The notes beneath the pieces are model-generated. The model saw nothing but the letters and a program-made list of their open reading frames with translations. It had not been told where the DNA came from and made no database searches. This document shows, piece by piece, positions 1 to 64,000 of a stretch of DNA of 64,000 bases. The DNA comes from Tubulanus polymorphus (taxonomy: Eukaryota; Nemertea; Palaeonemertea; Tubulaniformes; Tubulanidae), in NCBI RefSeq assembly GCF_964204645.1, contig NC_134036.1:1674001-1738000 (forward strand). The letters are read 5' to 3'. Each line of letters opens with the position of its first letter. Position 1 is the stretch's first letter. The position numbers and the translations under genes are program-made.

Positions 1-349
1 GATAGAAGGGGAGAGAGTTTTGAAGATGGAGAAGCCCGATGATGAAAGCATTCACTATATTACCGATTACCCTATTAACTACTATGTTTCAGCCCAAAAG
101 TTAGGATTTAGTAGTTCGCAAGAACGGTAAAACCTTGGCTAAAATAAAACAGGATATCTGTGGCAAGTCTCGATGCCATCGGGTCCAAATCCCTGCGAAA
201 TATTTTTGGAAACCTGTCGTTCTATGATGCACTGAATTCTATCCTGAGTCAACAATGCTTTAACTCTGAATATCTATTACACGCTTACGCTGTATAAGTT
301 TGATGTTATTGATTAATGTTATATGGTTTAATTTTTTTTGTAATTACAG

Positions 350-2088
350 CTGTATTATCAGGTACTCAACTTCGGGATGATCGTCTCCTCGGCGCTGATG
401 ATATGGAAGGGTTTAATGGTCGTCACCGGTAGCGAGAGTCCCATTGTTGTCGTACTCAGGTAACGTCAGAGTCCGATTTCTACTTTTCGTGATTTTTTGA
501 TCGGTCATAAAATGTGCGTTTTTTTTTTTTAAACGATATTCCTGTACAGTGGATCGATGGAACCTGCATTTCACCGTGGCGATCTGTTATTGTTGACGAA
601 TTACGAAGAAGAACCGATCAGAGTCGGCGATATAGTCGTATTTAAAGTTGAAGGTCGCGATATACCGATTGTACACAGGGTACTGAAAGTACACGAAAAG
701 TAAGTTTATTTAAAACTTGCGTCTATTTGAACTTTGGTTGAGAGGACGTTGTGCGAACATTGTCAAAAAGGGGTCGAAAGAAATTGACTCGATAATTTGA
801 ATGTGTAGCGCTATGTTACCATGCCTACATACCTATGAAAAATGGTAGACATATATGGAAAAAACATTGTTAAACTTGATTTATCTAAGAGAATGTCGTC
901 TCGGTCGTTTCTCTGAAGACCTTTTTGACACTGATTCCATAAAGCGTAGAATGGATCAAAAATCGATGTTTTAGTTGATTATCCATTCAGCTGGTTATCC
1001 ATTCTGGTCCTATTGATAGCTATGTCAGATGTACCACTAAAACTGACTGAGCTAGGCCACCTGATGTCTTTTTAAGCAAAGTTGAAATAGACATTTTAGC
1101 TAAACAGAATGCGCTGTACAATCAGTTCTCTGAACCATGCACCTCCTTCAGATAATCAGATATTAGATTTTCCATGTATGCCGATTAAATTGCTCTGGTG
1201 CTTTCTAAAGTAAAAAATTGTAGTTCATTTTCATAGGTCAAATTTTGATATCCTGTTGTTTTTTTTTTCTAATGAATTTGCAGAGAAAATGGAGAAGTGA
1301 AATTTTTAACAAAAGGTGATAACAATTCAGTGGACGACCGAGGTTTATACGCTCCCGGACAGCTGTGGTTACGGAAAAAAGACGTCGTAGGCAGAGCTCG
1401 AGGGTACGCATTTTAGTCTTATCTCTTGCTTTACGTTTTTGTTGTTCAGATCTTGGGGTTTCCCGGACTTAGTAAGAAAAATCAGGGAATTTGGATTTTT
1501 GGTGTCTTGTTGTTCTTGCTGGTGACCAGTGACAAAGGAACCTCTTGATAATAAACAGCCTCCATTGGTTTAAGTGAGGACAAGAAGAACCTCTTGTCCT
1601 CACTGAGGTTTTCCTGTAATTTAATCAGGGAATTTGAATTTTTGGTGTCTTGTTGTTCTTGCTGGTGACGAGTGACACAAGTAATCTCTTGATAAGAAAC
1701 AGCCCCAAATGAGGATCTCATTCTTAGGTCAATCAGGGAATTTTGGATTCGCTGATCTGTGTGAACCCGGTTGTGAATGAGCACAGATAACTTGACCAAT
1801 TTTACTTGAACTCATGAAACTGGATCCAGATTTTAATTGTTTATTTCTGTGTTTTATTTTCCCTGCAGGTTTTTACCGTACGTTGGAATTATAACGATAT
1901 TGATGAACGATTATCCAAAATTTAAGGTACGAATATTTTCGAAATGTCATGACTATGCAACCGGCCCCTGGGTCCTTCCTATTTTGATTCTTTTCACTGA
2001 AATAAATGAAATTAATTGATTTATCTATTTATTTCAGTATGCTATACTAGCACTGCTGGGAGTGTTCGTTCTAATACACCGTGAATAG
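350..2088 (+). CDS. SEC11A: SEC11 signal peptidase complex catalytic subunit (5' end missing)
   Basis: Membrane serine protease of the ER signal peptidase complex; it removes signal peptides from nascent secretory proteins. Five exons with GT-AG borders and matching phases: 350-459, 550-699, 1284-1403, 1869-1926 and 2038-2088 (stop TAG). The translation begins [20 protein letters not shown], which is the single membrane segment. The catalytic serine is in [11 protein letters not shown], split by the first intron, the catalytic histidine in [13 protein letters not shown], and the acidic region in [11 protein letters not shown]. The C-terminus [21 protein letters not shown] is the usual end of the family. 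The first exon, encoding roughly the first 17 residues with the initiator ATG, is not seen and should lie left of the window. Vertebrates have two paralogues (A and C); a single invertebrate gene is equally close to both, so the symbol is a family label. Confidence 0.96.
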
Positions 2089-2497
2089 TTCATAGTCAAA
2101 TAGTAGTACATCGTCATCATCAACTACACCGTACGGTGCTGCCGTCTTGTGTCTGAATGCGGAATCAGTCGATAAACGCACTGATCGGTGCTGCCGCCTG
2201 GTGTATGAATGCGTTAAACTCAAGTCATTCTTCATTTTATATTTTTGAAACAATTCCACGATTCATCATATGTGTTCATATAACAACAACAAAACAACTC
2301 AAATCAATCAATAGTACGATATATCAAAAAGGGTTCAGGGGGTTTTTGCGAAATGATAATTTTATTTTGTTTATCGAATCAGGCGTTGAAAGGTTTTGAT
2401 TCGTAGTTAAACTGCACACGAAATATTGCGTTCTATAAAAGAAAATTCTTATCGTTGATTTCAATTCATCTTCCATCTTGATTTATTTATTTTTGCT

Positions 2498-2503
2498 AAT
2501 AAA
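2498..2503 (+). terminator. Candidate polyadenylation signal for SEC11
   Basis: An AATAAA hexamer lies 410 bp after the SEC11 stop codon in an AT-rich 3' region. It is the first clear hexamer on this strand after the stop; no transcript evidence is available. Confidence 0.45.
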
Positions 2504-4370
2504 TCTTTGTAAGAAGTTGCTTTCTAAAACGAATCGCAGCTTTGATTCTGTAAAAGTCTTTTGTCTATCTCGATATTTGAGTTTGGGTTAAGTTAATTGT
2601 ATCTGTTGCTTAGATTATAGTTGAACTGGGATAAGCTGTCTTTTGATAACTAGTCAGATAACTGAAATAATCTCTATTTTGAGAGTCAATTAGTATTTCC
2701 GATTCAAATTACGTGTTGTCATTTGGATAAGTCGTCACATTACTGAAGTCATCTCTATTCTCGAGTCAAAATTCAATCTTCTTAAGTCTTTGATCCTTTC
2801 AGGGCTGACTAATTGATACCCTATAGTGCGGGAGATAATTTGACAATTTACAAAAATTCCACTAATGTGTTGAATAACGGGAATAGCACTATAGTGTGTC
2901 TACACCGCGGTGCAGTGTATCATTAGTTACTAGTATTTCACAATGTTTGACAGGTGCTGCCATTTTTCAAAAGCTGAGAGATGATTACTTATTACATCAA
3001 TACACCGCATTGCAGTGTAAAGCAAAGTCTATCACTGATTTATACACCGCACTGCGGTGTAGACGCATTGAAAGGGTTATTGCTGAATATTTAATCGTAG
3101 ATTCACTCCAGATGCTAAAAAGATAATCAATTTTTTTAGGGACCTTCCTGTTCTTAATTCCTAAACCTGCCTAAACACCCGATCATTAGGATTCAAGTCA
3201 TCAGATGTTACAACTGTGACCACTTAACTGGTCTCAAATATTCTCTATACTTTCTTTGTGTTCAATCTCATCTCAAACATGAAATTTGATTACTGCTTGC
3301 CTGTCTAGAAATAACATAGTACTTATTACGAATCTGAAGAATCATGTGTTTGTTGTCGGAATCAAAATAGGAAGTAATTTCTTAATATTTCCGTAGTAAA
3401 AATAGAGGAGTGAAAATTGATTTTGTATTTTATTTGTGGTGTATTGTATTTCAATATTGATATTTATGGTGTAATAATTCATTGAAGCTTGTGTGCGTGC
3501 GTGCGTGTCTGTGCGTGTGCGTGTGTGCCGGGAAATCCGTCATTGATTAAGAAGTGTTTGTAAACGGTTTTAATTGTAATAAATATTCCGGGTTACTATG
3601 GTTATGTAAATTGACTTTTCTTTTGAAATTTGTTTTCCGGTCCAGTTGACTAAAAATCGATTTCAACGTGAGCAGGTGAATTAAGGAAGGACTTAGATTT
3701 TTAAGAGTCAGGAAATCTGACCCTGAGTCTGAGAGTCCAGTTTCCACAAAAAAGTTAAACTCGAATTTTTGATTTAATTCTTATCGGTCATTTCATGTTT
3801 TCAATGCTGGCAAAAATTCAAACTTAAACTTTATGATACATAATTAAAGAGTCGTTTTTCTATGAATGGAATTTGTTCGCCGATTGGAGGTCCTGTCTTC
3901 CAAGCAAATTAATCAAGGACCTCCTGGTACCAAATAATCAATATCTAATTGCGTCACGGGTTTCCCGTCCGGGTTGGGAAAAACAGCCAGTCGCTATCAC
4001 TGACGCGCTGTCCTTATTAGGATATTCCGGGTCACGCTATTTTTAGCCTCTCCTCTTATGGAATGCGTCCTCGCTGACAACAACGGCTGCCGCGCTGAAC
4101 TTCCTGGAAACAAAAAAACCGTCATCTTTAAACATTAATCTGGGTCAATGGCGAAATAGACAATTCTTATCGAAACAGATTCTTTTTAGTATCGGTATAT
4201 CTTTCATTTTCTCTATTGGACACATATTTTGTAGTCGTTATTTCAAATATTTGAACTGATTTACGGGCGCTGGTTCCGTTCAGTAAAACAGTGTGGCGGC
4301 CACCCGTGCGCAGCTGCGCGCATGGGAAAATACGCTAGCGGTCACCTTGAAAATACTACGTTCATTCATA
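2504..4370. other. Intergenic region with palindromes, a GT-rich microsatellite and a MITE remnant
   Basis: No supported gene. It holds three 19-bp near-palindromes (2901-3061), a GTGC/GT microsatellite near 3488-3528, and one decayed copy of the TTTCACAAAAAAGTT-type inverted-repeat family at about 3736-3840. Confidence 0.5.
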
Positions 4371-4375
4371 AATGT

Positions 4376-4641
4376 TGACGTCATCGGAGGCGCGTCGCCT
4401 TTGCTGGTCGATGATTCGCCCTGACGTCATAGGTAGTGTCTACGTGCTAGTGATTTGATTGGTTGGCGTAGCGAACCGCGTGGACGGTTAAATACTTTAC
4501 CAATCCGGTTCTATAGTCATAAACCTCTGACAGATTCTAAACGCAACATTGAGGAGCAGTTTTACTCACATTTGAACGACGAGAAATAGTAAAATAAAGA
4601 GTTTAAAACAAGACTGGTGCTGCTGACACGAGACAAACGAG
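4376..4641 (+). promoter_or_regulatory. Candidate promoter and untranslated first exon of the C15orf48-like gene
   Basis: A locally CpG-rich block contains two full CRE palindromes TGACGTCA (4376-4383 and 4422-4429), an inverted CCAAT box (ATTGG, 4458-4462) and a weak TATA-like TTAAATACTT near 4498. It ends in a strong splice donor, ACGAG followed by GTAAGC at 4642. No long reading frame crosses the donor, so this looks like a 5' untranslated exon. The next supported plus-strand acceptor of a real gene is at 13387, so I assign it to the C15orf48-like gene by position only; it could belong to an unseen transcript. Confidence 0.45.
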
Positions 4642-5624
4642 GTAAGCGAAATTTCTTTTCATTCGGAAATGTTGACATTAGTCATGAAAATGTGTCGTCG
4701 TGTTTCGGAATTTAAATTTCTCAAGTTTTGATGATTTTGAATTTTGAATCATTTTGGTGGAAGTTCATCAGAGTTATTCTAATCGTATTCTAATCTTATT
4801 GGGAGTTCAGGATGAGGAATATTTTTGGTTGGCATATCTCTAAATAATGAACGTATGCGTTTTGTGATTTTGAATTACCGAAATCGCATTTTTAGGGCCA
4901 TTTGATTAGAAATAGTCGGACTTTTTAGATAACAATTAAAATTTAGTACTGTTGCCTACTTTGAAACCGGTTTGATTATTTATCGATTGATTGGGATTTA
5001 AATATAATGTTTCAATAGATCTTCGATCTTAATTGAAAACTCTGAATAAACTTCTAAAATTTAGGTGTTTTTTTCAGTCGGGACCAATTTGGTGACCATA
5101 CCTCAACACCATCAACTTTAATCAAATTTTGTAAAATAATTCTAAATTATGGATAAAAATGATAGGCTATTTAAGTCCGAAAATGTTTTTGCTTGGGCTT
5201 GTAGTTTAGGCTATATGACGTTCCGGTTATATTCTATTCATCTTCAGATCTTCATGATCGTTTAAGACACTGGTGATTTAGATTTTAAACCTCCTGGAGG
5301 TACCACTAGCGGTATTAGAGAGGGGTTTTTGAATTTTTATTTTGTACCATGTACTAACTATTTCACTGAATTAAATAAGGATGTGTGTCAGGAGGAAGTA
5401 GGTTACATTCCTATGGTTGTTCAATGGGGAATGTTCTAGTAGTAGGTCCATACAAAAGATTCGCTCCAGATCGGCACATTTCAAAGCCACCCTCTCGGAG
5501 CTCCTTCCTAGTTCTTCAGTAGATGAGAGAGAGTTGGAAAATTCGTTTCTGCGAAATACTTGTTGATCATATGATTTTAGATTTGAGATATTTTATGAAG
5601 TCATCTCATCTCCTTCCTAGATCT

Positions 5625-5767
5625 GGGGCCGGTAGCATAGTCGCGACTTAAGTCCAAAAGTGGTCTTAAAACTTAAGACTGGTCTTAAGTTGTTAGATTG
5701 GCTATAGAACGAAGTTGGTCTTAGACTGGTCTTAAGTCTAAGCCATGACTCTGCAACCGGCCCCTGG
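5625..5767. mobile_element. MITE family C copy (GGGGCCGGT ends)
   Basis: A roughly 140-bp element with inverted termini: GGGGCCGGTAGCATAGTC on the left and its complement, GACTCTGCAACCGGCCCC, on the right. The interior is itself a series of inverted CTTAAGAC/GTCTTAAG units. Close relatives lie at 24200-24340, 31925-32118 and 47541-47682, and a lone terminus is near 1952-1977. No coding capacity. Confidence 0.75.
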
Positions 5768-8700
5768 TCTAGACTTAGAGCAGAGCCGAAGCAGAAAGAC
5801 AATAGAAAAATTAATTTCTGTCAAATATGTGCTGATTATTGGCGTAGTTTATTATATTTCATTTTGATAAGATACGTGAAACCTTTTTAAAAAAATTCGG
5901 CTTTTTAGATCTAAAACAATTGGAATAGTTAGCTAGGCCTATAATTTCAAATTCGATTTTAAGGTCATTTAGAACTTATGTGGATGGGAAGTGCATCCAA
6001 GAATAGGCCTAGGTGGATTAATAGATGATGACATGTGTGGATAGCTTTGTGGAAAATTTTGGGAGATTCTAAATGTAACAATTTTCTAATTCTGACCATT
6101 TTACATTTGGATTAGAACTTTCTCTATAGATTCGAGTTCAGCTATCCAAATTTTTTTCAAATTTACCAGAAAAAAACAAATGGAATTTATCACAAAAACC
6201 TTAAAAACACATCAGACTGACACTCATACATTTAGCTGATAAGTTGAATGTTATCAGTAGGTACCTATTTCAATTCTTATCAATATCATATGCATAAAAC
6301 ATGATATATCATCGATTAATTGGTAAAATTGCCGGTTATTTTTATGTTTTGCCACCTGGGGGGTTGGGAAACTAAACTATGGCAGATGTGATGACGGCGG
6401 GGCCTACGTGACATGAGTAATACATCTCTAACCGAAAACACAACACTACAGTCTCGACTCCTCGTTCTGTCACTCTCCGATAGCGAGCGGGAATATTATA
6501 TTTACCACTTCAAATAAATGAGATAGGCCTACAACAAAATATTCTATCGCCCACGCGGGCTAGCTACAGCACCATAGAAAGTTCCATCCTGTAAGAGGGA
6601 TCCATGCAACAAATCAAATGTTGTCATTTCGTTCCATTTTGACATCATAGATTTCTCAAACGTGTGTCCCGTAGGCCTATAAGATACATCAATTTGTTTC
6701 ATTATTTCAACTTGGTCGAAATCCGTTGGTGGTTCGAATTTCAAAAAATTGTCCACGCGATTCTTGAAATCTAGCGGGATCCCGAACAGTGAACTGGTGG
6801 GACGGGTTTAGAAAAAGGGCTAGTACCCTTTAAATCCTTTTTAAGATCACATGCAATCGATTTCGGTCAAACAAGCTTTATTCTAAATAAAACTCGTCGA
6901 ATTATGCTCGGCTTGTGAGTAATTTGTGGAATGTACAATATCTTTAGGCCAGTAGGTTGGGGGGGGGGGGGAGGAGACCCAGTCATTTGTAGAAAATGCG
7001 AAAAATATCTTCTGCCAGGAAAAGCGCACCGACTGAACTCGATTGTCTTTGTGTGTCACATCTGTCGGTGGTGTACGTGACAGTATCCACGCAACGCGCG
7101 TGCGCTACATGTCAGAGCCGACCATTCCTGGCAATAAAACGCAAAACAGGTGCGTGTTTGTTACACTTATGACGTCATTCCATCGTATATCGATCGCGAA
7201 ATAGCGCTGGAAAATAGAACTCGAACAATAAATAGAATCGTCGCTTATAGAAAAATACCGTTCATTAAATATTTCCAACTGTTGCCAATTCTATTCCGCG
7301 TTTGAATATTTGAATTTTGAAACAGGACGCGTCGGTTGGGTTTTTGTAATAACGGGTGATTTTGGGGATTTCCCAGCCCGTGTGACTGCGGGCACACCTG
7401 ACACTCGTGTGTGACAGATAGATAAATCAACCCGGACTTAGAAATGAAGTCTAAAACATTATCTTTTAGCCTCAATACTGAATAATAAAACGAGGCCGAT
7501 TTCGAACCAAAATGCAATTTAATGCAATTCAGTTCACTTATTTAATGGTCCTTTGTTAACAATCGCATAACATATCAGATTCCCAAATTCAATAAAGTTA
7601 CGCATTTTAGAATAAGAAATAAGAATTAAACAATAAACAAAACACAAACATTAAAAATATACCACATAGAAAACACATACGTAGGCCTATATTATAAACA
7701 TTATTCAGCATTTAAATCTGGCTTTGATCAACTAATATAGATTTATCTGATACAGGCCCTTGCCTGAAGGGAAACAGAGGGAATCAACTGCAGCCGCTGC
7801 TTTTGATCATCGTGTTATCATATTATAAAAATAGTCTTTCATGTTCTTGTGTTCATGTTCGTTGTTGATATGTTTTCAAAAAAACTGGCACACCACTCCG
7901 CACACGATCACAGAATTCAGTGTGCCGGCGCCACCGTCGTGTACATGGAATACTTCCTGGTTTTGGTGCTGCTGGTGCTCGCTTTGTGATGTGAGCTCGC
8001 GAGTGGGAAGAACTATTTTGCGATTGGTTTCCCTAAAAATACCCTGTAATCTTTCTGTTTCATTAGTCAACGAGACACTTAACGTGACAGAAAACTGTTG
8101 ATTAAATCGATGACAAATTCAGATTCGATTCTCGACAGAAAGAAAACAAATATCATTAACGGTTGTCACCGACGACGCTACCATTGTTGATCATTTTAAA
8201 TATGCTTGGAAATCTAGTCACCGAAAAAAGAATCTCTGATGAAATAGGCCAACTCGGTAACGAAATTATTGATGAGAATTTGACGCAGTGCTGTAATATC
8301 CTACATGCAGGCGGACGGGTAGGGGGTTAATTAATTACTAAAATAAAACGGCTTTTGTTGTCGACAACATCAATGTGAAGGTCGAATTTTATTGCTATTT
8401 CGATACTCCGTCGAAAGCACGTATGTATAATTCACGATTAGAACCGGGCCGTCGTCGCTATCGGGTTTTATTGAGAGCAAAGATTATTTTTATTTTTATT
8501 GCTTTTTCAACTCATGTGATTAGTGCAATAAAATATCAGAGCAAACGTACGTTATAGCTTTCGTGGTGACTCATAACTAGGGCAGAGCGATTTCTTTTTA
8601 AAATTTTCCGATGTTATTTTATATTTTAGTACTTTCATATTTCGACCCCACGCTTTTGTTGGAAAAATCTAATTTTTCTATCTTATCTTCTTCTGATGCA

Positions 8701-9380
8701 AGGATGCCCCAATTTTCTGTGCGGAATTTTTAAGGAAAATCGATCGGTTTTGAAAATACTGAAATATATCTCAATCAAGAAAAGATGTGAACATCATTAG
8801 ACATTATTACAAAAATAAGGATGAGACATGTAACGAGATAGAAGATGAAATAGGTTTTGCAGTCCGCTTCGCAGTGCCTCATTGTTCTTCTACGGCCCTC
8901 TCTTCTGATTCACTGACCCTTTCTGCTGTCTGACCTTCCCTCTCCATTTTCATCATGTTTTAATTCTTGACGATTCCGCTCACTCCCGTGTTGGGTCCAG
9001 GTTGGAGTAATCATTTGACAAATGATTACACACAAGGCCCAGGTTGTCAACAACAGCGTGGTCATTCTTCTAGTAACATGAGAAATTGCGTATGTTTTTT
9101 TTCGCGTGATTTCGCAGCAAGCACAGCACTGTATCTAGACCTAGCTGTTGTACGGTGTTGTACAATCTCTATGTGACGTGTTTCAGCACACTAATTACTC
9201 TCCTAGTAACTACTTGCCTTCAGCTTCTACGGAGGAAATTAGTTTTTGTTGCGACGGTCGTTACGGTTCTCTGAGGAGGACCGCTTGGGGGTCTTGTAGA
9301 TCTGTAGAGTCGTTTTTTTCGTCGTCAAGCATATGCCAGAAAATAAATATTGGTTTGATTCGCATGTTGTGTACCTGAAT

Positions 9381-9700
9381 ATGAAAGATCTTCATAAGGG
9401 TCTTAGCTGGTGTCACTGAAGGTCTTACTGTTAATGACTGATTAATTTGAACAGAAATATGAAAGATGTTACTGAAGGTCTTACTGTTGATTACTGATTA
9501 ATTTCAACAGAAATATAAAAGATGTTACTGAGAGTCTTACTGTTGATTACTGATTAATTTGAACAGAAATATGAAAGATGTTACTGAGGGTCTTACTGTT
9601 GATTACTGATTAATTTGAACAGAAATATGAAAGATGTTACTGAGGTTCTTACTGTTGATTATTGATTAATTTCAACAGAAATGTGAAAGATATTACGTAT
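9381..9700. repeat. 56-bp tandem array, about 5 copies
   Basis: The unit runs through ACAGAAATATGAAAGATGTT, then a GGTCTTACTGTTGATTAC block and a TGATTAATTT block, repeating every 56 bp. A single inverted copy of the same unit occurs near 48140-48200, so the unit is dispersed as well as tandem. Confidence 0.85.
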
Positions 9701-12248
9701 TACCCCCTTGATTACTTGTTAGTTCATAACTGATGGCATTCCAATTCTTATTGACAACACTTTCAATAGGATGGCATGGTAGTCCTGGAAAAATTTCTTT
9801 CCGATACTACCTCGGCTAGGCTTAACTTTTAACTTTATTGACAATCTTGAAGTCATAGTCACATGGATGGTCGAAAACAAACTGTGATCCATGTTGTTTA
9901 CGCTAAACCTACAGTCTTCGTCGAAACGAAAAGAAAACCTTTGTCTGTGTCATCGACACGTGTTGCTTATGACGTCACTAATCGGTGCTAATGTTCGATC
10001 CGGCGCAAGATGTCTTTCTTTTAATTTTTTTGTCGTCTTCGAAATCTGGCGGGCCATTAGTAACAGCTGTGGCCAGTGACGATTTTCTGCAAGGTTTGCA
10101 TGGTGATTAGAGTGGTCTGTTACCCTGATATCTGATATGCCAGCTTGATCATCTGTGCTAGGGTTACTGTGATTGGCTAGCTCAAGGTAGGCCTATCTGA
10201 AATGAAATTGAAATGAAATTGAAGTTGGCTAGAGTGGTCTGCTAGGGGTACTGTGATTGGCTGACCCAAGTAGCTGGTCACTGATTGGTCAGTGGTGGTC
10301 ATGTGATCTCAGTGAGTAGTGATCAGGTGTCATACACTACTATACACTGCCAGTTGTAAACAGATATTTAGGGCCCCATTCAACATTCACATGTTTCATA
10401 TGGCCTTATAAGATAAACATTATCCGTATGGGCTGCACATATCATAGATAGATAACATATTATGCTTTTAAATGTCGTGTCTAAAAAGAAGGAATTTTAG
10501 TTCAACTAATTTCACAATCAGTTCATACTGGCTTTCAATTATAAAGTGAAGTTTGTCAGATCAAGGAATCTAAAACGTTGTCCATGGTCCGATTTGCAAA
10601 CTTTCCTCTTAATTCTCACAGTAAACGGAAGAAATGATTACTATCATCTTCGTTCCAGACGAACTAATCCCTCACTTCACGATCCCCTCCCCTCCTCCCT
10701 CTCTCTATCTCACAGACAAACCACCGGTCATCAATAACCAATAATTACCCGACAGTCGCTAGCTCAAATTGTCCGTCTGGTATTTAAGGACGGTATTCTT
10801 CGTCTACCGTACATGAATGTCATCCAGGAAAAAAGCCAGACATTTCATCATTACGCGTCAAATCACCCACACATGCGCCATTAGATACAAAATAAGCTTA
10901 GCACTTTTTATTCCTTCAATATTCGATCGACGTAACAGGATAGGAAGTTATTATCCGTGTGATTCTCTGCGACAGACGAGTGGGGAGTGTGGGGAGGGGG
11001 GTTTCAATCAAGTCGAGCAGATTATTGGGAAAGAGGGGTTGGAAAAGAAACTAAAAATAAACTACTGGTCCACTGGTTCGGAAAATTGGAATATCATGAA
11101 TTGAATAGTTTTGAGGTGAGATGAAATCAAATTTTCATTGTGAAGTTGATTATGAAAAGTTTGCTATAGATTATAATTTTCAGTCAAAATATTTCTATAC
11201 TAGAGGGAAATTAAAGTTAGTTTTTCATCAGCAATTGGTACTTTAGAAAATGTGTTTCGTCTTTTTTATGGTCAAAATTCTGTTCAAGTTCAATTCTAGA
11301 AATTGTCTTGAGCGAAATCGGGTTGTTTCCAGGCAACGGCAACAATTTAGACACGAGTTACTATTTTCATCGGCGAAAACAAATTCCTGACGTATTTTTA
11401 CGCGGTTACCGCAACAACAAAGTCACGTCCCTCTAAACCTCGGAGTAAACAGTTTATAGTGACGCAAGCTGACTCCAATACGTGATGTTTATCTGCCGCT
11501 TTAAAAAAAAACATTTTTAAACTTTTTTTTTGAAAACGAGTACCGATAATAACTGTAACCATTGTTATCACAATAGCAACAAACGGCAGTCATTGTTATA
11601 TTTATAGACGGAAATCTCGAGCAGTCCGCTTATTGGCTCCAATTCCAAACTTTAATTTAAAAAAATTCTCGTTGAAAATATTTCTGACGTACTCGTGGTG
11701 AAAACGATGTTGATATAAATCAGTTTGTAAACAACCACTTTGTGCGAGGAATTCATCACCTTGACTCTCTACCAGTTCGTGTTCGGTCGGGCAGAGGTAA
11801 TAAATCAAAACATACTTATATATTTATTTTTAAAACTCTTGATCGGTGCTTTCTGCCCTTAGAGAACTCGGAGAAAGAGATGAGATTGATATTGAGAAGA
11901 TGAGAGACCTTCAAATGTCAATATATCATGTTTTATGCTAGAGCGATGTTTCTTTCAAAAGCAACACCGCTATTGATGCTGATTCTGTGGTAGTTACCGA
12001 TACTGCTGCTGCTGCTGTTGCTGCTGTTGCTGTTGCTGGTACATGGAAAACCATTCATCAATTTATTCTTTTCCTCACCCTTGTTTGAACCTGCTGAAGT
12101 CAACATGACGTAGGCCTAGATTCATTCATCATCAGAAATTGATTTATTGGATACAAATGCGTTATCGGCGGCTTGCCAATCAGAAACGAGCTCCACAGTA
12201 ACTGTCTGCTGTTGGGAAATCCATCCAGGGTCAAGTTATTTAATTCGG

Positions 12249-12370
12249 TTCTGAACCTAAATTAGAAAAAAGTGCTACATTATGGTGGGTTTAATTTGAC
12301 TGTGGACCCAGTTCTAGAGTTTTGTGGCCTTTTGACACTAGACCCGGTGCCACAGTTTTTAAGGTTCAAC
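12249..12370. mobile_element. MITE family D copy, degraded (GGACCCAGTTC ends)
   Basis: Contains two opposed copies of the GACCCAGTTC/TGCCACAGTTTT type termini. Better copies are at 21079-21232 and 23585-23736. The borders here are uncertain. Confidence 0.4.
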
Positions 12371-13387
12371 TTGATGATTCTCTTTGCCCAGTTCCACAGG
12401 AAGCTCTTTGGATCCGCTTGGGGAACTTAGTGCAGGCAGCATCCTGGCTGACTGTTAGGATGAAAAATTCGAAATACTTCTTAAGAAAAATTATTCTCTG
12501 CAGGGGACTCTTTAACGAAAGGTCACAAAGAAAAAATGGACGCCGTTGGACATCTATTTAGTAAAGATCACAACATTTTTATATTCTTTTCAGTAAAAGG
12601 TCTTAAGATGTAGAACGAATTGAACCCAGGCCACACAGCACACTATTGACTTTCTGTTGGGATTCTTTTTTGTAGTTACGAAGGATTTTATACTCCACTG
12701 TAGCCATAATCAGTTCAGGTTTAGCAGGGAAAAATTCATATTCATGTTTCGTATTAGAAGCATCGATCATTGAAAAGGTCATAAAATATTGAACCAGGAA
12801 AAAAGTCTCCCAGTTATTTCCGCGTTTAGGACGAATTGACCTCCCACATTTTACCGGGAGGTTGATTCTATACTGGCTGTAGAGGATTAACTGATTTGTA
12901 AAATATTTTTAATGAATTCTTCCATGAGGAAATAGTTGTAAAGGTTCGAGGTGAATGGATGTTTCAGTTTACTGGAGTATATTTTAGTTCGGGTTGAGGA
13001 AAGTCCAAACGGTCGCTTTGGGGGTCGGGGAACATCGAAGGAAAGTAACATGCGGGCACAAGGTAGATTTTTACAGCAGGTTCAACTTCAAGGCATCTTT
13101 CTGTTGAATATGGGAAGCTAGTAGGTTGAAAGCTAAACTATGTATCATGGGTTCAAATGAAATACATGTTCAAATCTTTTGGACATCTTCAATTTGTATT
13201 TCAATGTGATGGATTGAAGATTCCTCTTTGACTAGTGTCACCATGAATGCAACAGGTTACATCCGAAATATTGTGGCTTCAAACTTCAAAACTCTTATTT
13301 TTTTAACTTACCCTACAATACCTTATTGTTTGTGGGACCTCTTTAATTTGTCCTATTCCAATCATGTTTAATTTCTTATGTTTCCAG

Positions 13388-16300
13388 ATATTTCGAAAGA
13401 GAAAATAACAAGCATCTTTTTGAAGAAACAAGAGACAAGACTCGAGAAACTCAAAACGCATAAAATGCCTTCAAATACAGAACAGGTTAAACGACTGAAG
13501 ACGTTCGGATTCGGTTTGAGCGCTTTGAGAAAAAAGTGGGAGGTACGTGCTCTTAGACAAAATAGACCGGTGCGTATTCTAATACGATAATCTGTAGATT
13601 ATAGCCGCTTATGGATTAGGAGGTACTAACCCTGGTTTTAGAATGCAGTGTGAGTGCGTGGATTATCTTAGTCTCCGGTATAGAGTTTGTATTGTATTAA
13701 CACGCTTTAAGTCGTCATTTGGATCGGTCGTCAAATTACCGAAATCATCTCTAGTTTCGATAGTACCTATTTATATTTCTAATTCAATTCACTTGAAGTC
13801 TAAGTTTTCGAAGTCATTTTAGGCTAAAATGAAATGATACCTTGTTTCTCCTAATCGGCCGAGGTCACTTTTATAAACTGCAATAACATTTGTAATCAGT
13901 TCACGAGAAACAAGGTGTCAGGTTTTTTTGCCTTATTTTTCAATTTCACTTAGTATTATGTCCACTTTGAATAGGTTTACGACGTGGTCCCAAATGCGAC
14001 TTAAAGCGAGTTTTCCTGTCTTCCCTCTAGACTATCGAAGTTGACAGATTTGGTTCCATGTTGTTGTGACTCAAAAACTTCGCCAATGAATTTATTTAAT
14101 TTCCCAGTTCGCCGTTTGCCCAATTTTCGGTTTAGACTTTCTTACCAATAGATTTGAGAAATTTTGACTTTTAACCAAATGTCACGTTTCAGTTTTTCGA
14201 ACTGATTTCTCGCTCGAAATTCTCAAAATCATTTTGGAGAGGAGTTTAGAGTCGAGTTGCACCTCATGCAACAACCTGTGGAGCCAATTCCAGTTAGCCA
14301 ACCTACAGTTTACGCACCGTTCTGATTTTCATATTTTCTTGCATTTTTTCCTATCTCATCTTTTTTACGACTAATATGTAATATAGCTATTGCATGACCA
14401 CCACTCCCACACCTTCGAGAAGAAAGCAATGTAATATTTCTCAAAGACATTACAGGTGAAATAGAGTAGTTTGACATTTCGGGCTTCCTATTTCTTGACA
14501 CTTGATATAATTCGGCGCACAAGATTAAAGTCTATAAATATGTTCTGATTTGACATTAATGTCTCCACTAGCCCTGATTTCAACAATAGTTGATGTTAAT
14601 AAGAATTTTTTTTTCTAGGGTAAAATGATACCTTGTTTCTCCTAATCGACCGGGTCATTTTGGCAAACTGCAATAAAATTTGTAATCAGTTCATTCTGTT
14701 ATTGTTAGCTTGATCATGAGTTTAAAAAAAAAGTAATAATGTACGTCCGGAGGCGGCCAGGTTGGTCCAGCAGAAATGAGAGAAACCAGGTACCCTTTTT
14801 TCTAGCCTAAGAATTTGTTTTCAAATTCTTTCTGCATTCACCTGTCAAATGAATAAATATATCATTTGCAAGCAACGAAAGTAAAAATCTGTTGACATTG
14901 CTAAAGACATCGAGGTCTCGATCGCGAATGAATAAAGACTGTTTGATTTAGATTTGTCTAGGGTACACGATAGCTTGACATTGCATTCGATCACAAATTC
15001 GATTGTTATTCTTTCCGATTAGACTTTCAATAATAAGTTACAATTATGAAACCAACAGGTATCAAAGAAATATTTATTTAGATCCAATATTTCAAGTATA
15101 TATTCAGCCCAGACGATCATATTTTCTATTTTTGTCCCAGCTCTGAAAACAAGCTCCATTCAGTGTAGTGTACATTGTTTGCAGACTATGTTCGGTTGCA
15201 TAACAGCTTGTGTTCCCACAATACCTGTCTCCGTGCTTCAATAATCGATTTAAAAAACGCTTTTGATTTCGTCCGTTATGTACTACTGCTTGAAAGCTTT
15301 TATTGGAAGATTAAGGGTAGGACAATTATTCGTGGTTTCTCCTAATCGGCCGGGTCATTTTTGTAAACTGCAATGAAATTTGTAATCATATCATTTTCTA
15401 TAACTGCTGGGTCTGTTATGGTTAGCTTGATCATGATTTCAGAATAGGGTAGACAGGCGGCCGGTCGGGTCAGCTTTAAGGCCCAGCAGAAATTTGAGAA
15501 ACAAGGTATCAATTTTTGTAGCCTAAAATGCGAACCTTTGTAGATAGATCTTTATTGAAAGGAGGGGTATAGACCGCAGAATTTGGTAAATTAACTATTT
15601 CAGTTAAGCTCAGCAGAAATGAGAAACAAGGTATGAATTTTTTAGCCTAATCACTTTCGAAATAGACTTTAGAATATTGTTTTTCGGATGGTCGTAAATC
15701 TTATTCCGGCGACACAGCACGAAGGTTGACGAATTTGATTTCGAGCCAATATATTTTCGTGCGTGCTAAACTTAGCGCTAATATCGGCGACAAAAATGTT
15801 CGGAAGCGCGATTAATTGCATTCGAATCCCGACGGTGCGTTCTCCGCGCGATTGAAATAACGTATTGTCACGCGAGACTGACAACGAGAATTGAATGATT
15901 TTAGATGGGATGTCGTGACGACACGGGAGGTAGGGGAGAAGTAGGGGAGGTATGGAGACATTTCTGAACTGGGCGCGGTTTCACGAAAAAGTTTAAGCCT
16001 AAAACGGTTTAGTTTGAATTGTTTGAACCAATGGCAATTACACCAAAAATTTGAGTTTAACTTATTTGTGAAACTGGGCCCTGGGGTCCATCCGTCATTT
16101 TGGACGCCCACTAGATCAAGCACATTTCTGTCGTGGTATGGACGGGCAGTTTCTGAGACGATATATTATGTTTTCACAGGCTATACATTCCTATATAGGG
16201 AACACATGGAAACTAGATGAATAAAGTGAATATCCACGATACAGTGAAACTAATTATATGAGCCATTTTGAAAATATAATTTATTGAACAGTTATAACAA

Positions 16301-17491
16301 TGCAGAGGGAAGATGGAAGCGACAAGGTTGCTAAGTGATGATTATTCAGTGGCTGCTTCTTGGTCGAGGAGTTTTTTTGGGTAGAGAAATTTAAGTTGGA
16401 ATTTCAGTCGTGAAATCATGCGAATTTCTAAAAATGATCGTATTTTTTCACTTGTCTATGGAAACAAAAACGGTTAAAATGTTGACGATACGGATCGCTA
16501 GGAGACGGTGCTGAAAGGGAGGTGGGGAGGGATGGTAGATAGAGACATTTCTGAATAAATTCGATTTTGTGAACGGCACGCGACCGCTAGGGAACCGATA
16601 TATAAATGTTGACGATAAGAATGTAGACGTTTAGGAGATGGCGCTGTCTTTATCGTTTACCGGGAGAAAAACGGTTAATCAAAAGTGATGTTGTCGAATG
16701 CAGACATCATAGCCGCCGGATCGATATCCTCCCATAAACCACTCAGACACAGACAGATATACCGGGGATTGTGATACTGAATGCTGCTATAATTGGTGAA
16801 ATGTCAAAGTTCAGTCCGATTCTTGTTCGACTTGATGCGGTAACATCAGCCTGTAACTTGGACCCTCCTGAGACATTCAATCACTATAAACGTTATCACC
16901 ATTCTAATTCACTCCGATTTACGATAAGTCCACATTTGGTGAATGTCTGAAATGGGAAATATTGGCAGCTGCGGATTGCTGCCATTCTTAGCGATACTAA
17001 AAAGCCAGTAGTTGATATGCAAAGCCACTGGCTGCATGATGAAGGATAGAGTGAGGACTTTCAGTTCTAACTGCAGATGACACCTGCTTCAAGCCAGGAT
17101 ACAAACCCTGTTAATGCTGTGTTTCTGTTGAAGACGAAATTCGTTTAGCACGATGCTTTCCAGAATATCCCAGCTATACATAATTAAGATCTGGATAATA
17201 CGAAACCTGTTTAAAATACTTGACTATTTCGATACTTTTGTCCACAAGATTCGAGTATCAACGAGGTTCCACTGTATTTCACAGGTTCCACTCTATCTAA
17301 GAGGTTCCACTGTACTTTGACTGCAAATTGATACCTGGTACAGGAGACTAGATATCGGATACATTGATACCTGCTCTAAGCCGGTATGATGATATTTAGG
17401 TGACTGTGTAGTCTGTATATTGATGATACCTGACGACTAGATTGTGTTTGGGTGCCTCAGTTGATGTCGAGTCAACTGAGTGTAAAATTGC

Positions 17492-17533
<42 letters not shown>

Positions 17534-18683
17534 ATGATACTGTTTTTGTTATTGCTGTTTACGCCCCAGGCTATGAACGTCTGTCAAACGAAATAAATAC
17601 CGATCTGGAGCCAGGAAAAAATAGATATCGGTTCGGCGCACTCTAAAGCAATGTGACATTCAGCAGACGCGCTCCAACCTTTAACTTTCCAATAGACACA
17701 TACATGTAAAAAAAGGAAATTTCTGAACAGATTCGTGTGGGGGATGGACTCAGAGATAAGTTTGACGAAGAAGAACACTAAGAAAATAAGAAATCCATTT
17801 TCCAATATAGAAAACTGAAGCAAGAAAAGGTTGATTCTATTTTCAGGTTCTCGCCTGACAACCGGCTAATGCTATTACTGATATCTCCATTTTTAGCCAG
17901 GGTTTATCAGTCGAGGCTGTCGGCTGATAAGCTTATCATTACGAACATAAATCTTTTTCTCCAAACGTAATAAGCGGCTCTATAAAAAAGATAAAAGACT
18001 TATCCTTAACCCGGTGCTCCGTTCTTTCCTTTATCTTATCCTTAGCCTTTTCCTACCTTTGGTACGCAGGTTGCTTTATTGTGTTTCAAGGGAGACCCAG
18101 TAACACAAAAATTGTCTTTAGAACTAAATTAGATTATTTTTTAAGTTGAGCTTTATTCGTTTTGCTGAAATATTTGATCAATATTCTTTTTGTTTTGTCT
18201 ATGAAATTGAGTTCAAGTTCAAATCGAGTTGATTTTCATTCTGTTTTTCCGTTGAGTCATTTTTACATATATTTTATTTACATTTTGCGACATTTTTTCT
18301 GTCTTTTCAGTTGATTCCGTTGGTGACGATTATAGGTGGCGCTTGCGTAGGTGTTTCGGCGTTTTGCGTGTACGCCATGACGACGAAACCGGATGTAGTG
18401 TAAGTATCCAAATCTATTCGTCATCCTCGATTCCCAGGGCCTGTTCTAATAACAACATATAATGATAGAATGCCCTAAGAATCTTTTAGGGATGTTCTTG
18501 TAAATTTACACGTAATTTGCATACAATTTGCATATTTCTGATTTCAGAACGAGGCGAGGTATTCCGCGTTTCGAAGCGCTGGACCCGGAAAAACCCGTCA
18601 AATTGGTCACGTTAAACCAACAATACCGGAGCATTCCCGAATTGGAGAAACTACGACACGAAATCGGAAGTTTCCGATCGTAG
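13388..18683 (+). CDS. C15orf48: C15orf48/NMES1-like protein (NDUFA4 family)
   Basis: A 100-residue small mitochondrial inner-membrane protein of the NDUFA4 family; vertebrate C15orf48 (MOCCI) can replace NDUFA4 in cytochrome c oxidase. Coding exons: 13465-13542, 18311-18399 and 18548-18683, all GT-AG and in phase; the first exon starts at 13388 after TTTCCAG with a 77-bp leader. The start MPSNTEQVKR is chosen because an earlier ATG at 13378 lies in the intron. Residues 27 onward, LIPLVTIIGGACVGVSAF, form the single membrane helix. The C-terminus holds VKLVTLNQQYRSIPELE, close to the C15orf48 pattern KLITINQQW...PIEEL and unlike NDUFA4. It has about 17 more residues than the human protein, partly in a basic N-terminus that could serve mitochondrial import (inference). 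Confidence 0.85.
13819..13937. mobile_element. MITE family A, short internal-deletion copy
   Basis: TTAGGCTAAAA at the left and GCCTTA at the right, with inner inverted GATACCTTGTTTCTC / GAGAAACAAGGTGTC. It lacks the central part present in full copies such as 30684-30907. Confidence 0.7.
14617..14810. mobile_element. MITE family A copy
   Basis: Carries the GATACCTTGTTTCTC left arm, the internal ATTGTTAGCTTGATCATGA marker, and a slightly mutated right arm ending TAGCCTAA. It lies in intron 2 of the C15orf48-like gene (between the first and second coding exons). Confidence 0.75.
15312..15529. mobile_element. MITE family A copy, followed by a right-end fragment
   Basis: A near full-length copy with the GGCCGGGTCA block, the TTAGCTTGATCATGA marker and the terminal GAGAAACAAGGTATC. 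A separate right-end fragment of the same family lies just downstream at about 15600-15652. Confidence 0.75.
15967..16088. mobile_element. MITE family B copy (TTTCACGAAAAAGTTTAA ends)
   Basis: Opposed termini GGTTTCACGAAAAAGTTTAA and AACTTATTTGTGAAACTGGG around an interior with CAATGGCAATTACACC. Related copies: about 3736-3840, 19172-19293, 22083-22212, 43227-43384 and 46103-46235. Confidence 0.7.
17492..17535 (+). repeat. GCT trinucleotide microsatellite
   Basis: About 13 uninterrupted GCT/CTG units. It gives a poly-alanine reading frame, but it lies in an intron with no splice context and is not called as coding. Confidence 0.9.
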
Positions 18684-20267
18684 ATCGACGGAAATTGCCG
18701 AACGCCACCAATAGGATAGTGTATCATAGAAAGACTGAAACAAATATATTAGGAAATTTTCTCGTTTTTTTCGTTTTTCGTTATAAAGATTCGCGAGTGA
18801 AATGTTGATTGTGAGGAACTCGTCGCGCTTGTGGGGGGTAGGAGGCCCTCTACCCCCCGAGCAAACCTGCCAAAACTCCTTTTGTCTCAGACGAACGTCA
18901 TTTGTGCCAATTTCGAGACGCTTCGTCAATCGATATAAATCAGTTATTTCGCCGTTTTTCGCCGTGATTGGAACTCTAGACTAAAACGTCATTCGTCGAC
19001 TGGAACTCGCTGAAAAAGAAGTGACATCGATTTCAACGATGATCGCGTGGAGATTCGAACCTGATGGTATCCAAGATGTAGAAACTTACAGCATATAAAC
19101 TTTAGCGATAGGAACTAAACTACGTTTTTAATAGATTCGTTCGTAAAAATAACCGATTGTCAATCTAAGCGAGGGCCCAGTTTAGCGAAAAGTATAAGCC
19201 TAATACGGTTAAAGTTTGAATTGTTGTCCTCATTGAAAGTATGAAGTCACCAATGGCACCAAAATTTGAGTTTGACTTTTTTTGTGAAACTGGTTCCAGG
19301 ACCAACAAAGTCAACCTCTAACGACTATTGCAAGTTTGCTGAGTCTGTGATGTCATGATTACGTGCTGATCCCCCTTTACCGTGGGTTGATGGCTTGCCC
19401 TAAAGCTCCCTTATTCTTTTCGCGCAGCAGTGACACCAGATCTCAGCTAAAATTGGTGTTTTTTCCGATAAAATGCCGCTATTTCTTTCTTCGCTGAAGC
19501 AAATTCCGCCACGCTTTGCGTCTAAACCTGATATGTCTTCTATAATAGCCGCCTAGTCTTCAGTGTGCTGAAATCTAATGTGTTCATTTTGAGGAAACAA
19601 ATCGAATTTCCAGCGAAAACTGAAAAAATTCTTATTTATTCTAATGGATCAAGTTCTACAATTCTCGATTTGATTTCAGTCTAGAATTGTGGAACTGGGT
19701 CCTGGGGATCCAGTTCCAAACGTTTTTGTCAATTTCCAAGGATCTAATCTTAAATTCATATCAGAAAATTGACTACAGATACATTTTAGAACTGGATCCC
19801 CATAAGTTTGTTGATTCACCATTTAAAATCACACATAGCATCATCTGGTTATTAGTCATTAATTAACCTAATTGACTTACCAATTATCTAACTAGCGATT
19901 TGCATTGGTATTAATTAGTAATCTAATTATCGTAATTATTTATTAATTGTATTTACTTGAAGTGCGTTAGTCGTGTGCGGCGAGTGCGTGTGCGAGTAAT
20001 ATTTACTGAAAAAAGCAAAAAAAAAATTGTTGTGTATTTAATTCAACATCCCGTCACTGCTAAATTAGCAAATGATATATCATATTCATCAAAGTTGTAA
20101 GTATTTTCTACAATAAAATATCGTATAGGTCCATACATATACATATTCTAAAGAAAACGTGTTTGAATATTTTGTGATGGTCTCTTCTTCGTTTTGATGA
20201 CGGATTTTGTCCGAAGGATTCTGGAAACGTTGGAAGTTTGGACGATCAAGAAGAATAGTGGTGATTA

Positions 20268-20495
20268 GGCTAAGAAATGATGCATTGTTTCTCCTAATCG
20301 GCCGCGCGTCATTTTGTGAACTGCAATAAAATTCGTTAACAGTTTATTTCTATAACTGCCGGGTCTGTTATTGTTAGTTTGATCATGATTTTAAAAAAGA
20401 GGTTAGACACAGATATAGCTTAGCGGCTAGCCGGGTCAACTTTAAAGCCCAGCTGAAATGAGAAACAAGGTATTGATTTTTTAGATTTAGCATGG
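20268..20495. mobile_element. MITE family A copy
   Basis: Starts TTAGGCTAAGAAATGATGCA and ends GAGAAACAAGGTATTGATTT, with the shared GGCCG and TTGATCATGATTTTAAAAA internal blocks. The rightmost bases have diverged. Confidence 0.75.
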
Positions 20496-21078
20496 AATGC
20501 CTGATGGAGCGCACAGGTCCCAGGCGGATGATTGATGCATCGATGGAGCGATCAAAATTGGAATTGTCGGATTTGGAAAAACTCAAATTTTCAAAAGCTC
20601 TTCCAGCACGACCCTTCCCATCATGCAGTATGAATACCTCAACAATAACGCGTGTCCTAACAAGCCCTCGCCAATATCGCAGTGTATTATGGGAAGTTTC
20701 GAAGTCCTTGACGGCGGGAAATACGATTTACTGAAGATGTAGGTTACATCAGTCAGTGAGGTATTGTAAGACGGTTCTCTCTGCTTTCTTGCTTCGATGG
20801 CCATGTAACGGTTGGGGAAATGAAGCCACTCATATATATCGTCCAGTACAGTGCATTTTAACCATGTTAGTGGTCGGTGCGGAGTTGGACTATATTTCTG
20901 ACAGCCAAAGGAAACTGGACTATACGTGTATAGAGCCGGACTATATTTCTGACAGCCAGGGGAAACTTAAAATCACCGGTAAGCGCTTCTACTCCACTTC
21001 ATCAAGTTCTTTAAATTGGACACCGATTAGTTGAAGGTCATGGTAACCTGTTTAGTCAGGTAATCATACATAAACTTC

Positions 21079-21232
21079 TTGGTCCAGTTCCACAGTTCTG
21101 AGTTAAGATTTGACTTATTTGACCTGATTTAAGGGTTAACTCTATATTCTCTAGTTAAGAAATAATTGAAAATGAACTAACTTTAACTCAGAGTTAACTC
21201 TAAATCACAACTGTGGAACTAGGTCCTTAAGA
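21079..21232. mobile_element. MITE family D copy
   Basis: A good copy: GGTCCAGTTCCACAGTTCTG on the left and CAACTGTGGAACTAGGTCC on the right, with inner GAGTTAA / TTAACTC repeats. About 150 bp, non-coding. Confidence 0.75.
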
Positions 21233-22259
21233 GTAGAACCTCGGATATGACGATTTACCGGCTAAATTTCAAACCTAGAATTTAGACATAGATAGGACGA
21301 TTTTCATACTGGATATATCATAATGAACGGATACTTGGGATCGAAGTTCTGGGAGATTGTAGGTAACGAGGACCTGCTGTAAATAGTCTTTAGGTTTAGT
21401 AGTCATGCTGTGTGCGGGGTAATCTGCTTAGTGTAATTGTGATTCTCAGTCCAGATGAGATATCGTTAGGTCACGGCATAAACTAGATATATCATCGTTA
21501 GGTCACCACCAGGCCCCCACCTGACTACCTGACTCTAATGGGGCGTGATGTAGCTGTAATGAAGTTTCCCATTAGACATTAAAAGATTATATCAAAAAGT
21601 CATCCTAGGTAAACTCCTTAACGTCTTTAAACACAGCGCAGGTTTAGAAGGCTAAGGGAATACTCTTGAACCGCTAAACCAACATCACATCACTGGTGGA
21701 TCATCAGTGCATCGCTTGCCTTGTTCCACTTTGGGATTTAATTCTTCGATTACAAATGTATTCAATCGTTTGGCTGACTAGTCATCAATGTCCAGGAAAG
21801 GACGATCTCTGATACATCTTAATACGTCACAAAATACAAGGAAAGATGAAGATATTTTTTACAGAATACTATTAATAGCTAATTTGATAATATCAGACAT
21901 AACACTAGTGTTTCAATAATAATAATATTTGCATCATTCGCTATCACAGAATTTGAAGTAAGAAGACTTTGAAAAGTCAGGACGATTTTTTTAAACATTG
22001 CATTGTTAGAATTTCGAGCGTACACACCGTAAGATCAACAATTGCCATTAGAACAGGGTTTAAATCTCAATATTTGTAACTGGGTCCAGTTTCAGGGAAA
22101 AGTTTAACCCAAATTTTTCCTTTAATCACTATTGGTTACTTCATCTTTTCGATGGGACCAACAATATAAACTTAACCGTTTTCGGACTAATATTTCTCAT
22201 GAAACTGGGCCTTCAGATATCAGTAAATCTCATCGGAAAACTAGAAAATTCAAATCGTA

Positions 22260-25200
22260 TCATTTTTTCGTCTGTTTCGTTTGATAGTTCGTTCCGAACC
22301 AATCGTCGATGGTTCCCATGGCGATGAATAACTGTAACGAAACGACCGTGTTCTTCGCCGTCGATCGATCCTGCGAAATACAGAGAATATTTATATAATA
22401 ATAATAATAATAATCGGGTAGTGAAATTATATAATTTACATCTGCTCATTGTTCCGATAATAACTAACAATGTGGGGAAAAACGATAGAAATCCCACGAT
22501 AATTAAGCCAAAAATCTCAATATCTGGAACTGTCATTTTTGGCTTGATTTATGATTGTGGCTCGCGTTTATTCATCAAACCTCCTGTTTTTTTCAAGGCA
22601 GGTGAGATCGAAAATAAATCTACTCGATCCAAACAATCAGATAAATGGGAGGGACAATTTCCCCGAGTAATAGATTTGAAAAAAAAATATTGGGATAACT
22701 ATTTCACCTGAATGAAGTACCCAATCTACAGTAACTTCTTTATTTTCTAACAGTATGAAGTGGGAAAAATATCTCTTTGAATATATATCACAAAAAAAAA
22801 TATAATTTCATTATCAATTTAACATTTATCTCCCGTACAATCACACTTACACAGTCAATCAATAAGTTGATATACCCTTTACTATCTCGGTAATGTATTC
22901 CGCGTTTGTCTCCTTCGAATTCAAAATCGATATTCTGAGCAGACTGTCTGATCGATACGGGTGAGCTTTGAGAAGATGAGAAAAAAAGGAAAAATATAAA
23001 TATGTTTGTTTAGGCTAAAACAATTGATAACTTGTTTCTCTCGTTTATGCTGAGCTTAAAAGTTGACCCAATCGGTCGCCTGTCTACCCTGTACATTACT
23101 TGCTTTGGAGATCAAGCTAACAATAACAGACCCGGCAGTTATAGAAATGAACTGATTACAAATTCTATTGCAGTTTACAAAAATGACCCAGCTGATTAGG
23201 AGAATCAAGGTATCATTCTATTCCAACCTTATTCTTGGCTTCGGTACCTTTCTTTAAAATCATGGTCAAGCTAACAATAATAGACCCGACAGTTATAGAA
23301 ATGATTACAAATTTTATTATATTTGACAAAAGTGATCCAGCCGATTAGGGGAACACAAGGTATCATTTTTAAGCCTTAGTTTAAACAAGCACAGAAAAGA
23401 CTGTCACGTTTTTAACAAATTGATGGATGACGGATTCGACCGGTAGGAAAAGTCTGATCGTAGAAAATATCAAGTCATTAGTGGACGTGACGTTGAATTA
23501 GATTTGAAAGTTAACCACAAGATTCTGAGAATTTCTGAGAATTAGAAAGTTTACCAAACAGTTCTATATCACTGATATCACTTCTGGACCCAGTACTACA
23601 GTTGTGAGTTAACTCTTGAGTTGAAATTAGTTCATTTTCGATGAGTTAAGTCTGAGTTAAATCCTAAACTCAGAAATCCTAAACTGAGATTCAAACTCAG
23701 AATCCTAACTCAGAACTGTGGAACTAGGTCCTGAAGTCATCAGTACATCGAAGTGGAGAAGTAGATGCTTAAAGGATGTCGAAGGCGTTGGCTTCTAATA
23801 TGATCTTTAAGGTTTTCAAAAAGGTCCACTGCTTTAGAGGAGGGCTGTGATACAGCGAATGTCATTAATCGCACCATGCAATTTGGAAAGCAAGCACCTC
23901 AAAATGATTCCTGAGATTGTCGACTCTAAAGTTACGAAGGAAAAATCGATGGACATCTTGTTCTTCCTCGTTTCGCATGAAGAGTGGGCGCATCCTAGAA
24001 AGTGACTGTCCGTGCTGCCATCTTTCTAATGTGTAAACAGCTCTACAGAGAGAAATGGGAGAGGGATTGGTCGTCGCTCACCTGATTGTCCAAATTGGGA
24101 GCTCGTGTTTGTCCAACACCGTCACATCCATAATACACATATCCTGGAATAGATTAAAAAAAAGAAGATGGATTTCAGTGAAGAGACACGAGGCACCAGG
24201 GGCCGGTTCCATAGTCGAGACTTAAGACCAAAAGTGGTCTTAAATCTTAAGACTGGTCCTAAGTTGTTTGATTTGCTATAGAACTATGTTGTTCTTAGAC
24301 CTGCCTTAAGTCTAAGCCATAACTATGGAACTAGCACCAGGACAAGCATTGGGCAGCATGCGACGAGGTTGGCAGCAGAAGTGAAGAGTCTTGAGACGAT
24401 AGAGAAGAATTTGAAGAAAAGCTAAGCTGCAGTCATCAAGCTGCATAAATTGGGAACTTGGAAGCTGTTGGAACCGTTGTCTTTATTTAGAAAGCAGAAC
24501 GACTCTTTATATACACACAGGGACACTAGGTCTACACATGGACGACGTCCATGGTCTACATACATTACCTGCATGATGCCTTTAAAAAGATCGGTCTTCC
24601 ATGGAAAATTCAGTTTCTTCGACAAGACTTGATGATAGACGTTGTCCATCGCATCAATAGGCGATAGGCACACGTGATCACCTGGAGAAAATAAACAGAA
24701 TCAAAATCATCCGGGACATTTTGCACGCATCGCGTGGAATTCCCTACAACAGCCGATCCCTCCATGGCACTGATTCTCCTCTCATATCCCATCAAGATCT
24801 AACTGTCACCTTTCCACCTTTATGACGGAATAGTTTTATGGTTAGGTTACGTACGGAGCCATTAAAGGGACATCTATGTAAACTGCAGTCACCCCAAGAC
24901 TCTAAGCAAATTAATAATCCTTTGCTACCATAGCAAGTATTATCTAAGGAACCACCTATTGTCATAGCTGTTTGGTGGTTGCCAAAATATCTGATATCGT
25001 CAGCCCCAGCTGAAAACATTTCTGTACAAGTCATCACATGTTTCTGGAGAATGCCTTTGATGGTAGTTCTACTATTAAGGAAGGCCCTAATACAAATTCA
25101 TATTGCTTTCAAGATTATCCAAGGAACCAACTATATTGACCTAGCTGTTCGGTGGTTGCCAAATCTCAGATATATCGTTTTTTACAGACCTGACATATTC

Positions 25201-28200
25201 GTGTTGTCGAGATTCAAAAACTGTTCGTTCCATAAAACATTTCTTTGATCACGCACCTCAATGATACAACTGTAGCCGTAGAATCCTGGAAATAGCAAGC
25301 ACATATCTATAGATGGTTGTGGGATTTATGATTTTTGAAAGGTTTGGGATTTTAGAGATGATAGTAAGAGGGTATTTGACGTTTCGACTTAATAAAGAAG
25401 TTTCCAGTTTCTAGGCGCCATTTTGTGGCGGTCCCTCGAGGTCCCCATTGTTGCGATAATTAGCGCTCATTTTTAAAACATTAGATTGAACTGGAAACTT
25501 CTTTATTCTATTGAAGAAGATTTTAAAGAAATGAGTCTAAACATCACTACTCAGTTTTTGAAAATGTCTCATAGATTTGAGTCTAAACGTCACTACTCTC
25601 TTAGTTTTTGAAAATGTCTCATAGAATTGAGTCTAAACGTCACCACTCTCTTAGTTTTTGAAAATGTCTCATAGATTTGAGTCTAAACGTCACTATTCTC
25701 TTAGTTTTTGAAAATGTCTCATAGATTTGAGTCTAAACGTCACTACTCTCTTAGTTTTTGAGAATAGCTCATAGAATTGAGTCTAAACGTCACTACTCTC
25801 TTAGTTTTTGAGAATAGCTCATAGAATTAGTCTAAACGCCACTATTCTTTTAGTTTTTGTTCACGTGGCTCCTAGAATTGAGGCGAAACCGTCAAATGCT
25901 GTCCTTTATATTGTTAGATTTTCATCAAACATCTTACCATATTTGCCATCGAGATCTTGACGTTTAGGTTTCCGAGTTTGGAGGTTAGCGCACCTACAAA
26001 TTCATTGCTTTTTAAAGACAATTTAAATTCTACGAATTTCAAAAACCGGGCAATATAGTCAACCTACCCGTACGCGTTGCCTTGGATACACCTGTCCAGT
26101 AACTGATGGGCGTGAAATGATACGGTGATAAATGCGAGTTCACCATCACCCTGAAAATAACAGCAGGAAGTTTGTCTTGTAGCATCGGAAACTTCGGAAG
26201 CTTAAAATTGCAAATACAAAAGATCATACGTAGAGATATGAAATTTTTGATAAAATACTATAATGTGAATTGCAGGACATTTTGAACGTGCTGTATGACC
26301 ATAAGAAATCAAATGCCAAGGTAATGACATTATTCCATTACAAGTACCTCCATTCAAAACTTGTTTGACATGATAGTTACGTAAATTACCTTCCAGTTAG
26401 AAACGGCTACACCATCTCCGAAATCAAATACTCTGATAGCCTCATCTTCGGACAGCGGTGTTTTATCCTCGCACCATCTCGACCAGTGGAAATCTCTCTC
26501 CAGCAACAACGACCTCTGACTCGGACTGTAAGGAAAATATATCAACCGCATCGGTCAAAAAACTATGAACTTCTGACTCTTGTGAATTGGTTGGCGAATT
26601 TTGTTTATCCAAAATCCGGCTCAAATCGGGAGGACTCGAGAACTGTAAAACAACGTCTGAAGCAATACAGTTTAGCCACATGTTAATAACAATATTCAGT
26701 GTCTTGAACAGGTTTTAAATATTCTCTTGTTAAACAACATCTTGGTATTCAGCCTGCCATCTCACAATTACTGTAAGCAGTTAGAAGGCATTCATTGTAG
26801 ACTGGAAGAAGACGTTGCCACTAAAAATACTGGAAATCGTAAAAATATGCATCCTCATAACTTGCACCAGTACAAAACGTTATCACTATAACAAATGGCA
26901 ATATACATATTTACCTGCCTTTAAATCGCATTTCTGCAAAATTGGAAAATAAAATGGCGCATCGCATACTATAATAAAGTTTAACACATATTTCGGATAC
27001 ACAATAACCCCGAGACATTTTAGAATGTACATGCAGTTTTATAGGGTTCAGTCTTACTCTGCAGGAGTTAGACCGTATCACATTAGTCCGAAGTACTGGT
27101 ATCTTTAGTTTACTCGTCACTATTCTCTCAAAGCTGCCGAATACAACAGTGCCCTTCGACCATAAATCCCTGTAGTCCCTGTAGAACTATGTCTCATTCT
27201 CTTATCGTTATGGAATTTTAATGAAACCTGAATAAAACTTTTGACCTCAAATCCCTATTGTTTCTCAAATCTTACGTTTTTAAACAATCCCATATATTAC
27301 GCACCTGTTCGGAGAGGCTTTGCCTTTCTTGTCGACGAACACAGGGTTCATACTGTATATTTTAAGCTTTCTTATTCTGTCGACAGGGGGCAGTTGGAGA
27401 TCGTACCAGCGGACGGTTACCGACATGGCGAAATAGTAGACGTCTTTACACGTGACCGGATGTTCGTTACCATCGGAATCGACGAACGACAACAACCAGG
27501 ATATCCCTAACAACCTGACGAAGGTAAGGCGGAAGTTTTAACTATTATTGGTAAATCCTGCAGAGGAAATACTTATTTAGCAGTTACGGTAGACTCCGGT
27601 AACGCCGGAGTAGCCGGCTACGCCTAATGATACGTGTTCTAGGAATAGTTCCAGTGATTGTCCCAGAATTCGAGAATTTAGTGGGCCCTTGATTTGAGGC
27701 AAGCGCTCACAGTCTGCTATCTCATTCAAGGAGGTCTTTATTTACATACTTATCATCAAAATCAAGTCAGGACAAAGTGGTAACTAAATTGTCGCAACAG
27801 ATAAGTCAGTAATCAAAGAGGCAAGGTAATACCTTCCATAACTAAACATGAACAAATCTGAACAAATTTTTTTTGGAACAAAAACAGCTGCCAGACACGG
27901 ACATTAGGGACATTTCGAAACGACTGTATTTCCAGATTCTTTTTGGCATTTACGGAGAGCAATCTCCCATCTTTATCAAAAGCGCTACCATTCTCTCTCT
28001 CTCTCCCTCTAGTGGAGTTCTCACCCTGACTCGGGGAAGACTCTATTACTTACTGTAACGCCTTGTTCAGATCAGCCGGTAATTTCGTGTAGGGACTTTT
28101 CTTTTTTAGATATTTACCGATGAAACCATTCCTATTCGCGACTCCCCTAAAAATTGATGATGATGGTATTTATATATCAGCAGTATCTAGATCACATCAT

Positions 28201-30575
28201 TGAGAAATCAGCGAGATTTTCTCTTGATCTGATACTGAAAACTCTCGTCTGTATCGCGTGTCTTGACAGTAAACCCCGCCTCACATTGGACTTGGTACTA
28301 ATTCGGACAAGAAGAAATAAGTTTCTGATTTCCGTAGCATCTCTCTCGTTTTCTTCGTAGATCCTTTTCACGGACCTCGCTCCGACGCTAATTTTGCCAG
28401 TCTCAGATTGGCGACACTGTAGTACTCTGAAGCCTATTAAACCTCCGCACTTAACTCGCTCAGACATGGCCAATTCAGACTTTTGACTTTCGAATAACTC
28501 GGGACTAAATTACGAAATCATTTTACAGTCTACCTCGGATGTAACGTAGAAAAAATACGGTATATTCGAGGCCTTTTTTAAAGGCCTAATAGAAGGAAAA
28601 ATTGGACCTGGGGAAAAATACGATACAAGTGAATCTACGGTAAATCCAACGACGTTACATCCGAGTTTGACTGTATTGACTTATTTCTTTCTCTTAATGT
28701 ATTTTCCTCGAACTTCACCAACACCTCGGTCCGATTTCTCCACCGGTCCCAATTTAGACAGATTTCTAAGGCAAGGTTTACTGTACCGGTACTTATTCAA
28801 GTTTGGTCGTATATTGATTAAAGCCCTATTGATGAATCAAGGTAAAACTGGTAAAACAAGTTAAGATTAAAAGGTTACCCTTTGATGCATTCAGTCTTCC
28901 AGTAACCGGGAGGCGGATCGAGCGGTTGAGCGATGCATTTCTTCTTGTCTTTCCGAATGTGTTCATCAAATATCGGCTTCCAAATTAAACTACAATCGAC
29001 AGCAAAAATAGTTGTGCAACTTCGATTTTGATATTTCTAATAATTCATTAAAATTGGAAACAATTCAGACATTCACTATTGTAATGGTAACAATCCGCAG
29101 CTTGGAATCCTGCACCACTTCAGACATTCACTATAGTGTAGTGGGGCGATGTGTGGATGATCAGTTTTTAAATGTGCGCTGGTCTAATGTCTGATGTTTG
29201 TAGTTCATTTTTCAATTAGAAATGTCTCAGGTGAAGCACTGAACACATATGAAGTGTGGACGATCAGTTTTTGAAAGTGCGCTGATAAAATGTCTAATGT
29301 CTGGTGTTTGTAGTTCATTTTTCAATTAGAAATGTCTCAGGTGAAGCACTGAACACATGTGAAGTGTGGACGATCAGTTTTTGAAAGTGTGCTGATAAAA
29401 TGTCTAATGTCTGGTGTTTGTAGTTCATTTTTCAATTAGAAATGTCTCAGGTGAAGCACTGAACACATGTGAAGTGTGGACGATCAGTTTTTGAAAGTGT
29501 GCTGATAAAATGTCTAATATCTGGTGTTTGTAGTTCATTTTTCAATTAGAAATGTCTCAGGTGAAGCACTGAACACATGTGAAGTGTGGACGATCAGTTT
29601 TTGAAAGTGTGCTGATAAAATGTCTAATATCTGGTGTTTGTAGTTCATTTTCAATTAGAAATGTCTCAGGTGAAGCACTGAACACATGTGAAGTGTGGAC
29701 GATCAGTTTTTGAAAATGTGCTGATAAAATGTCTAATGTCCGTGGACGGTAAAAAATCGGTGTACCAGACTACAGATTGATAGCTCTATGAAATTAAGTT
29801 TTATTTGCCCCTTGAAAACGTACTTATCATTTGTTAGATCGCGCCACCTACGACAAACTCGAGCCGCTAACAGTAAATCACTGGGTGTTAAAGCGCTGAA
29901 CACTTGCAACAGAATCTCGTCTGGTAAACTGTAAAATAAAATCCATCACGATCTCAACTTTTGACAAATTTCTTTTTAGACTCTGCCATGAGTTGACTTA
30001 AGTCTTGATTTGGTTTGGGTTTCTCAGACAAGCGACTGGAAGAAAACACAGACTCATGAATGTGAAGCTTTGACCCGAATGCCACAAGCCATTTTCCAAA
30101 TATATGAACATTTTTTTTGGAGAATGGCTCATAGCATTTGAATCGAAACGTCCAAATCGTCTATTCGTAGTTTTTACTCAGTAAAATTTTCGGGTTTCTT
30201 TGTTTCGGAGATCTGTTTGCAGAGGTTTAAATGAACTTACTTCGACAGACACGGCTTCCCTTTGAACACGGGACGAGATTTCGGTTGGAATTTCTTCGAT
30301 GGAGTTTCCCTACAGAATTACACATTTATTATCAAACTTATGCCTTTAACCCAAGGAATCATCCTTAAGATGGTTCGGTTCAGAGAAGTTCAGTCGTGTT
30401 TAAATTTGTGATTGTTATTCTTGATAACATAGATTACGTTTTTAATCGTATCATCCATCCTCTGGCAAAATACCTTTCTCTTTGAACTACTCGTTTTCAA
30501 GTACTGCGTACTGTGTTACCTGTTTGCGTTTTCGTGAACGGGTTTGTTATTTTTAGCCTCACGACGATTCCTCAT
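22260..30575 (-). CDS. FBXO15: FBXO15-like F-box protein, 15 exons
   Basis: Probable substrate adaptor of an SCF ubiquitin ligase. Exons in transcript order: 30575-30520, 30309-30241, 29928-29824, 28989-28879, 28146-28054, 27514-27305, 26525-26390, 26150-26068, 25993-25938, 25295-25267, 24899-24818, 24681-24569, 24143-24082, 22965-22876, 22370-22260. The protein is about 468 residues. The F-box is at about residues 42-90 (LPDEILLQVFSALTPSDLL, then VCRRWRDLTND and LIWKPIF). FBXO15 hallmarks follow: GYWKTECI, SVTVRWYDLQLP, MNPVFVD, GDGELAFITVSFHAHQLL, NFPWKTDLFKG, DMCIMDVTVLDKHE and the C-terminal LQLFIAMGTIDDWFGTNY. All joins agree in phase except the last (exon 14 to 15), which is out by one base; a micro-exon, unusual splice or assembly indel may explain it. 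Weakest exons: 24899-24818 and 25993-25938, supported by phase and position in the alignment. Confidence 0.87.
23011..23378. mobile_element. MITE family A: full copy plus adjacent partial copy, inverted
   Basis: A full-length copy at 23011-23225, in the opposite orientation to those at 14.6-20.5 kb, abuts a second partial copy at about 23226-23378. Both carry the GATCAAGCTAACAATAA / ATGGTCAAGCTAACAATAA marker. They lie in the FBXO15-like intron between exons 13 and 14. Confidence 0.75.
23585..23736. mobile_element. MITE family D copy
   Basis: GGACCCAGTACTACAGTTGT on the left and ACTGTGGAACTAGGTCCT on the right, with several internal AACTCAGA / GAGTTAA repeats. Intronic. Confidence 0.7.
24200..24340. 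mobile_element. MITE family C copy
   Basis: Starts GGGGCCGGTTCCATAGTC and ends GCCATAACTATGGAACTAGC, with the CTTAAGAC interior. Closely related to the copy at 5625-5767. Confidence 0.7.
25395..25503. mobile_element. Short MITE related to the 55-kb fold-back element, TA target site
   Basis: Inverted termini AAGAAGTTTCCAGTT and AACTGGAAACTTCTT are flanked on both sides by TA. The left part also holds GGCGCCATTTTG, shared with the fold-back element at 55002-56321 and a fragment at about 46661. The TA duplication suggests a Tc1/mariner-type transposase acting in trans (inference). Confidence 0.75.
25530..25880. repeat. 50-bp tandem array, about 7 copies
   Basis: Unit with GAGTCTAAACGTCACTACTC, TTAGTTTTTGAAAATG and TCTCATAGA, repeating every 50 bp. 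It lies in the FBXO15-like intron between exons 9 and 10. A single related unit is near 30115-30175. Confidence 0.9.
29147..29742. repeat. 110-bp tandem array, about 5 copies
   Basis: Units begin AATGTCTCAGGTGAAGCACT at 29221, 29331, 29441, 29551 and 29660, preceded by a partial, more diverged unit. The inner units are nearly identical, so the expansion is recent. It lies in the FBXO15-like intron between exons 3 and 4. Confidence 0.95.
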
Positions 30576-32368
30576 GTACCCGGCTAGATGGGTCCGGTGT
30601 CGCCCCCCGGTGGCCATCTCTCGTACCAGTATCCTCGATTTTATCCGACTTACAATGAACCATTGAAAGAAACAAATATAGTAAGGCTAAACAAAAATGA
30701 TACCTTGTTTCTCCGCAGCGGCCGGGTCATTTTTGTAAAATATGATAAAATTTATAAACAGTTCATTTCTATAGCGGCCGGGTCTGTTGTGGTAAAATTG
30801 ATCACGATTTAAAAAAAAGTTATGTATAGGGTAGATAGGCGGCCGGCCGGGTCAACATTTAAGCTCAGCAGAGCGGAGAAACAAGGTATCTATTTTTTTA
30901 GCCTAATTTAAGCCATCTACTGTAACCACATTCCAGAAATGAAATAACAATGTAACGCGAGGTATGGGAATCTAGAGTTTTAACATTTCCTGCTTTTCAG
31001 ATTCAAATGAATCAAAATCATGAATCGTCATCAGAAAAGTCGTCACAATTCACAGCATTATCTTTTTAAGTCGTCAACATGATCGTCACAGAGTTTGGCA
31101 TCACCCATCATCATAGACATAGTCATACTATCTTCTATCTCCTCACACACGGACAGTCAGGGTCAGTCAGTGAGTGAGTGTCTCAGCTGTGTGAGGAGAG
31201 AGGTTCTACTGACTCTGAGGGACCTACTGAAGTTTGGTAGAACTTTGAGGGGATCTAATGAATGAAATAGATCAAATATCTCCTATGTAAATTATACACT
31301 AATCAAGGGCAGGGGAATGAGGGCTTAATACACAATATTACAATTTGATCAAAATGTACCTATAAACTTCTAAAGCTAGACGAAAATATTTGTTTGGCTC
31401 AACGACCTTGACAACGACGACAACAACAACAACCACAATAGTGTCTTCGTCACCTTAGAATAGAGTCCTATTAACCGAAAGAGACACAATTGAATCGTCA
31501 AAAGCCGTCCTCTCGATACAAGCACAGACCACAAAAACAAACAAATGTACATTTATAACATTATTTAATTGTTAACTGATTCCAAAATGTACATGACATA
31601 CATATCACATGTGCATGTTGTCCACATGTGCATGTAACATGTTGTCACTCACATTAACATGTTATCATCATAAATATCCCATTGATAAACATAGTTTCAA
31701 GACAATTCTAAGACGAATCTTTTAATTCAAAGTGTACATGTTTTATTTACACATGTTACATGTTTATCACATGTTTTGTTACATGTACATTTTTAGATTG
31801 TTATATTTTCTATAAACCGAATTCAGAGTAGTATCTATTCATGATTAACACATGTGATGGGAAATAATATTCTTGACTTTGACAGAAATTCTAATAAATC
31901 AACCATGATTTTAAGTTTTATGCCACAGGCCTTGTTGTAACGAAATCACTTAGTCTAAAAGTAGTATCTCAAATCATAAGACTGGTCTTAGGTTGTTTAG
32001 ATTAGCTACAGAACCAGAATCAGCTTTATACTAGTCTGCAGTTGTAAGATTGGCAATGAAACCAATTTATGGTCTTATGGCTGGTCTTCAATCTAAGCAA
32101 TTACTGTGTAACTGACCCTACCGTTTATCTCAGCCTAAATTAAATACATGTACATTTACAATAAATACCTCATGTACAGTAGACTCAGTGATGACAGATA
32201 TTTACAGCAGTTTCAATGCTTCACAGTCTACTGAACTTAAAATGTACCATCATCAAACAAGGCAGCAGAATAAATGCTTTAATAACCGCTTTTAATTAAT
32301 TAAACCCCGCACAAATTCTAATAACTATAATTAACTTTTTAACAAAAGTTTTTTCTTGTCTCTTATTT
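30576..32368. other. Spacer between FBXO15-like and RBM28 genes
   Basis: No gene seen. It holds a full family A MITE (30684-30907), an ACATGT-rich low-complexity stretch (about 31590-31830) and a long, decayed family C element (31925-32118). The FBXO15-like promoter must lie at its left edge; no clear core motif is visible. Confidence 0.5.
30684..30907. mobile_element. MITE family A, full-length copy
   Basis: Best-preserved copy, about 224 bp. Left end AAGGCTAAACAAAAATGATA followed by CCTTGTTTCTC; right end GAGAAACAAGGTATC then TTTTTTTAGCCTAA. The interior is GC-rich around GGCCGGCCGGGTCAAC. It lies about 110 bp upstream of the FBXO15-like ATG and could affect its promoter. Confidence 0.8.
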
Positions 32369-34912
32369 TTATTCGAACCATTTTGATTTTTTTCGTTTAT
32401 TCGAAGTTGTTTTCGAGTTCGTGTCGAATTTCTGTCGATATTTATTCACTAACTGATCGAAACTATCAGCGCCCCCTGCTGGTGCTTTCCTCTTACCGTT
32501 TCTCTGTTTCGGCTCTCGTTGCTGCGCCGGAACTGAGTCCGATTTCTCGACCGTTTGTCGTTTCAATTCGCTACGACTCGGTCGCCCTTTCGGTTTTTCG
32601 GGTAGTTTTTGCGGACCGCGCGGTTTGTGACGTATTTTCGGACCCCAATGCGACGGCAGACCTTTTTTCATTTTACCCGCTGAAACGGCGGCGGCGCCAT
32701 CTGCCGCCGGTACGGGAACCACGACCTGATTACCCGCGACGCGACCTTTCCTCGGGTTCGCGGTTTTCCCCGACGATTCCGCTAATTTCGCCTTCGAGCG
32801 CTCGAGACGTTTCTCCTTGGCGAGAAGTTTCGCCTGATTCTCGAGCGAGAATTCGACAATCGGTCGTTTCTCCGCGCCGAACAACTCCGCGTTATTATTC
32901 ATCGCGCGCAACGCCTTCAACGCGTCGTCATGGCTACCGAGAGCGACGAACGCGTATCCTAGCGACTGTCCGACTCCGCTGGCGTTTAATTTCTTTAAAT
33001 CTCGCATGACGCGACATTCAGTAACCCGCGCCGATGGGACGATCTGTTTAAACGTACGGCGCAACTCGGCGTCTCCGACTCGTTTCGGCAGGTTGTGAAC
33101 GCACAGACGCGTCGACGACACGAATATATTCAGATTTTTCAGCTTGGCGCGTTTAACGGCGTCCAAACGGGCGCGTTTCGCCAGATCGGTTTTCGAGAGG
33201 TTTTCGGCGGCGCGCGTACCCGGTCGTATCATACCCTCGCGTACCAGGTGCAGATTACGTTTATCGGTCGAAGGTTTGTTTCTCTTCTCTTGTTTCTTGG
33301 CCGCGTCGTTCGCTGCGCATTTCTCCCGCGAGATGGCGACACTGACGATCAGACGGCGTCCGTCGAGCGTGATACCGTCGTCGTCCTCGCTCGCCGCAGC
33401 AGCGATACACCGCTCGGCCGCCGACTTCTCGAGGAATTTCACGAACGCCGTACCGCGTGATTTATCGGTATCCGGATTCACGACGATACGCGAGTATTCG
33501 ACCTCGCCGAATTTCTCGAACTCGGTGTCAAGGTCGTCTTCGACGCTGTCGTACGACAGATTCTTCACGAACACGGTTTTACCTTGTTCCACGTCGTTGC
33601 TACGATACGCTTCACGCGGCCGTTTATCATCATAATCATCATCGTCACTCATACTGTCATCATCATCTTCATCGGAATTCGATTCATCATCGCTTTCCTT
33701 TTCATCTTCACTAGATTGGTCATCATTCTCGCTATCAATCTCTGCATCTTCATCGCTAACCATCTCCTCCTCATCTTCACTGGAATTGTCATCATTTTCT
33801 CCATTTTCATCATCGTTAGCGATCTCTGAATCGCTCGCATCATCGTCATCATCATCATCGTCATCACCGCTAGCAACAGCTTGGTCGTTTTGTTGCGACT
33901 CCTCGTATCGACTCTTCGCGAGCGCCCAGTCGACGGCGACCGGTCGACCGGCTATCGACTGACCGTTCATCGCGTCGAGCGCCCGCCGGGCCTCGGCGGT
34001 CGATCCGTACTGGACGAACGCGAAGCCGAATTTTCGCCCGTTGTCGCGCGTCGGTATCCGAGCGTCGGTCAGACGACCAAACGCACGAAACGTTTTACGT
34101 AATAAATCCTCGTTACACGTAAACGCTAAATTACGTACGATCAATCGGGACTTTCGTTCGGATTCCGATTCGCTGATCGCTTTTTGTAAAACGACTTTTA
34201 AAGATTTTCCGCCGATTTTCATCATTTTTAATCGTTTAACGGCGACGATCATCGCGTCCTTCGTCGCGAAGTTCAAGGTCGCTCGATTCTGATTGGTCGA
34301 ACGTTCAAACGCGAGATTCTCGACGTTTTCGATTTTCGAGAATTTTTTCGCGTTGATTTTCGCGTCGCAAAAAACGTCGACCGCATACGTCTTATTCGAG
34401 ACCTTTTTATTCCGCTTTTCACCGACAGGCGGCGCCACTTTCTCTTCGACTTCCTCATTCTCACCGACGCTTTCATCTTCGATTTCCTCCTCATCTTTTG
34501 CCGCCGTCGGTTTTTTCTTTTTCTTCGTCTTTTTCTTCTTATCGGCGAGAACGACCACCAGGGGGCGCCCGTGAAGTTTCGGTTTAAGATTCAGAGCTTT
34601 CTGGGCATCGTCGGGCAGCGAGTAGGTAACGTAACCGAACCCTCGACAGACGGCGGGCGTCGCCGCGATGTCCGACGAATCGCCTCTTCGGTTATTGTTG
34701 CCGCTGACAACGAAGCATTGTTTCATCGGTCCGATCGAACTGAATACTTTCTCCAGATCTTCGTTCGTCGTTTTCGGATGTAAATTCCTTACGAATAACG
34801 TGTTTTTAGAGACGGTCGATCGAACAGCAGCGCCCCCTACTGCTACACCCTCGCCAGGGCTGCCTTCTACACCCTCGCTATCATTTGATGGGTTTTTTGC
34901 TGTTTTTGTCAT
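32369..34912 (-). CDS. RBM28: RBM28 (Nop4-like) nucleolar RNA-binding protein, intronless coding region
   Basis: Nucleolar RRM protein for large-subunit ribosome biogenesis (yeast Nop4). 847 residues, longer than human (759). RRM1 about 38-123 (TLFVRNL...RGFGYVTYS); a degenerate RRM-like stretch about 173-245 (YAVDVFC...RATLNFAT); RRM about 257-340 (SRLIVRNLAF...FGFAFVQYG); a long Asp/Glu/Ser tract about 347-440; RRM about 449-535 (GKTVFVKNLSYD...RGTAFVKF); RRM about 606-700 (TRLCVHNLPK...LGYAFVALG); basic tail ending KRKKSKWFE, the conserved RBM28 terminus. An in-frame ATG 24 bp upstream lies inside a sequence ending TTATTTCAG just before AAAAATGACA, so I read that as the 3' end of a leader intron and start at MTKTAKNP. 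The open plus-strand frames across it are shadows. Confidence 0.97.
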   Translation of the reverse strand: MTKTAKNPSNDSEGVEGSPGEGVAVGGAAVRSTVSKNTLFVRNLHPKTTNEDLEKVFSSIGPMKQCFVVSGNNNRRGDSSDIAATPAVCRGFGYVTYSLPDDAQKALNLKPKLHGRPLVVVLADKKKKTKKKKKPTAAKDEEEIEDESVGENEEVEEKVAPPVGEKRNKKVSNKTYAVDVFCDAKINAKKFSKIENVENLAFERSTNQNRATLNFATKDAMIVAVKRLKMMKIGGKSLKVVLQKAISESESERKSRLIVRNLAFTCNEDLLRKTFRAFGRLTDARIPTRDNGRKFGFAFVQYGSTAEARRALDAMNGQSIAGRPVAVDWALAKSRYEESQQNDQAVASGDDDDDDDDDASDSEIANDDENGENDDNSSEDEEEMVSDEDAEIDSENDDQSSEDEKESDDESNSDEDDDDSMSDDDDYDDKRPREAYRSNDVEQGKTVFVKNLSYDSVEDDLDTEFEKFGEVEYSRIVVNPDTDKSRGTAFVKFLEKSAAERCIAAAASEDDDGITLDGRRLIVSVAISREKCAANDAAKKQEKRNKPSTDKRNLHLVREGMIRPGTRAAENLSKTDLAKRARLDAVKRAKLKNLNIFVSSTRLCVHNLPKRVGDAELRRTFKQIVPSARVTECRVMRDLKKLNASGVGQSLGYAFVALGSHDDALKALRAMNNNAELFGAEKRPIVEFSLENQAKLLAKEKRLERSKAKLAESSGKTANPRKGRVAGNQVVVPVPAADGAAAVSAGKMKKGLPSHWGPKIRHKPRGPQKLPEKPKGRPSRSELKRQTVEKSDSVPAQQREPKQRNGKRKAPAGGADSFDQLVNKYRQKFDTNSKTTSNKRKKSKWFE

Positions 34913-35564
34913 TTTTCTGAAATAAGATAATATCATTGATCGAATTAGAGATTTTTGACTCAGATTTGGTACTTATTTATAACAATCCTTCACAACCTAA
35001 TCTTTCTAGGCCCCTTCCAAAGACCCCAACCAGAACCACATTTATTGATTCTTTTCAATTCAATAACACTAACTAAACCATCGCACAACACATTGAAAGG
35101 CAACCTAAATTTACCCTAACCAGCATCCCTTACCTTCAACCCAAAACTAACAGCAAACCTGTACTGCTAACTGTTTATTTTATCATGACTGGCTGACTGG
35201 ACTGTGAGGATAATAATAAATTTTTGAATTGAATTTGCATCGAAAAATGGTTTATTTCTCGAATAATACTCAACTCGTCACGTGACTTCAACATCGAAAA
35301 TTATAATCCAACAGTTTAAAACGTGAAGTTTACCTCGAAATCGTTTATTAACCGCTCAGCAATTCAGATTAATCACAAATACCACTTTAATCCGATCAGA
35401 AAATATACCATGCGGTAGTGGGGGTTTCCTAATGTAGCGGAATCCCCGTGCTGACGCGTCAAGCGGTGAGGGATTCCGCGCACCTGCCCGTGTAGCTGGA
35501 AAAACCCCTACCTCTCGACGCGATTTTAACTGTCATCGAATTTTGTGGCCTTGTTTGCGCGAAA
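34913..35564. promoter_or_regulatory. Shared divergent promoter region of RBM28 and PEX11G
   Basis: About 650 bp separates the two ATGs, which point away from each other. It contains the leader-intron acceptor of RBM28, a CACGTG E-box (near 35279) and a locally GC-rich block around 35400-35520. No TATA box stands out, as is typical of shared housekeeping promoters. Confidence 0.5.
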
Positions 35565-37570
35565 ATGACGAGTTGTCAGTCAAAATTCGAGGCGTATTCG
35601 AATTTAGTAAAGTCGAGTAATGGCAGAGATAAAGTGATTAGACTCTGTTCTTATTGCAGTAGATTACTGGGAGTACTCGCCTCCCGCGGTGGTGGGCGCT
35701 CCTCGAGCCCAGGGGCTGCTGCTGGGCCGGGCGCGATGCTCGGCTCTATCGCCGATCGGTTAAACGCGTGTCGTGTAATACTACGTCTGTTCGATGATAT
35801 TCCGATGGCGCTATTCACAAAGTCGTACGGCTGGGGACATACTGTAAGTTCAACCATGTTACACAACATTTGATTTATACCGTGACAATCTTGATGCCAT
35901 CAGGTTCAAATCCCTGCTTAGACAGATTATCGTTTTTAAACTACCAATAACATTTACAAAAAGGGCGCTTTCCAAGATTTCTAACTGTTCCCCGCGTGTA
36001 CGACCCTGGCTGCATTACTTAGGCCTACTATAACTAGAGATATTTGGATATACAGGGGCGGGTGCTTAGCCCTAGCTTACTTACCACAAAACCTTCTAGG
36101 CCTACCTATAAACCTGAGTTGATTGATGACTTGTCTTTATCAATGATGTCGCTTTGGTTTATTTCAGGAGAAACATCCCATCATGTCGTTGTTAGGAGTC
36201 GCCAGTAACATAGTTAATCAACTGTTCTACCCAGTGGAGCATATAGCCTGGTTAGGGGAACTTAGACTAGTACCGGTTAATGTCACTAGGTGGCAGACAT
36301 GGAGCGTGGCTGTATGGGCTATATCATTACTAATCAGTATTATCAGGTAAGAAGCCTTCATCTACGCTTAAAAGGTCGATCCTGGGTTCTGTTGCGCAAA
36401 ATTAAAGATCTGGACCTGCAGTTTCTCAAATGTTTGTTAAAGAGTTAACCAGTGGATATTTGACTTAGTCACAATTAAAAGTTCATTGTTTCTATGGTCT
36501 TTATCTGAAGCTGCAGTTGCTTGGTTAGAGTTAACCGGTGGATAGTTGACACAGTGACTATCAAAAGTGAATTATGGCATCGTATGAGCGTGGCATTTAT
36601 TTGATCGTTAAATATTTTAACTAGCTTGGGTAACTGGCACATCTAAACTCTGTTGGTCACTGAGAGGTGCTGAAAGGTTGGTTATAGTTAACCTCTGGAT
36701 ATAGTGACTATTTAATTATAACTGCAATTTAACTATGTTATTAGGCCAACTAATTATGAGCAACAGCCCCAGAAATGAATTTCATTAACTAAAGCTGTTT
36801 TATGTTTGTGTTGATATTTTCAGAAACTGTTTAACGATTTACGGTTTACGTGTGAACTTGAAGAGATTGAACAAACGTCAGTCGATGAATTTGTTAGAAG
36901 CCAGGTAAATATCAAATCTTCTCCGCCGCCGCTATTCAGCGGGTATCAATCTGCTGCTTGTATTAGAAGTTTGATGGTGAACTGTTGCTTATCCCTGGTA
37001 CTAGTACCCTGTGGTCACTCTCTCTTTGAATGGTGAATTGAACGTCCAGAGGGTGGCAGGTTCCAGGCTGAGGAGGTGCAGTAGGGTGGCTACTCAACTT
37101 GAAATCAGTGGTGAGGAGGGGAGAGACTGTGTTAATTGATTGGATTCTCGGCAGATCAAAAAAAAAAAAGAAGCCAACTTGAATAACAGTTGCCACCCTG
37201 TGCTGGTTACAGGCTGTCAAGGGGTGCAGGTTCCAGGCTGGGTAGATTTGTACCCGTATTTTTGTGGATATCACTCTCTCTGAAATGTTTCCACTTTCTA
37301 TATATCCACAGAGACAGCGCTGCAACATCTTCCACTGATGAGCAGATCCACCTGCTCCGCCGCACTCTCCACACTCAAACGGTGGAACTCGTACGGAATG
37401 TCGCCGATATGATGAACGCCGTCCACTGGCTGCCGAAAGGATTCCTCTGGGCCGGGCAACTGTCGCCCTTGATATCGGCTTTATTCGGTACCACGTCCTC
37501 GGTCGGGTTCGTTTACCTGGCAATAGCAAATCAAAAATCCACAGCAGCATCGGGAAAAAGTAAAGATTAG
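35565..37570 (+). CDS. PEX11G: PEX11G (PEX11 gamma) peroxisomal membrane protein
   Basis: Integral peroxisomal membrane protein involved in peroxisome elongation and division. Four exons in phase: 35565-35843, 36168-36346, 36824-36904, 37312-37570; 265 residues. Family features: GRDKVIRLCSYCSRLLG near the N-terminus, ACRVILRLFDDIPMALFTKS (human LSHCRTILRLFDDL), NQLFYPVEHIAW (human DQLYYPCEHVAW), and AVHWLPKGFLWAGQLSP (human AVHWLPRGVLWAGRFPP), followed by a C-terminal hydrophobic segment SALFGTTSSVGFVYLA. The Gly/Ser/Ala-rich stretch after VLASRGGG is a lineage insertion. It shares a promoter region with RBM28. Confidence 0.95.
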
Positions 37571-39043
37571 AGATTAGAGACAGATTAACCAGTAAGTAGA
37601 TCTAAACAATCTACAGGACTGTATGTTTCTGATTGGAAGGACAAATTCAGTTGAGATCCAGTGGAACCTTGTTACAACGAACTCTTATACAGAGATTCAT
37701 TAAGAATATAAAATTGTGCCCCGAATAAGAGAATCTAATTATTTTCATACTGGATATAACAAATTTTCAGTTATAACGAACAGATTTTCTGGTCTCCTGA
37801 AGTTCGTTGTAATGAGATTCCACTGTATTTAGAACTGTTGGTTATGATGGACAGATTTTCTGGTCTCCTGAAGTTCGTTGTAACGAGGTTCCGCTGTATA
37901 GAGAACTATCGGTTATAACGAACAGATTTTCTGGTCTCCTGAAGTTCGTTGTAACGAGGTTCCGCTGTATATAGAACTATCGGTTATAACGAACAGATTT
38001 TCTGGTCTCCTGAAGTTCGTTGTAACGAGGTTCTGCTGTATATAGAACTATCGGTTATAATGAACAGATTTTCTGGTCTCCTGAAGTTCATTGTAACGAG
38101 GTTCCAGTGTAGTAGAGGAAGTCTTTGTAAACTACATATCATCCATGGCAGGGGTTCGTGCTGTGGCTGAGTGTAGCGATGCGATCAGGTTCGAATCCCG
38201 GCCAAGGAAGGATGACTACGTATGTACTTTGGTATGCTGGATCAAGTTCCACAGTTATGAATTGTAGTGGGAAGTTCATTTTCAATGAATTAACTCTCGA
38301 TTGCAATTCCAACTCAGGTCCTGTGGAACTGGGGTCCTGCTGATTGAAGTTTGTTTAGGTTGTGAGATCTGCTGCAGTTTCTTAGAAGATTATAAGTTCA
38401 TATCCTCTTCAAAATACAGTCAGTCTGTTTTGCAAAGCCGCCATCTTTTTAATGCCATTTTGAAATTTGCTCAAACTCGAATTCAATGGAAATACCATTC
38501 TTTTAATATTCATAGAACCAAATTCTGTTTTTGTTTTTCATTGGTCTCAACAGTGGTGGTAATTACAACTTATACTATTTTTTATGAAATTTAGTAAATA
38601 TTTCAAAAAAGAAACGTGCCAATTGAATATAAATTCTAGTGATATATTTTATGAATTATAATTATATGTATAATTTTAACAATTAAAACTATTAGTAAAA
38701 TAAAGTATACTTAATCTTAGAAAATTGATTTGATATCGTCTACATTTCTTGGAAGGTAGGACAGTAGGTTTAGTTCGTTGCAATACAGGTGAATCTTAGG
38801 AAACAACTCGATTTAACATACCTTCTACAATACTCTGGGTTTTTCCAGTTTGAGACTGTAAGAATCTTTCCTCTCCTCAAAATTCTCATCGTCATTACGT
38901 CTTGTTCCTTCCTCTACTAATGCGTTTTTCAACGGAATTAACAATTGTCGATCCTCCTTAATTTCAATTCCTCATAAAAACCGCGAATCATTTGAAAAAG
39001 TATTTCACGCAAGTTTTTCTTTAGAAATTTACAGAAGTTCATA
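37571..39043. other. Convergent spacer between PEX11G and WDR61
   Basis: No gene seen. It holds the 71-bp array, a tRNA-like fragment with GGTTCGAATCCCGGCC near 38189, and a family D element at 38237-38336. The right half is AT-rich. Confidence 0.5.
37745..38110. repeat. 71-bp tandem array, about 5 copies
   Basis: Unit with GGTTATAACGAACAGATTTT, CTGGTCTCCTGAAGTTCGTT and GTAACGAGGTTCCGCTGTAT, repeating every 71 bp with few differences. Lone GAGGTTCCACTGTA fragments occur near 17260-17315, so the ends belong to a dispersed element. Confidence 0.9.
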
Positions 39044-39049
39044 TTTATT
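39044..39049 (-). terminator. Candidate polyadenylation signal for WDR61
   Basis: AATAAA on the minus strand, about 145 bp after the WDR61 stop. No closer hexamer is visible. Confidence 0.55.
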
Positions 39050-39190
39050 TCTTTACAAGAAGTTTTTTTTTACAAAAAATGTTTAAGAGTATTTACAGTT
39101 TTGCTTCAGGTTTTTTCCGACCGCTGCAAGGATTCGCAAAGTAAATAAGGCTGCTTGTGTTTCACGATTTGGCCAGTAGGGGGCGTTGAC

Positions 39191-42100
39191 TCAAACCGGA
39201 CAATCGTACACGTGAATGGCTCGATCGTCCGACACCGAGACGACCTTCGACCCCGTCGCGTTGTAACAAGCTCCCCAAACCTGTAAAATAAATTCGGTAA
39301 GTTTCAACTCGAGTTTGAAGTGGTGAAGATGAACTTGTCCAGAATAGGACATAAATAAAAGAAATGGCGATGATTTTGTGTAGAGATGATGTCATTGGGA
39401 GATTTGTGGAGGCAGCGATCTTATTTGGAATTATCAATTCGATGATGTCATAGGAAGATTGATGAAGGCAGCCATCTTATCTAGAAGTATCTATTTGATG
39501 GTGTCATAGGTAGATTCATGGAGGCAGCCATCAGTCAAGAAACAAACCTCTTCAGAAATATTACCAGGCAGCAAATAACAATTTTATGGATCCAGTTCAA
39601 CAGTTTGTGGGTCAAATTTTATTAACTCACAACTAGATGGATTGTTTACGGAAAACAAGATGGCGTCCGAAACGTACCTGGTCCATATGGTCGTAGAAAG
39701 TGTGAATGCATTGTCGCGAACCGGCGTCCCAAATCTTCACTGTTTTATCGGAGGAACTGAAAAAAAGTGATTCAAACCGAGTCTTACCGCAAGCGAATGG
39801 TGATGAGGGATTCTGTACTAATTATGGTTTACAATACTGGTTGTCATGTATCTTACCAGGTAACAATGTGCGCGTTGTCGGGTGAGAATTTAGCGTTTAA
39901 TACCCACGATCCGTGACCCGATAAACTGCCGGCTAGGTTTCCGTGTTGCCTGGAAAATTCATCGAAAAAAATCAAATTTGACGAAACTGAAATGGCAGCA
40001 AACCTATCTACTACATTACTATGAGGAGAGATCTGCAATTTGAACAACTTTAGTCGCTCTCTTCTTGATCTTGATGAGTTACGCCAACAGCAACCAATTC
40101 TGGCTTTTTCGTTAGTGGGGGATAGAGGGTTAACTGCACTTAGATAGACTGGAGCCGCCGTTTGAAGGCTTCAGTCGACGGAGAGTTTATCACTTCCTCA
40201 GAGAGATGGTTCCAGTCAATGGTAGTCCTCACAAAGAATGAGTTCGAATGACTTCTTACGATTCAAGCACATTTAAAAGCATTTTACATTTAGAAGGAGC
40301 TTTTAAGGAATCAAGAAGTCGTAGGGACCTTGTACTAGTGAAGCTGCTGAAATGGCAGTCAATCTACTATCGGTACATCTTTCTTCAGAAATAAAAGATT
40401 TAACTACATTTAAAAGATCTACAACTTTCTACTGAAAACAGTGAAACAGATTAAACACTTACACGTCGTATATTTTACTGTGACCGTCGTCCGACGCTGT
40501 GACGAGTAGCTGAGAATCAGATGAGAAACACAACGCCCGTACGGGCATCGCGTGGCCCTCGAGGAACGCGTGCATCAGTTTACCGGTCGTCATGTCGAAT
40601 ATATTGATCGTACCTTCTATTGAACCGGCTGCGATGTACCTCCCGTCCGGACTCTGTGTAAATACAATCATATCATTCAGAACTGATCATTTGCTCAAAG
40701 GTTTATTAGAATTAACCAGTGGCTAGGTGACTTTTTCTAGGACATTCAAGGGCTGCAGTTGATCAAAAGTTGGTTAGAATTAACCAGTGGATAGTTGACA
40801 TATTGACAATTAAAAGTTCATTGTTACTATGGTATTTATCTGGGGCTGCAGTTGCTCAATAGTTGGTTCAAGTTAACCAGTTAAAGTTAGAGTTAACCAG
40901 TGGAGAGTTGACAATTAAAAGTTCATTGTTACTATGGTATTTATCTGGGGCTGCAGTTGCTCAAAAGTTGGTTCAAGTAAACCAGTTGAAGTTAGAGTTA
41001 ACCAGTGGAGAGTTGACAATTTAAAGTTCATTGTTACTATGGTATTTATCCGCCGGTTATCTTTAACCAACTTTTCAGTAAGTGGCTCCGATCTATAAAA
41101 TAGGTTCTGCTATTGAAAATTGTGGCATTACTTTGTACAATTATACGAACTGAATGCAGTATCTTGGGATTATATGATGATGTCATAGGGGGATTTATGG
41201 AGATAGGGATAGGGTTGTAAATTTCTATAGCGCCTTGTAAATAGCAGGGCTATTATCAAAGGCGCTCTCCAGACGAAGATGGTGACTTGAACAGAAATGT
41301 CTTGAGCTGTGCTTTGAGATGGCTATCTACTGTGTCATTGCCTGGTACAACAATCTGATGGTGTACTTTCTCTTGAAGAGCCACTTAATCAACTTGATGA
41401 TGTCATAGGGGGATTTACGGTAGGCTCCATCTTAACTCAAGTATCTAAACTCCACATCCATTTGAAGATGTCATAGGAGGATTTATGGAGGCAGACATCT
41501 TTTCTGTGATGTAACAGAAAACCCTAAATATAGCTGCAAAGCAGCAATAACGGGTTTTCTGCACAGTCTTAGAATCCTGTTCAACGGTGTCAATCTATGA
41601 GCAGAATAGCTGGATATTGAGGAGACTCTGAAAGAGATTTCCCAAATTTGGGAGAATGATTTGAACTTACGTAAGCGACGCTGAGTGTAAACTTCATCTT
41701 ACAATCGAGAGACGTCTCTTTCTTTCCGGACTCGATTCCGAACAAGTTGATTTTACCGGTGTGCGAACCGGTCGCTAGGAAACGTGAATCCGGCGAAAAA
41801 CAGATTGACCACGCGTCAACTGAAAAACGACAACAATAGATTTGTTACTATAGAGATTCGAGACTCGTCACGTTGGATTTGAACCCAGAGGGATTCAAAA
41901 AGCTTTAGACCAAATAATGGTAAATAATGCTGGGTTCGAACCCGATGGTATAATGTAAGATTCTAGAAAGTTTTTCCCTCTCAGCCTGATTCTAATAGCG
42001 CCTTACAACAAATACTGAACTGGTAAACAATTTCTAGGGGGGGATCTTGAAGCCATCAGCAATATCAGGTTCGAGTCCATATATCGTCCAGAAATGTTGT

Positions 42101-44023
42101 TTAGTTAGATTAAGAAAGTTTACTAGGGACCCAGTGAGATGTTTTACGTTTTATTCTGGTGCCAATGAGACGAGAGGGGCGTTTATTTTGGGAGAGGTTT
42201 TTTTTAATACCTGGTCCGGCGTCGAATGATTTCAGCTGTTTGCCCGTTTCAAGATCCCACAGTCGTATGTGACTATCGAGACTACTCGACGCTACCATTG
42301 TTCCGTTTAAATTAATATCCACGGAAACGATACCAAGTTGATGTCCTTCTAGTACGTGACGTAATTCTAGTTTATTTTCACCGGTCCTACGAGAAAATAA
42401 ACAATTAACAAACTTTCAAAATATGAGCACAGTGGCCATTCTTATTTGACTTGCATTTCTCCCTGACATGCATGTTGTTTTCCCTGTCCTGATCTGCTAA
42501 GAATCCAATCAGTTAACACAGATTCAAATTGATTTTAAGCGCAATCTAGCAATCTCAACAAATTTTTCTCTGACCTGTACCCAATTTTCGCTCATTTACA
42601 AAATTAGTTGATCTTTTTAAAGAAAAGAAAATTCCCCGAATTTCTCTGATTACCAGTGTCCGGTTTCATAGACTGAGTATCAAAGTTATCCCTAGGGATA
42701 AATTCTCAATCTGGGTGACAACCAACATAGCAACAATGAGAAACCATGGTTAAAACTGACGAATTTCAAAATATTCCCAGGGATTATTTTTCTTCCACAT
42801 ATATGAAACCCAGCCCAGAAGTATTGTTTCTAAACCAACAGTCAAATTGACTTCAAATCCAAGTTCTGAATTTTCTAATTTATCTATCTCAATATGACCC
42901 ACAATAGGCTTATGTACAGATATATAGTCCATGTACAGATATATAGCCCAGAGGTATAAAAGAAGTGCCACTATGACTAAACTAGAGAATAAAAACATCC
43001 TAGAATATGACCTGAGGCTGAATGAGAAGGGGATTATTTTGTAAACACTTTTACTCTCACCACTTCCAACATTTGACGATATCGTCCACTGCTGCAGTGA
43101 CGATATTTTCGACCCCATCTCGCTCGCTTTTACCCCAAGCGCACGTCCAAATACTGTCTTCATGAGCTACAGAAACAAAACACAAGAGAGAAATATAATT
43201 AAATCTGAAATAGAAACTATTGTAGGCCCTGGGCCCAGTTTCACAAAAAAGTTAAACTAAAATTTTTGGTATAATTGCCATTGGTTACTTCATGTTTGCA
43301 ATGAGGACAACAATTCAAACTTAACTGATTTCGGCTTAAATTTCATTTTATCTTTAGGCTTTTTCTGGCTGAAACTGGGCTCTGGTATCAAAATGCATAT
43401 TGTATATCATAGATATTTGATTGCAGGATCGAGTTTTAGATATTCTAACAAAATATGGGAATGAATCTCTTTAATTAGGTAGATTTTGCCGAGAGGGAAT
43501 TTGGAATCAAACAAACTTACCTTGTTCTTCTTTGTAAATGATAGAATACTGAAGCAAATAAAAAACCAAAACATTTAGATTGAGATTACCTAAATAACAG
43601 AGGAAGGAGGATTACAAATAATAAGTAGGCTAGAAAACTTTTAAGTGATTGATTGGTTTTGGGATTAAAAATTGAAAGGAGGCCAAGAAAGGAAGAACAG
43701 AGTCTTTAGTAACTTTTAGTGGTCCAAGATAAAATGCCACTAAATAGCAATAAAACAGTTAATTTCTACTCAGTTGATTATTCCAAAAATTCTAACTACT
43801 CAAGTGGGATTCGAACCCATCTAGGATTGGTGTACCTGGTAACCGGTATTTAAGGGTTGTTTAAGGAAGCTTTAGGCGCGCAGATACGCCTAGCAAACGA
43901 TCATATCATTTAGTACATATCGGATCTTCGATTAAGCTTGCGATCACGATTTTCTGATCGCTCGAAAAGGAGAAATTTAATTTTTAACCCTTGAAATGAA
44001 CAATTTTGGTCGGTACTTACCAT
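39191..44023 (-). CDS. WDR61: WDR61/SKIC8 (Ski8) WD40 protein
   Basis: Subunit of the Ski complex (cytoplasmic exosome cofactor) and of Paf1C; a seven-bladed WD40 propeller scaffold. Nine coding exons in phase: 44023-44021 (ATG only), 43548-43521, 43166-43061, 42386-42211, 41819-41671, 40653-40463, 39949-39857, 39756-39678, 39280-39191. Total 304 residues, against 305 in human. It starts [19 protein letters not shown] (human: ILFKQEQAHDDAIWSV). WD signatures include [70 protein letters not shown] and [11 protein letters not shown], ending HVYDCPV. The first coding exon contributes only the ATG before GTAAGT; phases confirm it. Introns carry short tandem repeats and family B/MITE sequence. Confidence 0.96.
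40690..41060. repeat. Interspersed about 80-120-bp repeat with GTTAACCAGTGG core
   Basis: Three to four imperfect units with GTTCATTGTTACTATGGTAT, CTGGGGCTGCAGTTGCTCAA and GAGTTAACCAGTGGAGAGTT. The same unit occurs two to three times in a PEX11G intron (about 36410-36720), so it is shared by two neighbouring genes. Confidence 0.75.
43227..43384. mobile_element. MITE family B copy
   Basis: GGGCCCAGTTTCACAAAAAA on the left and its complement, TTTCTGGCTGAAACTGGGC, on the right; about 155 bp, in a WDR61 intron. Confidence 0.75.
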
Positions 44024-44236
44024 TGTCAACTTCCGCGACAAGGTGAATGTTCAGAGCGCCGGTACTTGATCAGGTTCGAATCCCATATTTTCCTCATGAT
44101 GCGCGGGTCCTAATTTCCGCAGATAAAGGTTTATACCGTGGAAATTGCGTATTCAAATATAATCATATTCAGATGTTGATTGATAGCACCTATTTATACA
44201 CGTAGAAATAATCTAATATTTTAAAATAGAGAAAAT

Positions 44237-44382
44237 ATGGGTTACTGTATTGAATTGAATTGTGGTGGCAGCACCGTAGCGCCTAATTCAAATCAAGGTT
44301 TTATATTGAACACGAATAAGAGCAATGGCGGCGGTGACGACGGGTGGTTTCTGGACGATGGCAATCCCGAGTTTCTCAACTG
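44237..44382 (+). CDS. Probable first coding exon of an unidentified gene
   Basis: An open frame of 48 codons starts MGYCIELNCGGSTVAP, includes DDGWFLDDGNPEFLN and runs into a canonical donor (TG followed by GTAAGC). It sits 213 bp from the WDR61 ATG, head-to-head, where a divergent partner gene is expected. The MG start would allow N-myristoylation (inference only). I do not recognise the family. Downstream exons are not secured: an open stretch at about 45010-45215 (encoding NIFDDLSDILSYDD) and exons at 48339-49411 are candidates, but the phases do not connect directly. Confidence 0.45.
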
Positions 44383-45427
44383 GTAAGCGCTTTGATATTT
44401 ATTTATCTCGACAAAATTGCAGGTCCAAAATCGTTCGTAGATTGTAATTCTTTTATGGTAAAACATTTGCCGTCATCTTGGTCACCGTTTTTGGTCTTGG
44501 TGCTGGCGGCGCGACTCGCCAACTTTTTTCGGCTCGTGACCAAGAACGTTCACGTTTTGGGTTTAAAACATCAATTCCATTCGCTGTAGGAATTCGGAAT
44601 TAGAATTCACGTTATTTCTTAATTTTTTTTGGTGGAACAGGTTTTGATAATGGTCCCGTTTGGCTATGTGTTTAAAATGTAACATCATCGGAGGCGCAGT
44701 GCCAGGCTCCTGTGAAAACTTTTCAGACGGTTTATCCTTTAGTTCCATTCTATATCTGCTTATTTTAATTGTTATCTAAAGTAAGCTCCCCCGGTTGATT
44801 ATTTGAACAGCTCAACCACCCTGGACGTAAATTTTATCCATTGAAACATATGGGAAAAGAAACAAAAGTTGGCGGTTCTCAACTCGGTAAAATATTTTGC
44901 GTCAGACTCATTCTGATATTTGGCCGTAATATTTCAATCGTCCTATGCATTTGGCTAATTCGTTTTGGGTAAAGGATATTACAGTTTTTGAGGTCTTGAA
45001 TTCGCGTAGAGAATATTTTTGATGATTTGTCTGATATTCTAAGCTATGATGACCAACCAGTTCTGAATAATAGCACGTACGTTTCGAAATCGATGAAGCG
45101 ACGATCATTTGTATTGTGTCCGTTCCTCGTTGACCTTGCCCCTGGTCTTTTCAAAGCAGAAATAATCAATTTCCTATTTCGAAATCATGTTAAATCATCC
45201 ATGGCATTTAAAGTATGAATAAGTGAGATATTTTTGTGGAGCCCCGAATTGCAGACCAAAAAATAGTTGGCATATTCTTCATCAAACGAATTATAAACGA
45301 TCAGATCATGTATTAGAAATACATAGAAGTTGAGAAAGAGTAGAAAGTCTTATTTAAACATGAAGCCATTTTTAATCGAGATCTTGTACATGATATAAAT
45401 ACATATTTTTGGAATATATTTAAAGTT

Positions 45428-47934
45428 CTAAGTTTGTCTGAGTTGTAGAATTCGATCGACCGCTTCGGGGAAGTCGTTGCAAACTAAAGTCGGCGCGGCC
45501 GGATCTATTTTAGACTCATCGCCTGGTCTGTATTTTCCTGGAGAAATTATCAGCATAAAACTTTAGAAACGTTGAATTCGAATTTTGAAAATCATATTTA
45601 TCATTCCCAGTAGTTTTCATTATTTTTAAAGCCGTTTAGATTTTTTATAATCGTTTTTATGAAATCTGGATTAAATTCAAAATCAGATATTTGCTTTTTA
45701 TTCGTTGTGAATGTTTACCGGTTTTTACAAGAATACCCATCATGCCCGCGTCCATGGCGCCCTTTACGTCATCGCGCACATCCTGGAAATAGAAATACTC
45801 GATCTGATGGCCCAGTGGCAACCTGGGGTATAGATTTCTATATCAGTTTTGAATGAATTCAATAGATATTTCGTCACAGTTTACTGGGACCAGTTGGTCA
45901 AAAGTTTGCTAAAATACTCATCGGATAAACCATGATGATCCCGCTAGGCACTACACGAAGCTGTTGCAACTAGCCGAAGGATCCAGCTTCACCAAAAAGT
46001 ACTCAAATAGTTAGTTCAATTGCTTATGGTTACCTCACGATAAGGACATTACAAACTTGCATTCAACAATTCAAACGTAACCGTTTTAAGCTTAAACATT
46101 TCAATGAAACCGCATCCTGAGTCACTTAAAAGGCTAAAACGGTTAAATTTGAATTATTGTCCTCATTGAATACATCAAGGTTGCCAAAAGTAATTAAACT
46201 AAAAATTTTAGTTAAGCTTTCTTTATTAAACTGGACGCTGCCCTTATCGTATTGGAGTTTGAACTGTCAGATGAACTTACATCTCCTATCATGACAGTGT
46301 GTTGAGCCTGGCAGCCTAATTCTCTGAGGGCTTCTTGAAAGAATGATTCACTCGGTTTTCCTACAATCTCCGCTATAGTACCGTCAGTCGCGTATTCCAA
46401 GGCGGCCACAAACGGGCCTTAACAAAAAAAAGATACAGAAAGTGTCGTCTCAAATCAAATACGTTTTATAATTTCGACATTCAATTCACAGAATTCGATA
46501 GTCGACATAAGACATACCAGCTCCTAGATTTAGTCCAGTGGACGTTTTGTAATATCGAGCTTTGTTGATAGCAATCAGACTGGCTCCGTTTAGCACCAAC
46601 CTAAATGTTAATAATTTCACACATTTTGATTAAGATTAAAAATAATTTTTACAATATGGGATTTTCCAGTTACCAGGCGCCATTTTGCGGCGGTTCCGCA
46701 TTGTTGAACAAATTTTGACATTTTAATAACTGTTTTGCTTGTGAGTATAGTAAGTAACCTGTGATCTTTAAATCAATTTTAACATCGCTTTGCGACCATT
46801 TTGTATAAAAGCACAATATTCTTAAATGAACATTTCTATAACAATAACCTAAAAATAGTAAAGATTTAATATTTTTATTGAATTTTTCAATCTTTTATCG
46901 TTTCTTTAGGTAGCGGTGTCACGATCGATAAGATTCGGCCCACCTGAATGCGTCGTTCATATCAGCATAATTGAATTTTGTCGGAGCCAACCCGACCACG
47001 ACCGCGTTCGGATCATTACAATCGATTCCTGAAATCAACACTCAACAACATTTCAACAATATTTCGGTAACAATGGTAAGTTCGATTGGTTTTTCTCCCA
47101 AAAAGTTCAGTGCTTAAGTAAGTTTAAGTTTTTTTTGGATTGAATGATTTTAATTTTTGATGAACATCTTCCATCTCCCGAACTAAACATACGAATCTTT
47201 GAGAAAATGTTTATCTTAAATATCACTAATCAAAACAATAAAGAAAAATCATTAAGATAATCTAAAAATATCTCAAGAATGTCGGTGGGCTGACCTTGAA
47301 AATCTTCTAAAGCAACCTCCTCTAGAAACAATCTGGGTCGCAGACGCCTCCTTTCGACCAGTCGCCGCGCCGCCGTTAACGAAGTGAAAATATCGTCTTT
47401 ACTCAAATCGAATCCCAAACTACAGAGTCGTTCGTGCAGACGATTTAACGATTCTTTAGTCGTATTCGTCACGAATTTCACCTTGACCTTCGCTCGTTTT
47501 AACCTAAAACAGACGACAGAGTTTCAGAGTTTTACTTCTAAGGGCCAGCTGCCCAGTCATGACTTAGATTTAAGACCAGTCAAAGACCAATTTAGTTCAA
47601 TAGCCAATCTAAGAACTTAATACCAGTCTTAAGATTTCAAGAATACTTTCGGACTTAAGTCACTGCTGTGCCACTGGGCTCAGTTTTTTATTGGACCAGT
47701 TTAAATCTTAATCGTGGGGTACAATTCATATCTCCAACAATAAAGTATAAATGCCGGGGTTGAATTAAAACCCATTTTTGGTGGGTTTTGTTCGAAAGTA
47801 GTCTTAGATAAAATCGGTTAAGTTAGGTTTGATGCATACCTTTCAAGTGCTTCCTGAGCGCCACATATCGCCTGGTTTTCTATGTGTATAGTTCCGCTCA
47901 AATCAACCATAACCGCATCGATAGTTCGTCTCAT
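45428..47934 (-). CDS. HDHD2: HDHD2, haloacid dehalogenase-like hydrolase
   Basis: HAD-superfamily hydrolase, cytosolic, physiological substrate unsettled. Seven exons, all in phase: 47934-47840, 47503-47295, 47028-46944, 46600-46518, 46417-46281, 45782-45719, 45537-45428; 260 residues (human 259). HAD motif I is [12 protein letters not shown], with serine where most phosphatases have the second aspartate, as in human HDHD2. Motif II region [10 protein letters not shown], motif III lysine in [11 protein letters not shown], motif [33 protein letters not shown] matches human [13 protein letters not shown]. An upstream in-frame ATG at 47970-47968 would add 12 residues ([12 protein letters not shown]); I prefer the shorter start because it fits the human N-terminus. 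Confidence 0.95.
46103..46235. mobile_element. MITE family B copy, degraded
   Basis: Contains GGCTAAAACGGTTAAATTTG and GAATTATTGTCCTCATTGAA typical of family B; both outer ends are eroded. It lies in the HDHD2 intron before exon 6. Confidence 0.55.
47541..47682. mobile_element. MITE family C copy
   Basis: GGGCCAGCTGCCCAGTCATG on the left and TGTGCCACTGGGCTC on the right, around the typical CTTAAGACT/AGTCTTAAG interior. Intron 1 of HDHD2. Confidence 0.6.
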
Positions 47935-48338
47935 CGCCGCTAGGAGTAACCGCGCTCCTGTTAGGTGCATCGAATCAACGTCGCTTCAAACCTTCAATTA
48001 GAAATTGAGAAATTAAAACATGAAATAATTCAGACGTTAAATGATTTAGAACAGTGCTGCTGTCAACCTCTGAAAAGTGCTATCTGTAACAAATTGAATT
48101 TTTTTTCAGTAATATTTCATTGAAATATGAACGAAAATGTTCAAATTAATCAGTAATCAACAGTAAGACCTTCAGTAACATCCGACATATTTCTGTTCAC
48201 GAAATCAGTATTTCTGATTATAGAATAGTAACAAATGCTGAACACCAATAACGGTTGACAGCTCTGTTAGAATATGATGGGACATATTCTCAGTTGGATT
48301 GTTTCTATAATCCCTTTATTTTTCTTTATTCCATCCAG

Positions 48339-49411
48339 GTGTCGCTGAACTTTACAGTGATCATCCAACTGTAACAATTAGTGAATTTAGTACATTTCGT
48401 GAACGACTGGATTTCGGTTAACAATGTGCAAGAAAAAGTGGAGCAAGGAACCGCAATAGAATGGATGGATATGGGCGGCTACGGTAAAGGTATAATTCAT
48501 TCACCCCTCTCTTCCTCTCATCTCTCCTCTTTCCATTTATCTCACCTACTCTCACCCATTTTTCCCTCGTGTCTCACTCCTTTCAATTTTTCAATTCTCT
48601 CACACCTCTCCTCTCCTACATCACCTCTCTCATTTCTCACTTCTTTCACCGCTTCATCCATTTTTTACTTTGTCTCTCTCGTCTCTCTTATTTGAACCGA
48701 TCTCACTGAAATAAGCGCCTTCGCGATAATGCTCATTTCTGACACACCAAAACCGGAAGAAATGGCGAGAAAATGGGACTCGAACCCAAACAACATTTAA
48801 TGCTTGACCGGTAGTTGTATATTTCTATAGATGGCGCACCGGTCAAGTGCATTAGCACAGAACGGTGGCTATCAATGACTTGCGTACGCTTTATAAACAC
48901 GGTTACGATCAATGGAATAAAACTATTTGTTATGTATCAAGTGCTTGACACCAGGACCTACAAAAATATGATGTCAAAATAGTAGTTGCTCCTATCAACC
49001 TCCTCTATCCCACAGGCCTTCTCACAATTCCTTTACCTCTCACTCCTCTAAGTTATGTATTAAATCTAAAAGTGCTTGACACTAGCAAAAACCGATGTCA
49101 AAATAGAACTCCTCTCACAGGCCTTCTCACAATTCCTTTACTTCTCAATCCTCTCACTTATTTGCAATGACTATTCATTTAAATCATTATCTCTTCTATG
49201 CGTCTTTTCTCATCCCGTTCTCGAACACTCGTCCATGTCATCCTCCCATCTCTACATCATCCGGCAATCTATCAAAGCGTCTTTCATTTTTCTTTCTTGT
49301 GGATTGCATGATAATGGATATTTATTTGATTTAATTTCAGGTTCTGAGAGTGGAATCTTTCTGGATGCGAGTGGAATTGTGACTTGTTGCGCATGTGGAT
49401 TCCAGCTGTGA
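48339..49411 (+). CDS. Two weak candidate 3' exons of an unidentified plus-strand gene
   Basis: Exon 48339-48416 follows a good acceptor (TTATTCCATCCAG) and reads VAELYSDHPTVTISEF then STFRERLDFG. Exon 49341-49411 follows TTTAATTTCAG and reads SESGIFLDASGIVTC then CACGFQL and stop. Both join in phase 1. A different donor and frame in the first exon (NDWISVNNVQEKVEQGT) is also open, so the choice is not secure. No known family is recognised. They could be the end of the gene that starts at 44237, in which case HDHD2 would be nested in its intron. Confidence 0.3.
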
Positions 49412-51616
49412 ATAGGACTTTCCGCAGCAACAGCAGTGGATGCTCATCATCAATGATAATATCGGGAATGGCAAGATAAATCTCAAGAATCAGACGCGAA
49501 CATTTTAATGACTTGTGTTTGTTGATCAGGACTAAATCAGATGAACTAGATAAGATATCTAGATATGTGGGAAAGTTTTAGAACTCTGAATCTTCTCATT
49601 GAGAGGATAAACAAACGAACACAATGGGAGAACTTGACTTCAGTTATAGTGAACTAACTGGACTATCAATGCATTGGTACTCGTAAAAAAGAAAACCATT
49701 CAGTGGTGGACTTCTGGAGGTGTGGAATTGTGGAACCCGGTGGAATATCATCACTGCTAGGCAAAGACTTGTGTGAGTAGAACTTATTATTAGTTTCCAA
49801 AACAATTATGAGAAAGCAGTTTTATCTATTTAGACATATTGTTTACTGAATTTCATAAGAATTGTCAATCGGGTTATTTCAGCAGCCTGTATTACAGGAA
49901 TTATAATTCAGGCTTTAAGTAAGAGTATCAATTTCTGGCTCAAAAATTATTTGAATATTTGGCTGATTAGAAAGAAAATCGTATTTCTGAACCAAATTTC
50001 ATCAAAATTAGTGACGAAATTAAGGGTCAAATCGCTAAATCCTGAATATTTCATTTTAGGGATTTCAGATCCAAAAACTAACTTCATATTCGTGATCAGC
50101 ACCCCAAAAAACATATCTGTACTAAATTTGATTATAATTGGGTCAAAAAAAATTTTTGACTTTGTACCCCATTTTTGAGGTGCATATTTTGGCCATAAAA
50201 ATCCTAATTTGGCCATGAAGATGAATTCCGATTCAAAATCTGATTGCAGATCCGGATTCTACACGCCAGAATACATCTTCCTACCAAGTTGCGAAGGAAT
50301 CAGAGAAAAAAAATTTTTCGCCGAAAAAAAACTCCTTAGATTTTTGCCATTTTTGGCAAAAAAATCGAATCTCTTCGATTTGCTTGAAATTTTAGTCCTA
50401 CGTAATCTCAGGGGTGCTGATTCCAAATCTGCAATCAGATTTTGAATATCTCAAAAACTCTGGGGTCCAAGGCCTTTTCAAATTTTAGGGGTCCGCCCAA
50501 AAATTCGAATTTCTCATTTCTGGTGCCCTGGATCCGACGAATTTTTTCAGATTCGTGATCAGCACCCGAGAATACATGTTGGTACTAAATTTCATCGAAA
50601 TCGGAGACAAAACATATTTTTACCTTAACCCTCATTTTGGGCTGTACCTTAGATTGCCATTTCTCTGATACACCGGTAACTGATTGGTAGCCTCAAATGT
50701 ATTATATTAAGTTTCATGTTTAATTTTAGGACGTTTGTCATCGATACGGTGGAACTATTGACGTTTGTGTTTGTTGATCAGGACTACATCAGATGAACTG
50801 GATAAATATGTGTGGGCAGTGTTAGAACTCACCGAGAGGATAAACAAACAAACGAACAAATATTGGGAGAACGAACTACATAGAACTTATAAGGAGAACT
50901 TGACTTCAGTTACAGTGAACTTTATGTCCACGAGGACTAAATATGTGACATTGCTGCTGATGGGATAAATATCTGTTTGAACTGAAAAATCTAAAACTGC
51001 TCGCGGCATCTAGAATCTGACGGATAGAAAACAACAAGGAACATAGAAGTTTAGGTGATATGCCATCCTATCCTATCTATCATTCTCTCTGCCTCATTCT
51101 CCATCTGCTTGCCATCTACCGGGTTGAGATAGGAACTAGTTCCTGTCTCGCCCGGTAGATGGCATTGTTTTTTTTAAATAAAATGTGCTTAAGCAATGGA
51201 TAAATAGGACTGACTTCCCCTGCGGGTTGTCTAGTGCGTCCCTGTAGCGTAGTTGGTAGGGTGCTGGACTGCTAGCCGAATGGTTGGTGGTTCAAATCCC
51301 GTATTTTGTTAAATGGCTGAATAAAATGTTGAATTTTACTTTTGCAAACAAGCTGTAAGAAATTCCTACTTTGAATTTGGAATAAATGCTTTGATTTGTA
51401 CTTTGCGTTTGTCCTTTCCTTTGTCCCTTCCTATGAGAAGTTGTAAGCGGAAGAGTCCTTTCCTTGGAATAGAGTCCTTTCCGAGGTCGAGTGTGAAGTT
51501 GTGAGGGGAAGAGTCCTTTCCAGAGCAAAGTGCCCGAGACAGAGATTTTTAGTAAAGACGAGCATTTATATAGATGTACGTTTATTTATTTACGTTACTT
51601 TATGCGGCAAAACGAA
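49412..51616. other. Gene-poor region with a duplicated block and a repeat-derived segment
   Basis: A block at about 49517-49670 is repeated in altered form at 50763-50965 (shared TTTGTTGATCAGGACTA, then GAGAGGATAAACAAAC, then GGAGAACTTGACTTCAGTTA). Between them, 50000-50640 is a distinct T/A-run-rich segment with two copies of TTCGTGATCAGCACCC. A tRNA-like fragment is at 51240-51300. Open frames here are not supported as genes. Confidence 0.5.
51240..51300 (+). repeat. tRNA-derived fragment (SINE head or tRNA pseudogene)
   Basis: Has an A-box-like TAGCGTAGTTGG, an anticodon-loop-like CTGGACTGCTAGCC and a B box GGTTCAAATCC at tRNA spacing, but the two sides of the acceptor stem do not pair. 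This fits a SINE head or a dead tRNA gene, not a functional tRNA. Confidence 0.65.
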
Positions 51617-51619
51617 TTA

Positions 51620-52662
51620 ACGGAGTAAAGTCTGCGTCTCCAGAGGTTTGAAGATGGTGCTGTAGTCGGAGTAGAGTCTGCGTCTCGAGGTTTGAAGATG
51701 GTGCTGTAGTCGGAGTAGAGTCTGCGTCTCGGGGTTTGAAGATGTTGCTATAGTCGGAGTAGTCTGCGTCTCGAGGTTTGAAGATGGTGCTGTAGTCAGA
51801 GTAGAGTCTGCGTCTCGGGGTTTGAAGATGTTGCTGTAGTCGGAGTAGAGTCTGCGTCTCGAGGTTTGAAGATGGTGCCGTAGTCGGAGTAGAGTCTGCG
51901 TCTCGAGGTTTGAAGATGGTGCCGTAGTCGGAGTAGAGTCTGCGTCTCGGGGTTTGAAGATGGTGCTGTAGTCAGAGTAGAGTCTGCGTCTCGAGGTTTG
52001 AAGATGGTGCCGTAGTCGGAGTAGAGTCTGCGTCTCGGGGTTTGAAGATGTTGCTGTAGTCGGAGTAGAGTCTGCGTCTCGAGGTTTGAAGATGGTGCCG
52101 TAGTCGGAGTAGAGTCTGCGTCTCGAGGTTTGAAGATGGTGCCGTAGTCGGAGTAGAGTGTGCGTCTCGAGGTTTGAAGATGGTGCTGTAGTCGGAGTAG
52201 AGTGTGCGTCTCGAGGTTTGAAGATGGTGCTGTAGTCGGAGTAGAGTCTGCGTCTCGAGGTTTGAAGATGGTGCTGTAGTCGGAGTAGAGTCTGCGTCTC
52301 GGGGTTTGAAGATGGTGCTGTAGTCGGAGTAGAGTCTGCGTCTCGAGGTTTGAAGATGGTGCTGTAGTCGGAGTAGAGTCTGCGTCTCGAGGTTTGAAGA
52401 TGGTGCTGTAGTCGGAGTAGAGTCTGCGTCTCGAGGTTTGAAGATGGTGCTGTAGTCGGAGTAGAGTCTGCGTCTCGAGGTTTGAAGATGGTGCTGTAGT
52501 CGGAGTAGAGTCTGCGTCTCGAGTTTTGAAGATGGTGCTGTAGTCGGAGTAGAGTGTGCGTCTCGGGGTTTGAAGATGGTGCTGTAGTCGGAGTAGAGTC
52601 TGCGTCTCGAGTTTTGAAGATGGTGCTGTAGTCGGAGTAGAGTCTGCGTCTCGAGGTTTGTG
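51620..52662 (-). repeat. 44-bp minisatellite, about 24 copies
   Basis: Unit on the minus strand: CTCGAGACGCAGACTCTACT, then CCGACTACAGCACCATCTTC and AAAC, 44 bp. Recurrent single-base variants (CCCGAG for CTCGAG, CTACGG for CTACAG, CAACATC for CACCATC, GCACACT for GCAGACT) interleave along the array, so it evolves by unequal exchange. One unit near 51755 has lost 2 bp. Most of it is a coding exon of the gene at 51796-53091. Confidence 0.97.
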
Positions 52663-53091
52663 TAAAAGCGGCTGAAAAACAAATTGATATTGAAATAAAG
52701 TGAATGTCTAATGAAGACGATAATTGAAAATCCAAAGATGATTTTTACGTACCAGAGCAGCAATAACTGTTTGTTCGATCCGGTTCTCGGGAGTAGCAGT
52801 TGCTACAGCAGCAGCAGCAGCACACGTGTTTGATGTTGACGGAAGTGGAAATTGGTTACAACCTAAACAAAAAACAAACCAGTCGATTTACAACTAAACG
52901 ATTCGATTCAAAATCAAAAGCATTTTGAGTAGTTTACATACACTAAATTTCTAACCTCATCAAAATATATGTCGACTTGAAAACTAGTAACAATCCGAAA
53001 ATCAGCAACAAAAGCAACTAGTCATCTGCTGTAGCGATCCGTGGTAATCCGCCATCAGTAGCAATAGCAGCAGCACCAGTCTCCTCTCCAT
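51796..53091 (-). CDS. Predicted secreted repeat protein encoded by the 44-bp minisatellite
   Basis: Unrecognised. Three inferred exons: 53091-53019, 52862-52753, 52671-51796 (352 residues). Exon 1 gives a signal peptide, MERRLVLLLLLLMADYHG. Exon 2 has good splice sites (TTGTTTAG; CTG then GTACGT) and is open for 36 codons (CNQFPLPSTSNTCAAAAA...). Its phase-0 donor joins the acceptor TTTGTTTTTCAG right before the array. Because 44 is not a multiple of 3, the frame cycles through three readings of one DNA unit: RDADSTPTTAPSSN, LETQTLLRLQHHLQT and SRRRLYSDYSTIFKP, about 44 residues per cycle, until TGA at 51798-51796. The two other frames are also open over 263 and 372 residues, but they lack the splice context. 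Weak point: the exon 1 donor (A before GTTGCT). Expression is unproven. Confidence 0.5.
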
Positions 53092-53779
53092 CTCGGGATC
53101 TCCTCCGCAAACGTCAGGACCAACAGTAGCTGTCTCATATTGCGTTCTCAATCGCCAGGTGTCTAAAATTCCTCGACGTTCCAGTCTTTCCTAACATCAT
53201 CGGACGCTAATTAGTAAGTTGTTCGCTTGAAACCATACGTTCTTCACGCCTTTTGGTGAGCTCATATAGGTTGACCTTCATCGCTGGACATCGGTTCTCG
53301 GACTGGCATCGGGAGGCTCGAACCGCGCTTCTAATACCTACGTCGACCAATCAGCGACGTTGCATCATCGAGGCGACCGGAGTGGATCAATCAGAAGGCT
53401 CGATCGCGCATTCCTGTGGCAGACCCGAGTCCGTGACGCTAATCCTCGAGAACCATTCAATTCGTGCCAAACATTTTCAATGGGGCTTACAGGTCATCGA
53501 GTTTAATTCGACTATTCATAGAGAAACATATTGTTAAAGATAGAATACCGAATGTTACAATTTTAGCTTAAAGTATCATACTGCAATTTCATCTAAACTA
53601 TCCAACAAACTTTAGTGAAGATGTCCCCTTTATTTACGTTTAGTTTTGAACTATAATTCCGGCTCAATTTTACTATTTTCGAGTTTTGCTTCAGGAATAT
53701 TGAAGTTTGTGCAGTCACGCGGCACTATTGTGTAGCAGAGCGTATGGCAGGTCTCCAGTGAGCGATTCTCTATTCGATT

Positions 53780-54380
53780 GTCGTTTTTAGCCGATTTTAT
53801 ACACACGTTTACCAGACATCGCTACGTACACATCTACTCTGAGTCTACTCTGGCGAAGTTTAAAAAATCATTGAAGTTTTGTCAATTTACCTGGAGATTG
53901 ATGGCTGCATTACTTACATTACATCTGCATTACATCTACGGAATTCTCGTTGGGATTTTTTCGAAACAAAAATAAACAATTTCCCAAACCCTCACCAGTC
54001 AACTTAAAATAACAAACTAATATTGTAAAAAAATCGAAGGTCCCTGGGGGAAATACTCCGCAACCTGGACCGGCATTGTGGGATAAATAAATAATTCAGC
54101 CAGAAACGACTGAATTAAACATAATTTACCCCACGCCAGATATTCTGTAGGACTCACGCATTAGCAACCTCATTCCAGGGAGGACAGTACTCTCGACTCG
54201 CCCGCTTACCGGAGATCACTTGCCACATCCTGACCCGCCTCCTCCGAGACTCGAACCTGGGCCACAGCGGTGACACGCTAGTCGCCGACCGACTAAGCCA
54301 TCCGGTCCGCCCGATTGGTGCCGGTAAACATTCACAGATATTCGCCGACCATTCACATTCGGACAAAACACTGTGACGTC
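53780..54380. repeat. Direct repeat, left copy, containing a tRNA-derived SINE on the minus strand
   Basis: About 600 bp, closely matched by 59640-60255. It includes TTTACCAGACATCGCTACGT, AAATTACCTGGAGATTGAT-type sequence, AACAAACTAATATTGTAAAA and, on the minus strand, a tRNA-like head (GGATGGCTTAGTCGG A box; CAGGTTCGAGTCTCGG B box) at about 54207-54317. A short reading frame (HTFTRHRYVHIYSESTLAKF) is conserved in both copies with changes. Confidence 0.75.
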
Positions 54381-55001
54381 ACAGTGTGTTGAAAGCCAAT
54401 GCACAGCATTGAATCAGAAAATCAGAATTATTTCAACGATTAAATAATTTTCGAACTTTCAAATGAGAGTTTTTTAACTGCACCAGCAGTTGAGCGTGTG
54501 GCGTCCTGGCAACATGCCAGCTTTTCACCTTAGTGTCTGATGTACCACAGTATGGTTGTACTAAGAACGACGGATATCTCTGTCGAGACCAGGACTGAGT
54601 GAACCCAGCTTTATATAGCGGTCCTGGAAATCTACATGTCACTATCTTCTGATAACGCGCTCCTATTTCCTCTCATCACGGGAGTTCAGACCAAATGTCT
54701 TACACCAGAACAAGTTTTATTTCATTTTTTATTTTTCTATTTCGATTAATTTAGGAATTTCAGGGCGATTCGTTAGATTGGTTATAGAAACGATCTAAAA
54801 TTCTAAGCAATGATTGTACAACTGTCCTCAGAATGATCCAGGATGATATGAAAACCTGAGACAAATTTGACTATAGTGGAATTTAAAACTGGATAATGAT
54901 AATGATATTTATTTGTGTTATATTTTCTTTTTACAATATTAAATCGTAATTAAATACATTATTATAATAATTCCAATAATAATTAATATTTTTTTCAAAT
55001 A

Positions 55002-56321
55002 GGGAAGTTTCCAGTGACCAGGCGCCATTTTGAGGCGGTCCCGCATGGTTGGACAGATTTTAACATTTTTTCAACTAAAACTTTAAGCGCGATTCATTGT
55101 AGTCCACCACTCTTTTAGCACAAAAATTAAAGTCATGAATCGTTAAAAAGGTGACCATTTCTATTTTCTGATGGTGTTTAATTCATTTTTCTCGACTGCA
55201 ACAATCGAACACAGTTACAGTTTAAAAAAGATACGTCACTTTAAGGAAGGCGTACTTCTCAAAAAATTGGTAATTTTGTGTTATTGACTGTAACTTTTTC
55301 ATGTTAAGAGATACAATGTAGAATTTTTCATTGAAGATAGAGTTTTATCTCAGGATTTTGTTGACACTGCATTCGTAAAAATATCTTCATAGAAACGCGC
55401 GTGGCCACCGGTTGAGTCAAGCGCAAAGCGCGCACGAGTGGATGACCGTCGAGTTTCTGCATGCGCGTATTGCGCTATTTTTATGGCAATTTTCTAGATA
55501 CTAAATATTTTTATAGATTAAAATCAGATACTTTGCATTAGGAAAAAAACTTGTCTTATCAAGAAACTTGTCAAGAAACTTGTCTTATCTGACCTAGAAT
55601 GTTCAATCGTCGAACGTTAAACATTGGACCGAGCGCAGTGTCGATCGAATAGAGGATAACGGCTTCTAGGTGACACGACACAAAGATGCAGTCTTTCAAT
55701 AAAAACAAGCGGTCGTTGTAAACATCAAGCATCGTTTCAAATCTAATTATGCTGGGGAGACACCAAATACCCTCAATTCAACATGGAAACAATCAAACGA
55801 TGATTTAAATTAAAAAAAACTTTAAAATTTCCATGAAATTGGCTTAGAACGGGTATGCAGAAAATCGACGGTCAACCACTCGTGCGCGCTTTGCTCTTGA
55901 CTCAACCGGTGGCCACGCGCGTTTCTATGAAGATATTTTTACAAATGTAGTATCAACAAAATCCTGAGATAAAACTCTATCTTCAATGAAAAATTCTACA
56001 TTGTATCTCTTAACATGAAAAAGTTACAGTCAATAACACAAAATTACCAGTCTTTTTGAGGCGCATTCCTTAAAGTGACGTATCTTTTTTAAACTGTAAC
56101 TGTGTTCGATTGTTGCAGTCGAGAAAAATAAAATAAACACCATCAGAAAATAGAAATGGTCACCTTTTTAACGATTCATGACTTTAATTTTTGTGCCAAA
56201 AGACGAATGGACTACAATGAATCGCGCTAGAAGTTTTAGTTTAAAAAATGTTAAAATCTTTCCAACGATGCGGCCCCCGCGGGACCGCCTCAAAATGGCG
56301 CCTGGTAACTGGAAACTTCGC
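55002..56321. mobile_element. 1.3-kb fold-back (long inverted repeat) element with TA target site
   Basis: The arms are several hundred bp long and near-perfect complements: GGGAAGTTTCCAGTGACC then GGCGCCATTTTGAGGCGG on the left against CCGCCTCAAAATGGCGCC then GGTAACTGGAAACTTCGC on the right. Both ends abut TA. Inner blocks such as CGCGTGGCCACCGGTTGAG also match in inverted order, leaving a small loop near 55500-55850. No transposase frame is visible, so it is non-autonomous. Related short elements: 25395-25503 and a single-ended fragment at about 46661-46745. Confidence 0.9.
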
Positions 56322-56593
56322 TATTGTTTTCTTTTGCGATACAATCATAATTGATTACATTCTCACAATAATTCTAATAGAAATTACTTTTTTCGTCAAA
56401 TTCTTTCTTCTTAACTTTTAGTCTTTTTTTCTGTTATGATATATAACGTAATAGAATGAATGAGAGTCTCATTCCATAAACAGGTCCTAAAAAGATACAT
56501 TCTTTAACTTTTAAGAAATTCACATATTTCAACTATCTATGGATTTAATCCTTGATGAAACGTGTTATATCATGTTTGATTAAAACCGAATTT

Positions 56594-58508
56594 CTATTTT
56601 GTACGAGTGAGTACAGTGTTTATATTATAAACTCGCAGTGAGTCCGTTTTATTACTGTTATCCCAGTGACGGATAACTACAGTGTTACTGTCATATATTT
56701 TGTATATCTCATATGTCACACTGTCAGTAGAGTTCAATACTATACGCGGGTGATCTATAAACCCCTCATCATTATATCTCATACTAATCACGGCTCCTTT
56801 GTTACCAGTCCTAGAGTTTACCGATAATAATACATGTTTATCATTGATTATACACGGGGACCCCGCAAGTGGATCAAATGTTAGTCCGGAATCTTCCACA
56901 TTGATAAAACTGATCAATTCCGCATCAGCTGTTAGATAGAGTAATCTTCCCGATCTATTACAGTATACAAACATGCGTCCCCGCGTGTCGACATCTAAAC
57001 TGTTGATATATTCGTACTCTCCATCCGGGAGCTGATATTTTTTCACACGGTTTCTATCAATTAAACTATTTACAGGGTTTTCTAATAGACGTAAAACACG
57101 AACGTCTCTATCTAACTGGATGTAAATATTGTTACCGCGAATGACTAGTGTTCCACATCCAGACACAATATCAGTGACATCTTCCTCTAACACTTTGTCC
57201 TGATCTTTATATTTTCTCAGGCAGAGTTTCTTGTTTTTCTTCACGACTACAAACAGGTGACCGTTACTATCTGTATCGAGTCCTCGTACATAATCATCAA
57301 CACACTCTATATATCTCTTCATTACATTATTATCATCCATGTAATATATATCACTGGACCCCCAGAGGTCCGCACATATTATACGTGACTGTTGACCCGT
57401 CTGCTCACCAGGTAATGACGTCACTAGACTGGGTCTGAAGTCTGTCTGAACCTGTTTACTGATCGTTAATGAATCAATGACGTCACCAATAGAACTCTCC
57501 ACTTCATCCATTCTCCCTATGACGTCACCAATAGATATCTCCAATTTATCTATTCTCCCTTTGACATCATTGATTGTTCTTCCTGTGACGTCATCGATAG
57601 TCTTATTCAGTTTTACTTCCAGTTGTTGTTCAGTACATGCTTCAAGTTGTTGTTCAGTACAGCACCGGTTCAGCCTCTCTTCAAGTTGTTGTTCAGTACA
57701 GCACCGGTTCAGCCTCTCTTCAAGTTGTTGTTCAGTACAGCACCGGTTCAGCCTCTCTTCAACTGTGTCTATAGTGCGCTTAAATTGAGAGAATTGATTT
57801 TCTAAATTATCATGAAACAGTTTGACATTGTCAATTAGGGAATGATGACGTTGATCAATGTCTGGTTGAACTGTTCGCGCTTCACTGATCGGTACAGTGT
57901 TCACTCTAAACACGTATTCGTTTCCGTGACGACAAGCACCGATTACAAGACCCGAACCTATTGATTGCGGAGATTGTTGAAGTTTCGATTTGTAGATTTC
58001 ACACATTTCTTCATTTTCACATTTAACAATAAACACCTGATTCTGAGGTTGATGATTGAACGGGATCGGATGATTCGGTATCTCCACACCAGAGGGCGCA
58101 TCTCCCCATTCTAATTTCACCTGAAATAGAAAACGACATTTTTATTTGACTCTCACCTCGCAGTGGTCACCCGTTTAGTATCACACGCGGGTGATGATGA
58201 AACTGAAGATGAGAATTACAGATTCTTACCTCATCAAACGGCATCATCTGCACCGCTATTACGTGACCTGTATAGATGGTTTTTAGTTCGTGTTTAATAG
58301 CAGCCTCTAATTCTTCACACCACAGAGTTATATCAAGTTGTAATATATTTCCATCCGCAGTTATTCGATCAGATTCCAAATTAAACAGCGGCTGATAAAA
58401 GTAATTTTGTGTCGTTCTGTACTCATTATCCTGATCGGACCAAACGTTAACGCGACGCCCTTTGAAAGGTACGGAAATCTCGAAACGATCCGGATTACTT
58501 GTAGCCAT
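56594..58508 (-). CDS. Orphan two-exon protein: N-terminal globular domain, coiled coil, probable beta-propeller
   Basis: Not recognised. Exon 1 is 58508-58230 (ATG, phase-0 donor GTAAGA), exon 2 is 58120-56594 (acceptor ATTTCAG); 601 residues. Residues 1-175 are a globular region (RFEISVPFKGRRVNVW; ILQLDITLWCEELEAAIKHE; QVFIVKCENEEMCEIYKSKL). About 183-328 is a predicted coiled coil that includes three exact 13-residue repeats, EERLNRCCTEQQL (39-bp DNA repeat at 57645-57761), each with a CC pair that could crosslink chains. About 343-601 has regularly spaced strands of the type ICADLWGSSDIYYMDD, YVRGLDTDSNGHLFVVVKK, INSLDVDTRGRMFVYCNRS and SPCIINDKHVLLSVNS, typical of an NHL/six-bladed propeller. 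No RING or B-box is seen, so it is not a standard TRIM protein. The role is unknown; a scaffold is likely from the architecture (inference). Confidence 0.8.
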
Positions 58509-58559
58509 GTTGACCGTCAGTAATTAACACCAGCAATGAACTGAATGCGGTTTGGGCGT

Positions 58560-58850
58560 TTAACAGTCAGGTGATATTAGTCCCAAGGTCTGATTCTAAT
58601 CGCGGTGACCGGTATTTTCGGTTACGAACCCGATTATCAGATCTAGTGACGCAGTTTAATGTGTCTGATAAATATTATAGACATACTAGAAATGGTTTCC
58701 TGTGAACTAGATAATAAGTAATCAACTCAGGTGTTTTATAAGAAAATTCATGTGATATGTCCAGGGTCTGATTCTAATCAGGGTGACAAATCGGTATTTT
58801 GACATTCCTGTCAAATGTCATGAACGCAGTTTTTTGTCGACATACTTTGA
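58560..58850. repeat. Imperfect direct duplication upstream of the orphan gene
   Basis: 58560-58690 and 58740-58850 share GTCTGATTCTAATC, GGGTGAC-type and CGGTATTTT blocks, then GACGCAGTTT / GAACGCAGTTT and GACATAC in the same order. It lies within 350 bp of the orphan gene's ATG, so it may be promoter sequence. Confidence 0.6.
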
Positions 58851-59639
58851 AAAGACACAAATAAAATTGATAACAAGAGTTTCAAGTTCTACGTTCCCAC
58901 TTGGAAAGTGATCTGAAATCTGGTGTTTGATTAGTATTTGAAAGCATCCGTAAAGCGAATCTCTTGATTATCATAAAGGCCAAGGGCAGGAAACCACCAA
59001 ATGACATCCGCCGTATGAAAATTGTCTTCAAGTGGCGAATTAATATTTCGGATCATTTTCAAATAATCTATGCGCATGACTTTGTTATCACGGATTTTTT
59101 TCAAATATGACTCACGAATGTGTCAAGAGTCAAGTGCACGTCATTGAACTATGGAACATTAATGTATAAATGTCTGGGACGATTGAACCGGTTTCGAGCG
59201 GGCGACAAAATCTGGTTTTTTTTTACATTTCATAATCAAGTTTATGGAATAAATCAATAGTTAACTTTATCTGGTAAATCGCTGCTCATAAGAACTCGAC
59301 TTGAACTAAAATCTGTAAAAGGTGAATTACCACATTTAATTTGAAAACATATATTGCAACAATTCATGATAATTTTAGTTTTTCAAACTCGAAGTATCGA
59401 CTGAACCAAGTCACTGGTCAGAAATTAACTTCCAGTTAAGAGTCTACTGTATCTGTGTTTGTTGTAACGAGGTTCTATCCGTTTGAATAAACTTAATAAA
59501 CTGAGCATCATGGATTACCTAACAAGGTCTCAAATGAATCAGTGTAGGTCTAGTCAACCTCCGGGTATCGGCAGCAAACAGATCCCGATGATGAGAAAGT
59601 AAGGAATCGCTGATCTGGAAAAAGCAACGTCGATTGAAC
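58851..59639. other. AT-rich spacer
   Basis: No gene, RNA or repeat of note recognised, apart from a short GTTGTAACGAGGTTCTATCC fragment (about 59460) related to the ends of the 71-bp array unit. Confidence 0.4.
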
Positions 59640-60255
59640 ACGTTTTATGCACACGTTCACCAGACATCACTGCGTATACATCTACTCTGAGTGGAAGCTG
59701 GCGAAGTTTAAAGAATCATGGAAGTTTGTCATCACTTGTAATGAAATTACCTGGAGATTGATAGCTGCATTACTAACAAAGATCTACGGAATTCTCGCTG
59801 GGATTTTTTCGATTTCTTCGAGGAATTAAACAAGAGTAAAAAAAAATTTCCCAAACCCTCACCACTCAACTTAAAATAACAAACTAATATTGTAAAAAAA
59901 TCGAAGCCCCTGGTGGAATTACCCGCTGCCGGGACCGAGATGACGAGATAAATAAATAATTCAGCCAGAAACGACTGAATTAAATAATACTTTACCCCGC
60001 CACCGGTGGGATATAGGACTCACGCATTAGCAACCTCATTCCAGGGAGGACAGTGCTGCGCGTAGCCACCGTCCGCTTACCGGAGCTCATTGCCACATCC
60101 TGACCCGCCTCCTCCGAGACTCGAACCTGGGCCACAGCGGTGACACGCTAGTCGCCTACCGACTAAGCCATCCGGTCCGCCCGATCGTAGCCGGTAAACA
60201 TTCACAGATATTCGCCGACTATTCACATTCGGACAAAAGGCCGTGACGTCCAAAT
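59640..60255. repeat. Direct repeat, right copy, containing a tRNA-derived SINE on the minus strand
   Basis: Partner of 53780-54380, same orientation. It includes ACACGTTCACCAGACATCAC, AACAAACTAATATTGTAAAA, CATTAGCAACCTCATTCCAG and the minus-strand tRNA-like head at about 60068-60184 (same A and B boxes). Divergence is scattered, with small indels. Confidence 0.75.
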
Positions 60256-60409
60256 GGAAAGACGGTGATCATGGGTTAACAACTAAACCCACAGACTGTC
60301 AAACAACTTCAATCGGGCTCAATTGTAAATAAATGCAACTTCTACTTTAGAATCTAACTTTCCACATCCCACATATTTTCATTGAATTGCAAGCTGTTGA
60401 TTTGATTCT

Positions 60410-62000
60410 ATTTTAAGAATTATTCATCGGCTTTTTTCACCCTACATGTTAGCCATTTGAAACGTCTCTTTGTTTTGATTTTGTCAAAAAACTATTCGTT
60501 TACTTCTCTTCAACCCAGATGCATTTCCCTAATCGTTTTTGAGTTTTGCTGATAAATAAATTACTCAACTTTTCTACACCTATACCTAGCTTCCCTGGTG
60601 GTGGTTAAACAAGTCTCCTGCGAATCTTTGGTACATGTAATACCTAAAAAGTCATTCATTGATATTTCTACACTCTTCGTGCTTTCCTAGCGAATTTTTG
60701 GTACATAACCAAGAACTCATTCATTGATCTTTCTGCATCCCTCATGCTTCCCTAGTGGTTTACGAATATAACACCCAAGCAATATGGCTTAGGTTTAGTT
60801 AAAAATTGATCTACAAACATTTCTGCAACTCATATCCATTACCTATTAGTCTGGTTTGGCAATGAGCCATTGGTGGTATTCGGTATTCGAATGATGCCTA
60901 GGGCTAATGAAAAACACCGGATTGGAAACGCATAACGCCTAATTCCAGGTAACATCCAAGAAATTGATCAAAATCCCTACATGAACTATGCGCACAAGTT
61001 CAGTAAATAGTAACGAAATTAGGTCATTTTCAAGAAATTAGGCGTTGTGTGTTTTCCGATTCGGTGTTTTTTTATTAGGCGTTTTTCGAGTAGTACTATA
61101 GAAATTATTGTGCATCCTATATTTGCCTCCCTAGATTATCTGGTCTTGTGTCACTGCAATAACGTATTGGTGTCAAGATTATTCATTGACCCTCTACACC
61201 TTACATGCTTAGCTAATGGTTTTAAAAGTCTTATCTCCCTGCAATAAGGTATTGGTGTCAAGATTATTCATTGACCCTTTGTGCACTATTCATGCTTCCC
61301 TAATGGTTTAACCGGCGATAAGTGAATATGGTATGGAATAGAACCATCCTGAAAAAAAACTTATTAATATTTCTACACATCACACGCTTTTCCAGTGGGT
61401 TAACAGTGGCGAAATGCTCCCTATATCATAACGTTGTAGTCTAGATAATACCATGATAATACTAAGCTGTCACTCTATATCCACTGTCCAAAACATGATG
61501 GCGAAAGGTATTACTGGTGTGGCATCCCTACCTTAAGCCATAAGGCATTACTCAAAAATAATTTGCACCCCATTTGCTTCCCTTGGGGGTTAAGAAATCT
61601 AATATATCCTTGCAATATTGTTTGAGTTTTGTTAAACAAATTATTCATTTTTCTGCATGCCGCGTGCTTCCTTAGTGGATTTACAAGTCTTATATCCCAG
61701 CAATAAGGTATTGGTGTTACCCCAAAAATCATTCAACAACCCTTTTGCACCTACATACATGCTTCCCGGGTTGGTCTACAAGTCTGGTATCCCTACAATT
61801 ACCCATTGCTGATACCTGAAAATTATTATGGACTTAATTTTCTTCCCAAGACGTTTTTTAAGTCTTGTACCGTATCCCAGCAATGTTGCTTGGGTTTTGC
61901 TCTGACAGATTCATTGATATTTATAAAATATTGATATTTATGTTTGGCACCCTGCATGCTATCGTACCCTAGAAATATTCATCAACTTTTATACACATCA
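60410..62000. repeat. Decayed tandem array, units of about 90-130 bp
   Basis: Recurring order of motifs: TTCATTGA, then TTTCTGCAC/CTACACC, CATGCTTCCCTA, GTGGTTTACAAGTCT, then TATCCCAGCAATAAGGTATT and GGTGT. At least ten units are recognisable, the best at 61150-61300 and 61640-61800. An inverted-repeat element (60896-61083) interrupts it. Confidence 0.75.
60896..61083. mobile_element. MITE with about 40-bp inverted termini
   Basis: GGCTAATGAAAAACACCGGA then TTGGAAACGCATAACGCCTA on the left is complementary to TAGGCGTTGTGTGTTTTCCG then ATTCGGTGTTTTTTTATTAG on the right. About 188 bp, inserted into the decayed array; single copy in this window. Confidence 0.75.
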
Positions 62001-62596
62001 TCCGCAGAAGTTATTCATGATTTCATCCCCAATAACAAACCAAGAGTCCAAGAGAAGTAGTTTAGTACCTAGCCGTCGTTCGTAGGGAACCGGTAACAAT
62101 GGCTGGTATTCAGACTACAAGAGATGGTGCCAATGATAGGGTGTTACTACTACTATGTAGTTAGTAACCTAATCGTTGGTGGTAAGCTTTTTATAATCGG
62201 ATGGGCTTATACCAACTATAACTATCACTATATGTGGTTTGTGAAAATATCCGATCGTGAAACTAAACTACACTGTCTACAGTCAGGATACTGACTAACT
62301 ACTAGGCCTATGCATTTCTATTTCGTTGATTTTGCCCAAAATACATCGCGTATGGCCCATTTCTGAGTTGGAAATATCAGCCTAACCTTATTTGTATATA
62401 CTCAATTACTGTCGCAGTTCTCAGCTTCGCGTTGTTGCTTCCAAATAAGTCTAAATTAGATTCCAATGTTTATCAATTTACTCCATCACATTTGCCTTCC
62501 GTGTCTACGACCTTCAGAAAATAGATCGCGCGCGACTCGGAGTGTGTTTGGGGCTACCGGGAGTAGCTTCAAGCCAGTTGGGAAACGCGCCAAAGG

Positions 62597-62668
62597 ACTA
62601 GTGGCCGAATGGTGAAACGCTTGACCACTGGTCAAAGGAATGCTGGTTCGAGTCCCACTGTGGGCAGG
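62597..62668 (+). repeat. tRNA-derived fragment
   Basis: A-box-like GTGGCCGAATGG and B box GGTTCGAGTCCCAC at tRNA-like spacing, similar to the class II (Ser/Leu) pattern. The acceptor stem does not close convincingly. Read as a tRNA pseudogene or SINE head. Confidence 0.55.
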
Positions 62669-62854
62669 ATAATTTCATTTACTCTAATTGATAAACGTCA
62701 CTTGATTTTTTTGGTGGTTTTGTTTTAAGCTTTAATTCATCACGATTAATCACCCCTACCACCACAAGGATCGTATGGCGACTGACGTGGATCACTGTTG
62801 AAACAACCACTCCCGGGACTCTGGGCGAACATGTTTATGATGTTAGGAGCGCTT

Positions 62855-63045
62855 TCCTTAAGTTGCCAACTCCTATGGAACTTTGGCCACAAAGCAGCAT
62901 GTAACAGTAGTGTTGATCTTATGGGTACGGCCCAAATGGTCTCAAGATTTTCCTCGTTGCTCTATGGAACTTTGGCCGTATGAACTGGCCCGCAAATCAG
63001 CATGTGACAGCAGTGTTGATTTTATGGGTATGGCCCAAATGGGCG
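62855..63045 (+). repeat. 89-bp tandem duplication, two copies
   Basis: Both copies carry CTATGGAACTTTGGCC, then GCAGCATGTAACAGTAG / TCAGCATGTGACAGCAG, then TATGGGTA and GGCCCAAATGG. Two copies only; short frames within it are not supported as genes. Confidence 0.7.
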
Positions 63046-64000
63046 ATTCCGACAAAGATGATATTTAGGCCAATCGTCTGACCAATACAACAATTACAAT
63101 AATTCCACGGAAATAAAATACAAGAAAAAACAACTAAATATTTCATCAATTTTTTATTTTTTTTATTACATGATGTTTTTTCATTTATTATTATTATCAT
63201 TATTATTATTGTAATTATTATTATTATATTCATCATATAAAGAACAAATATATAAGAAACGTATAAGGTTGATTCTGCTAGTCGCTACTAGATGGCGCTC
63301 AAAATTCGCCATTCTATATGGTACATAATAATGTATATAGTCATATATGTTAATTTCCCCTTGACGACAGATTATTACAAGGACGAAAGTTACGAAGCGC
63401 AGTTTCCATGACGACTGGTATTTACAGTAAAACGAAGAGTGCATTTTTTCACAATCAAATTCAATTAAATCATATTGAGAAACAAGAACAATCCGAGTTT
63501 AGAGAAGTCTGCATAGATATTCATAGTCAGTAGACGATCATCACAATTTCAAATTGCTTGCGTTGGTTTTTGAGCGTGAAACCGAGAAACAAAAAATGAA
63601 AAAAATTCATAATTTTTTTTCAGGCGATAAATAAATTCGGAAACGTTATATTATGCAATTGAGGGGCACGTGACTTGCTCTATTTACAAAAAACCCTTGC
63701 TATGCACTGCGCAGACGCCCAGAGATAACTGATCGTCATAGAAACCAAGCATGCGCAACAGACGTCCGGTAATTTACGGTGTGGGGGAAATAGAAATTGG
63801 ACACAAAAAATGGGTTTTTTGCTTATTTCGAGAGTAAACACTTAAATTTGAGCAAATTTGCGAATTGCACGTACATTCAATATTTAGTAAACCGTCTCAC
63901 TACGAGAGGGCGCTGAAGCCACGTCACCATCTACACGCCAAACATGAAACTAACAATCGACAACCCCTTGAATAAATTTCACTTCAAATTTCAAATTTAA
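63046..64000. other. AT-rich right edge, no gene recognised
   Basis: Contains an ATT/ATA microsatellite (about 63185-63235) and otherwise unique AT-rich DNA. No splice-supported reading frame is seen. Confidence 0.4.

Follow-up and report, generated by a model that had tools for sequence, protein, structure and literature searches.

The window, which is the whole stretch of 64,000 nucleotides analyzed here, carries a 44-bp minisatellite that, on balance, probably constitutes most of exon 3 in a transcript that would be spliced, probably polyadenylated and most likely non-coding. This transcript would come from one of about 60 paralogous loci. The sequence evidence for this reading covers a multicopy block, splice-like sites, an AATAAA signal, the loss of reading frames and a unit core kept between loci. 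The spliced non-coding family is favored over, in order of falling probability, a dispersed repeat, an array lying in a 3' untranslated region and a protein exon read in three frames.

The array and its family of copies

The array, delimited by Tandem Repeats Finder, three-frame translation and unit alignment, extends from 51621 to 52660 on the minus strand and consists of 23.6 copies of the 44-bp unit with 95% matches. The original prediction had correctly recognized a unit repeated about 24 times, but it placed the end of the array at 51796, which is only the stop of a single frame; the repeat continues for 175 bp past this position, to its true end at 51621. The unit is C/A-rich (17 C, 13 A, 8 T, 6 G). 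Three-frame translation confirms that its minus-strand consensus contains no stop in any frame, as had been stated, and the array of the window copy, as sequenced, has 0, 2 and 1 stops in its three minus-strand frames. This openness is not rare: equal openness is found in 33% of the dinucleotide-preserving circular shuffles of the unit, so that the openness of the unit alone says little, and 763 of the 5815 44-mers taken from the window are open on one strand. The case illustrates that a minisatellite without stops in three frames may look like a coding exon; such an apparent exon can be tested by comparing paralogs within one assembly.

The locus had been put forward as a single undescribed gene. 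Instead, it is one of about 60: in the 267.8-Mb assembly (77 contigs), the merged matches of the genome searches define 60 loci, the window locus included, with parts of the same ~5-kb block. This count is a lower bound, and some queries did not match every locus. The contigs C9, C11, C12 and C22 hold 59 of them, with 16 on C9, 21 on C11, 21 on C12 (including the window copy) and 1 on the small C22; the last one is located on C8. Queries with the 5' part, the middle, the array and the 3' flank each gave 61-66 candidate places, of which the best 40 were scored per search, and all places listed fall within 6.4 Mb of the start of their contigs. Spacings of about 41-43 kb separate four of the C11 copies. 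A let-7 match of 51.1 bits, slightly under the 53.5 bits required for the family, points to a bilaterian animal, let-7 being a mark of Bilateria. Beside the 60 loci, searches of the genome and the window revealed that the 5' part of the block occurs a second time in the window, as a partial copy at 59644-60257 (minus strand).

The array is present in each of the 40 copies that were compared, namely the window copy and 39 further loci, and its size varies from 5.6 to 23.6 units in ten copies. Nine 10-kb copies align with the window from about 54413 to 49645, and this is the whole block common to the other copies (49645-54413, minus strand). Its ends are fuzzy and vary by subgroup, because different further flanks are common to different subgroups of copies. 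Two parts of the block upstream of the array are well conserved in the alignment. Conserved block 1 (54020-54330, minus strand) is 94-99% identical between the window copy and the nine others in the 50-base bins from 54310 to 54060, and its 50 variable sites are distributed over the codon positions as 22/16/12. Conserved block 2 (53330-53780, minus strand) reaches 83-96% per 50-base bin against the same nine copies, about 95% in the bins from 53510 to 53360, and shows no frame periodicity (34/26/34 variable sites by codon position). Conserved block 1 contains what we take, by eye, to be a tRNA-like A box (54289-54300) and B box (54246-54257). The reading as a tRNA gene was rejected, as none was found by ARAGORN; an Rfam search of 53250-54450 gave no match at E<=1.

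Further downstream, from 53210 to 52710, the identity of the window copy to the nine others is only 25-75%. The same drop is seen with the near paralog L013, to which the window is 90-100% identical in most bins from 54610 to 53710, then 84-86% in two bins and 36-80% across 53210 to 52710. The segment 53230-52660 is the only one in which the window strongly differs from this close paralog. This suggests a past exchange between divergent copies, in which one copy would have received the segment from a distant lineage.

With about 60 copies, the family may also be a dispersed duplicating repeat (a non-autonomous mobile element or a segmental duplicon) with an internal minisatellite, whose splice signals would be vestiges of a source gene or chance. 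This is a serious rival, if a less probable one. The tRNA-like sequences and a palindrome within the block are in agreement with it, as are the missing conserved open frame and the occurrence of minisatellites inside mobile elements, which is described in the literature (PMC6947457). However, the copies have no sharp common ends, the subgroups differing in their further flanks, and no terminal inverted repeat of at least 18 bases was found in 49300-54700, where the only two pairs of inverted repeats of this length are both internal. These results speak against a mobile element with sharp ends. Moreover, transposase, integrase, Rep/helicase and reverse transcriptase domains were absent above the cut-off from the 8 ORFs scanned, which come from four of the nine 10-kb copies; one endonuclease-reverse transcriptase match remained below it (21.5 of 27.4 bits) and is located inside an ShK protein. 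In an empty-site comparison, the flanks of four paralogs of the neighboring gene match the window as far as about 54757, short of the block, apart from which four short matches (43-93 bp) are found at 41.5-47.6 kb, out of order; this pattern favors neither reading. The splice-like sites, finally, outlast the divergence of the sequence that surrounds them.

Variable-number tandem repeats inside dispersed blocks are also described for Gmr9/GmOgre of soybean (PMC3305785) and for the DINE-TR1 Helitron repeats of Drosophila (PMC6947457). Unlike in these elements, no coding domain, terminal repeat or sharp end was found in the present block, and its copies are crowded in parts of three contigs.

Predicted exons and splice-like sites

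Comparison of the copies predicts three exons on the minus strand, the array making up most of the third. Predicted exon 1 (52956-53235), based also on the frame analysis, has an assumed 5' end and holds the ATG leader of the original prediction. It would be followed by intron 1 (52863-52955), with the donor GATGAG/GTTAGA and the acceptor TTTGTTTAG/GT. The donor at 52955, which had been missed earlier, is an additional one, common to the C12/C8-type copies. Predicted exon 2 (52753-52862), 110 nt long and CTG-rich, corresponds to the upstream open exon noticed before: it comprises 36 codons plus 2 nt, with one frame open, behind a TTTAG acceptor. Predicted intron 2 (52672-52752, 81 nt) extends from the donor CTG/GTACGT to the acceptor TTTTTCAG, and the CAG at 52674-52672, proposed as the acceptor directly before the array, is indeed present.

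These sites recur among the copies, as judged with search patterns that were picked after viewing the alignment. Within 90 bases ahead of the first unit, all 40 copies have a pyrimidine-rich acceptor AG; it was detected by a first pattern in 39 of them and by a second in L030, and its place in L044 and L051 is not securely aligned. The exon-2 donor is present in 38 of the 40 and lacking in L044 and L051. For the exon-2 acceptor, the pattern is matched in 36 of the 40; among the remaining four, the AG is lost in L022, a TTTAG is recognizable by eye in L024, and L044 and L051 have a weak CTAG only. Upstream of the array, the six lineage consensuses are 36-81% identical in pairs (median 53%), and the pre-array acceptor, the donor preceding it and the exon-2 acceptor recur homologously in lineages this far apart, by which the proposed splicing into the array gains support.

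In a tolerant site test, for which the weights were assumed and donor 1 of L025 was hand-placed 4 bases off, the window copy, L025, L020 and L013 have all four splice-like sites. The per-site chance of an equal site within 8 bases is 0.001-0.036; as the copies are related, these chances are not independent and cannot be multiplied. L030 is without donor 1 in this test, and L044 retains only two sites, both weak (chance of 0.049 for donor 1 and 0.037 for the last acceptor). When the four splice dinucleotides were tested strictly, column by column, p was only 0.035-0.052, a test hampered by alignment slips of 1-2 bases. With this reservation, the splice sites are conserved among the copies, whereas the reading frame is not. 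Splice-site conservation is a recognized signature of long non-coding RNAs (PMC7734150).

A TATA-like sequence, CTATATGAG, is located at 53261-53269 (minus strand) and occurs as CTATAAGAG in many copies; it may act as a promoter element. At the other end, AATAAATAAAC (51580-51590, minus strand) lies directly 3' of the array and is a possible poly(A) signal: an AATAAA comes right after the array in every one of the ten copies aligned. Several observations speak against a transcript family. Donor 1 is missing in the C9/C11/C22-type copies (its motif in 22 of 22), splice sites are lost in L044, L051 and L022, several copies have an altered TATA-like site or have lost it, the strict dinucleotide test is weak, and the RNA of the array folds no better than its shuffles.

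Coding potential

The original prediction explained the array as a protein exon behind an ATG-started leader, with successive 44-bp units translated in each of the three frames by turns. Besides the open minus-strand consensus and the conserved acceptor, this model can draw on L013, L025, L026 and L049, in which an ATG frame does enter the array, and on alternative pairs of start codon and donor: when all ATG-donor pairs from 54400 down to exon 2 were listed, 20 were found to run open into the array of the window. It is nevertheless highly improbable. The ATG at 53091 (MERRLVLLLLLLMADYHGSLQQMTSCFCC) exists, but the join of leader and exon is not confirmed: a TGA precedes the donor at 52955 and the frame ends, after MTSCFCC, ahead of this conserved site. 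The leader could reach exon 2 openly only via a donor at 53018, with 4 of 9 positions as in the consensus, or one at 53009, with 3 of 9. In the window copy, no ATG frame enters the array, whether the introns are spliced out at the conserved sites or one or both of them are kept, and the best donor among the 20 alternative pairs, CCG/GTAAGC at 54209, comes with a start of only 7 residues.

The comparison of copies leads to the same result. Frames were modeled in 36 copies (L022, L024, L044 and L051 were not modellable), with exon 1 continuous into exon 2 in those without the pattern of donor 1, L025 included. Apart from the four copies named above, the other 32 have no ATG frame into the array, so the family does not keep a frame that begins at a start codon and stays open across the array. 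The length of exon 2 varies from 110 to 235 nt in the 36 copies and is distributed as 6/11/19 modulo three; hence, it is not kept in threes. Stops are not avoided within the array either: 94 of 296 full units, counted in arrays of which 30 of 40 were fetched only in part, hold a stop in at least one frame. Furthermore, the consensus itself has a stop in 10 of the 36 arrays with at least four full units, in nine by the same change. As the 44-bp unit turns the frame each time, a stop in the consensus closes every frame within three units. On the basis of the broken frames, the stops in the arrays and the exon-2 lengths, a coding exon was rejected. The translated array gives Pfam matches, of which Proho_convert, for one, exceeds its cut-off; these are taken as chance matches of low-complexity sequence.

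Coding minisatellites such as those of MUC2 and Prdm9 are similar in that the minisatellite sits in an exon. The present unit differs in not being a multiple of three, in the stops of its arrays and in the absence of a conserved start codon leading in.

A coding function could also reside upstream, with the array as the 3' untranslated part of the mRNA of a small protein, begun in exon 1 (MRLAAVGADDC...) and stopped in exon 2 or earlier. This is unlikely, if less so than the protein read in three frames. L016, L017 and L029, all of the C12/C8 type, do possess an ATG frame of 58-69 codons that starts in exon 1 and ends before the array, but the frame is broken in the window copy and has no ATG in L015 and L032.

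The repeat unit, the flanks and other open frames

Variation is unevenly distributed within the 44-bp unit. Only 1 distinct between-locus variant of the consensus falls in unit positions 1-27, versus 8 in the next 12 positions; for single-unit variants, the numbers are 27 and 21. The contrast is significant (Fisher p 0.025; 0.007 without variants fixed anywhere), with a boundary of the core that was set after inspecting the data. The 27-nt core (CUCGAGACGCAGACUCUACUCCGACUA) looks to be under constraint, and exchange between loci could also keep the units alike. A structured RNA was rejected: the folding of the array RNA is no better than that of shuffled sequences (z 1.48; 189 of 200 shuffles as good), and no Rfam family matches the window at the gathering cut-off. 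With the array RNA unstructured, the role of a single-stranded platform for binding suits it better than that of a folded domain.

For the spliced non-coding transcript, the following course can be proposed. Transcription would start near the TATA-like site, around 53265, and the introns 52955-52863 and 52752-52672 would be spliced out. In the resulting RNA, a weakly structured 44-nt unit would be repeated about 6-24 times; its near-invariant core might be bound by some factor, with the copy number setting the valency. In a bolder and more doubtful version, the ~60 loci, crowded in parts of three chromosomes, would be spliced non-coding RNA genes whose functional part is the variable-number array of the constrained 27-nt motif, that is, an RNA of adjustable valency, with dose and copy number evolving by unequal exchange.

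Local repeats are described for the mammalian Firre and Xist (PMC7734150). Like them, the present locus is predicted to give a spliced non-coding transcript, in which a tandem local repeat ranks among the parts that are conserved best; no sequence kinship is claimed. It differs from them in its about 60 paralogous loci, versus one, in the weak structure of the 44-nt unit and in being known from sequence alone. A literature search, in which subscription journals are poorly covered, gave no description of the 44-bp repeat among the matches listed. If transcribed, the family would be a many-copy system in which to ask what a tandem repeat does inside an RNA, as its paralogs offer, in one genome, both variation in unit number and natural losses of splice sites.

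The 3' flank of the array (50950-51620, minus strand) is conserved as well, with 65 candidate places in the genome search, of which the best 40 were scored. It includes a near-perfect palindrome of 57 nt (51109-51165), with arms of about 27 and one bulge, that is retained, with changes, in ten aligned copies. In an Rfam search of 50900-51640, two miRNA models match the palindrome, far below the cut-off. The palindrome adjoins a GA-rich stretch and a tRNA-like sequence on the plus strand (about 51239-51300). Further tandem arrays after the 44-bp array vary among L014, L015, L016, L018 and L019: they are GA-rich or have a 20-bp unit near TAGTCCGGTTAGTTCACTAG, and some of these copies have a 23-bp unit near TGAGAGGTTGAGGGAGGATGGGG.

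A few other open frames were noticed as well. A 515-aa open frame at 56594-58141 (minus strand) belongs to a multicopy family with 143 matching stretches in the assembly. It has no Pfam match over the cut-off and no PDB match, and within it a 13-residue coding repeat of 39 bp (57640-57762) varies in copy number between paralogs. At a C11 copy, a plus-strand frame (L015:1831-2691) situated about 1.3 kb upstream of the block encodes five ShK domains with Thr-rich linkers. At 32369-34972 of the window (minus strand), a single-exon frame of 867 aa has four RRM stretches and an acidic stretch, and is presumably similar to RBM28/Nop4.
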